DNA from: Marinospirillum sp.
GTDB taxonomy: Bacteria; Pseudomonadota; Gammaproteobacteria; Pseudomonadales; Halomonadaceae
Length of the DNA: 43,117 nucleotides
Direction of reading: 5' to 3'
Assembly: GCF_014859565.1 (NCBI RefSeq)
Contig: NZ_JACUUA010000010.1
Coordinates: 1 to 43,117, forward strand
Shown here: positions 1 through 43,117 of the stretch, piece by piece
Layout of the letters: each line of letters opens with the position of its first letter
Position numbering within the stretch: position 1 is the stretch's first letter
Notes under the pieces: generated by a model
Databases searched by the model: none
Seen by the model: the letters and a program-made list of their open reading frames with translations, nothing else
Told to the model about the DNA's origin: nothing
Position numbers and translations under genes: made by a program

Positions 1-15
1 AACCTGATCTGAAGC

Positions 16-1806
16 TCAGGTGGCTCGTGCGGCCCGGACTTTTTGCTGGATTAACAGTTGGGTTGTAGCCGCAGCATCTATCGGGCGGCCATAAAAATAA
101 CCCTGTAGATAGTCACAGCCTTTGTGGCGCAGGTAATCAGCCTGTGCTTGATTTTCCACACCTTCAGCAACCGCTCTCATTTTTAAACCTCGGCATAAAG
201 CCAAGGTGGATTCCACTATAGCTCGGTCGGCTTCATTGGCAGGCAGCCCTTTGATAAAGGCTTTATCCAGCTTTAACTGGTTTACTGGTAGATGTTTCAG
301 ATAAGCCAGTGATGAATAACCGGTACCAAAATCATCAATGGCCAATTTGATACCATGATGCGATAGGGCATCCAGCTTTTCCAAAGTGCTTACATCCTGC
401 TGTACAAACACTCCTTCGGTCAGCTCAAGCTCCAGACACTCAGGCGCAACCTTATGCTTTTGCAGTGCTGACTTGACATTGCCCACAAAGTTTTCACTCT
501 GGAACTCCAGTGGTGAAGCATTGACAGCCAAACGGGGTGGAGCAATATCCTGATGTTGCCAGGCAGCGTACTGTTTGAGTGCCTGCTCCAGTACCCACTG
601 CCCCAGCAGCTCCATCAGTCCGTGGCGTTCAGCGAGCGGAATAAATTGATCGGGCGGAATGCGCCCCATCACTGGGTGATCCCAGCGCAACAAGACTTCC
701 AATGCATCAATTTCACCGGTTTCCGCCAGTACCAGCGGCTGGAAATTCAGGCTCAGTTCGTGATTGGTTAGTGCATCTCTCAGCCCCTGCAGGCGTGCCA
801 ATGGGTTGTTGTCGTCTTTGAGGTCTTCGGTGAAAAAGCGGGTTTGTCCGGCACCACGGGTTTTGGCGGCATGTAAAGCCAGCTCTGCCTGCTGCAGCAC
901 ATCATTAACCGTGAGACTGGCATTGTCCCAGGTGGTGGCTCCGATGGAAAAGTTGAACTCCATCAGTCGCCCTTTGATGGCAAAGGGTTTGCTCAGGCAT
1001 TCACGTACTTTATTGATATTTGCAGCACGTTCATTGTGGTCGTTGCCTGAAGTCAGCGGGAAGGCACCAATAAAAACATCGGCAGAATGACGTGCAACCA
1101 TTCCTGCGCAGCAGTCTTTCAGGCGACGAGCCAGGCTGTTAAGCAGCTGATCACCGACCGCAAAACCGTAACTGGCATTGACCAGCCGGAAGTTATCAAT
1201 ATCAATCAGTGCAACGGCCCAGCGCTGTTGCAGGTTGGGAATCTGACGTGATAATTCTCGCTGCAGGGTGGCGGTATTGGACAGGCCGGTGAGACGGTCG
1301 TGCTCAGTAGCATGTTCCAGGCGGGCTTCTTGCCGACGGTGTTCGGTGATGTCAGAAAAAACCGCAACATAGTGAGTCACTTCACCATTCTGGGTTTTGA
1401 CTGCTTTGCAGGTTAACCACTCTAGATAAACTTCACCATCCTTGCGGCGGTTCCAGATTTCACCCTGCCAGACACCTTCACGAGCCAGAGTTTGCCAGTA
1501 GTTTTCGTAAAATGCCGCATCATGGTAACCGGAGCTGAGTAGACGTGGGTTTTTACCGACTACTTCCTGTTCAGAATAACCGGTAACCTGCGTAAAGGTG
1601 CGGTTGACCGCAATGATAGTGCCTTTGGGGTCGGTAATGGTGACCCCGTCATGGGTGTGATCAAATACTTGCCGCATTAGCAGCAGAGCAGTTTTCTGAT
1701 CCCGGCTTCGATACCTGCGGTACCACTGTCCGATCATAAAACCCAGGGTAAGCACTAGGGGTAAAAGAACCAGAAAAGGAACAAACTGCCGGAGTTGATC
1801 GCCCAT
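16..1806 (-). CDS. PAS-GGDEF-EAL protein, probable c-di-GMP phosphodiesterase
   Basis: A 596-residue signalling protein. It has one N-terminal membrane segment (about residues 8-27), a PAS domain (about 45-155), a GGDEF domain (about 170-325) and an EAL domain (about 340-585). The GGDEF active-site motif is degenerate: residues 241-245 read SADVF, so cyclase activity is unlikely. The EAL domain keeps the expected metal and catalytic positions: EVLLR, the Asn of NASPLEF, LELTE, DDFGTGYSS, LKLDK, AEGVE and LQGY. I infer a c-di-GMP phosphodiesterase whose PAS and pseudo-GGDEF domains are regulatory. It starts 8 bases after the stop of the chemoreceptor gene, so the two are probably co-transcribed. 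The PAS ligand cannot be told from the sequence. Confidence 0.88.
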   Translation of the reverse strand: MGDQLRQFVPFLVLLPLVLTLGFMIGQWYRRYRSRDQKTALLLMRQVFDHTHDGVTITDPKGTIIAVNRTFTQVTGYSEQEVVGKNPRLLSSGYHDAAFYENYWQTLAREGVWQGEIWNRRKDGEVYLEWLTCKAVKTQNGEVTHYVAVFSDITEHRRQEARLEHATEHDRLTGLSNTATLQRELSRQIPNLQQRWAVALIDIDNFRLVNASYGFAVGDQLLNSLARRLKDCCAGMVARHSADVFIGAFPLTSGNDHNERAANINKVRECLSKPFAIKGRLMEFNFSIGATTWDNASLTVNDVLQQAELALHAAKTRGAGQTRFFTEDLKDDNNPLARLQGLRDALTNHELSLNFQPLVLAETGEIDALEVLLRWDHPVMGRIPPDQFIPLAERHGLMELLGQWVLEQALKQYAAWQHQDIAPPRLAVNASPLEFQSENFVGNVKSALQKHKVAPECLELELTEGVFVQQDVSTLEKLDALSHHGIKLAIDDFGTGYSSLAYLKHLPVNQLKLDKAFIKGLPANEADRAIVESTLALCRGLKMRAVAEGVENQAQADYLRHKGCDYLQGYFYGRPIDAAATTQLLIQQKVRAARAT

Positions 1807-1814
1807 GAATAGAG

Positions 1815-3380
1815 TTACCTGTTGGCAAAGGCTTTAGCCAGTGAATGCATTTGTCTTATCTGATCCGTCAGGTGGTCGGCACTATGAGATGTTTTTTCTG
1901 CCTGGTTGCGCGAGTTGGATGCCAGGTTACGTAGCTGTTCAAGACTGCTGACCACGCAGTCGCTGGCTTGCGACTGTTGCTCCATGGCAGATGTAGCGCG
2001 ATGGCTGGCAGTCAGTACACTGGCAGCTGCTTCAGTCAGCTCAAGTAATACATCGCCGGCCTTCTCAATCTGCTCGACTGTTATCTGACTATCCTCACGA
2101 CTGGCTCGCATCTGGTCAACGGCCAGATCAATGTTCCGTCGTATGGCTTGAATGCGTTGAGTGATGGTTTCTGTTACCTGCTGAGTACTGCTGGCCAGCT
2201 GTCGTACTGCATCGGCCACCACAGCAAAACCGCGACCGGATTCACCGGCGCGGGCAGCCTCAATGGCAGCGTTTAATGCCAGCAGGTTGGTCTGGTCGGC
2301 AATATCGGTAATTGAGCCGATGCTTTCGTTGATGGCTTCGGCATCTTCTCGCAGGGTTTCAATACGATCCGCCGCCAATTCAAAACGTTTCGCCATGTGG
2401 TGCACGCTCTGAACACTGTTTTTGACACTGCTCTGGCCTCGGCGGGTTTCTTCATCCATCTGTGTGCTGGCAGCGTTGATGCCCTGCATGCTGTGTTCAA
2501 TTTCGTGGATGCTACCTGCCAGTTGTTCGGCCATGCTGGCCAACGCATCCAGATGTTCTTCCTGTGCTCTAACGCTGGTTTCAGCCTGATGTACGGCTTG
2601 ATCCGTGGTGTTGGCGACCTGTCCCAGCGATTGGGTAGCATCCTCCACACGACCAATAACCGTGCGGAGTTTGGCATCCTGCATACGCAGTGCCAGATCT
2701 AGAGCGCCAAACTCATTCATGCTGCCGTTATAAACCTGCTGTGCAACCGGGTTGTCGATGATGCCCAGTGCTCTGCGGTAGATGTTTTTCAGTGGGTTCA
2801 GGGCAACAGAGGCGGTGCCGAGGATGACTAACCCCAGCAGACCAACAAAAATTCCCGCCCAGCTGCGGTCATCCACCAGGTATAGTACCGTTAGGGTGGA
2901 AAGAATTTGCAGCAGAATCAGCCCGACCACCAGTCCGTAAACAGACCAGCGTTTGTGGGATGCTTTTTGTTTGCCGCTGTTGATATCCTGATAAGTCTGC
3001 TGAGCGCGTTGCACCAGGCTTTTTTCTGGTTTAACCCGTACAGACTGATATCCGACATGTTCATCACCTTCAAAAATAGGTGTGACATAAGCATCAACCC
3101 AGTAGGCATCACCGTTTTTGCAGCGGTTCTTGACCACGCCCATCCAGGATTCACCGCGCTGGATACGCTGCCACAGATCGGCAAAAGCCAGCGGTGGCAT
3201 GTCAGGGTGGCGTACTACATTGTGGTTTTTACCAACCAGATCTTCAGCAGAAAATCCACTGATTCGCTGGAAATCAGTGTTGGCATAACGGGTGATGCCT
3301 TTCAAGTCGGTGGTGGATACCAGTCGATCCTGAAGGCTGAGGGTCACTTCCTGGTCGGTGACAGGCAGGTTGTTTTTCAT
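1815..3380 (-). CDS. Aer-type PAS methyl-accepting chemotaxis protein
   Basis: A 521-residue chemoreceptor. The N-terminal PAS domain (about residues 10-120) has the Aer-like run of [16 protein letters not shown] and NVVRHPDMP, as in redox/aerotaxis receptors that bind FAD. A hydrophobic hairpin of two membrane segments lies at about 145-195. The long helical signalling domain carries the highly conserved hairpin tip [19 protein letters not shown]. No C-terminal NWETF-like pentapeptide for CheR/CheB tethering is seen. There is no periplasmic sensor domain, so sensing is cytoplasmic. It lies just upstream of the PAS-GGDEF-EAL gene on the same strand, which suggests linked control of taxis and c-di-GMP. 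The actual signal is not shown by the sequence. Confidence 0.9.
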
Positions 3381-3589
3381 GATCAGTGGCGCCGGAATTG
3401 CTGCCTTGTTTATGGGATGTTTATATCCTTGTATTGTAACAGGTTAAAGGCAGGGATGTCGGTTAAGTCGTGCAACCAAAAAGTCAGTCAGCATCGGCAG
3501 ATGCAAACAACGGGCTTTGGCAGTAAACTACAACCAATAAACATGAGAACCTTTATAGCCTTACAAGACCTCAACAACGGAAAGACCCA

Positions 3590-4105
3590 GTGACTCAACA
3601 AAACTCCTACAATCGTGAAGAACTACTGGCCTGTGGCCGTGGCGAACTTTTTGGCCCCGGCAATGCCCAGCTGCCAGTCCCCAATATGCTGATGCTGGAT
3701 CGTATCATTACCATTGATGCAGACGGTGGCGCTTATGGCAAAGGTCAGATCATTGCTGAGCTGGACATCACCCCAGATCTCTGGTTTTTTGACTGCCATT
3801 TCCCCGGTGATCCGGTGATGCCGGGCTGTCTGGGCCTGGATGCCATGTGGCAGCTGGTTGGTTTTTATCTGGGCTGGCAGGGCAACCCCGGACGTGGGCG
3901 TGCGCTGGGCAGTGGTGAAGTTAAATTTACCGGTCAGGTATTGCCTGAGGCAAAGCTGGTCACCTATCGTATTGATATTAAGCGCACCATGAACCGTAAA
4001 CTGGTTCTGGGTATTGCTGACGGCATTATGGAAGTGGATGGCCGTAAAATTTATGAAGCGAAGGATCTGCGTGTGGGGCTGTTCACCAGCACCAGTGGCT
4101 TCTGA
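3590..4105 (+). CDS. fabA: 3-hydroxydecanoyl-ACP dehydratase/isomerase FabA
   Basis: A 171-residue protein of normal family length. FabA dehydrates 3-hydroxydecanoyl-ACP and isomerises trans-2- to cis-3-decenoyl-ACP, the branch point of anaerobic unsaturated fatty acid synthesis. The active-site block [20 protein letters not shown] is present, with the catalytic His in CHFPGDP and the Asp in GLDAMW. The start is GTG at 3590, preceded by GGAAAG about seven bases upstream; the N-terminus then aligns with FabA proteins ([14 protein letters not shown]). fabB follows 14 bases downstream, the classic fabAB operon. I could not identify a FabR, FadR or DesT operator in the 209 bases upstream. Confidence 0.97.
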
Positions 4106-4119
4106 TAGAGGACAAGCGG

Positions 4120-5340
4120 ATGAGACGAGTCGTTGTTACCGGTCTGGGTATTATTTCGTGCCTGGGATCAGATAAGACCAGCGTTGTGGATTCATTGCGC
4201 CAAGGCCGCTCTGGCATCAAGTTTAAACAGGAATATGCGGACATGGGCTTCCGCAGTCAGGTGGCTGGCAGTATTGACCTGGATCTGGATGAACTGGTAG
4301 ATCGCAAACTGAAGCGTTTTATGGGTGATGCAGCTGCTTTTGCTTACCTGTCCATGCAGCAGGCCATTGAAGATTCCGGCTTAACAGAGGAGCAGGTTTC
4401 CAACGTGCGTACTGGCCTAATTGCCGGTTCCGGTGGTGCCTCTTCTGCCAACCAGGTGGAAGCAGCGGATGTGCTGCGTGATAAAGGGTTGCGCCGTGTC
4501 GGTCCTTATCGTGTTACGCGCACCATGGGCAGTACCGTATCTGCTTGTCTGGCTACTCCATTCAAGATCAAGGGTGTTAACTACTCGATCTCCTCAGCCT
4601 GTGCGACCTCCGCACATTGTATTGGTAATGCCATGGAGATGATCCAGCTGGGTAAACAGGATGTGGTGTTTGCTGGTGGCGGTGAAGAAGAGCACTGGAC
4701 ACTGTCTTGCCTGTTTGATGCCATGGGTGCTCTGTCGACCAGTTACAACGACACCCCGGACAAGGCTTCTCGTCCTTATGATGCAACCCGTGATGGTTTT
4801 GTTATTGCAGGTGGCGGCGGTATGCTGGTGCTGGAAGAGCTGGAGCATGCCAAGGCGCGTGGTGCAAAAATTTACGGTGAACTGGTCGGTTACGGCGCCA
4901 CCTCTGATGGCTACGACATGGTGGCTCCTTCCGGTGAGGGTGCTGTACGCTGTATGCAGCAGGCAATGGCTGGTCTGGATGGCAGCATTGATTACATCAA
5001 TACTCACGGCACCTCAACACCTGTTGGTGATACCGCGGAGTTAAAAGCCATTCGAGAAGTATTTGGTGATCAGTGCCCAGCCATGAGCTCCACCAAGTCA
5101 CTGACTGGCCACTCACTGGGTGCCACAGGTGTACAGGAAGCCATCTATTCCCTGCTGATGATGGAAAACAACTTTATTGCCGCTTCGGCCAATGTTGAGC
5201 AGCTGGATGAAGCCGCCGCTGATCTGGATATTGTTACTGGTAAAGCGCGTGAAGGTGTCACCCTCAACCGTATTCTGTCCAACAGTTTCGGTTTTGGCGG
5301 CACCAACGCCTGTCTGGTGTTCCAGCGTTATCAAGGCTGA
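4120..5340 (+). CDS. fabB: beta-ketoacyl-ACP synthase I FabB
   Basis: A 406-residue KAS I condensing enzyme that elongates cis-3-decenoyl-ACP made by FabA, committing chains to the unsaturated pathway. The Cys-His-His triad is visible: nucleophile Cys in SSACATSAH, His in [11 protein letters not shown] and His in TGHSLGATG. The C-terminal [10 protein letters not shown] glycine-rich block is intact. A GAGGA ribosome site lies upstream of the ATG. Pairing with fabA distinguishes it from FabF. A strong bidirectional terminator follows. Confidence 0.97.
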
Positions 5341-5353
5341 GCACAATAGCAGT

Positions 5354-5392
5354 AAAAAAAGCCCGACCAGTGAAAACTGGCCGGGCTTTTTG
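5354..5392. terminator. bidirectional intrinsic terminator between fabB and plsC
   Basis: The stem AAGCCCG-A-CCAGT pairs with ACTGG-C-CGGGCTT around a GAAA tetraloop, with one internal mismatch. A run of A lies on its left and a run of T on its right, so it can stop fabAB transcripts (plus) and the convergent plsC transcript (minus). Confidence 0.9.
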
Positions 5393-5422
5393 TTGATTGG
5401 GCTGTTATTAAACGGGCGATGA

Positions 5423-6220
5423 TCAGGCTTGGGTAGCATCCTTCGGTGCAGCATCAGACTCAGTTGTAGCCAGTGTGGGACGTGGAACAGCGGAAATTTC
5501 TGCCAGCTGGGTCTCAATCCACTGCTCTGCTTCGGCCATCACCTCATCGGCTCTGCGACCTTGGGTGTTAATGGGTTTGCCTATCCGCAGGCTGAGTGTG
5601 CCGGATAGTTTGATCCAGCTTTTGGGATCCCAGTGTTCACCGCCATTGTGCGCCACTGGGATAATCGGAACCCCGGCTTTACAGGCAATCATCGCGGCAC
5701 TTTTACTGAAGGGTTTGCGTTTGCCGGGTGGTACGCGGGTTCCCTCAGGAAAGATCAGCACGGATAAACCTTCATCCAATCGTTCGCCGCCCACCTTGAG
5801 CACCTTGCGCAGCATTTTTGCGGGTTGGCTTCTATCCAGAGGGATGGGTTTGATCAGGCGTAATCCCCAGCCAAAAATTGGAATCTGCAGCAGCTCTTGT
5901 TTCAGCACAGTGCAGAGAGGGGGTCTTAAGGTGTGCAGGATAATGGTTTCCCACTCGCTCTGATGATTGGCAACCATCACATAAGGGGGTGATGCGAGGT
6001 TCTCAAGCCCGCTAAAGCGGTATTCAATGCCACAGGTAATTCTGAGCCAGAACAACACAAAACGGTTGTAGATATTCAGCAGTGAAAAACGCTGCCTTAA
6101 AGGTAGCGGTATGGACAAAAGTGCCATGGGAGCACCAATGACCAACAGTGCCGAAAAATAACCAAAATAAAATAACAGACTGCCCAGTGGGCGAGGTTTA
6201 CGTGGTTTGGGCTGAGTCAT
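5423..6220 (-). CDS. plsC: 1-acylglycerol-3-phosphate O-acyltransferase (PlsC family)
   Basis: A 265-residue membrane acyltransferase that would acylate lysophosphatidic acid to phosphatidic acid. Two hydrophobic N-terminal stretches (about 14-35 and 48-60) precede the catalytic motif NHQSEWE. This is the HX4E variant of the usual NHX4D, which I recall as common in one bacterial PlsC subgroup. The second signature FPEGTR follows at about residue 157. The gene overlaps the upstream RmlD-like gene by 23 bases, which suggests translational coupling. Its convergent position opposite fabAB is functionally tidy but the two are not in the same operon. It could be one of several PlsC paralogues in the genome. 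Confidence 0.85.
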   Translation of the reverse strand: MTQPKPRKPRPLGSLLFYFGYFSALLVIGAPMALLSIPLPLRQRFSLLNIYNRFVLFWLRITCGIEYRFSGLENLASPPYVMVANHQSEWETIILHTLRPPLCTVLKQELLQIPIFGWGLRLIKPIPLDRSQPAKMLRKVLKVGGERLDEGLSVLIFPEGTRVPPGKRKPFSKSAAMIACKAGVPIIPVAHNGGEHWDPKSWIKLSGTLSLRIGKPINTQGRRADEVMAEAEQWIETQLAEISAVPRPTLATTESDAAPKDATQA

Positions 6221-7007
6221 TCAGCTGCTCCAGTAGTTCAGGAAGTTTGGCACGCCAGGCGCGTGGGTGCACGCCAAAGGTTTCCAGTAGGTGTTGAGTA
6301 TTCATACCCTGGCGTGTGGTGCCAGAGGGATCAGCGGGATAAGGCTCAATTTTAAGGTAACGCGCCAGAGTATGCAGCAGTTCTGTCTGGCTGACAGGCT
6401 CACTGCCTGCGTAGTGGTACAGGCCAGATGCTTGAGCACCTGCACCAACCTGCAGTAGTATGCCCAGCAATACACGGGCGATATCATCCAGGGGTTGCAG
6501 GCCACGGTAGTCAATATTTTCGGGTGCTTTGTGCAGTTGGCAACGTTGCAGCAGTTGATCCAGCCCGCCGCCGGGCGTGCTACTTAACAGTGGCGGGGTA
6601 CGAAGCAGGATGCAGCGGTTGTATTGTGCTGCACGACTTTCCAGTTCCAGCAGTTTACGTGCTGTGCTGTCGGGGTTTTCGGGCAAATCCAGTTCACTGA
6701 CACCCTGCTGCTCTGCAGCAAACACCTGGTCAGACGATAATAGCAGTAGGTGGGCATCCCGCAGGTTGCATAACTCGGTCAGGGCATCAATTTTTTCCAG
6801 CCAGAAATCAAGATGGCTCTGATTCAGCGTTAAGCCCACTTCGGATGATTGTCCCAGTGGCGCCAGAATCAGAAACTGAAAGTCTGAGAGAGTCAGAACT
6901 TCGGTATCAGGCTTGACCTGCAGGACGTCCAGACCGGAATAACGCCTGGCTTCTTGTTCCAAGGCTGTAAAAAGAGCCTGATAGTCAGAAATCAGCAGAA
7001 TGCGCAT
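6198..7007 (-). CDS. RmlD-like sugar-nucleotide reductase/epimerase family protein
   Basis: A 269-residue protein with the overall layout of the RmlD/extended short-chain dehydrogenase family: N-terminal beta-alpha start MRILLISDY, a mid-protein strand-helix LLLLSSDQVF resembling the RmlD SSD-VF signature, and a C-terminal LEPYP-like substrate region. The usual N-terminal GxxGxxG dinucleotide loop is not recognisable, and the YxxxK catalytic pair is not obvious. It may therefore be a divergent or non-catalytic member. It overlaps plsC by 23 bases and is presumably co-transcribed with it. No polysaccharide cluster surrounds it, so I do not assign a sugar pathway. Confidence 0.6.
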   Translation of the reverse strand: MRILLISDYQALFTALEQEARRYSGLDVLQVKPDTEVLTLSDFQFLILAPLGQSSEVGLTLNQSHLDFWLEKIDALTELCNLRDAHLLLLSSDQVFAAEQQGVSELDLPENPDSTARKLLELESRAAQYNRCILLRTPPLLSSTPGGGLDQLLQRCQLHKAPENIDYRGLQPLDDIARVLLGILLQVGAGAQASGLYHYAGSEPVSQTELLHTLARYLKIEPYPADPSGTTRQGMNTQHLLETFGVHPRAWRAKLPELLEQLNDSAQTT

Positions 7008-7124
7008 ACAGGGAACCTGTTAAAATAATTCATCAAGCCCATCAGTATAACAGAGCAGTAAAAGCGAAATGCAGTTCAAAAAGTCGTTTTAATTGGTGCA
7101 AATCAGGTTTGGAATTTTCAGCAC

Positions 7125-7292
7125 ATGACTATTGCAGAGAATGGTTTTGATCCAGAGGCTTACCATATCTATTCAATACCAGCGCAAGAAATGAGTCTGG
7201 AGCAGGTTGCCTGCCCTGTTCTGATCAACTGCAATCCCTCACAGGTCATGGATGGCCAAAACAACACTATCTTGTGCTACGGAATTTGCTAG
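7125..7292 (+). CDS. possible small Cys-rich ORF upstream of nrdA (uncertain)
   Basis: An ATG-started frame of 55 codons in the fabAB/nrdAB gap. It reads MTIAENGFDPEAYHIYS at the start and ends ILCYGIC, with four Cys in the last 27 residues. The same frame is open back to 7062 (21 more codons, including KVVLIGANQVW) but has no ATG, GTG or TTG there. Ribosome-binding signal is weak (TTGGA about 10 bases upstream). Its 3' end contains the first NrdR box and its stop directly precedes the second. It may be a real small protein, a remnant of a frameshifted gene, or chance. I recognise no family. Confidence 0.3.
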   Translation: MTIAENGFDPEAYHIYSIPAQEMSLEQVACPVLINCNPSQVMDGQNNTILCYGIC

Positions 7293-7308
7293 ACCCTATA
7301 TATAGGGT
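7262..7308 (+). promoter_or_regulatory. two NrdR boxes in front of nrdAB
   Basis: Box 1 (7262-7277) reads CAACACTATCTTGTGC and box 2 (7293-7308) reads ACCCTATATATAGGGT, a perfect 16-base palindrome. Both fit the NrdR consensus (about acaCwAtATaTwgtgt). Their starts are 31 bases apart, about three helical turns, which is the known spacing for tandem NrdR boxes. TTGTGC (7272-7277) and the TATATA of box 2 could form an overlapping promoter with a long 19-base spacer, so NrdR binding would block RNA polymerase. The rest of 7008-7386 holds only the small ORF listed separately. Confidence 0.85.
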
Positions 7309-7386
7309 TGAGATGGCGTTAAAGTGAAATAAACGAGAAGTGGTCAAAGACCAGACATGAACAACTAAAAGGTGGGAATCAGCACG

Positions 7387-10260
7387 ATGGATGTAACCAG
7401 TGAAGAGAAGGTTCAGACAACCGCTCCAGGTAAACTGCGGGTAATCAAGCGCAATGGTGAGCTGGCCGGTTTTGATGCCGGTAAGATTTCTGTTGCGATG
7501 CGCAAGGCCTATATTGCCGTGGAAGGTGAAAGTGCCGACTCATCCAGCCGTATGCGCGACTTGGTTGAAAAACTGACTCAGCAAATTGTGGAGACTTTCC
7601 TGCGTCGGATGCCAGAAGGCGGCACCCTGCATATTGAGGATATTCAGGATCAGGTGGAGCTGGCACTGATGCGCTCCGGTGAGCAGAAGGTCGCCCGTGC
7701 TTATGTTCTCTATCGTGAAGAACATGCCCGTCTGCGTGCAGCCCAGCAGCAGGGCATCAGCAAACCTCACCCGACCATTACTACCACTCATCTGGATGGT
7801 CAGCGTCGTCCGCTGGATCTGGGTCGGATCGAAACCCTGGTGGCAGAAGCTTGTGCTGGTCTGGATCGTGTTGAGCCGAAAAAGATTGTTGATGCAGCCA
7901 TCAAGAACCTCTACGACGGTGTACCCATTGACGGTGTTTCCACCGCACTGATGATGACCGCCCGTACACTGGTCGAAAAAGAGCCGGACTACACCTTTGT
8001 GACTGCTCGCCTGCTGCTGGATAATCTGCGCCGCGAGGCCTTGTCCTTCCTGAAAATTGCCGAAGATGCCACGCAGGAAGAAATGAAAGCTCTTTACCCG
8101 GAAGCCTTTAAAGCCTATGTCGCCAAAGGCATCGAGTTTGACCAGCTTGACCCGCGCCTGGGTGATTTTGATCTGGATCGTCTGGGTAAAGCCCTGGACC
8201 CAGAAGCAGACAACCAGTTCACCTATCTGGGTCTGCAAACCCTGTATGACCGCTATTTTCTGCACCACGAAGACGTGCGTTATGAATTACCCCAGGTGAT
8301 GTTTATGCGTGTGGCGATGGGTCTGGCGTTGAATGAAGCCGACCGTGAAGCCCGCGCCATTGAGTTTTATCAGGTGCTTTCCGCTTTTGATTACATGGCC
8401 TCCACCCCGACCCTGTTTAATTCCGGTACACGTCGCAGTCAGCTGTCCAGCTGTTACCTGACCACCGTACCGGATGATCTGGATGCCATTTATAACGCCA
8501 TCCACGACAACGCCATGTTGTCGAAATGGGCGGGTGGTCTGGGTAATGACTGGACTCCGATTCGTGCCATGGGCTCTCGCATCAAGGGCACCAATGGCAA
8601 AAGCCAGGGTGTGGTGCCTTTCCTGAAAGTGGTTAACGACACGGCTGTAGCAGTAAATCAGGGCGGTAAGCGTAAAGGTGCTGTGTGTGCTTATCTGGAA
8701 ACCTGGCACCTGGATATCGAAGAATTCCTGGAGCTGCGTAAAAACACTGGTGATGACCGCCGCCGTACCCATGATATGAACACTGCCAACTGGGTGCCGG
8801 ATCTGTTTATGCAGCGGGTGTTTGAAGACAAGGACTGGACACTCTTCTCCCCGAATGATGTACCGGAACTGCATGACCTGTTTGGTCTGGCGTTCAAAAA
8901 TGCTTATGAAGCCTACGAAGAAAAAACCCGTACCGGTGAAGTCAAACTCTTCAAACGAGTAAAAGCGGCAGATTTGTGGCGCAAAATGTTGTCCATGCTG
9001 TTTGAAACCGGCCACCCGTGGATCACCTTTAAAGACCCGTGCAACCTGCGTTCACCGCAGCAGCATGTGGGTGTGGTGCACTCATCCAACCTGTGTACAG
9101 AAATCACCCTGAACACCAGCGTGGATGAAATTGCCGTGTGTAATCTGGGTTCCATCAACCTGGTGCGTCACATCAATGCACAGGGTGAGCTGGACGTTAA
9201 AAAACTCCAGCGCAGTGTAAAGGTTGCCGTGCGGATGCTGGATAACGTCATCGACATCAACTACTACGCTGTTCCTCAGGCGCGTAACTCCAACCTGAAA
9301 CACCGCCCGGTGGGTCTGGGTATTATGGGGTTCCAGGATTCGTTATACCTGCAGGGGATTGCTTACACTTCCGCAGCAGGCGTCGACTTTGCTGATCGCT
9401 CGATGGAACTGGTCAGTTATTTTGCCATCGAGGCATCTTCCGATCTGGCAGCAGAGCGCGGTCGTTATGAAACCTATGAGGGTTCACTCTGGAGTCAGGG
9501 CATTCTGCCGCTGGACTCCATCGAGCTGCTGCGCAAAGAACGGGGTGAGCAGTACATCGAAGTGGACACCTCCAGCACTCAGGACTGGGATCGTTTGCGC
9601 GCCAAGGTGAAAACCCAGGGCATGCGCAACTCCAACGTGATGGCAATTGCACCCACAGCCACCATCTCCAATATCTGTGGTGTGTCCCAGTCGATTGAGC
9701 CGACTTACCAGAACCTTTATGTAAAATCCAACCTCTCCGGTGAGTTCACCGTAGTGAACCCTTATATGGTTAAAGACCTCAAAGCTTTAGACCTGTGGGA
9801 TGAGGTGATGGTGAATGACCTGAAATATTACGACGGTTCATTACAGCCGATTGATCGGGTACCGGAAGAAATCCGTCAGCGTTATGCCACGGCTTTTGAA
9901 GTAGAACCCAAGTGGTTGGTGGATGCGGCTTCACGTCGTCAAAAGTGGATTGATCAGGCGCAGTCACTGAATCTTTACATCAAGGGTGCATCCGGCAAAA
10001 AACTGGATGTGACCTACCGCATGGCCTGGTATCGCGGATTAAAAACCACCTATTACCTGCGTGCTCTGGGTGCCACCAGTGTTGAGAAGTCCACCGTGGA
10101 TCGTGGCACCTTGAATGCCGTGGCTTCGGGTGCACCACTGGCCGCTGCGCCCAGTCAACCGCAGCCCCGCGGCATTGAGGATTTTCTTGAAGGTCGCAGC
10201 GGACAAAACGCTCCAAGGGCTGGCGATATTGATGATCTGGGCTGTGAAGCCTGCCAGTAA
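7387..10260 (+). CDS. nrdA: class Ia ribonucleoside-diphosphate reductase, alpha subunit
   Basis: The large subunit of aerobic ribonucleotide reductase, which converts NDPs to dNDPs. I choose the ATG at 7387 (957 residues) over an in-frame GTG at 7372 because AAGGTGG sits just before it. It is about 200 residues longer than E. coli NrdA because of two N-terminal ATP-cone-like regions (about residues 15-110, starting KLRVIKRNGE, and about 135-225). This matches the Pseudomonas-type NrdA. The catalytic barrel contains NLCTEITLNTS, the conserved Cys in SQLSSCYL and PTATISNICG. The C-terminus is GCEACQ, a close Cys pair that would relay electrons from thioredoxin or glutaredoxin. nrdB follows 34 bases later. 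Confidence 0.96.
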   Translation: MDVTSEEKVQTTAPGKLRVIKRNGELAGFDAGKISVAMRKAYIAVEGESADSSSRMRDLVEKLTQQIVETFLRRMPEGGTLHIEDIQDQVELALMRSGEQKVARAYVLYREEHARLRAAQQQGISKPHPTITTTHLDGQRRPLDLGRIETLVAEACAGLDRVEPKKIVDAAIKNLYDGVPIDGVSTALMMTARTLVEKEPDYTFVTARLLLDNLRREALSFLKIAEDATQEEMKALYPEAFKAYVAKGIEFDQLDPRLGDFDLDRLGKALDPEADNQFTYLGLQTLYDRYFLHHEDVRYELPQVMFMRVAMGLALNEADREARAIEFYQVLSAFDYMASTPTLFNSGTRRSQLSSCYLTTVPDDLDAIYNAIHDNAMLSKWAGGLGNDWTPIRAMGSRIKGTNGKSQGVVPFLKVVNDTAVAVNQGGKRKGAVCAYLETWHLDIEEFLELRKNTGDDRRRTHDMNTANWVPDLFMQRVFEDKDWTLFSPNDVPELHDLFGLAFKNAYEAYEEKTRTGEVKLFKRVKAADLWRKMLSMLFETGHPWITFKDPCNLRSPQQHVGVVHSSNLCTEITLNTSVDEIAVCNLGSINLVRHINAQGELDVKKLQRSVKVAVRMLDNVIDINYYAVPQARNSNLKHRPVGLGIMGFQDSLYLQGIAYTSAAGVDFADRSMELVSYFAIEASSDLAAERGRYETYEGSLWSQGILPLDSIELLRKERGEQYIEVDTSSTQDWDRLRAKVKTQGMRNSNVMAIAPTATISNICGVSQSIEPTYQNLYVKSNLSGEFTVVNPYMVKDLKALDLWDEVMVNDLKYYDGSLQPIDRVPEEIRQRYATAFEVEPKWLVDAASRRQKWIDQAQSLNLYIKGASGKKLDVTYRMAWYRGLKTTYYLRALGATSVEKSTVDRGTLNAVASGAPLAAAPSQPQPRGIEDFLEGRSGQNAPRAGDIDDLGCEACQ

Positions 10261-10294
10261 TTGCTGATTTAAGAATGAATACGAGGGTATCAAA

Positions 10295-11539
10295 ATGTTG
10301 AACTGGGACGAGTACGAAGAAACAACACTGGCAACCCCACCCCCGGTTGCTCCTGCACAGCCAAAAGCAGCACCGGCACCCCAGGTTAATGCTACTGCGG
10401 CGGCGGAAGTGCCCAGCACACAGTATGCCCCGCAAACCGATGGTGAACTGCACCGCCGCGCTGCCGAAGCGGTTAAAGCGCTGGATGTGGCTGCTGGTCT
10501 GGAAGAGCTGGAAATGGGTGCGCAGCGTATTGCTGTGGACGACAAGCGCATGATCAACTGTCGCGCTGACCTGAACCAGCTGGTGCCTTTTAAATACGAA
10601 TGGGCCTGGCAGAAGTATCTGGATGGCACGGCCAACCACTGGATGCCGCAAGAAGTCAACATGAATGCGGATATTGCCCTGTGGAAAAGCCAGACCGGCC
10701 TGACCGAAGACGAACGCCTGATAGTAATGCGCTCACTGGGTTATTTCTCCACCGCTGACTCACTGGTCGCCAACAATCTGGTGCTGGCGATCTATCGTTT
10801 GATCACCAACCCCGAGTGCCGCCAGTACCTGCTGCGTCAGGCATTTGAAGAAGCCATCCACACCCATGCTTACCAGTATTGTGTAGAGTCGCTGGGTATG
10901 GATGAAGGTGAAGTTTTTAACATGTACCGCGAAGTGCCCACCGTGGCTGCCAAATCCGCCTGGAGCCTGAAACACACCCAGGCGATTGCCCGTCCGAACT
11001 TCCAGACCGGCACCCCGGAAACGGATCAGGAACTGCTGCGCAACATGATTGCCTTCTATGTGGTGACTGAAGGTATCTTCTTCTATTGTGGTTTCAGCCA
11101 GATCCTTTCCATGGGTCGCCGCAACAAAATGACCGGTGTGGCCGAACAGTTCCAGTACATCCTGCGTGATGAATCCATGCACTTAAACTTCGGTATCGAC
11201 ATGATCAACCAGATCAAGATCGAAAACCCACACCTGTGGACACCGGAATTCCAGGAAGAGATCACTCAGATGATTCTGGAAGGTACTCAGCTGGAAATTG
11301 CCTATGCTCGCGATACCATGCCGCGTGGTGTACTGGGCATGAATGCAGCCATCATGGAAGAGTACCTGCATTTCATCTGTAACCGCCGTCTGGCGCAGAT
11401 TGGTTTAAAAGAGCAGTTCCCCGGTGCCACCAATCCTTTCCCATGGATGTCGGAAATCATTGATCTACGCAAAGAAAAAAACTTTTTCGAAACGCGGGTG
11501 ACAGAATACCAGGTGGGTGGCGCACTCAGCTGGGATTAA
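10295..11539 (+). CDS. nrdB: class Ia ribonucleoside-diphosphate reductase, beta subunit
   Basis: A 414-residue radical-carrying subunit that forms the active holoenzyme with NrdA. The diiron/tyrosyl-radical motif is visible as [12 protein letters not shown], where Glu, His and Tyr align with E. coli E115, H118 and Y122. Further iron ligands are found in [12 protein letters not shown] and [10 protein letters not shown]. The first 65 or so residues are a Pro/Ala-rich extension ([17 protein letters not shown]) not present in E. coli NrdB and probably disordered. A GAGGG ribosome site precedes the ATG. It ends with a clear terminator. Confidence 0.96.
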
Positions 11540-11561
11540 TTCACAGTAATCCAGGAAAGAG

Positions 11562-11584
11562 CCCGGCGGAATGCCGGGTTTTTT
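11562..11584 (+). terminator. intrinsic terminator after nrdAB
   Basis: CCCGGC pairs with GCCGGG around a GGAAT loop and is followed by six T. It lies 22 bases past the nrdB stop. Confidence 0.88.
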
Positions 11585-11740
11585 ATGGCTTTTGCCAGAT
11601 TAAAAAAAGCCATTACAATGCTACTATCAATAAAAGTGCTTAGGTATTTGCGGTCATGGCATGGCTATGGTTATTCTAGGCAACTGAACCGGAAGGAGCG
11701 CGGTTGCCTTTAATTCATTTTGGTAGGTGGGCAAGAAAAG

Positions 11741-12481
11741 ATGAATGGAATTTCTGGAAACAAATTACGACCCCAGTTGCTGAGCAGGCAGCTGTATTTA
11801 CTTATTTTTATTGCCCTTTCTTTGATGATTCCCCAGGCAGTGGCTGCCCCCGGTGAAAGCTGGGTTATCTCTGTGCCAGTTGGTAATGTACGCGATAGAC
11901 CCGCGCAGGATGGTGCACTGGTTGCCCAGTTACCAGCAGGAACCCCAGTCACGGAAATTGAACGAAGTGGTGCGTGGTTACGGGTGCGGCTGCCGGATGG
12001 TGTCGAGGCCTGGATGCATCAGGTGACACTAAGCCAAACGGTCGACTTGTTCGGCTTATCGCTGCAAACAGTGGATCGAAAAACACTCAGGCCGGCCATT
12101 CGGGCGGCAGGGGTTGAAATTGTGCGGGAGGTAGACAGTTATCCCTACGATTTATACGACCCGAGCGACTGGATGGCTGGCTCCACTGAAATGGCTGTGG
12201 GTTATACACTGGATCAGCAGTTGTTTGCCGTGGCAGAAATCACCTTCCGTTCGCTTGATGATACTGATCAGGTCAGAAAAATTGCCGATCAGGTCAGCCA
12301 GCAACTGGGGCCTTGGCAACGAGTGCTGGGTCGTCGCGCAGAAGGTCCGGTGGAATTTGAATGGCAGCGTGGCGGTGTAAAAGTGATGGTTCACCGTGGC
12401 TGGCCGGATACCACCACCTACCTGACTTACGAGATCCCGGAGCGGCTGGAGCAGATGCACTCAGCCCAACAAGCTCAGTAA
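11741..12481 (+). CDS. exported bacterial SH3-domain protein
   Basis: A 246-residue protein from the ATG at 11741, which has GGTGGG about 11 bases upstream; a TTG start at 11720 is less likely. A signal peptide is present: charged start, hydrophobic LYLLIFIALSLMIPQ, then AVAA as a plausible signal peptidase I site. A bacterial SH3 (SH3b) domain follows at about residues 30-90, with the characteristic VRDRPAQDGALVAQLPAGTPV and GVEAWMH. The remaining 150 residues match no family I recognise. SH3b domains usually bind peptidoglycan or the envelope, so a periplasmic role is inferred. It stands alone between nrdB and the convergent regulator gene. Confidence 0.7.
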   Translation: MNGISGNKLRPQLLSRQLYLLIFIALSLMIPQAVAAPGESWVISVPVGNVRDRPAQDGALVAQLPAGTPVTEIERSGAWLRVRLPDGVEAWMHQVTLSQTVDLFGLSLQTVDRKTLRPAIRAAGVEIVREVDSYPYDLYDPSDWMAGSTEMAVGYTLDQQLFAVAEITFRSLDDTDQVRKIADQVSQQLGPWQRVLGRRAEGPVEFEWQRGGVKVMVHRGWPDTTTYLTYEIPERLEQMHSAQQAQ

Positions 12482-12524
12482 CTCTTTATCAGCAACACGC
12501 CATCAGTCACCATTAAAAGCAGCA

Positions 12525-13424
12525 TCAGTTCTGGCGCTGCTCTCCGTTCCACACCAGTTTGCCGCAACGCTGTAACCGATAACCGCCACACCCCTGTGCT
12601 TTTTTTAACCCCTCGGCACTTTGTAACCAGTCAAAAACCTGTTGCAGCAGAGTACGAAAATACACCGGTCTGGGCACCACCAGCTCAAAGGCTTCTTCAT
12701 ACACAGGAATAAACCCCAGCCCGAACTCATTAGCCGCAGCCTGAGTACCCGGCCCGATATCTGCCAGTCCCTGTGCGACGGCAGAGGCTGTTTCTCGCTC
12801 TGTTAGTGCCGCACAACAGATATTGATTTGCTCCAGTGTGCTGCCCTGCTGCCCCAGCCAGTCTTTCAGAAAGCGTTGTGATCCGGCACCTTCCTGACGG
12901 GTCACCCAGTTTTTACTCAACAGGCTGCTGGTGGAACAGCTTTCCAGATCGGGCCGAATAATAAGCCCCTGCTGGCGCTGAAACAGATGCACCAGTACCC
13001 AGTGACGTGAGCCATTGTACTGGCGTACCAGCGCCGGGTGGCGTAACTGGCTTTCAACGGCCTTGCCCCAGTGCAGGGCGCAACAATCCACCAGCCCTTG
13101 TGACAACAAGGACAAACCCGCCTGGGTACCGGTGGGCATATAACTGTAAAGTGCCTGATGTTTTTGATCCTGCATGATGCGTAACAAGGCTGCCTGCAAC
13201 AGCGGATCATCACTGCCGGAAATCAGCAGTCGATCACTCAGCACACCATGATGACTGGATTCCAGCAGCCACTGATCCACCAGCTTGCGTGGAAACAGCC
13301 ATTTGCCGGTCACCTTGGTGGCGGGCAGGTGTCCGTCACTGGCGAGCTGATACACCTTTTTTTCATTCAGGTGCAGATAATCAGCAACATCTTTCACTGT
13401 CATGTAGGTGTTGTTATCACTCAT
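12525..13424 (-). CDS. HTH regulator with C-terminal substrate-binding-protein domain
   Basis: A 299-residue one-component regulator. Residues about 5-55 form an excisionase/MerR-like winged helix-turn-helix (MTVKDVADYLHLNEKKVYQL, then GHLPATKVTGKWLFP). The remainder resembles a type-2 periplasmic-binding domain of the ModA/LysR-effector kind, as in HTH-PBP regulators near molybdenum or formate dehydrogenase genes. It overlaps fdhD by four bases (ATGA), so the two are translationally coupled. I infer that it senses molybdate, tungstate or a cofactor-related oxyanion to control molybdoenzyme genes. The ligand is not provable here. No formate dehydrogenase structural gene lies in the window. 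Confidence 0.72.
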   Translation of the reverse strand: MSDNNTYMTVKDVADYLHLNEKKVYQLASDGHLPATKVTGKWLFPRKLVDQWLLESSHHGVLSDRLLISGSDDPLLQAALLRIMQDQKHQALYSYMPTGTQAGLSLLSQGLVDCCALHWGKAVESQLRHPALVRQYNGSRHWVLVHLFQRQQGLIIRPDLESCSTSSLLSKNWVTRQEGAGSQRFLKDWLGQQGSTLEQINICCAALTERETASAVAQGLADIGPGTQAAANEFGLGFIPVYEEAFELVVPRPVYFRTLLQQVFDWLQSAEGLKKAQGCGGYRLQRCGKLVWNGEQRQN

Positions 13425-14287
13425 AAAAGATCACCCGGACGCAGGGTCGGGCGAGCATCCAGATCCAGCCGTTGTTGGCTGGCAAAGACCTGGAAATGTC
13501 GTCCTTTGGCTCTTGCCAGCAACAGCAGTTTTAACTGCATGGCAATTTCCAGTCCCATCTGGGTGGCACCGGAGCGGGATAACAACACACTGATACCCAT
13601 CTGGGCAGTTTTCATCACCATCTCGGAGGTTAAACGCCCGGTGGTGTAAAAAATGGCCTGCTCGGGTTTAATACCCTGCAGCCACATACGACCGGCCAGT
13701 GTATCCACCGCATTATGTCGACCAATATCCTCACAAAAAGCCAGCACCTCTCCATCTGCTGTACACACCGCACAGCCATGTACCGCACCGGCATTACGAT
13801 AGGTGGCGTTATGGGTTTTCAGGTTGTCCAGCAGGGTATAAATCTGTGATTGTTTTAACGGCCACTGGGGTAAATCCAGACTTGCCAGCCGTGCCATCTG
13901 ATTACCAAACACCGTGCCCTGACCACAACCGGTGGTGATGGTGCGGGTGGATAACAGCTCTTCCAGATTGGCAACGTCGCGAGAGGTTTTGACCGCTGCG
14001 GCACCCACTTCCCAGTCCACCTGGATGGCCTCGATATCTTCCAGATTTTCTACCAGCCCCTGATTACGCAGATAACCCAGCACCAGTGCCTCCGGGTCTT
14101 CCCCTAGTGTCATCAGTGTGACCAACTCGCGCTTGTTCAGATAGAGCGTCAGCGGGCGCTCACAAGCCAGAGCAATATCCTGCCACTCACCCTGCTCATT
14201 CATTACGCGGGTGGTCAGCGTCAGGGGTGCTCTGGCCTGTGACAGTTGAAGTTGGTGGTTGCTGGTATGACAGGCAGAAGACATCAT
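13421..14287 (-). CDS. fdhD: formate dehydrogenase accessory sulfurtransferase FdhD
   Basis: A 288-residue FdhD-family protein, which passes sulfur from IscS to the molybdenum cofactor of formate dehydrogenase. Conserved blocks are present: ERPLTLYLN, FCEDIGRHNAVD and TGRLTSEMVMK. The catalytic loop reads TTGCGQGTVF, so Cys121 is kept but the second Cys of the familiar CGxCG loop is replaced by Gly. This fits Cys121 being the essential residue. Two ATG codons (14287 and 14284) could start it. It is coupled to the downstream regulator by a four-base overlap. Confidence 0.9.
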   Translation of the reverse strand: MMSSACHTSNHQLQLSQARAPLTLTTRVMNEQGEWQDIALACERPLTLYLNKRELVTLMTLGEDPEALVLGYLRNQGLVENLEDIEAIQVDWEVGAAAVKTSRDVANLEELLSTRTITTGCGQGTVFGNQMARLASLDLPQWPLKQSQIYTLLDNLKTHNATYRNAGAVHGCAVCTADGEVLAFCEDIGRHNAVDTLAGRMWLQGIKPEQAIFYTTGRLTSEMVMKTAQMGISVLLSRSGATQMGLEIAMQLKLLLLARAKGRHFQVFASQQRLDLDARPTLRPGDLL

Positions 14288-14392
14288 GGGCGACTCGTGC
14301 AGGTTGTGTTAAAACTCAATTTTCGGAGCTAAAAAATAGTAGTAAAATACACTTAAGTTTCTGAAATATATAAAAAAATAGCCTTTTCGTGG

Positions 14393-14415
14393 TATAATGT
14401 TGGTTGTCTAGACAA
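14393..14415 (+). promoter_or_regulatory. TATAAT box followed by a 12-base palindrome upstream of the transposase remnant
   Basis: TATAAT at 14393-14398 is followed by the perfect palindrome TTGTCTAGACAA at 14404-14415, placed about where a transcript would start. The flanking 14320-14400 is AT-rich. No good -35 box is seen. I read it as the old left-end promoter/operator region of an insertion sequence. Confidence 0.4.
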
Positions 14416-14441
14416 AACATGATACCCACCCAAGGCTACCC

Positions 14442-14666
14442 TTGAATACTGACACAACCTCTTCTGTTTTGCCATCACTCACCGCTGAGCATTTAAGCCG
14501 CCACGATGTTCAAGTGAATAATCTTTTTAGCAAAGGATGGCAGCGAATCGGCTTTAATCAACTGCTGAAACAAGCGCGGTTTACAAAGCGTTCAGGGACG
14601 CCTGTCATGCAAATGGATACCTTCACGTTGAGACTAGAGGCTAAATCCGTTGGTGATAAATACTAA
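14442..14666 (+). pseudogene. N-terminal remnant of a DDE transposase
   Basis: A 74-codon frame from a TTG at 14442. Its first 55 residues (from LTAEHLSRHDVQVNNLF to ARFTKRSGTPV) resemble from memory the N-terminus of IS4-type transposases, which normally continue for several hundred residues. Here homology seems to stop near residue 56, and the last 16 or so residues are unlike it. The frame ends by overlapping the convergent cyclase gene by four bases. No catalytic DDE residues and no right-hand inverted repeat remain, so it is a dead fragment. The exact IS family is uncertain. Confidence 0.5.
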
Positions 14667-15601
14667 CGGTCATCCGCACATACACAGTTTCGGCCTGTGT
14701 TCTTTGCCTGATACAACGCGTGATCTGCATTGGCCAGCAGGGTATCCAGGCTGTCGTTTCCTTGTGCGGTGTGACTGACACCAAAACTACCGGTGCAGTG
14801 TAAGTGTATGCCATCAAAAGTTATTTCCAGCTGATCAATACGTCGCCGTAATCTTTCCGCTAGTCTCATGGCCTGATTCAGCGTGGTTTGTGGCATCAGA
14901 ATGGCAAACTCCTCCCCGCCCAGTCGTGCCAGCACATCGGAAGCCCGTACCTGTTCAGCAGCAGTTTTAGCAATGGATTGCAGCACCAGATCACCCGCTG
15001 CATGACCATGCAGGTCATTAATCTGTTTAAAGTGATCCAGATCGAACATCACCAGGCTGACCGGGTTGGCATTACGTTGTGCCAGATGCAGGGTTTTTTG
15101 GCCCAGATTAAAAAAAGCACGTCGATTATTCAGGCTGGTCAGCACATCGGTATCGGCCAGCATTTCTGCCTTCCGACGCGCGGCCTCCAGTTGCTGCTCT
15201 ATCAACTTGCGATCGGTGATGTCCGTAGCAATCTCGATGCGCACCAGTCGACCATCCAACCACTCCACTGCCTGATCCCGACACTGATACCAGTGTTCAT
15301 TGACGGTATTCTGAAACTCCCATACCAGCACACCGGTCGGCTTGCCTTCTTCATCCAGCAAACGATGATTGGTGCAGAAGGCGCAAGGGCCTGTCTGATC
15401 AGCTTGCAGCACCTGCCAGCATTTACGTCCGTGGGCTTCGCCCCATTGGTTGCGTCCATATTCATTCATGAACAGCAACTCATAGGTATCCATATCTGCA
15501 ACGTACACCAGTGCATCAAGGTTATCCAAAATCCGGCTGACGGCCTGCTGGTTGTTGTTCTGTGTGGAGTGTTGATCCTTGTGCATGGGCATCTCTTTCA
15601 T
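14663..15601 (-). CDS. PAS-GGDEF diguanylate cyclase
   Basis: A protein of about 312 residues from the ATG at 15601. A longer frame to 15667 exists but would run into the grpE heat-shock promoter, and ATG at 15586 is another option. The N-terminal PAS domain (about residues 20-125) contains an unusual CAFCTNHRLL segment with a Cys-x2-Cys. The GGDEF domain has an intact GGEEF active site (LARLGGEEFAIL). An RxxD product-inhibition site (RASD) sits five residues before it. It should therefore make c-di-GMP and be feedback-inhibited, in contrast to the degenerate protein at the left end of the window. It is divergent from grpE. Confidence 0.9.
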   Translation of the reverse strand: MKEMPMHKDQHSTQNNNQQAVSRILDNLDALVYVADMDTYELLFMNEYGRNQWGEAHGRKCWQVLQADQTGPCAFCTNHRLLDEEGKPTGVLVWEFQNTVNEHWYQCRDQAVEWLDGRLVRIEIATDITDRKLIEQQLEAARRKAEMLADTDVLTSLNNRRAFFNLGQKTLHLAQRNANPVSLVMFDLDHFKQINDLHGHAAGDLVLQSIAKTAAEQVRASDVLARLGGEEFAILMPQTTLNQAMRLAERLRRRIDQLEITFDGIHLHCTGSFGVSHTAQGNDSLDTLLANADHALYQAKNTGRNCVCADDR

Positions 15602-15653
15602 AGGGTTAAACGGATTGTACAAACTCCGAGTAGCGTAAAAACTGTAAGCCGGG

Positions 15654-15682
15654 CTTGAAACATACAAGGTTTGTCCCCATTT
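15654..15682 (+). promoter_or_regulatory. sigma-32 heat-shock promoter of grpE-dnaK-dnaJ
   Basis: CTTGAAA (15654-15660), a 14-base spacer, then CCCCATTT (15675-15682). This matches the RpoH consensus CTTGAAA-N13-15-CCCCATnT essentially perfectly. It lies about 70 bases before the grpE start. Confidence 0.93.
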
Positions 15683-15752
15683 AACGGTAACTGGGAATTT
15701 AACGCTTTATTTAATACAAGGGCAACAGCCAGCCCGGTTTACGGAGTTGATT

Positions 15753-16331
15753 ATGAGTAAGCAAGAGGATCTCAAGCAGCAGGACGAAGCAGTCGAACCA
15801 CTGGTGACGGCCGCTGATGTTGAGATGAGCCCGGAAGAAGAAATTGCCGGATTGTCTGCACAGGTTGAAACCCTGCAGCAGGAGCTGGCCGAAGTGCGTG
15901 ACCAGATGCTGCGTGCTGCAGCCGAAGCTCAGAATGTGCGCCGTCGTTCTGAGGCAGACGTGGAAAAAGCCCATAAGTTTGCGCTGGAAAAGTTTGCCCG
16001 TGAGCTGCTGCCGGTATCCGACAGCCTGGAAAAAGCGACTGAAGCGCTGGGTGATGTGGATGAAGCACAAAAAGAAGGTGTGGAGATGACCCTGCGCCTG
16101 TTTATGGGTGTGCTGGAGAAGTTTCAGATTAATCAGGTTAATCCCATGGGTCAGACTTTTGACCCCCAGTATCATGAAGCCATGAGTATGGTGCCAAATC
16201 CCGCTTTGCCCCCCAACTCAGTGATGGATGTGCTACAGAAGGGTTATACCCTCAATGGTCGCCTGCTGCGTCCGGCGATGGTGGTGGTAGCAACCGGCGG
16301 CACACCAAAAAAGATTGATGAGACGGCTTGA
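15753..16331 (+). CDS. grpE: nucleotide exchange factor GrpE
   Basis: A 192-residue protein from the ATG at 15753, which has ACGGAG seven bases upstream; a TTG at 15747 is less likely. GrpE releases ADP from DnaK. The acidic N-terminus, a long coiled-coil (about 35-85, with RDQMLRAAAEAQNVRRR) and the C-terminal beta domain ending in VLQKGYTLNGRLLRPAMVVV are all present. It heads the grpE-dnaK-dnaJ cluster behind the sigma-32 promoter. A short hairpin at 16344-16364 without a T-run separates it from dnaK. Confidence 0.96.
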   Translation: MSKQEDLKQQDEAVEPLVTAADVEMSPEEEIAGLSAQVETLQQELAEVRDQMLRAAAEAQNVRRRSEADVEKAHKFALEKFARELLPVSDSLEKATEALGDVDEAQKEGVEMTLRLFMGVLEKFQINQVNPMGQTFDPQYHEAMSMVPNPALPPNSVMDVLQKGYTLNGRLLRPAMVVVATGGTPKKIDETA

Positions 16332-16420
16332 AAAAGCAACTGACTGGACACATTAAGTGTTCAGCATCAGGAAAAGAACTTCCCCTGTTAAAAAATTGAA
16401 TACTTATTCGGAGATGAATT

Positions 16421-18340
16421 ATGGGTCGCATTATTGGTATTGACCTGGGTACTACCAACTCATGTATTGCTGTGCTGGATGGTGATAAACCCAAGGTGCT
16501 GGAAAACGCTGAAGGTGGGCGTACTACCCCTTCCATCATTGCTTATACCGATGATGGTGAAATTCTGGTTGGTCAGAGCGCCAAGCGTCAGGCAGTGACC
16601 AATCCTCACAACACCCTTTATGCTGTTAAGCGCCTGATTGGTCGTCGTTTTGATGAAGAAGTGGTACAAAAAGACATCAAAATGGTGCCTTACAAAATCG
16701 TCAAGGCTGACAACAACGATGCCTGGGTGGAAGTAAAAGGCAAAAAAATGGCTCCTCCGCAGATTTCTGCTGAAGTGCTGAAAAAAATGAAAAAGACCGC
16801 AGAAGACTATCTGGGTGAAGAAGTCACCGAAGCGGTCATCACCGTTCCGGCCTATTTCAACGACAGCCAGCGTCAGGCCACCAAAGACGCTGGTCGTATT
16901 GCCGGTCTGGAAGTCAAACGCATCATCAACGAGCCAACTGCAGCGGCACTGGCTTATGGCATGGACAAGTCACGCGGTGATAAGACCATTGCTGTGTATG
17001 ACCTGGGTGGTGGTACTTTTGATATCTCCATCATCGAAATTGCCGATGTGGATGGTGAAACCCAGTTTGAAGTACTGGCGACCAATGGTGACACCTTTCT
17101 GGGTGGTGAAGATTTTGACATCCGCCTGATTGATTATCTGGCAGACGAATTCAAGAAAGACAGTGGTATTGATCTGAAAGGTGATCCGCTGGCGATGCAG
17201 CGTCTGAAAGAAGCGGCTGAAAAAGCCAAGATTGAACTGTCATCCGGCCAGCAAACCGATGTGAATCTGCCTTATGTGACTGCCGATGCCACGGGTCCGA
17301 AGCACCTGAATGTCAAGGTGACTCGCGCCAAGCTGGAAGCGCTGGTGGAAGATTTGGTCGAGCGTTCTCTGGCACCTTGCCGCACGGCGCTGCAGGATGC
17401 CGGTGTATCCACCAGCAAGATTGATGACGTGATTCTGGTTGGTGGTCAGACTCGTATGCCGATGGTACAAGCCAAGGTTGCCGAGTTCTTTGGCAAAGAA
17501 GCACGTAAAGATGTTAACCCGGACGAAGCTGTGGCCGTGGGTGCTGCCATTCAGGGTGCGGTACTGTCTGGTGATGTAAAAGACGTACTGCTGCTGGATG
17601 TGACTCCGCTGACCTTGGGTATCGAAACCATGGGCGGTGTGATGACTTCACTGATCGAGAAGAACACCACTATCCCGACCAAAAAGTCACAGGTGTTCTC
17701 GACGGCTGAAGATAATCAAAATGCAGTGACCATCCATGTCCTGCAGGGTGAGCGCAAGCAGGCGACACAGAACAAGTCACTGGGTCGTTTTGATCTGGCC
17801 GACATTCCGCCCGCTCAGCGTGGTATCCCACAGATTGAGGTGACCTTCGATCTGGATGCCAACGGTATCCTGAACGTGTCAGCCAAAGACAAGGCCACTG
17901 GCAAACAACAGTCGATTGTCATCAAGGCATCTTCCGGTCTGTCTGATGATGAGATCGAAAAAATGGTGCGTGATGCTGAAGCTCACGCAGCAGAAGACAA
18001 GAAGTTTGAAGAGATGGTGCAGGTTCGTAACCAGGCCGATGGCATGATTCACGCGACCCGTAAAACTCTGGCTGATGCAGCAGACAAGGTGGAGCCAGCC
18101 GAGAAAGAAGGCATTGAAAAAGCCATCACTGAGCTGGAAGAAGCCATGAAGGGTGATGACAAGGAAGCCATTGAAAGTAAAACTCAGGCACTGGCAGAAG
18201 CCTCCGGCACTCTGGCACAGAAGCTGTACGCGGAGCAGGCTGCTCAGGCAGAAAATACTGCGGCAGGTGATGATGCAGCCAAAGGCCCGGATGATGCCGT
18301 AGATGCTGAGTTTGAAGAAGTGAAGGACGACAAGAAGTAA
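16421..18340 (+). CDS. dnaK: chaperone DnaK (Hsp70)
   Basis: A 639-residue Hsp70 of normal length. The ATPase domain has [13 protein letters not shown], the phosphate loop [13 protein letters not shown] and the adenosine motif [10 protein letters not shown]. The interdomain linker [19 protein letters not shown] is intact. The substrate-binding domain and helical lid follow, ending in the typical acidic EEVKDDKK tail. A CGGAG ribosome site precedes the ATG. It works with GrpE and DnaJ in protein folding and in control of sigma-32. Confidence 0.98.
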
Positions 18341-18370
18341 TCCTTGCTGTTTAGCATGACCTAACCTGAG

Positions 18371-18404
18371 CCAACGCGGGATACGACTCCCGCGTTGGTT
18401 TTTT
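18371..18404 (+). terminator. intrinsic terminator between dnaK and dnaJ
   Basis: CCAACGCGGGA pairs with TCCCGCGTTGG (11 base pairs) around TACGAC, followed by six T. It would stop much of the dnaK message before dnaJ, giving less DnaJ than DnaK. Confidence 0.88.
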
Positions 18405-18456
18405 GCCCGCAGAGCAACTGCATGATGGGTGGATTAAAAAGCGGTGACGAATAACC

Positions 18457-19587
18457 ATGGCAAAACGTGATTACTACGAAATCCTGGGGGTCGAACGCGA
18501 GGCTGACGAAAAGGCCATCAAAAAGGCCTATCGTCGACTGGCGATGAAATACCACCCGGATCGTAATTCTGATGACCCGGCGGCGGAAGAAAAATTCAAG
18601 GAAGCCACCGAGGCTTATGAAGTGCTGGCTGATGCTGATAAGCGTGCTGCGTATGACCGTTTTGGTCATGCCGGTGTCGATCAGCAGATGGGTGGCGGTG
18701 GTTTCTCCGGTGGTAACGGCAATTTTGGTGACATCTTCGGAGATATGTTCGGTGATATCTTCGGTGGTGCGGCTCAGGGCCGGGGTGGTCGCGGTGGCGC
18801 CCAGCGCGGTTCAGATCTGCGTTATCAGCTGGATTTGGATCTGGAAGATGCGGTGAAAGGCACCTCAGTCAAGATTAAGCTGCCGACACTGGAAGAGTGC
18901 CATCACTGTAATGGTACAGGTTCAGAAGACGGCAAGGTTGAAACCTGCGCCACCTGTAATGGTATGGGCCAGGTACGGATGCAGCAGGGCTTTTTTGCCA
19001 TACAGCAAACCTGCCCACGCTGTCATGGTGCGGGCAAGGTGGTGCGCAATCCTTGCAAGAAGTGCCACGGTGAAGGCCGGGTACAGAACTCCAAAACCCT
19101 GGAAGTGAAAATCCCAGCCGGTGTGGATACCGGTGATCGTATCCGCTTGTCGGGAGAGGGTGAAGCCGGTCGCATGGGTGGCTCATCCGGCGATCTTTAT
19201 GTGCAGATCAATGTACGCCCACATCCGATTTTTGAGCGGGATGGTGCCAACCTGTATTGTGAGGTGCCGGTTAGTTTTGTGGATGCCACACTGGGTGGTG
19301 AGCTGGAAGTACCAACCCTGGAAGGCCGAGTGAAGCTGAAAATTCCTGCGGAGACTCAGACTGGAAAACTCTTCCGCCTGCGCGGTAAGGGTGTCAAGCC
19401 AGTACGGGGTGGTGCAGCGGGTGATTTGTTGTGCCGTGTGGTGCTGGAAACACCGGTGAATCTGAGCGAAGCGCAGAAAGACCTGTTACGTCAGTTCCAT
19501 GAAGACACCCGTGCTGAAAAGCACTCACCGAAAAAAAGTAACTGGTTTGATGGGGTGAAAAAGTTTTTTGAGGACATGAAGCCCTGA
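18457..19587 (+). CDS. dnaJ: co-chaperone DnaJ (Hsp40)
   Basis: A 376-residue class I Hsp40. The J domain (1-70) has the HPD motif in YHPDRN. A Gly/Phe-rich linker (about 75-115) follows. Four zinc-finger repeats are intact: [24 protein letters not shown] and CKKCHGEG. The C-terminal substrate-binding domains complete the protein. It stimulates DnaK ATPase and hands over clients. It lies downstream of the dnaK terminator, so it is expressed by read-through or from its own promoter, which I could not identify. Confidence 0.97.
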
Positions 19588-19620
19588 TCCTGCATTTTTT
19601 CTGTGTAAATCACCATTAAA

Positions 19621-19652
19621 AAACCCGCCGTGCTGAACACGGCGGGTTTTTT
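19621..19652. terminator. bidirectional terminator between dnaJ and acetyl-CoA acetyltransferase
   Basis: CCCGCCGTG pairs with CACGGCGGG around CTGAA, with A-run and T-run flanks. It serves both convergent genes. Confidence 0.92.
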
Positions 19653-19682
19653 GTTAGTGCTGTATTGCAGTTAATCCGTGTT

Positions 19683-20858
19683 TTAACGCTCAACCGCCAG
19701 CGCAACACCCTGACCACCACCAATACACAGGGTTGCCAGACCTTTTTTGGCATCCCGTTTGACCATTTCATGCACCAGGCTGACCAGTACACGGCAACCG
19801 GAGGCACCAATCGGGTGACCCAGTGCAATGGCACCACCGTTCACGTTCACCTTGCTGGTATCCCAGCCCAACTGGCGATTAACACACAGTGCTTGTGCAG
19901 CAAAGGCTTCGTTGGCTTCAACCAGATCCAAATCTTCGATTGCCCAGCCCGCTTTTTCCAGACACTTACGGGTGGCTGGAATCGGACCGGTACCCATGAT
20001 GGCTGGATCAACACCGGCTGAAGAATAAGCCTTGATACGAGCCAGAACCGGCAGACCCAGTTCAGCTGCTTTGCTGGCAGAGCAGAGAATTACGGCAGCA
20101 GCACCATCATTGATGGTGGAAGCATTGCCGGCTGTGACGGTACCGTCTTTTTTGAAAGCGGGGCGCAAACCAGCAAGTTTCTCGGCAGTGACCGCACGAG
20201 GACCTTCATCGGTGTCAAATACCACTGGATCACCTTTACGCTGTGGAATGGCCACAGGATAAATTTCATCTTTGAAACGACCGTCAGCAACAGCTTTAGA
20301 GGCTTTTTCCTGTGAGGCAGAAGCAAAAGCATCCTGATCTTCACGGCTGATGTTGAACTTCTCTACAATGTTTTCGGTGGTGATGCCCATGTGGTAGTCA
20401 TTGAAAGCATCCCACAGGCCATCCACAATCATGGTGTCCTGAGCTGTCCAGTTGCCCATGCGCTGACCATTACGTGAGTTAGGCAGGATGTGTGGAGACA
20501 TGCTCATGTTCTCCTGACCACCGGCAATGATGATTTCAGCATCACCACAACGAATAGCTTGAGTCGCCAAATGAAGAGCCTTGAGGCCGGAGCCGCAGAC
20601 CTTGTTGATGGTCATGGCGGGGGTGGTTTCAGCCAATCCGGCCGCAATCATGGTCTGACGGGCAGGGTTTTGACCACAACCGGCAGTAAGCACCTGTCCA
20701 AGAATGACTTCATCAATCTGTTCGGGTTTGATACCGCTGGACTCCAGCAGACCCTTAATGACGGTTGCGCCCAGTTGATGAGCTGGAACAGTGGCCAGTG
20801 AGCCACCAAAGCTGCCAATGGCAGTACGACCTGCCGCTACAATAACTACATCTTGCAT
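19683..20858 (-). CDS. acetyl-CoA C-acetyltransferase (thiolase)
   Basis: A 391-residue biosynthetic-type thiolase that condenses two acetyl-CoA to acetoacetyl-CoA or does the reverse. The nucleophile Cys is in [14 protein letters not shown], the His in [15 protein letters not shown] and the second Cys in CIGGGQGVA. Length and motifs fit the AtoB/PhaA/PhbA group. No polyhydroxyalkanoate or acetoacetate genes lie beside it, so I do not pick a symbol. It sits alone, convergent to dnaJ and downstream of panD on the same strand behind two terminator hairpins. Confidence 0.93.
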
Positions 20859-20969
20859 TTTTAGTTCTCCCAGTACGCCTCATGTTGGAGGCAGGTTGGC
20901 CTGCCTTAAAAGAAGGCTATCTCAAAAAGGTAACAGAAGCATGACGGCTTGCCTACATAAAGGATAAAA

Positions 20970-21009
20970 AAACGCGAGTCTCTTAGACTAAAAATGCAGC
21001 CGAGGCTGC
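20970..21009 (-). terminator. tandem hairpins terminating the pan operon
   Basis: Reading the minus strand, a GCAGC/GCTGC hairpin (20996-21009) is followed by ATTTTTAG. Then an AGTCT/AGACT hairpin (20977-20989) is followed by CGCG and seven T. Together they should separate panD from the thiolase gene. Confidence 0.7.
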
Positions 21010-21044
21010 TTTAAAAGGTATAGAAATACGGGTTACACAGCAGC

Positions 21045-21425
21045 TTAGGCCACCTGTACCGGAATGGCATGGCTGGTATGGCTGACAGCATTGCCTTCAG
21101 TCATATAAATCAGTGCTGGTTTGTGGTTGATGCGCTCTGCCTCGGTAAAGTTGGCATAGGCACAAATGATCACTCGATCACCAACGGATGCCAGGTGGGC
21201 TGCAGCGCCGTTGACTGAAATAATGCCACTGCCGGGTTCACCACGGATAATGTAGGTGGTGAAGCGCTGACCATTTTCCAGGTTATAAATCTGAATCTGT
21301 TCGTACTCGTGTAAACCGGCCATATCCAGCAGGTTGCCATCTATGGCGCAGGAGCCTTCATATTCCAGTACCGCATGGGTGACACGAGCCTGATGGAGTT
21401 TGGCTTTTAGCATAATGGTTTGCAT
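21045..21425 (-). CDS. panD: aspartate 1-decarboxylase PanD
   Basis: A 126-residue pro-enzyme that makes beta-alanine from aspartate for pantothenate. The self-cleavage site Gly24-Ser25 is present in [10 protein letters not shown]; cleavage there creates the pyruvoyl cofactor on Ser25. Lys9 and Tyr58-region motifs (AYANFTE) are conserved. It lies 23 bases after panC, the last gene of the pcnB-folK-panBCD series. Confidence 0.97.
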
Positions 21426-21448
21426 AACAGTGATTCTTCCTCGTCAAT

Positions 21449-22315
21449 TCAGTGTTTATCCCGGTGAACTACCAGGTTGTCAATTAAACGGGCCTTGCCC
21501 AGTCGTGCAGCGACCAGAATTACCCAGGAGTCTGCCTTGATACCGGGTGGGCTGAGATCCAGCGAACGAATTTCGACATAGTCTGGTGCAAACCCCTGTT
21601 CAGCCAGGCGTGCACGGGCAAAGTGGCAGAGTTCAATAAAGTGGGAGTTGCCTGCTGCCAGTTTTAGACCAGTGGCTTGCAGAGTTGCATAGAGTGAAGG
21701 TGCTTTTTTTAGTTGCTCAGGTGTCAGGTAGGCATTGCGTGATGACAGTGCCAGGCCTTCACTGGTGCGACAGGTCGGCACACCAATAATACGGATGGGG
21801 AAAGACAGGTCTTTGACCAGTTTGTTGATGACTGCCAGCTGCTGGTAGTCCTTCTGACCAAAACAGGCAATATCCGGCTGCACAAAGTTGAACAGCTTGG
21901 TAACAACTGTGGCAACACCATCAAAGTGACCAGGACGTTTCTGCCCACAGAGTCCTTCACTGACAACCGGCACAACCACCCGGGTTATCTGCTCCTGACC
22001 CTCGGGGTAGACCTCTCCTACATCCGGTGTGAACAACAGGTCGCAGCCAACACTTTGCAGCAGCTGTTGATCCTGTTCCAGTGTGCGGGGGTAACGTTCA
22101 AAATCTTCACCGGGGCCAAACTGCAGTGGATTGACAAAAATACTGGCAATCACGATGTCTGCATGGCGACGTGCTTCTTCGACCAGACGTAAATGGCCCT
22201 GGTGCAGGTTGCCCATAGTGGGAACCAAAGCCAGTGTCTTTCCTTGGCTCCGCAGTTCAGCAAGCTGCTCACGTAGTTCACTGACGCGGCTGATGGTGAT
22301 TAAGGGTGTGCTCAT
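21449..22315 (-). CDS. panC: pantothenate synthetase PanC
   Basis: A 288-residue ATP-dependent ligase that joins pantoate to beta-alanine. It is of the cytidylyltransferase superfamily, with the HIGH-like motif MGNLHQGHL near the N-terminus, [19 protein letters not shown], and GQKDYQQ. Its start overlaps the panB stop by four bases (ATGA), indicating translational coupling. Confidence 0.97.
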
Positions 22316-23103
22316 TTGAAGCAGTGTTCCTCAGCGGGGAAAGAGCCGGATTTGACGGCCTGATGATAGGCTGTCAGCGCTTCCGGTATGGAGCTAGCCT
22401 CGGCCATGAAGTTTTTTACAAATTTTGCTGTTTTGCCGACGGTGACACCCAGCATGTCATGTAATACCAGTACTTGCCCATCGGTATCCGGACCGGCACC
22501 AATACCGATCACCGGACAGCTGACAGCCTGACTCACTGCCTTGCCAACTTCACTGGGAACACACTCAAGCAACAGTAAGCTGGCACCGGCGGCTTCGAGA
22601 CGTATTGCAGCATCAACCAAAGCCTGTCCGGCATCACCACGCCCCTGAACCTTGTAACCACCCAACTGATTAACAGTCTGGGGTGTCAGGCCGAGGTGCG
22701 CACAGATGGGGATGCCTCGGCGACTTAGCTCGGTGATACCGTTTGCCAGCCATGCGTCACCTTCAATTTTAACCACATGCGCACCGGCACGCATCAACTG
22801 TGCTGCATTCTCCAGCAAGGTAGGAATGCTGGAGTCACACATAAATGGTAGATCAGCCATGATCAGGGTTTGCTGGTTGCCACGTTTTACAGCACGGGTG
22901 TGGTAGACCATGTCGGCCAGGCTGACAGGAAGGGTGGAGTCGTGTCCCTGTAAAACCATACCAAGCGAGTCGCCGACCAGCATGACTTCAATGCCAGCTT
23001 CATTGATGCGGCGAGAGAAGGTGGCATCGTAACAAGTCAGCACACTGAACTTCTCACCGGCTTGTTTCAGCTCTTTGAGCGTATTAATGGTCACAGCTTT
23101 CAT
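22312..23103 (-). CDS. panB: 3-methyl-2-oxobutanoate hydroxymethyltransferase PanB
   Basis: A 263-residue enzyme that adds a hydroxymethyl group from methylene-THF to ketoisovalerate, the first step to pantothenate. I choose the ATG at 23103 ([13 protein letters not shown]), with AAGGG nine bases upstream. A longer frame to 23142 would start inside a hairpin. Family motifs include [21 protein letters not shown] [16 protein letters not shown] and HLGLTPQ. It follows folK after a structured 93-base gap. Confidence 0.96.
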
Positions 23104-23133
23104 GGACTGTACCCTTGTTCTGGTTATAGGGTT

Positions 23134-23155
23134 GGATGGCAATTTTTTGCCATCC
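23134..23155 (-). other. hairpin in the folK-panB gap
   Basis: GGATGGCAA pairs with TTGCCATCC (nine base pairs, TTTT loop in plus-strand terms), 31 bases before the panB start. It has no adjoining T-run, so it is not an ordinary terminator. It may protect or gate the panB message. Confidence 0.6.
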
Positions 23156-23173
23156 TAAGCATGGAAACGGGAT

Positions 23174-23234
23174 TGTTACCCCTGGTAACCTAAAAGTCAA
23201 AGCCCGGATAGGCTATTTGCTTCCAGGGGTAACA
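23174..23234 (-). repeat. 12-base inverted repeat spanning the end of folK
   Basis: TGTTACCCCTGG (23174-23185) is exactly complementary to CCAGGGGTAACA (23223-23234), 37 bases apart, across the folK stop. The left arm can instead fold locally (GTTACC/GGTAAC, 23175-23189). Alternative structures of this kind could modulate folK-panB expression. Confidence 0.5.
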
Positions 23235-23706
23235 CCCCCTGAAAATCATCGAGTGTTAACTGATCCAGCAGGTGACTCACACGACCTTTACCGGGTATGT
23301 AAAGATCTGCGGCCAGCTCGGCGAGTGGCAGCAGCACAAACGCACGCTGAGTTATTCCGGGGTGGGGTAGAGTCAGGCGTGGGTGCTGGTATTCCAGTTG
23401 ATCATAAAGCAGTAGATCCAGATCCAGGGTTCTTTCTCCCCAGTGGCGCAACTTGACTCTCTGGTGGTGTTGCTCCAGTTGTTGCAAGGCATCCAGCAAT
23501 TGCAGCGGCTCAAGTTCGGTATCCAGTTGTGCCACGGCATTAATAAAGTCCGGCTGATCCTGCGGCCCCATGGGTTTACTCTGCCATAAACGAGACGTTT
23601 GCCGCAGTTGTGTCTGAGGCAGTTGTGCCAGTTCTTGAAAAGCAGTCAGTAATTGCTGAGAAGGTTGCTCAAGGTTACTTCCCAGTCCTATCCAGGCAAT
23701 TGGCAT
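23197..23706 (-). CDS. folK: 6-hydroxymethyl-7,8-dihydropterin pyrophosphokinase FolK
   Basis: A 169-residue folate-pathway enzyme that pyrophosphorylates hydroxymethyldihydropterin. Visible motifs are IGLGSNLEQP at the N-terminus, GPQDQPDFINAVAQL and the HPPK signature WGERTLDLDLLLYD, then LPHPGITQRAFVLLPLAEL. It starts 12 bases after the pcnB stop, so they share a transcript. Confidence 0.96.
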   Translation of the reverse strand: MPIAWIGLGSNLEQPSQQLLTAFQELAQLPQTQLRQTSRLWQSKPMGPQDQPDFINAVAQLDTELEPLQLLDALQQLEQHHQRVKLRHWGERTLDLDLLLYDQLEYQHPRLTLPHPGITQRAFVLLPLAELAADLYIPGKGRVSHLLDQLTLDDFQGVLPLEANSLSGL

Positions 23707-23718
23707 AAAAGCTTTGGC

Positions 23719-25077
23719 TCAGCTGGATGCTGCAGGTTTGCGACGACGCGGGTTGCGGCGTCTACCGGCAGACTTTTTCGTCGGTGAGCGTCCCAGTGCA
23801 TTCAGCAGGATGTGCTGACCGGCTTCATCGGTTTCCTGAAACTCTGTCCACCAGGCACCAACGCCTTCGGTTGGTTCACCGGCTGCTTCACGCAGTAGCA
23901 TAAAGTCGTAGGCGGCTCGGAAGCGTGGCTCTTGTAGTAGTGCCCAGGCACGTTTGCCATGACGCTGAGGTAATTTCAGCTGCATGTCCCAGATTTCCCG
24001 CATCGGGAAGGCAAAACGTTTGGGAATGGTGATGTGCTGGTTCTGGCGCTGTAATAACCGGTTGCCTGCCTGCTGCATGGCAGGAAAGGCGGGTACACCA
24101 TTTTTCAGCAGGTCGGAGTAGATCAGCTCAAGTCCTGGCCAGAGCAGGGCAGCATACAGATAGGCCGGGGTCACCGGACGCTCCTGCTGGATACGTAAAT
24201 CGGTGTTGATCATGGCTTGTTCTACCAGAGCCAGGGCAGCAGGGTTTACTTTAAAAGCTTCATGGCTAGCGGGGAACAGAAAACCAAAAAGATGGTACTC
24301 AAGCAGTAACTCAAAGGTTTTGTGTGCGTGACCAGACAAGAATAGCTTTAACACTTCATCAAACAGACGAGCCGGAGCAACCTGTAACAGCAGATTGGCC
24401 TGACTGCGAATGGGTGCCTCAGTACTGGCTTCCAGAGTAAAGTCCAGTTTGGCAGCAAAACGGATGGCTCGCAGCATCCTGACTGGATCTTCACGGTAAC
24501 GGGTTTCAGGATCACCAATCAGCCGTAGACGACGCGCTTGAATATCTGCCAAGCCGCCGGTGAAATCATGGATGGAGAAGTCGTTGATGCTGTAATAAAG
24601 CGCATTGATGGTGAAGTCTCTGCGTAGGGCATCTTCTTCAATGTTGCCCCAGACATTGTCACGCAACAACATACCGTCTTCTGATTGGCGTGAATGGCTG
24701 CTTTCTTCCGGTGCGTGTCCACGGAAGGTGGTGACTTCGATGATTTCTCGACCAAAACGCACATGAACAATTCGGAAGCGCCGACCAATCATGCGTGAGT
24801 TGCGGAATAAATGATGAACCTGCTCGGGTGTGGCATTGGTGGCGACATCAAAGTCTTTGGGATTTTTACCCAGCAGTCGATCCCGGATACAGCCACCCAC
24901 TAGATAGGCCTCAAAACCACTATTTTGCAGACGGTAAAGAACCTTCAGCGCCCCTTCATGGATTTCGCTGCGCGAGACAGGGTGTTCCGAGCGGGGAAGA
25001 ATGCTGCGGGTGACAACAGGTGCCGGAGGCTGTCTGTTCAGGCGGGTTTTGATGTAGCGAGTAATTCCTTTAAGCAT
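23719..25077 (-). CDS. pcnB: poly(A) polymerase I PcnB
   Basis: A 452-residue nucleotidyltransferase that adds 3' A-tails to RNA and speeds decay. The class II head domain (about 50-180) shows LVGGCIRDRLLG followed by the DFDVATNATPEQ catalytic carboxylates, then RRDFTINALYY. An RNA-binding domain follows. The C-terminus is very basic (KKSAGRRRNPRRRKPAASS), as in bacterial PcnB rather than tRNA nucleotidyltransferase. It lies directly downstream of the CrcZ-like RNA terminator. Confidence 0.95.
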   Translation of the reverse strand: MLKGITRYIKTRLNRQPPAPVVTRSILPRSEHPVSRSEIHEGALKVLYRLQNSGFEAYLVGGCIRDRLLGKNPKDFDVATNATPEQVHHLFRNSRMIGRRFRIVHVRFGREIIEVTTFRGHAPEESSHSRQSEDGMLLRDNVWGNIEEDALRRDFTINALYYSINDFSIHDFTGGLADIQARRLRLIGDPETRYREDPVRMLRAIRFAAKLDFTLEASTEAPIRSQANLLLQVAPARLFDEVLKLFLSGHAHKTFELLLEYHLFGFLFPASHEAFKVNPAALALVEQAMINTDLRIQQERPVTPAYLYAALLWPGLELIYSDLLKNGVPAFPAMQQAGNRLLQRQNQHITIPKRFAFPMREIWDMQLKLPQRHGKRAWALLQEPRFRAAYDFMLLREAAGEPTEGVGAWWTEFQETDEAGQHILLNALGRSPTKKSAGRRRNPRRRKPAASS

Positions 25078-25154
25078 TTTGGCCGTCGATATTAAATAAA
25101 GATACTGCGCAGTTTAACCGACCAGCCGGATGGGGCAAAGGCTGAAGAGTGATT

Positions 25155-25619
25155 CATAACAACAAAAGGGGAAGGCCTGAGCCTTCCCCTTTGAATCGAT
25201 TGACACTGGCTGCATCCGTGCAGGAAATTAGGGAGATGTTTCTAGATCGCCCTGAATACGTATCACAGTCGCAAATTCTGCGTGAATTGCAGAGGCTGAC
25301 CGTCTCGTATTCAAAACAATTTAGCCTCAGCTTGGACCTTTTCTTTGGGTGTTTATTGTTGTTGTTCACCCTTGTGATGTACTCAGCATTGTTTTTATTT
25401 TTTGCTGATCACATCGGTTTTCGCTGAAGACCGGAGACCTTGGCTATTGTTTTTATTGTCGATGCCGCAACTGCTGAACCGTTTTTTGTATTTGTGGTGG
25501 ATTGCAGTGGTCTTTCACCTGGCTTCCTGTTGTTTTTGTTGTCGGAGGCCGGTTCGGTCAAGCTCAGTGTTTGTTTTTGTTATGCTGAGTCTGTGACGCC
25601 GGTGTTCTTATTTTTCTTG
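25155..25619 (-). ncRNA. crcZ: CrcZ-like Hfq/Crc-sequestering small RNA
   Basis: A predicted transcript of about 460 bases between cbrB and pcnB, the position of crcZ in Pseudomonas. A sigma-54 promoter sits upstream (25630-25645). The minus strand holds A-rich AAnAAnAA motifs at about 25606-25618, 25570-25581, 25529-25542, 25446-25459, 25389-25403 and 25352-25368, the type bound by the distal face of Hfq with Crc. It ends at a 12-base-pair hairpin with a T-rich tail. In Pseudomonas, CrcZ titrates Hfq/Crc and lifts catabolite repression. Plus-strand frames here (for example 25149-25427) are Leu/Phe-rich shadows of the A-rich repeats. Length is inferred, not measured. Confidence 0.85.
25156..25192 (-). 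terminator. intrinsic terminator of the CrcZ-like RNA
   Basis: AAAGGGGAAGGC (25165-25176) pairs with GCCTTCCCCTTT (25181-25192) over a four-base loop, a 12-base-pair perfect stem. Minus-strand transcription then runs into TTTTGTTGTT. It lies about 90 bases before pcnB. Confidence 0.9.
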
Positions 25620-25629
25620 GCTAGTAGTA

Positions 25630-25645
25630 TGCTTGTTGTGTGCCA
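25630..25645 (-). promoter_or_regulatory. sigma-54 promoter of the CrcZ-like RNA
   Basis: Minus strand TGGCACACAACAAGCA has the exact TGGCAC -24 element, the obligatory GG-N10-GC spacing, and AAGCA in place of the consensus TTGCA at -12. The start point would fall near 25619. Confidence 0.8.
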
Positions 25646-25718
25646 TGTTTCTGCATCTTATTTTAAATCAATTAGTTAGGTTAAAAATATGTTATTTTTG
25701 CAGTTTGCCTGAACCAGG

Positions 25719-25769
25719 TGTTACCCATAATTGGCCGGTTGAGGGTGGGATTTGGGTGTAACGGTAACA
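25719..25769 (-). promoter_or_regulatory. putative CbrB upstream activating sequence
   Basis: TGTTAC at 25719-25724 and GTAACA at 25764-25769 face each other about 75-125 bases upstream of the sigma-54 promoter. An extra TGTAAC lies at 25757-25762. CbrB sites in Pseudomonas are, from memory, TGTTAC-N14-GTAACA. Here the gap is 39 bases, so the half-sites fit but the spacing does not. Confidence 0.55.
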
Positions 25770-25778
25770 CTTGTTTTT

Positions 25779-27227
25779 TTAACGTGAAGAAATACTTTTG
25801 CGTCTGGGAATACCCAGTCGCTGGCGTCTTTCCCACAGACATTTACGTGAGATGCCAAGCTTTCTCGACAGCTCGGTTTCACTGAGCAAATCCTGATTCT
25901 CACGGACAAAACGCACAAAATAATCTTCCAGAGACAGATCATCCACCGGCAGATGGGCGGGATCTGCCTCTTCTTTATCGGTGGTGGCGGATGCAGAGGA
26001 TTCGCTGCTACGATTACCCTGTGTGGGTGCGGTGGTTGCTGACTGTATAAAGCTGACCTTGGGTGGAGTGTGGCTGCCGTGTGGCAACTCCAGATCTTCG
26101 GCATGTAACAGGGTGTCGTCTGCCAGAATCACTGCCCGTTCAACCCGGTTCTCCAGTTCTCGCACATTACCCGGCCATGAATAAGCCAGCAGTGCATTAC
26201 GAGCCGAGCGTGAAAAACGTGCGTGGGGTTTGTTCAGGCGTTGGCAGGTTTTTTTCAGTAGTTCATCAGCAATCAGCAGTATGTCTTCACCCCGCTCAGT
26301 CAGACAGGGTAACTCCAGCTCCACCACATTCAGGCGATAATAAAGATCCAGTCGGAACTTGCCCTGATCCACGAGGGTCTTGATATCTCGGTGGGTTGCA
26401 GCAATCAGGCGTATATCCACCCGACGAGATTCAACAGAGCCCAGACGGCGGATTTCACCTTCCTGCAGCACTCTTAATAGTCGAGCCTGAGCTTCCAGCG
26501 GTAATTCACCAATCTCATCCAGAAACAGACTGCCGCCATCAGCGGCTTCGACCAGACCGTTACGGCTGGCATTGGCGCCCGTGAACGCGCCTTTTTCATG
26601 GCCAAAGAGTTCGGACTCGATCAGGGTTTCGGGAATGGCTGCACAGTTGACTGAAATCAAGGGGGCATCTTTTCTGGGGCTGAGAGCATGGAGTGCACGA
26701 GCAACCAGCTCCTTGCCGGTACCGGACTCACCCAAAATCAACACACGGGTGTCATAGGGTGCTATTTTGCTGATTTGCCGAAATACCGCTTGCATGACAT
26801 CACTCTCACCAATCATGCCGGCAAACTGTGCCTGGCTGGCAGGAGAGATTTCTTCCGGCTCGGTTGTTTCAGCCTGCTGGCGTCGATGCTGGCTGAGGAT
26901 ATGATTCACCGCCGAGAGCATTTCATCGTGATCAAAAGGTTTGGCAATATAGTCCACCGCACCAAGTTTCATGGCATCCACTGCTGAGCGCAGGCTGGCA
27001 TAACTGGTCATGATCAGTACCGGGATGTCCTGGCTGATCAGCTCCGTACCAGATTCACCCGGCAGGCGAAGATCACTGATGATCAGATCAAAATGTTCTT
27101 TTGCCAGTTGCTGGCGTGCCTCCGAAACAGTGCCCGCTTCAGCAACCTGAAAACCATTACGCTCCAGTAACCGCCGCAGGGCGGAGCGGATAATGCCTTC
27201 ATCTTCAACGATCAGTATCTGACTCAT
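25779..27227 (-). CDS. cbrB: sigma-54-dependent response regulator CbrB
   Basis: A 482-residue NtrC-family activator. The receiver domain has Asp52 as phospho-acceptor in [12 protein letters not shown]. The AAA+ domain (about 135-370) has Walker A GESGTGKE, the sigma-54 contact loop GAFTGA and the Walker B-type [10 protein letters not shown] Ser/Thr-rich linker leads to a Fis-type HTH ([22 protein letters not shown]). It overlaps cbrA by 23 bases. In Pseudomonas, CbrB activates crcZ and amino-acid use genes from sigma-54 promoters; the RNA gene lies just downstream here. Confidence 0.93.
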
Positions 27228-30165
27228 GATCTGCTGGCTGCTCCTGATGTGTTAATTCAGTGATCGAAGGGAAACGGCAACAAAAACAACTGCCCACCCC
27301 GAGTAGAGGGCTGGGACTGATGGCCTGAATCTGTCCTTCGTGCTCTTCGACAATACTATACACCAGTGCCAGTCCCAACCCTGTGCCTTCACCGGCTTGT
27401 TTGGTGGTATAAAAAGGCTCAAACAGATGCTCCAGGTGCTGGGCTGGAATGCCTGTGCCATTATCGTGAACTTCAACCACCACATCCTGATCACGCCTGT
27501 CACCACAACAGAGAATAATACCGCCATCTGGAGTGGCATCACGGGCGTTGGCAATCAGGTTCACAAAAACCTGTACCAAGCGCTGGGTATCACCTCGTAC
27601 ATAAAGGTGCTCCGGACATTCGTTTTTATACACACGATTACGACCTCGGTTACTGAGCGAGATCAGGTTGATGGCTTCGGTCAGTGCGCCTCGCAGGTTC
27701 ACCTGTTCAAACTGCAGGGTGGCGTGAGCACGTCCGGCATGAGAGAAGCTGACCAGTGACTGCACTATGGCGGTGATGCGGTGGGTCAGCTGCAGAATCT
27801 GCTGGCTGGTTTCCAGTACCGCCTGTGGGTCTTCTGCGTCATACCGTAGGTTCTGCGCCAGAGACGAAATGCCGGTGACAGGATTGCCAATTTCATGCGC
27901 CACCCCCGCCGCTAAACGACCGATGGATGCAAGACGTTCATTGTGCAGCAGTTCGTCCTGTAGTCGTTTCAGATCGCTCTGATCTTCCACCAGTAACACG
28001 GTGCCACCCATTAACGCAGCAGGGTCATCCAGTCGTGCTTTGTGAAGGCTTAACCACCGTGGTGGGATGCCCTCTTGCTTCAGTGGTTGGCGGTGGATTT
28101 GCTGCCGGGGGCTTTCTAAAAAGCCTTGCAGCAGTTGGTTCCAGGGCTCCGGCAGATGGCGGATTCTGGAGCCTATCACCTGTTCACCCACAATACCGGT
28201 GAGGTGTTCCATTGCCAGATTCCACATCAATACTTCCTGGTCTCTGCCCAGGGTGCAAATCCCGACTGGGAGACGCAGCAGTGTCTGACGGTGGTGGCGG
28301 CGGAGTTTGTCCAGCTCTCTGGCCATACCGGTCAGACGGGTGCGGTAGTCTTCCAGATGCCGTTCGACATAATGTATATCATCTTCTGATTCGGTCTGCT
28401 GATTTTGCCAGGGCAGGTACCGGTCGGTTAACTCTTGCGCTACAGCGGGCCCCATCAAGCCGGAAAGATTGGCTTGTATTTGGTCGCGCAGCCGTCGCAT
28501 TGAATAAGGACGAGCATCGGATGGATTGAGATTAAGTTCACCCAGAGCGCGGCATACTTCACGCTGGGCGGTTTCGATACCCAGCGGAATACTGAGGAAG
28601 CGGGTGAAGTCATCACAGTTTCTAGCTTGTAATTGCTGGCGCTTGGGATGCAGTAAGGCATCCTGAGAACAGGCCAGCGCACTGGCCTTTTCTTCATCAC
28701 TGATACGTGTCAGCAGTGACACCAGAATAAAAATGACAATGTTCAGTGTAATGGCAAGAATAGCAACGTTGTACCAGTCACTGATACCGTTTAGCTCCAG
28801 GTGCATACCGGCCAGTTGCAGTTCATTGATATCCAGCATCAACGGGAAACCCAACCCGACAACCCATACGGTGAACCCGGCCAGCAGACCAGCAATTAAA
28901 CCGTTACGGTTGGCAGAAGGCCAGTAGAGTAATGCCAGTGTACCCGGTAAAAATTGTAAAGTTCCGATAAAAGCGGATAAGCCCAGGGTGGATAAATCAT
29001 GTTTAACACTCACCACCAGATAAACCAGATAAGCGATGAATATCAGCGTGCCAATCAAGAATCGACGCATCCAGATCAGCCAGTAATAAATATCAAAACG
29101 GGCCGGGGGCTGGTAAATTGCCAGCACCAGATGATTCAGTACCATGGGCGCCAGAGCCAGGGTGATCACAATAATAGTGCCACTGGCTGCAGCCAGACCG
29201 GCAATAAAAGACAGTAGGCTCCAGTAACCACCCAGTGACAGGGTGGCATATTCGATTGGCACACTGCTTTCAAGGGCATGATGTGCCCAGTAGATGATGG
29301 GAACTGGCAGTGCCAGTAATAACAAAAAAACCGGCAGCATCCAGCTGGCTTGCATCAAGGCATCTTCAGAGGGATTTTCAGTGAAGATGATATGAAAAAT
29401 ATGCGGCATAGAAACAGCCGTGGCAAAAAACAGCAACAACAGGGTACGCCACTGATTGTCTTCCAGCGGGGTAATGGCCTGAGTCAGAGTATTACCGTGC
29501 TCAGCCAACCAGTTTTCCAGCCCTTCAAAACCACCAAAAACACTGAACAGGGTGATGCCGCCGAGTGCCAGAAAAGCCAGTAATTTAACCAGCGATTCAA
29601 AGGCAATGGCAACCAGCAGGCTTTCGTGGCGCTCGCGTAGTGAGATATGACGTGCGCCAAACAGTATGGCAAACAGGGTAATCACAGCACAAAACACGAA
29701 CGCCAGATGATAGGGGGAGGATTCGTTGGTCAGCAGATAAATAACATCACCAATAGCCTGAATCTGCAGAGCCAGCAGTGGCATGGTGCCAATCAACAGT
29801 CCAAGGGTCACCAGCATACCTACCCAGCGACTGCGATAACGGAAAGCAAACAGGTCGGCCAGTGACGATAACTGATAGGTACGGGTCAGGCGCAGGAGGG
29901 GCGATAGCAGCACCGGTGCCAGCACAAAAACACCGGAGATGCCCAGATAATAGGTCAGGTAACCATAACCATACTGGTCGGCCATGGCAAAGGAACCATA
30001 AAAAGCCCAGCCGCTGGCATACATACCCAGTGCCAGCACATACACCAGTGGATGACGCACCAGTCTTGCAGGAATCCAGCCTTTTTCCACTATCCAGGCA
30101 CAGGCAAATAAAACCAGTAGATAGCCAACGCCGATGACAAAAATCTGTGTCAGTGTAAAACTCAT
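27205..30165 (-). CDS. cbrA: transporter-linked sensor histidine kinase CbrA
   Basis: A 986-residue protein. The first 500 or so residues form a sodium/solute-symporter (SLC5-like) membrane domain of about 13 segments ([24 protein letters not shown]). A STAC-like region (about 510-610), a PAS domain (about 640-735), a HisKA domain with His757 in [11 protein letters not shown] and an HATPase domain ([26 protein letters not shown]) follow. Such SSS-kinase fusions sense nutrient flux or carbon/nitrogen balance; Pseudomonas CbrA also transports histidine. It begins four bases after the cbrX-like stop, and its end overlaps the CbrB start. Confidence 0.93.
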
Positions 30166-30169
30166 AAGG

Positions 30170-30340
30170 TTACAACTGCTCCAGGCGGCGTTTCTGCTCC
30201 AGCCATAGGGTGGCTCCGATCAGCGCGCCCCAGACCAGAAAAGGTTTATACCAGTCACTGCCACCCCAGGGCGTTAGAAACCAGGGCGAAAAGAAGTAAC
30301 CAACGGTGACCAGCAGTAGCACTAATCGATAGAGATACAT
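30170..30340 (-). CDS. cbrX: CbrX-like 56-residue membrane peptide
   Basis: A frame of 56 codons, starting MYLYRLVLLLVTVGYFF and ending EQKRRLEQL. It has two hydrophobic helices (about 4-22 and 33-46) joined by a polar WGGSDWYK loop and a positively charged C-terminus. Its ATG lies inside the last 19 bases of gluQ and its stop is four bases before cbrA, so it should be translationally coupled to cbrA. A similar small ORF, cbrX, occupies this place in Pseudomonas. Function is unknown; it may set CbrA levels by coupled translation or contact the CbrA membrane domain. Confidence 0.75.
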   Translation of the reverse strand: MYLYRLVLLLVTVGYFFSPWFLTPWGGSDWYKPFLVWGALIGATLWLEQKRRLEQL

Positions 30341-31257
30341 GGATCCAGATCCGTGTCCTTGATGTGGGTAGTAGCGGGAATGTTACTCGGCTGCCAGTGG
30401 TTTAATGCTTCTTCCAGCAGGGTGGCCACAGGTTCAAGTCTCAGTGCCGGATCTGGTTGTTGCTGCAAAGCGCAGAGGGCACGGTAGAGTAACGGGCTAG
30501 CCTGCTGAGTATCCATTGCCGGAGCGTGATTCTGTTTTGAAAGCTTTTGACCTGTGTCATTCACTATAACGGGAAGGTGAGCGTAATGGAATGCGGGCTG
30601 ATGGGGTTGTGCTTTGCCAAGACAGGTCTGAATCCAGATTTGCCAGGGAGTGGAGTCAAGCAGATCAATACCCCGCAGCAGATGAGTAATGCCCTGTTCC
30701 AGATCATCCACCACTACGGCCAGCTGATAAGCCCAGAGACCATCACGCCTGCGAATAATAACATCACCAGCCTGGTTGAGAGGCCAGTGTTGGTTTCCCT
30801 GGATTTCATCCTGCCAACAAATAGTTTGCTGATGATCCACGGCCAGTCGCCAGGCCAGCGTGCGTTCAGGGTGACGGGGTTTTATGCGGCAATAACCGGG
30901 ATAAATTTGATGGTTTGCCAGTTCTTTGCGGCTGCAGCTACAGGGGTAGGCATGACCCAGCTGCACCAGCTGCTCAAGGTGAGCCAGGTAAAGATCATGG
31001 CGCTGGCTTTGGTAGATCACTTGACCATCCCAGTGCAGACCAAAGGCTTCAAGGGTGGTAAGCAGGTCTGTGGCAGCACCAGGCATTTCACGGGGTGGAT
31101 CGAGGTCTTCGATTCTGACCAGCCATTCACCACCACGGCTGCGTGCTTCAAGCCAGCTGGCCAGCGCCGTAACCAGCGAGCCAAAATGCAAGAGGCCAGT
31201 GGGGCTGGGGGCAAAACGCCCCCGATAAGTGGACTGAGACTGTTTGATAGGCAGCAT
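30322..31257 (-). CDS. gluQ: glutamyl-Q tRNA(Asp) synthetase
   Basis: A 311-residue truncated GluRS paralogue that attaches glutamate to queuosine in the anticodon of tRNA-Asp. It lacks an anticodon-binding domain. Class I motifs are RFAPSPTGLLHFGSLV (HIGH-like) and KLSKQNHA (KMSKS-like). The zinc site YPCSCSRKEL...YPGYCR is present. The ATG follows the dksA stop with no gap, the usual dksA-gluQ pair in gammaproteobacteria. Confidence 0.95.
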   Translation of the reverse strand: MLPIKQSQSTYRGRFAPSPTGLLHFGSLVTALASWLEARSRGGEWLVRIEDLDPPREMPGAATDLLTTLEAFGLHWDGQVIYQSQRHDLYLAHLEQLVQLGHAYPCSCSRKELANHQIYPGYCRIKPRHPERTLAWRLAVDHQQTICWQDEIQGNQHWPLNQAGDVIIRRRDGLWAYQLAVVVDDLEQGITHLLRGIDLLDSTPWQIWIQTCLGKAQPHQPAFHYAHLPVIVNDTGQKLSKQNHAPAMDTQQASPLLYRALCALQQQPDPALRLEPVATLLEEALNHWQPSNIPATTHIKDTDLDPCISID

Positions 31258-31695
31258 TTAACCGCCGATCTGTTTTTCCTTGATCTCAGCCAGGCTTTTA
31301 CAGTCTACACACAGGGTAGCGGTCGGCCGGGCTTCCAGACGACGGATACCAATTTCAATGCCGCAGGCATCACAGTAGCCGTAATCACCTTCTTCGATTT
31401 TATCCAGCGTTTCGTTGATCTTGCGGATGAGTTTGCGCTCACGATCACGGGTACGCAGTTCCAGACTGAACTCTTCTTCCTGAGTGGCGCGGTCAGCTGG
31501 ATCAGCAAAGTTGGATGCGTCTTCTTTCAGATGCTGAACGGTACGATCCACTTCTTCCATCAGCTCCTGCTTCCAGTTCAGCAGCAGTTGACGAAAGTGT
31601 GCCAACTGAGCATCACTCATATATTCTTCATCTGTACCCTGTTGGTAAGGGATGAAGGTCTGGTTTTGTTCTGTATCCTGCTTGCTTGATGGCAT
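31258..31695 (-). CDS. dksA: RNA polymerase-binding transcription factor DksA
   Basis: A 145-residue coiled-coil protein that binds the RNA polymerase secondary channel and works with ppGpp in the stringent response. The coiled-coil tip has the Asp pair in DPADRAT, and the four-Cys zinc finger CDACG...CVDC is complete. The C-terminal helix RLEARPTATLCVDCKSLAE is typical. It heads the gluQ-cbrX-cbrA-cbrB series. Confidence 0.97.
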   Translation of the reverse strand: MPSSKQDTEQNQTFIPYQQGTDEEYMSDAQLAHFRQLLLNWKQELMEEVDRTVQHLKEDASNFADPADRATQEEEFSLELRTRDRERKLIRKINETLDKIEEGDYGYCDACGIEIGIRRLEARPTATLCVDCKSLAEIKEKQIGG

Positions 31696-31729
31696 AGCGG
31701 TGCCTCGCGACTTTAAGGGCGTCCTGTTT

Positions 31730-31752
31730 CGGTAACTGCTTCATAGTTACCG
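31730..31752 (-). other. 8-base-pair inverted repeat in the dksA upstream region
   Basis: CGGTAACT pairs exactly with AGTTACCG across seven bases, about 35-57 bases before the dksA start on the minus strand. It may be a leader hairpin or an operator. There is no T-run directly after it in either direction that makes a convincing terminator. Confidence 0.5.
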
Positions 31753-31882
31753 AGCGAAAAAAAGACTAGCTTATTTACTGCAATCCAGAGGAAATTGCAA
31801 GGAAAGCAGCCAGAACTTTAGCAGTGTGAGATGTTTGGTCGAAAGAGTCCGACAGTTTACTTTTACAGAAGGAGGCGCAGGT

Positions 31883-32824
31883 GTGCGGCAATTTATTCAA
31901 GGGTTGAAAGTTCTGGGTGTGGGTTTGAGTATTTTGCTGTTCGGTGCCTGTGCCATGACAGATACCAGCGCAAGCTCACAAGCGCAATGGTTGGCATCGG
32001 AGCACCAAGATCATCCGTTGGTTGGCCGCCTCTGGTCTGTGGCAGAACAAAGGTTTGTAGAACCAGCAACCTTTTTTGCGGAATTGCCTGGTAATCACTG
32101 GTTATTGATTGGTGAGCAGCATGATAACCCCGATCATCAGCGGCTGACCTTGGCTTGGCTGCAGGCTCTAGCAACCAGCAATCGGATGGGGGTGCTGGCG
32201 CTGGAAATGGCAAGACTGGAACAGCAGCCATTGCTGGATGCACAGCTGGGACAGCAGGTGACACCGGAAGATCTGAACTGGACACAGGGCTGGCCGTGGG
32301 AGCGTTACGGTGCACTGGTACAACAAGGGTTACTACAGGCACAGCAGGTATTGGCCACTGACCCGTCCAGAGAAAAACAAATGCTGGCTTACCGTGATGG
32401 TGCACCACAAGCGGCATTAACAAGGGCGCAGGCTGAAGCGCTGGATGCTCTGATCGACCAGGGGCACTGTGGCATGTTGCCTGCTGAGCGACTGCCAGCC
32501 ATGCGCCAGGTGCAGCTGTTCAGGGATCAGGTTATGGCAGCAACACTGGCGGCTGTGCAGTTGCAAGGGCGGGTCGGGTTGATGCAAGCCGGTGCTGTTC
32601 ATACCCGCAGGGATATAGGTATCCCACGCTGGTTGCCTGATGGTATGGAATACAGCAGCTTGTGGCTGGTGCAGGTCAACCAGCACCAGCAGCCAGAAGA
32701 GTATCTGGCGGCTGGTGTGGATGGGATTCCCATTACGGATTACATTTATTTCACCCCTGCTATCCCGGCAGTGGATTATTGCGAGGCTTTTAAGTCGCCC
32801 AGTCAGTCATCCAGTCGCAGGTGA
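31883..32824 (+). CDS. ChaN family haem-binding-type lipoprotein
   Basis: A 313-residue protein from the GTG at 31883, which has GGAGG seven bases upstream; GTG at 31826 is less likely. A lipoprotein signal with lipobox LFGAC is present near residue 20. The ChaN (DUF399) domain has LLIGEQHDNPDHQRL, LALEMARLEQQ and MLAYRDGA-type motifs, plus AGAVHTRRDIGIPRWL. Family members bind haem or iron at the outer membrane in some pathogens. The 3' end overlaps the convergent kinase gene by 22 bases. No iron-uptake genes sit beside it. Confidence 0.82.
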   Translation: MRQFIQGLKVLGVGLSILLFGACAMTDTSASSQAQWLASEHQDHPLVGRLWSVAEQRFVEPATFFAELPGNHWLLIGEQHDNPDHQRLTLAWLQALATSNRMGVLALEMARLEQQPLLDAQLGQQVTPEDLNWTQGWPWERYGALVQQGLLQAQQVLATDPSREKQMLAYRDGAPQAALTRAQAEALDALIDQGHCGMLPAERLPAMRQVQLFRDQVMAATLAAVQLQGRVGLMQAGAVHTRRDIGIPRWLPDGMEYSSLWLVQVNQHQQPEEYLAAGVDGIPITDYIYFTPAIPAVDYCEAFKSPSQSSSRR

Positions 32825-34374
32825 TCACGAATCAGCTTGACCAAGGTCTGGCTGGCAGCAGGAGCGTCAGTGTCCACGGTCACCGCATAGCTGAGTTCTT
32901 CCTGGGTGAGGGGTTCGTGGGTAGCCAGTTGATGCTCAAGCACCAGCAGATCAGCTTCGGCGATTTTTTCACCCTCCTGCATCCTTTTGGCCAGACGACG
33001 GCGCAGGGTGGCTTCATCCGCTTTTAATGAAATGATCAGTGAAGGCAGCCCCAGCTGTTCAGCAACACTGCGCAGCTGGTCGCGCTGGGCTTTTTTCAGG
33101 TTGGTGGCATCCAGGGTTACCGGGAAACAAGAGCGCAGTACCGAGTTTGCCAGCTGGGTCAGGCGGCTGTAGGTTTGCTGGGTTGCCTCGCTGGTGTAAA
33201 TGCCACCGGTCAGCTCGGAGCGTCCATTCTCTTCTGCTTTCAGGCCAAACAAGCGCTTGCGTTCAACGTCGGAGCGGATACGAATACCGCCCAGCTCTCT
33301 GACCACATTGCTGGTCAGGGTGCTTTTACCGCTGCCAGAAAAGCCGTGGGTAATCAGCAGATAGGGGGAGTGGAAATCAGTGTAGCTTTCTGCCAGATCG
33401 GTATAACTGCGATACTGACGCAGCACTGTGGCCTTGTCTTCATCATCCAGACCGGGCTGAGCTAAGCGGAAAAGGTTAACCTTGGCACGAACCAGTGCCC
33501 GGTAAACCTTGTAAAAACACAAGAGTTGTAAGCCTTCATAATCACCGGTCTGTTCCAGGTAATGGTTCAGGGTGAGCTGAGACATTTTTTTCAGTCCACG
33601 GTCTTCCAGGTCCATTAGCAGGAAAGCCAGATCACTGATGACATCACACCAGCGGAAAGCATCATTAAATTCAATACAATCAAAAGCCACCACCTTACCC
33701 TGCCATAGGGTGGTATTGCCCAAATGTAGGTCACCATGGCACTCACGGACAAAGCCTTGTTGCAGGCGCTCACTGAGCAGCGCCTCGTGACGCTCAAAGG
33801 TATCCTTTGACCATTCCTCCAGCAACTGCAGTTGTTTCAGGGCGTCTTCATCGTTCAGTAGATCACGGATCTGGTCAAAATTCTGTTGTGCCGGAAACCA
33901 GATGGCTTCGGGTGTGCCTAACCCATCCGGCGGGGTGCCGGGTGCAATCTTGGCATGGAAATCAGCCAGTTGTTCGGCCAGTTGTAACAAGTGGCTTTCT
34001 TCTAACTCACCGCGCTGTTGCAAGGCATTCAGCAGTTGTGAGTCATCAAAACGGCGCATTTTGAGTGCATACTCAAAAGGTGCACTGGCATCCCCGATCA
34101 ATGGGACATCAGCGCTGCCGGAAATGGGTAATACATCCAGATAAAACTCTGGTGCCAGACGCTGGTTCAGCTGCATTTCCAGTTCGCAGAAATGCTTACG
34201 CAGATCCAGGCTGGAGTAATCAAGGAAACCGAAGTTAACCGGCTTTTTAACCTTGTAAGCAAATTCACCCACAAGAAAAACCCAGGATATATGGGTTTCG
34301 CGCATCTGGATATCGCTGGCCGGATGCGGGTAGCTGGCGGGATTTTTTAATGCCTGGATTAATGCCTCGTTCAT
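32803..34374 (-). CDS. fused aminoglycoside-phosphotransferase-like and P-loop kinase protein
   Basis: A 523-residue two-domain protein. The N-terminal half (about 1-325) is an APH-type kinase fold with the catalytic HGDLHLGN and the metal-binding segment FDCIEF. The C-terminal half (about 335-523) is a P-loop kinase with Walker A GFSGSGKSTLT, resembling zeta-toxin/gluconate-kinase-like AAA_33 proteins. The family is widespread in proteobacteria and of unknown function; antibiotic resistance should not be assumed. It lies 24 bases after hemL and may be read with it. Confidence 0.8.
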   Translation of the reverse strand: MNEALIQALKNPASYPHPASDIQMRETHISWVFLVGEFAYKVKKPVNFGFLDYSSLDLRKHFCELEMQLNQRLAPEFYLDVLPISGSADVPLIGDASAPFEYALKMRRFDDSQLLNALQQRGELEESHLLQLAEQLADFHAKIAPGTPPDGLGTPEAIWFPAQQNFDQIRDLLNDEDALKQLQLLEEWSKDTFERHEALLSERLQQGFVRECHGDLHLGNTTLWQGKVVAFDCIEFNDAFRWCDVISDLAFLLMDLEDRGLKKMSQLTLNHYLEQTGDYEGLQLLCFYKVYRALVRAKVNLFRLAQPGLDDEDKATVLRQYRSYTDLAESYTDFHSPYLLITHGFSGSGKSTLTSNVVRELGGIRIRSDVERKRLFGLKAEENGRSELTGGIYTSEATQQTYSRLTQLANSVLRSCFPVTLDATNLKKAQRDQLRSVAEQLGLPSLIISLKADEATLRRRLAKRMQEGEKIAEADLLVLEHQLATHEPLTQEELSYAVTVDTDAPAASQTLVKLIRDHLRLDD

Positions 34375-34398
34375 GGGCTGCTCCTTTTGATTTTTGAT

Positions 34399-35691
34399 TT
34401 ATTGGTTTGCAGCCAGTCGTGCAAAGGCTTTTTCTGCAGCAGCCAGGGTGATTTGTAGTTCTTTTTCACCATGGCAGGAAGATACAAATCCTGCTTCGTA
34501 GGCCGAGGGTGCCAGATAAACGCCTTCATCCAGCATGGCATGGAAAAAAGCTTTAAAGCGTTCAATATCACAAGCCGTGGCATCAGTAAAGTTATGCACA
34601 GCGGTAACTTCGGTGAAGAAAAGTCCAAACATGCCACCGACCTGTTGTGTCATGAATGGAATGCCGGCAGCCTGAGCCTTCTGCTGCAGACCAGAGCAAA
34701 GCTGGCTGACAAAATCACCAAGTTTCTGGTGAAAACCGGGCTGGCGTAACTTGGTCAGCAGCGCCAGGCCGGCGGCCATCGCCAAAGGGTTGCCAGACAG
34801 GGTGCCGGCTTGATAAACCGGGCCCAGGGGTGAAAGGTGATTCATGACTTCGGCTTTGCCACCAAAAGCACCTACTGGTAGTCCACCACCGACAATTTTA
34901 CCCAGTGTGGTCAGATCCGGTGTGATGCCATAGTGCTGTTGTGCACCGCCCAGAGCCACTCGGAAACCGGTCATGACTTCGTCAAAAATCAGCAGTGCAC
35001 CGGATTGATCACAAACTTCACGCAGGGTTTCCAGAAAACCCGGTTGTGGCGGAATGCAGTTCATGTTGCCAGCAACCGGCTCCACAATGATGCAGGCAAT
35101 CTGATCACCCAGTTGTTTAAAGCATTCACGGATACCCTGAGCATCATTAAAAGTTAGAGTCAGAGTGTGCTGGGCAAAATCAGCAGGAACGCCCGGAGAG
35201 GTCGGAACACCAAAAGTCAGTGCGCCGGAACCGGCCTTGACCAGCAGTGAGTCACTGTGACCGTGATAACAACCTTCAAATTTGACAATCTTGTCGCGTC
35301 CGGTGAAACCACGCGCCAGACGTATGGCACTCATAGTGGCTTCGGTGCCTGAGTTGACCATACGCACCCGATCCATGGACGGTACTAGCTCACAAAGCAG
35401 CTCGGCCATTTCGGTCTCAAGAGCAGTGGGGGCGCCGTAAGATAAGCCGAGTTCCAGACGATCACGAACAGCATTCAGAATATCCGGATCAGCGTGTCCG
35501 GTGATCATTGGCCCCCAGGAGCCGACATAATCAACATAAGAGCGGTCATCTTCATCCACCATGTAGGCACCAGCTGCCTTTTTAATGAATAGCGGCGTGC
35601 CGCCTACACTTTTGAAGGCGCGTACTGGTGAGTTAACACCGCCGGGAATGGATTTGGCCGCGCGTTCAAAAAGTTCTGCTGAGCGTGTCAT
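34399..35691 (-). CDS. hemL: glutamate-1-semialdehyde 2,1-aminomutase
   Basis: A 430-residue PLP enzyme that forms 5-aminolevulinate, the C5-pathway precursor of haem. I choose the ATG at 35691 ([11 protein letters not shown]) with GAGG seven bases upstream, although the frame is open further. The PLP lysine lies in [18 protein letters not shown], and [17 protein letters not shown] and [16 protein letters not shown] are intact. Its start lies within the last 26 bases of thiE. Confidence 0.96.
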
Positions 35692-36352
35692 GGTGTACCT
35701 CATTAATAAAAGATGGTGAATACTCAAAAGCCTTGCGGTACTGGAGTACAGCCTGGCATGGATCGGCTGCTGCAAAAATACCTTCGGCTGCTGCAATCAT
35801 GCTGGCGCCGGCCTGTACAACTTCTGATGCGTGCATTGGGGTGATGCCACCAATGGCTACGCAGGGAATTTGCAGGTGTCGGGTATGCAGAAAAATACTT
35901 AAAGGAGCAGCGGGAGCATCCGGCTTGGTTTTGGATGGATAACAGCGACCAAAAGCCAGGTAGTCGGCTCCCTGTTGTACGGCCTGTTCAGCCAGTTGCA
36001 GGCTATTATGGCAGGTGCGACCAATCAGAAAGTGGTTGCCGAGCAGTTCCCGTGCATGTTGTAAGCTGGCATCACCCTGCCCCAGATGTACACCGCTGGC
36101 TTCACAGGCACGAGCGAGTTCGGGGTCATCATTAATAATAAACAAGCAGTCATAACTTTTGCAGAGGTCAGACAGCAAACGAGCCTGGCGTAATGCTTTG
36201 CTGGCATCGGCTGTTTTGTCCCGGTATTGCAACACACTCAGCCCGCCTCTTAATGCTGCTTCGACCCGCTCCAGCATCTGGGTGTCATCTGGCAACAGCA
36301 AGGGGTCAGTGATGGCGTAGACACCTGATAATTGTTGTTGTTTTTTATCCAT
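35666..36352 (-). CDS. thiE: thiamine-phosphate synthase ThiE
   Basis: A 228-residue TIM-barrel enzyme that joins HMP-PP to the thiazole phosphate. Motifs are [36 protein letters not shown] and [16 protein letters not shown], then [18 protein letters not shown]. It overlaps thiD upstream by eight bases and hemL downstream by 26 bases, so the three are translationally linked. Confidence 0.95.
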
Positions 36353-37160
36353 GAGTGCTGCTCTGCAGACGAAGGGGCAAGTGCTGACCTTCTGTGAGTT
36401 TTAAGGCATTTTCCAGACTTTGCCAGGTGAAATCCTGAGCCAGAGTGGATGCTTTATCAAGGGGTTCACCGCGTGCCAGACAGGCTGCCAGAGCGGAGGC
36501 CAGTGTACAGCCGGAGCCGTGATATTCATGCGGCAAACGCTCCCAGCGACTGACCACAGGATCCGCTGAGCTGGCAGTGAATAACAGGTTTTTAACCCCA
36601 CGGGTCTGGGCATGAGTACCAGTGACCAGTACCGCTTTGCAGCCCTGTTTGATCAGGGCACGGGCTTTTTGCTCAACACTCGCTTTGCCGGGGATCAGCA
36701 GGTCAAGCTCCGGCAGATTGGGTGTAATCACAGTGGTATGCGGCAGCAGTTCGCTTTTCAGGTGGCTCAGCTGTTCCTGATCAGCAAAACCAGTGCCACT
36801 GCTGCTGGTGATGACTGGATCCAGTATCAGCGGGATATCCGGGTAACGATTTAAAAAATGTGCCAGTACTTCCTGCAGTGCCAGACTCCCGGTAACTCCC
36901 AGCTTGATGGCGGCAGGTCGAAAATCTTTCAGTAAGGCTGCCAGTTGGGCAGCAAAAGCTTCTGGCTCTTGAGGATTGATCTGACATAGTTCCCGGGTGT
37001 TCTGTGCCGTCAGGCAGGTGATCAATGTCAGCGGCCAGGTTTTTAATGCCAGCAGTGTCTGGGCATCAGCAATAACACCCGCTCCGCCGGATGGATCATG
37101 ACCGCCGATAGCAAGAACACAGGGGTAGTGTTTCTGGAACTGAGAGCCGGTTTTTATCAT
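36345..37160 (-). CDS. thiD: hydroxymethylpyrimidine/phosphomethylpyrimidine kinase ThiD
   Basis: A 271-residue ribokinase-fold enzyme that phosphorylates HMP-P for thiamine synthesis. The N-terminal AIGGHDPSGGAGVIADAQT, the middle VTGTHA and the C-terminal anion-hole GSGCTLASALAACLARG are diagnostic. The ATG at 37160 is the best start, but a TTG at 37196 is also open and neither has a strong ribosome site. It overlaps thiE by eight bases. No THI-box riboswitch was recognised upstream. Confidence 0.94.
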   Translation of the reverse strand: MIKTGSQFQKHYPCVLAIGGHDPSGGAGVIADAQTLLALKTWPLTLITCLTAQNTRELCQINPQEPEAFAAQLAALLKDFRPAAIKLGVTGSLALQEVLAHFLNRYPDIPLILDPVITSSSGTGFADQEQLSHLKSELLPHTTVITPNLPELDLLIPGKASVEQKARALIKQGCKAVLVTGTHAQTRGVKNLLFTASSADPVVSRWERLPHEYHGSGCTLASALAACLARGEPLDKASTLAQDFTWQSLENALKLTEGQHLPLRLQSSTHG

Positions 37161-37199
37161 GTTTGTGTTTTTTGAGCTGTGATTCTGTGAAAGCAAGGG

Positions 37200-37637
37200 T
37201 TACCAGGGTTTTACGATGACCAGAATGACAATAAATATCAGTATAAATACCGGTAGCTCGTTAAATACTCTGTACCACACATGACTGCGAGCATTCAGAT
37301 CGGCGGCAAAGCGTCGCAACAAAGCACCACACCAGAAGTGGTAAACCAGCAGTAACGCAACAAGCAGCAGTTTGGTGTGCATCCAGCCTTGTTGCATGTA
37401 ACCGGAAAAACCCAGGCTTAATAATCCTGCGCCCAGCAACACGGTCGCCAGCATGGCAGGCATCATGATGCCTCGATAAAGCTTGCGCTCCATAACTTTG
37501 AAGCGATCTGAGCCGCGTGTGTCTCCCTCCTGCAGTGCCTGAGTGTGATACACAAAAAGTCGTGGCAGGTAAAACAGCGCGGCAAACCAGGTGACCAATG
37601 CAATGATATGAAACGCCTTAAGCCATAAATAAGTCAT
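37200..37637 (-). CDS. hemJ: HemJ-type protoporphyrinogen IX oxidase
   Basis: A 145-residue membrane protein from the ATG at 37637 with four hydrophobic helices. Family marks are WLKAFHIIALVTWFAALFYLPRL, with the conserved His, and RKLYRGIMMPAM. HemJ oxidises protoporphyrinogen IX in bacteria without HemG/HemY. It begins a minus-strand series hemJ-thiD-thiE-hemL, placing two haem steps around the thiamine pair. It is divergent from argC. Confidence 0.85.
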   Translation of the reverse strand: MTYLWLKAFHIIALVTWFAALFYLPRLFVYHTQALQEGDTRGSDRFKVMERKLYRGIMMPAMLATVLLGAGLLSLGFSGYMQQGWMHTKLLLVALLLVYHFWCGALLRRFAADLNARSHVWYRVFNELPVFILIFIVILVIVKPW

Positions 37638-37795
37638 AGTGATTCCGTGCAGTACTGAAAAAAGCAAGGATACCCTAATCAGTCTTGCAAGAGTAATCCG
37701 CAGGGGTAAAGTGGCATACCTGAGCAGGAAAATTGTGTATCATTTATTGCAATTATCAGTGCGATGTTCTGCTCAAGGTTCAGTAAGGGGGTCAT

Positions 37796-38845
37796 GTGAT
37801 CAAGGTCGGTATTGTTGGTGGAACCGGTTATACAGGCGTGGAATTGCTGCGGCTGCTTGCTATTCATCCTGATGCAAAGGTTGAGGTGATCACTTCGCGA
37901 TCCGAGGCAGGTCTGCCCGTTGCGGACATGTACCCGAATCTTAGGGGCCACTATTCTGATCTTGCATTTTCCGAACCGGATGTGGGTCGTCTTGCTGCTT
38001 GTGACGTAGTGTTTTTTGCCACTCCGCACGGTGTTGCTCATGCATTAGCCGCTGAGCTGCTGGATGCAGGAACACGAGTGATTGATTTGTCTGCTGATTT
38101 TCGACTGCAGGATGCAGATGAGTGGGCGCGCTGGTACGGCCAGCCTCATGGTGCACCCGAACTTTTGTCTGAAGCGGTTTATGGTCTGCCTGAAGTGGCC
38201 AGATCTAAGATCAAGAGTGCCCGACTGATAGCAGTGCCGGGTTGTTATCCGACAGCTGTGCAGCTAGGACTGGTGCCCTTGCTTGAGGCAGGATGGATTG
38301 AACCGCGAGGTATTATTGCTGATTGCAAGTCAGGTGTTTCCGGTGCAGGGCGGGCAGCCAAGGTGGGTTCCCTGTTTTGTGAAACAGCAGAAAGTATGAA
38401 AGCCTACTCCGTTGGAACGCATCGTCACCACCCTGAGATCACTCAGGGTTTAACTGCCGCTGCAGGTCAGTCAGTGGGTATAACCTTTGTCCCTCATCTG
38501 ACACCGATGATTCGCGGCATCCATGCAACCCTGTATGTGAGGCTGAACGGTAACAGCCTGAAACGAAGTGATGTGGAAATACAGCAGCTATTTGAGGCAC
38601 GGTATAAAGGCGAGCCTTGTGTTGATGTGATGCCCTGGCAATCCTGTCCTGAAACACGCAGTGTGCGCGGAGCTAATATGTGCAGGTTGGCTATACACCG
38701 TCCGGAAGGCGGTGATTTGCTGGTGGTGCTATCTGTGATTGATAATCTGGTCAAAGGTGCCAGTGGTCAGGCAATACAGAATATGAACATCATGTTTGGA
38801 CTGGATGAATCAGCAGGCCTAAAGTTCGCTGGGCTGATGCCCTGA
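37796..38845 (+). CDS. argC: N-acetyl-gamma-glutamyl-phosphate reductase
   Basis: A 349-residue arginine-pathway dehydrogenase. The start is GTG at 37796 with AAGGGGG just upstream, giving the Rossmann motif [19 protein letters not shown]. The catalytic Cys is in [14 protein letters not shown], and the His region [11 protein letters not shown] is present. The 128-base gap to hemJ must hold both divergent promoters; I could not make a convincing ArgR box there. Confidence 0.96.
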
Positions 38846-38878
38846 AATGAGTGCTGACATTTAACGGATAACTGAGCA

Positions 38879-39616
38879 ATGAAAAACGGACAGGAAGAGC
38901 GTCTAGAAATTATTTCATACAATCCAGCCAGACGTTTTTTGACTCGCATAGTGATGTTGATGTTGATGCTGGTGCTGGGTGGTGGTGGGTATTATCTAGG
39001 GCAGTGGTCAATCTGGCATGAGCGGGGGACAGCTGTCGTTGAGCGCGATGAACTGCGGATTAAGACTCGTGCACAGGAAAAAGAGCTGGTAGATCTGCGT
39101 CGTCGTGTTTTGGTCACAGAAAGCAGTAATGCGGTTGATCGCCGCGCATATCAGGAAGTACAACAGACCGTTCTTAATTTGAATGCTCGTATTGCTCAGT
39201 TAGAAAATGAGCTGCACTTTTATCAGCGTGTTATGGCCCCTGAAAAAGCAGACAAGGGTTTGCGTATTGACCGCTTTGAGATCAAGCCGACCGATAATCC
39301 GCTGGTGTATGATTATCAACTGGTGATTACACAGGTAACAGACAACAATACCTTCATTGAAGGGCGTGCGCTGGTCAGTATTATCGGTGAGCGAGGTCAG
39401 ACAAAAAATATCACCTTGCCATTAAAAGATGTTTCACCCGATGTGGATGAGTTGAGTGTCAGATTCCGGTTCCGTTTCTTTCAGAATGTAGCCGGACAGC
39501 TATACTTGCCATCAGATTTTAATCCACAAAAAGTACAGGTAATCCTGCAATCAACCGGAAACAAGGCTATGCGCATCGAATCAGAATTTGACTGGGTCAG
39601 CCAGGAGGCTATTTAA
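38879..39616 (+). CDS. DUF6776-type membrane-anchored coiled-coil protein
   Basis: A 245-residue protein with a cytoplasmic N-terminus, one membrane helix (about 22-42, LMLMLVLGGGGYYLGQW) and a coiled coil (about 55-120, rich in charged heptads such as ARIAQLENELHFYQRVM). A C-terminal beta-rich periplasmic domain follows. It matches the conserved unknown protein found between argC and bactofilin in related genomes. The bactofilin starts directly at its stop codon (39616/39617), so the two are surely co-translated. I infer a membrane partner or anchor for bactofilin. Confidence 0.75.
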   Translation: MKNGQEERLEIISYNPARRFLTRIVMLMLMLVLGGGGYYLGQWSIWHERGTAVVERDELRIKTRAQEKELVDLRRRVLVTESSNAVDRRAYQEVQQTVLNLNARIAQLENELHFYQRVMAPEKADKGLRIDRFEIKPTDNPLVYDYQLVITQVTDNNTFIEGRALVSIIGERGQTKNITLPLKDVSPDVDELSVRFRFRFFQNVAGQLYLPSDFNPQKVQVILQSTGNKAMRIESEFDWVSQEAI

Positions 39617-40147
39617 ATGTTTGGAAAAAATGCACCTCCAACAAATCACTTTGATACCCTGATTTCAGGCAAGGCTGAAATTGTTGGTGACATCCATTTC
39701 TCGGGCGGCCTGCATGTTGATGGCCGAGTTTTTGGCAATATTATTGCCGATGACGAGTCCAAGGCTGTGCTGCGTATCAGTGATAAGGGTGTGGTTGAGG
39801 GGGAGGTTTCTGTTCCGCATGTGATAGTGAATGGCACCATTATCGGTGATGTTCACTCCTCAGAGCACCTGGAACTGGCTGCTAAGGCTATTGTTAAAGG
39901 AAATATTTTCTATAATACGGTTGAAATGGTGATGGGTGCGCAGGTCGATGGCCAGTTGGCGCATCGTTACAAGAGCGTTAAAGGCGGCGAAAAAGCCAAG
40001 ATGCCAAAACAGGTGACGCGTGAGAAGCCCAAGTCGACTGCTGTGCCGGGTCAGGATGCGATTGAGGCGCCTAAGCATCTTGGCTCATCTCCCACATCGG
40101 TTTCAGCAGCAGCTAAAGCCGCTGTGATTGAACAGCAGAAAAAGTGA
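39617..40147 (+). CDS. bactofilin (polymer-forming cytoskeletal protein)
   Basis: A 176-residue protein with a central right-handed beta-helix domain (about 12-115) of the bactofilin/DUF583 family. Repeats such as GDIHFSGGLHVDGRVFGNI, GVVEGEVSVPHVIVNGTIIGDVHSSEHLEL and AKAIVKGNIFYNTVEM are seen. The Pro/Lys/Ala-rich tail is probably disordered. Bactofilins polymerise without nucleotide and organise cell-wall enzymes or stalks. It is fused head-to-tail in translation with the coiled-coil membrane protein upstream. Confidence 0.9.
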   Translation: MFGKNAPPTNHFDTLISGKAEIVGDIHFSGGLHVDGRVFGNIIADDESKAVLRISDKGVVEGEVSVPHVIVNGTIIGDVHSSEHLELAAKAIVKGNIFYNTVEMVMGAQVDGQLAHRYKSVKGGEKAKMPKQVTREKPKSTAVPGQDAIEAPKHLGSSPTSVSAAAKAAVIEQQKK

Positions 40148-40158
40148 CCGGCTTGTTC

Positions 40159-40193
40159 AGCCTGCTGTATCGAGCTGGCTCGATCGGCAGGCT
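40159..40193 (+). other. long imperfect hairpin between bactofilin and erpA
   Basis: AGCCTGC and GCAGGCT enclose ATCGAGC/GCTCGAT, a two-part stem of 7+7 base pairs with a small internal loop. No clear T-run follows, so it is either a weak terminator for the bactofilin pair or a leader structure for erpA. Confidence 0.5.
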
Positions 40194-40255
40194 TGGATAC
40201 TTGACTAGTTTACTCGGTTAAGTCAGACTTGAATCTGATAACCGGAGTCTGAAGT

Positions 40256-40609
40256 ATGACCTCAGCAGTAACCTTTGTTCCTAAGCCCCTTTTTGTGACG
40301 CCTTCCGCAGTCAATAAGCTGTTGCAGTTGGTCGAGGAAGAGTCCAATCCTGATCTTTGTCTGCGCGTTTATGTAACGGGTGGAGGTTGTTCGGGTTTTC
40401 AGTATGGCTTTGATTTTAGTGAAGAACTGCAGGAGGGTGACACCCTGATTGAAGAGCAGGGTGCCCGTTTTGTGCTGGATGAGCTGAGTTACCCTTATCT
40501 GACCGGTTCAACTGTGGATTATGTTGAAGGTCTGGAAGGTGCTCGATTTATCATCAAAAACCCGAATGCATCCACAACCTGTGGATGCGGCTCTTCATTT
40601 TCGATCTGA
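40256..40609 (+). CDS. erpA: iron-sulfur cluster insertion protein ErpA
   Basis: A 117-residue A-type Fe-S carrier that delivers [4Fe-4S] or [2Fe-2S] clusters to apo-enzymes. The three cluster ligands are in [11 protein letters not shown] and TTCGCGSSF. The N-terminus ([16 protein letters not shown]) is of the ErpA rather than IscA type, and the position beside argC/anmK matches other gammaproteobacteria. It converges on anmK with a three-base gap and no visible terminator. Confidence 0.93.
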
Positions 40610-40612
40610 TCT

Positions 40613-41734
40613 TTACGCCGGATAAAACCCACCAAGAACTCTCTCTCCTTTTGCACCCGTCACACTGGGTAGATTGCCGTGCTGTCTGTTGACATGCTGA
40701 TGAGCTAGCCAGGCAAATGCAATGGCCTCCATATCCTGTGGCGGTATTCCTGCGGTATCCGTTGATGTGACTTTTCTGGGTGAGCTCAAAGCTCGAATTC
40801 TTGATACCAGAAAAGTGTTGAACCAGCCGCCGCCACAAATCAGCAGATGTGCCAAGTTTACGGGATCAAGGTATTTGATTTGATCAGCCAAAGTGGTAGC
40901 GGTTAACTCTGTCAGGGTTGCCAGCACATCTTCCGGTAAAAGATTTTGTTGGTTACAGACAGCCAAGTGGGTTGCCAACCACTGGGGGTTAAAGTGTTCT
41001 CGCCCGGTACTTTTTGGGGGCTGGCGTGCAAAGTATTCATCCGAACAAAGCTGTTGTAAAAGTTCTGGTATGACACGCCCGCTGGATGCACGGCGCCCAG
41101 ATGGGTCGTAGTCAGATTGCCAGTGCTGCTGGTGCCATGCATCCAGCAGTAGATTGGCAGGTCCAGTATCAAAACCTATAACGGGTGTTTTCTGGTCGGC
41201 AGGCAGATAAGTTAAATTAGCGATGCCGCCCAGATTGATGATAATCCGATCTTCATCTTTTGATTGCAGGGCAGCTTGGTGAAATGCAGGAACCAGTGGA
41301 GCGGCCTGGCCCCCAGCAGCAAGATCCCTGCGCCTGAAATCACAAATGACATTATGCCCAGTCAGCTCAGCCAGCAGGCTCGGGTTTAATAACTGCAGGG
41401 TGTAGGGTGGTGTTGAATTTGGCTGGTGCTCAATGGTTTGCCCATGACAGCCCAGTGCTACGGGTTGCTGGTCATCAGCAATACCTTCTAACACTTGTTT
41501 GGCGCATTCAGCATAACAACGGGTGATGCCATCTTCAGCAAGAGCCAGATCCTTGAAGGTCAGCTGGTTTGCGTGAGCAAGGCCGGTTAACAGCTTGCGC
41601 AGTTCGGTCGGTAGAGGAAGGCTGTAACCAGCGATTCGTGTCAGTTGTCCGGTGCTAGCGTCAAAGCGAACCAGTACCCCGTCAACAGCATCAAGACTAG
41701 TTCCGGACATCATCCCTACGTAATAACTGAACAT
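40613..41734 (-). CDS. anmK: anhydro-N-acetylmuramic acid kinase
   Basis: A 373-residue recycling enzyme that hydrolyses and phosphorylates anhydro-MurNAc from peptidoglycan turnover to MurNAc-6-P. The ATG at 41734 has AGGAG six bases upstream, giving MFSYYVGMMSGTSLDAVDG; the open frame continues upstream only as an antisense shadow of tyrS. Other marks are LGCHGQTIEHQP, NLGGIANLTYLP, GFDTGPANLLLDAW and LLICGGGWFN. It is divergent from tyrS. Confidence 0.96.
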   Translation of the reverse strand: MFSYYVGMMSGTSLDAVDGVLVRFDASTGQLTRIAGYSLPLPTELRKLLTGLAHANQLTFKDLALAEDGITRCYAECAKQVLEGIADDQQPVALGCHGQTIEHQPNSTPPYTLQLLNPSLLAELTGHNVICDFRRRDLAAGGQAAPLVPAFHQAALQSKDEDRIIINLGGIANLTYLPADQKTPVIGFDTGPANLLLDAWHQQHWQSDYDPSGRRASSGRVIPELLQQLCSDEYFARQPPKSTGREHFNPQWLATHLAVCNQQNLLPEDVLATLTELTATTLADQIKYLDPVNLAHLLICGGGWFNTFLVSRIRALSSPRKVTSTDTAGIPPQDMEAIAFAWLAHQHVNRQHGNLPSVTGAKGERVLGGFYPA

Positions 41735-41857
41735 TTCAGCTCCTGAATCTGCTGTTTGGTGGGTTATCAAGATAAGTACAGCTGCTATACTCTGCCACAT
41801 TTTTAAGCGGGTACAAATGATGCCTTGTACCCCGGCAGAACCTGTTAAGGAAAAAGC

Positions 41858-43057
41858 ATGAGCAACCTGAACGAATCGCTGGCCTTGATTAAACGCGGAA
41901 CTCACGAAATTCTGGTTGAAGAAGAGCTGATCAAAAAGCTGGAAGAAAACCGCCCTTTGCGTATAAAAGCAGGATTTGATCCGACCGCTCCTGATCTGCA
42001 TCTGGGTCATACGGTATTGATCAATAAGCTGCGTCAGTTTCAGGATCTTGGGCATCATGTCATGTTTCTGATTGGTGATTTCACTGGCCGTATTGGTGAT
42101 CCGACCGGCAAAAATGTCACCCGTAAGCCGCTGACCGAAGAGCAGGTGATAGCCAATGCGCAAACCTATAAAGAGCAGGTGTTCAAGATTCTTGATCCAG
42201 CCAGAACTCAGGTGATGTTCAACTCCGAGTGGATGGGCAAGATGAGTGCCGCTGATCTGATTGGTCTGGCTGCACAACAAACTGTGGCGCGGATGCTGGA
42301 GCGTGATGATTTTGAAAAGCGTTATAAGGGCAACCAGCCTATAGCTATTCATGAATTTCTCTACCCGCTGGTGCAGGGCTATGACTCAGTGGCGATGGAG
42401 GCAGACATTGAATTGGGTGGTACCGACCAGAAGTTCAACCTATTGATGGGGCGGGAGCTGCAAAAGGGACGAGGCATGACGCCTCAGGTGGTGATTACCA
42501 TGCCCTTGCTTGAAGGTCTGGATGGTGTGCAGAAGATGTCCAAGTCGCTGGGTAATTATGTTGGCATCGACGAAGCACCTGGAGTGATGTTCAATAAGCT
42601 GGTCTCCATGCCAGACAGTATGATGTGGCGTTATTTTGAATTATTGTCTTTCCGCAGCATGGAAGAAATTAACCAATTAAAGAAAGATGTTGAGCAGGGC
42701 GCAAACCCGAGAGACATCAAGATCCTGCTGGCGCGTGAACTGATTGAGCGCTTTCATGGGGAAGAAGCTGCAGCAACAGCACACAAGTCTGCGGGTAATC
42801 GTCTTGCTGAAGGTGAGCTGCCGGAAGATCTGCCAGAAGTTGATCTTGAGCTGGAGGGCGAAGACGATCTGCCGATTGTTGCAGTCATCAATCGCGCAGG
42901 TCTGACCGCCAACAGTGCGCAAGCCAAGGATGCCATCAAGCGTGGTGCTGTTAAGGTGGATCATGAAGTTGTCAGTGAAGATTGCCGCTTGAAAAAAGGC
43001 TCGGAGCAGGTGATCCAGGTTGGTAAAAAGAAGTACGCAAAAGTCCGTCTGATCTGA
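41858..43057 (+). CDS. tyrS: tyrosyl-tRNA synthetase
   Basis: A 399-residue class I synthetase. The HIGH-type motif is in [14 protein letters not shown], the tyrosine-binding segment is [28 protein letters not shown] and the KMSKS loop is [14 protein letters not shown]-terminal S4 RNA-binding domain (about 335-399) ends the protein. Length and the QKMSKSLGN form place it in the shorter TyrS type found in Pseudomonas. AAGGAAAAAGC precedes the ATG. Confidence 0.97.
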
Positions 43058-43061
43058 AGAT

Positions 43062-43111
43062 CTAAAAAACTTTCAAAAAGGGCTTGCAAGTCGAATTCAG
43101 ATGCCTATAAT
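43062..43111 (+). promoter_or_regulatory. strong rRNA-type promoter at the right edge
   Basis: TTGCAA (43084-43089), a 16-base spacer and TATAAT (43106-43111), preceded by an A-rich UP-like stretch (43062-43077). In Pseudomonas an rRNA operon follows tyrS. The 16S gene itself would lie outside the window, so the identity of the downstream gene is inferred. Confidence 0.7.
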
Positions 43112-43117
43112 ACGCAG

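Follow-up and report, generated by a model that had tools for sequence, protein, structure and literature searches.

CrcX of Pseudomonas and Azotobacter is a CbrB-driven sponge for Hfq/Crc, and the genes for CrcY and CrcX sit elsewhere in the genome than that for CrcZ. The available part of PMC6296734 describes CrcY as a CbrB-driven Hfq/Crc sponge as well, a feature that the RNA reported here would share, and gives the CbrB subsites of P. putida as F (TGTTAC) and R (GTAACA). According to the accessible text of a 2022 review (PMC8871633), the hosts of CbrAB are exclusively Pseudomonas and Azotobacter, and cbrA, cbrB and crcZ in the same order have been described only in these two genera. Among the papers listed by our search of the open-access literature, we recognised no report of CrcZ outside Pseudomonas/Azotobacter; PMC9049629 and PMC13086519 mention CrcZ and Halomonas, and the available portion of a marine metatranscriptome study (PMC5073097) reports cbrA and cbrB transcripts, with no host named for them.

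The 43,117-nucleotide stretch of DNA analysed here (the window) carries on its minus strand, in this order, gluQ, a 56-aa ORF, cbrA, cbrB, a 701-base gap and pcnB (Table 1), and the ORFs beyond pcnB are presumably folK, panB, panC and panD, as named from their sequences. Since no CbrA or CbrB equivalog was among the NCBIfam matches listed for the window, the names cbrA and cbrB rest on architecture and synteny. CbrX, for which the small ORF is a candidate, is the name used in the available text of PMC13022988 for the product upstream of cbrA. In the named collection, the CbrA proteins nearest to that of the window were from Marinospirillum (76–81%, full-length matches), Terasakiispira (64%) and Kistimonas (50%), all of which NCBI taxonomy places in Oceanospirillales and not in Pseudomonadaceae. 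Judged by these sequences, the host is a Marinospirillum-like bacterium, not a Pseudomonas, and therefore the original prediction that the range of CrcZ would widen if the host lay outside Pseudomonas applies. A plasmid search gave no match. The order cbrB-RNA-pcnB, laid out as in the window, was present in nine Marinospirillum/Terasakiispira loci, where the adjoining cbrB counterparts were 69–84% identical to that of the window. One of the nine comes from a record titled 'Pseudomonadaceae bacterium'; its CbrA is 77% identical to that of the window, its RNA is Marinospirillum-type and the title is probably wrong.

Table 1. Features of the region from cbrA to pcnB, with positions in the window
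Feature	Position	Strand	Basis or remark
Candidate cbrX, 56-aa ORF directly upstream of cbrA	30170..30340	-	position and size only
cbrA, transporter-sensor kinase, 986 aa	27205..30165	-	architecture, synteny
cbrB, sigma-54-dependent response regulator, 482 aa	25779..27227	-	architecture, synteny
CbrB-type box F, TGTTAC	25764..25769	-	124 bases upstream of -24 element; subsite sequence from available part of PMC6296734
CbrB-type box R, GTAACA	25719..25724	-	79 bases upstream of -24 element; subsite sequence from available part of PMC6296734
Sigma-54-like promoter TGGCACACAACAAGC, TGGCAC-N7-GC (GG-N10-GC)	25631..25645	-	same place in 9 Marinospirillum/Terasakiispira relatives
Predicted CrcZ-type RNA, ~460 nt	25159..25619	-	fold stability and covariation; 5' end placed by sigma-54 spacing
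AAnAAnAA cluster 1	25605..25618	-	motif scan
AAnAAnAA cluster 2, predicted hairpin loop	25571..25581	-	motif scan and fold
AAnAAnAA cluster 3, predicted hairpin loop	25530..25540	-	motif scan and fold
AAnAAnAA cluster 4, mean unpaired probability 0.76	25447..25457	-	motif scan and fold
AAnAAnAA cluster 5, predicted hairpin loop	25389..25402	-	motif scan and fold
AAnAAnAA cluster 6, predicted hairpin loop	25353..25366	-	motif scan and fold
Core helix 5' arm CTAAATTGTTTTGAATACG	25306..25324	-	helix of 18 pairs, basis of model R1
Core helix 3' arm CGTATTCAGGGCGATCTAG	25242..25260	-	helix of 18 pairs, basis of model R1
Intrinsic-terminator-like stem, 12 pairs	25165..25192	-	imperfect T tail TGTTGTT
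pcnB, poly(A) polymerase, 452 aa	23719..25077	-	TIGR01942 536.6 bits vs cut-off 305.65 (NCBIfam)

We consider it probable, at roughly 87%, that this gap holds the gene for a sponge RNA of the CrcZ type, which corresponds in position to crcZ of Pseudomonas and would titrate Hfq/Crc. The RNA sits between cbrB and pcnB, all on the same strand, and the original prediction was right about its coordinates and its minus-strand orientation. Its 5' end (25619) was set about 12 bases past the -12 GC, which we take to be the usual sigma-54 spacing. The sponge reading proposed earlier agrees with synteny, promoter geometry, unpaired motifs, a covarying fold and the Hfq, RpoN and Crc of relatives, all of them features read from sequence.

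The predicted TGGCAC GG-N10-GC promoter is present, though the sigma-54-like pattern by itself is at chance level (six in the window vs 3.6 expected; 16 of 100 shuffles reach six). Upstream of it lie two CbrB-type boxes that were absent from the earlier reading, and an F/R pair at such spacing is unique in the 43-kb window, with 0.04 expected. Relative to the -24 element, F lies at -123 to -126 and R at -78 to -81 in eight Marinospirillum-type relatives, and at -116 and -81 in Terasakiispira. Five loci scoring above 300 bits with the Rfam CrcZ model RF01675 (L014-L018), presumably Pseudomonas, carry F between -122 and -125 and R between -80 and -82, so that the boxes and sigma-54-like site of the window stand at Pseudomonas-like spacing.

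The claim of at least six A-rich AAnAAnAA motifs on the minus strand was borne out: the predicted transcript (25619–25159) holds six clusters, made of 15 overlapping matches, whereas its dinucleotide shuffles contain 1.5 ± 1.1 and 0 of 2000 reach six. The RNAs of the nine relatives have eight or nine clusters each vs 1.2–3.4 in shuffles, and the Pseudomonas-type loci L014-L018 have five or six by the same count. Several of the motifs of the window RNA are accessible in its predicted loops; over all ten sequences, 67 of 79 clusters have a mean unpaired probability above 0.8, the 5'-most cluster falling below that value in nine of the ten. The predicted minimum free energy of the window RNA is -137.3 kcal/mol (z -6.88), matched by 0 of 100 shuffles. 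On alignment A1, which comprises these ten sequences, the RNAalifold consensus has 85 pairs and 94.4% of cells pair; 24 pairs changed on both sides vs 10.0 ± 2.1 after shuffling (0 of 500), and a slid control gave 3 to 10, a comparison biased towards the structure because the structure was derived from that same alignment.

Covariation is silent on the core helix because 16 of its 18 pairs are invariant across the ten sequences. This helix is better conserved than the A-rich hairpins, and it is the part by which R1, a covariance model built on the Marinospirillum/Terasakiispira RNA core, matches 58 of the 61 genomes in the GTDB family to which these genera belong (six of them training genomes). 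Both observations would suit a structured, sigma-54-driven, Hfq-binding RNA that acts chiefly via its invariant core helix or by base-pairing, with Hfq/Crc titration being minor. Nevertheless, the A-rich motifs are maintained in number and stay unpaired though their stems vary, and a Crc with RNA-contact residues is present, which makes a chiefly core-driven function unlikely. The hairpin that caps the core helix (about 25305–25261 in the window) is without the A-rich loop seen in most relatives' counterpart. At a comparable place in Pseudomonas-type loci, a helix GCTAACTGATTCTTTTGGAG / CCAAAGCAATCCGTTTGC can be recognised, its likeness being judged by eye alone.

The 12-base-pair terminator of the original prediction was found as well (25192–25165), with an imperfect T tail. 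It is weak as lone evidence because the scan yields 1.2 sites per shuffle; in the alignment, 4 of 11 pairs of this stem (helix 13) changed on both sides. The imperfect tail, together with the position of the RNA directly upstream of pcnB, could suggest that the RNA belongs to the pcnB transcript, as a long 5' leader or an attenuator, and is not free. We regard such a leader as very unlikely, as conservation stops at the covarying terminator-like stem, some 90 bases short of pcnB, and three similar units in Kistimonas, each with boxes and promoter, sit away from pcnB. These units were found in Kistimonas asteriae (contig C22 of genome G009) within 10 kb, away from the cbrB-pcnB gap, with -24 elements at 1074, 8857 and 10354 of the examined stretch (L076). 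Each has F at -123/-124, R at -80/-81, TGGCAC-N6-TG[CT], A-rich motifs and a terminator-like end, and their RF01675 scores are 36.3, 33.4 and 22.2 bits. The Kistimonas cbrB-pcnB gap, laid out differently from that of the window, holds no such unit.

Four ORFs of at least 60 aa lie in the gap, in which the original prediction had seen no credible gene. That judgement held for the ORFs at 25149–25427 (plus strand) and 25154–25369 (minus strand), which gain stops in 6/9 and 8/9 relatives, and less clearly for two antisense ORFs (25402–25596 and 25440–25679), with extra stops in just 1/9 and 2/9. The latter, mostly stop-free in relatives, might be taken for a small protein encoded in the gap, on either strand, with the A-rich motifs as a by-product; stops would be rare there in any case, since A-rich loops read T-rich on the opposite strand. 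With the stops in the other two ORFs and the fold stability, covariation and promoter on the minus strand, a coding function is extremely improbable.

Potential partners of a sponge RNA are encoded by the relatives. Hfq and RpoN were found in all ten of their genomes, the one Hfq compared being near identical to that of P. aeruginosa, and Crc was found in the seven genomes searched, adjoining pyrE in six, with the RKRRE stretch present. The relative NExo is without RKRRE and has CGD where the seven Crc have CGT or CGS; the Asp of CGD is, we assume, the catalytic residue. The Crc of M. alkaliphilum is 49.6% identical to that of P. aeruginosa. At positions in RNA or Crc contacts, taken from the available part of PMC6422490, it retains R138, K139, R140, R141, E142, E193, R196 and R229 and differs by R230K, K155T and M156L. 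Among 25 Crc of the family, RKRRE is present in 21, KKRRE in one (L179) and RKRRQ in three (L187-L189). A Crc orthologue adjoining pyrE (L052:1471-2226, minus strand) passes the NCBIfam cut-offs for exodeoxyribonuclease III; it is thus likely to carry that enzyme's name in annotations, where Crc may go unseen.

That the RNA is transcribed under the control of CbrB, binds and titrates Hfq/Crc and has the corresponding physiological effect is inferred from Pseudomonas. By this analogy, exhaustion of the preferred carbon source would lead CbrA to activate CbrB, which would bind the F and R boxes and drive the sigma-54 promoter. The RNA of about 460 nt would then present six AAnAAnAA motifs in loops that conserved stems keep open; hexamers of Hfq, together with Crc, could bind these motifs and be pulled off the mRNAs of catabolic and uptake genes, and the freed mRNAs would be translated.

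Like Pseudomonas CrcZ (RF01675), the window RNA combines the cbrB-pcnB locus, the box/sigma-54 spacing, AAnAAnAA motifs in predicted loops and a terminator; unlike it, its sequence has diverged past the Rfam model and its core sequence is different. The covariance-model search suggested with the original prediction failed accordingly, as RF01675 gave two fragments of 11.2 and 9.6 bits vs a cut-off of 95, exceeded its cut-off in 0/10 relatives' genomes, and Rfam at gathering score had no match anywhere in the window. Matches of sbrA, ftsZ-DE, DapZ and STnc320 in the gap were weak, overlapped the terminator and were rejected. The window RNA, at the crcZ locus, is very probably of the CrcZ type though diverged, and the relay itself is already known. 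New are the presence of so strongly diverged an RNA in a genus beyond the range given in the available text of PMC8871633, evidence for a far wider range, and lineages, described below, that seem to have held on to the RNA when its regulator was lost.

At E 0.001, RF01675 matched 41/194 genomes of the order, nine of them above the cut-off, and 0/14 controls; weak matches (E up to 10) are uninformative because 9/14 control genomes match too. Four stretches of three genomes (G005, G010, G001) with weak RF01675 matches were without the combination of boxes and promoter and were discarded. Thirty RF01675-matched loci were examined, with pcnB in 29 and cbrB too in 25. R1, which works where Rfam is blind, matched 13/293 genomes of the order and 9/10 of the relatives' genomes, all nine being training genomes with one strong match each. 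A close sibling copy thus does not show in the nine matched genomes of the Marinospirillum group, as compared with the CrcY/CrcX siblings, and Kistimonas has its three dispersed units. Over 54 distinct pcnB-linked loci (60 rows less six duplicates), a sigma-54-like site was present in 53, both boxes in 46 and at least four motif clusters in 50, the motif counts being partly circular because loci were picked via CbrA, RF01675 or R1 matches; boxes and promoter sit upstream of both RNA models. The Halomonadaceae are salt-tolerant and of interest to biotechnology. Since GTDB assigns Marinospirillum and Terasakiispira to this family, according to the available part of PMC10690426, most of the 58 R1-matched genomes would be halomonads, and their conserved core helix is open to dissection.

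Fifty-six of the 58 R1 family loci were scorable, two (L132, L150) being dropped with no sigma-54 match. The RNA was adjoined by cbrB in 41/56, and all 41 had both F and R boxes. Among the 15 with cbrB not adjoining, gluQ adjoined the RNA in 13; these gluQ-RNA-pcnB loci had both boxes in 0/13 and retained the RNA core and a sigma-54-like site (doubtful and probably wrongly picked in L159). The remaining two (L145, L146), with neither gene adjoining, kept both boxes and were counted with the cbrB-positives below, their cbrB not being located. Full-length CbrA was found in 0/5 gluQ-adjoining genomes searched (5 of the 13), and Crc was kept in 13/13. Some lineages of the family appear to retain the RNA after regulator loss. 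The association of boxes with cbrB represents few events, not 13, because two changes are the minimum needed on the PcnB tree.

These cbrAB-less lineages offer a place to ask which other activator drives the sponge. A GCACCA element at -150 to -125, upstream of the sigma-54-like site, was present in 12/13 cbrB-less loci and 27/43 others. A takeover by NtrC, for which we assumed the consensus GCAC-N7-GTGC, was not adopted: perfect dyads occurred in just 2/13 cbrB-less loci, mismatch counts showed no clear difference between the groups, and genome-wide counts did not decide the matter. Joint loss of Crc and the RNA was likewise rejected, with Crc in 25/25 genomes examined, including three without an R1 match, which weighs against the sponge reading; of these three, G318 has a full-length CbrA (55%), and G313 and G314 have none. 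In another genome (G247), a cbrB-like neighbour and boxes are present, yet there is no full-length CbrA match. We put at about even odds a broader account in which the CbrAB–CrcZ–Hfq/Crc relay is ancient within the order and what endures is the RNA rather than its regulator: a halomonad lineage would have lost the cbrAB genes that separated gluQ from the RNA, the CbrB boxes would have decayed, and the RNA would have stayed under sigma-54 and another activator, perhaps one reading GCACCA.

In M. alkaliphilum, the surroundings of the start codons of 355 genes were scanned, over 400 kb out of roughly 3.1 Mb. The motif AAnAAnAA occurred at -30 to +10 in 25 genes vs 5–13 in six other 40-base bins. 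This enrichment is not relied on because other A-rich patterns rise too, all 15 A-rich permutations being enriched at starts, with AAnAAnAA first by a narrow margin. Uptake or catabolic Pfam domains, by our own sorting, were present in 13/20 motif genes (two crossing locus ends and three of contig C15 omitted) vs 5/20 random motif-free genes, all drawn from contig C13. On this contig, nine stretches (L091-L099) have AAnAAnAA just 5' of predicted starts, and the genes, which carry PaaA/PaaC, DctP, Peripla_BP_6, PrpF, citrate synthase and aldehyde dehydrogenase domains, are candidate Hfq/Crc targets.
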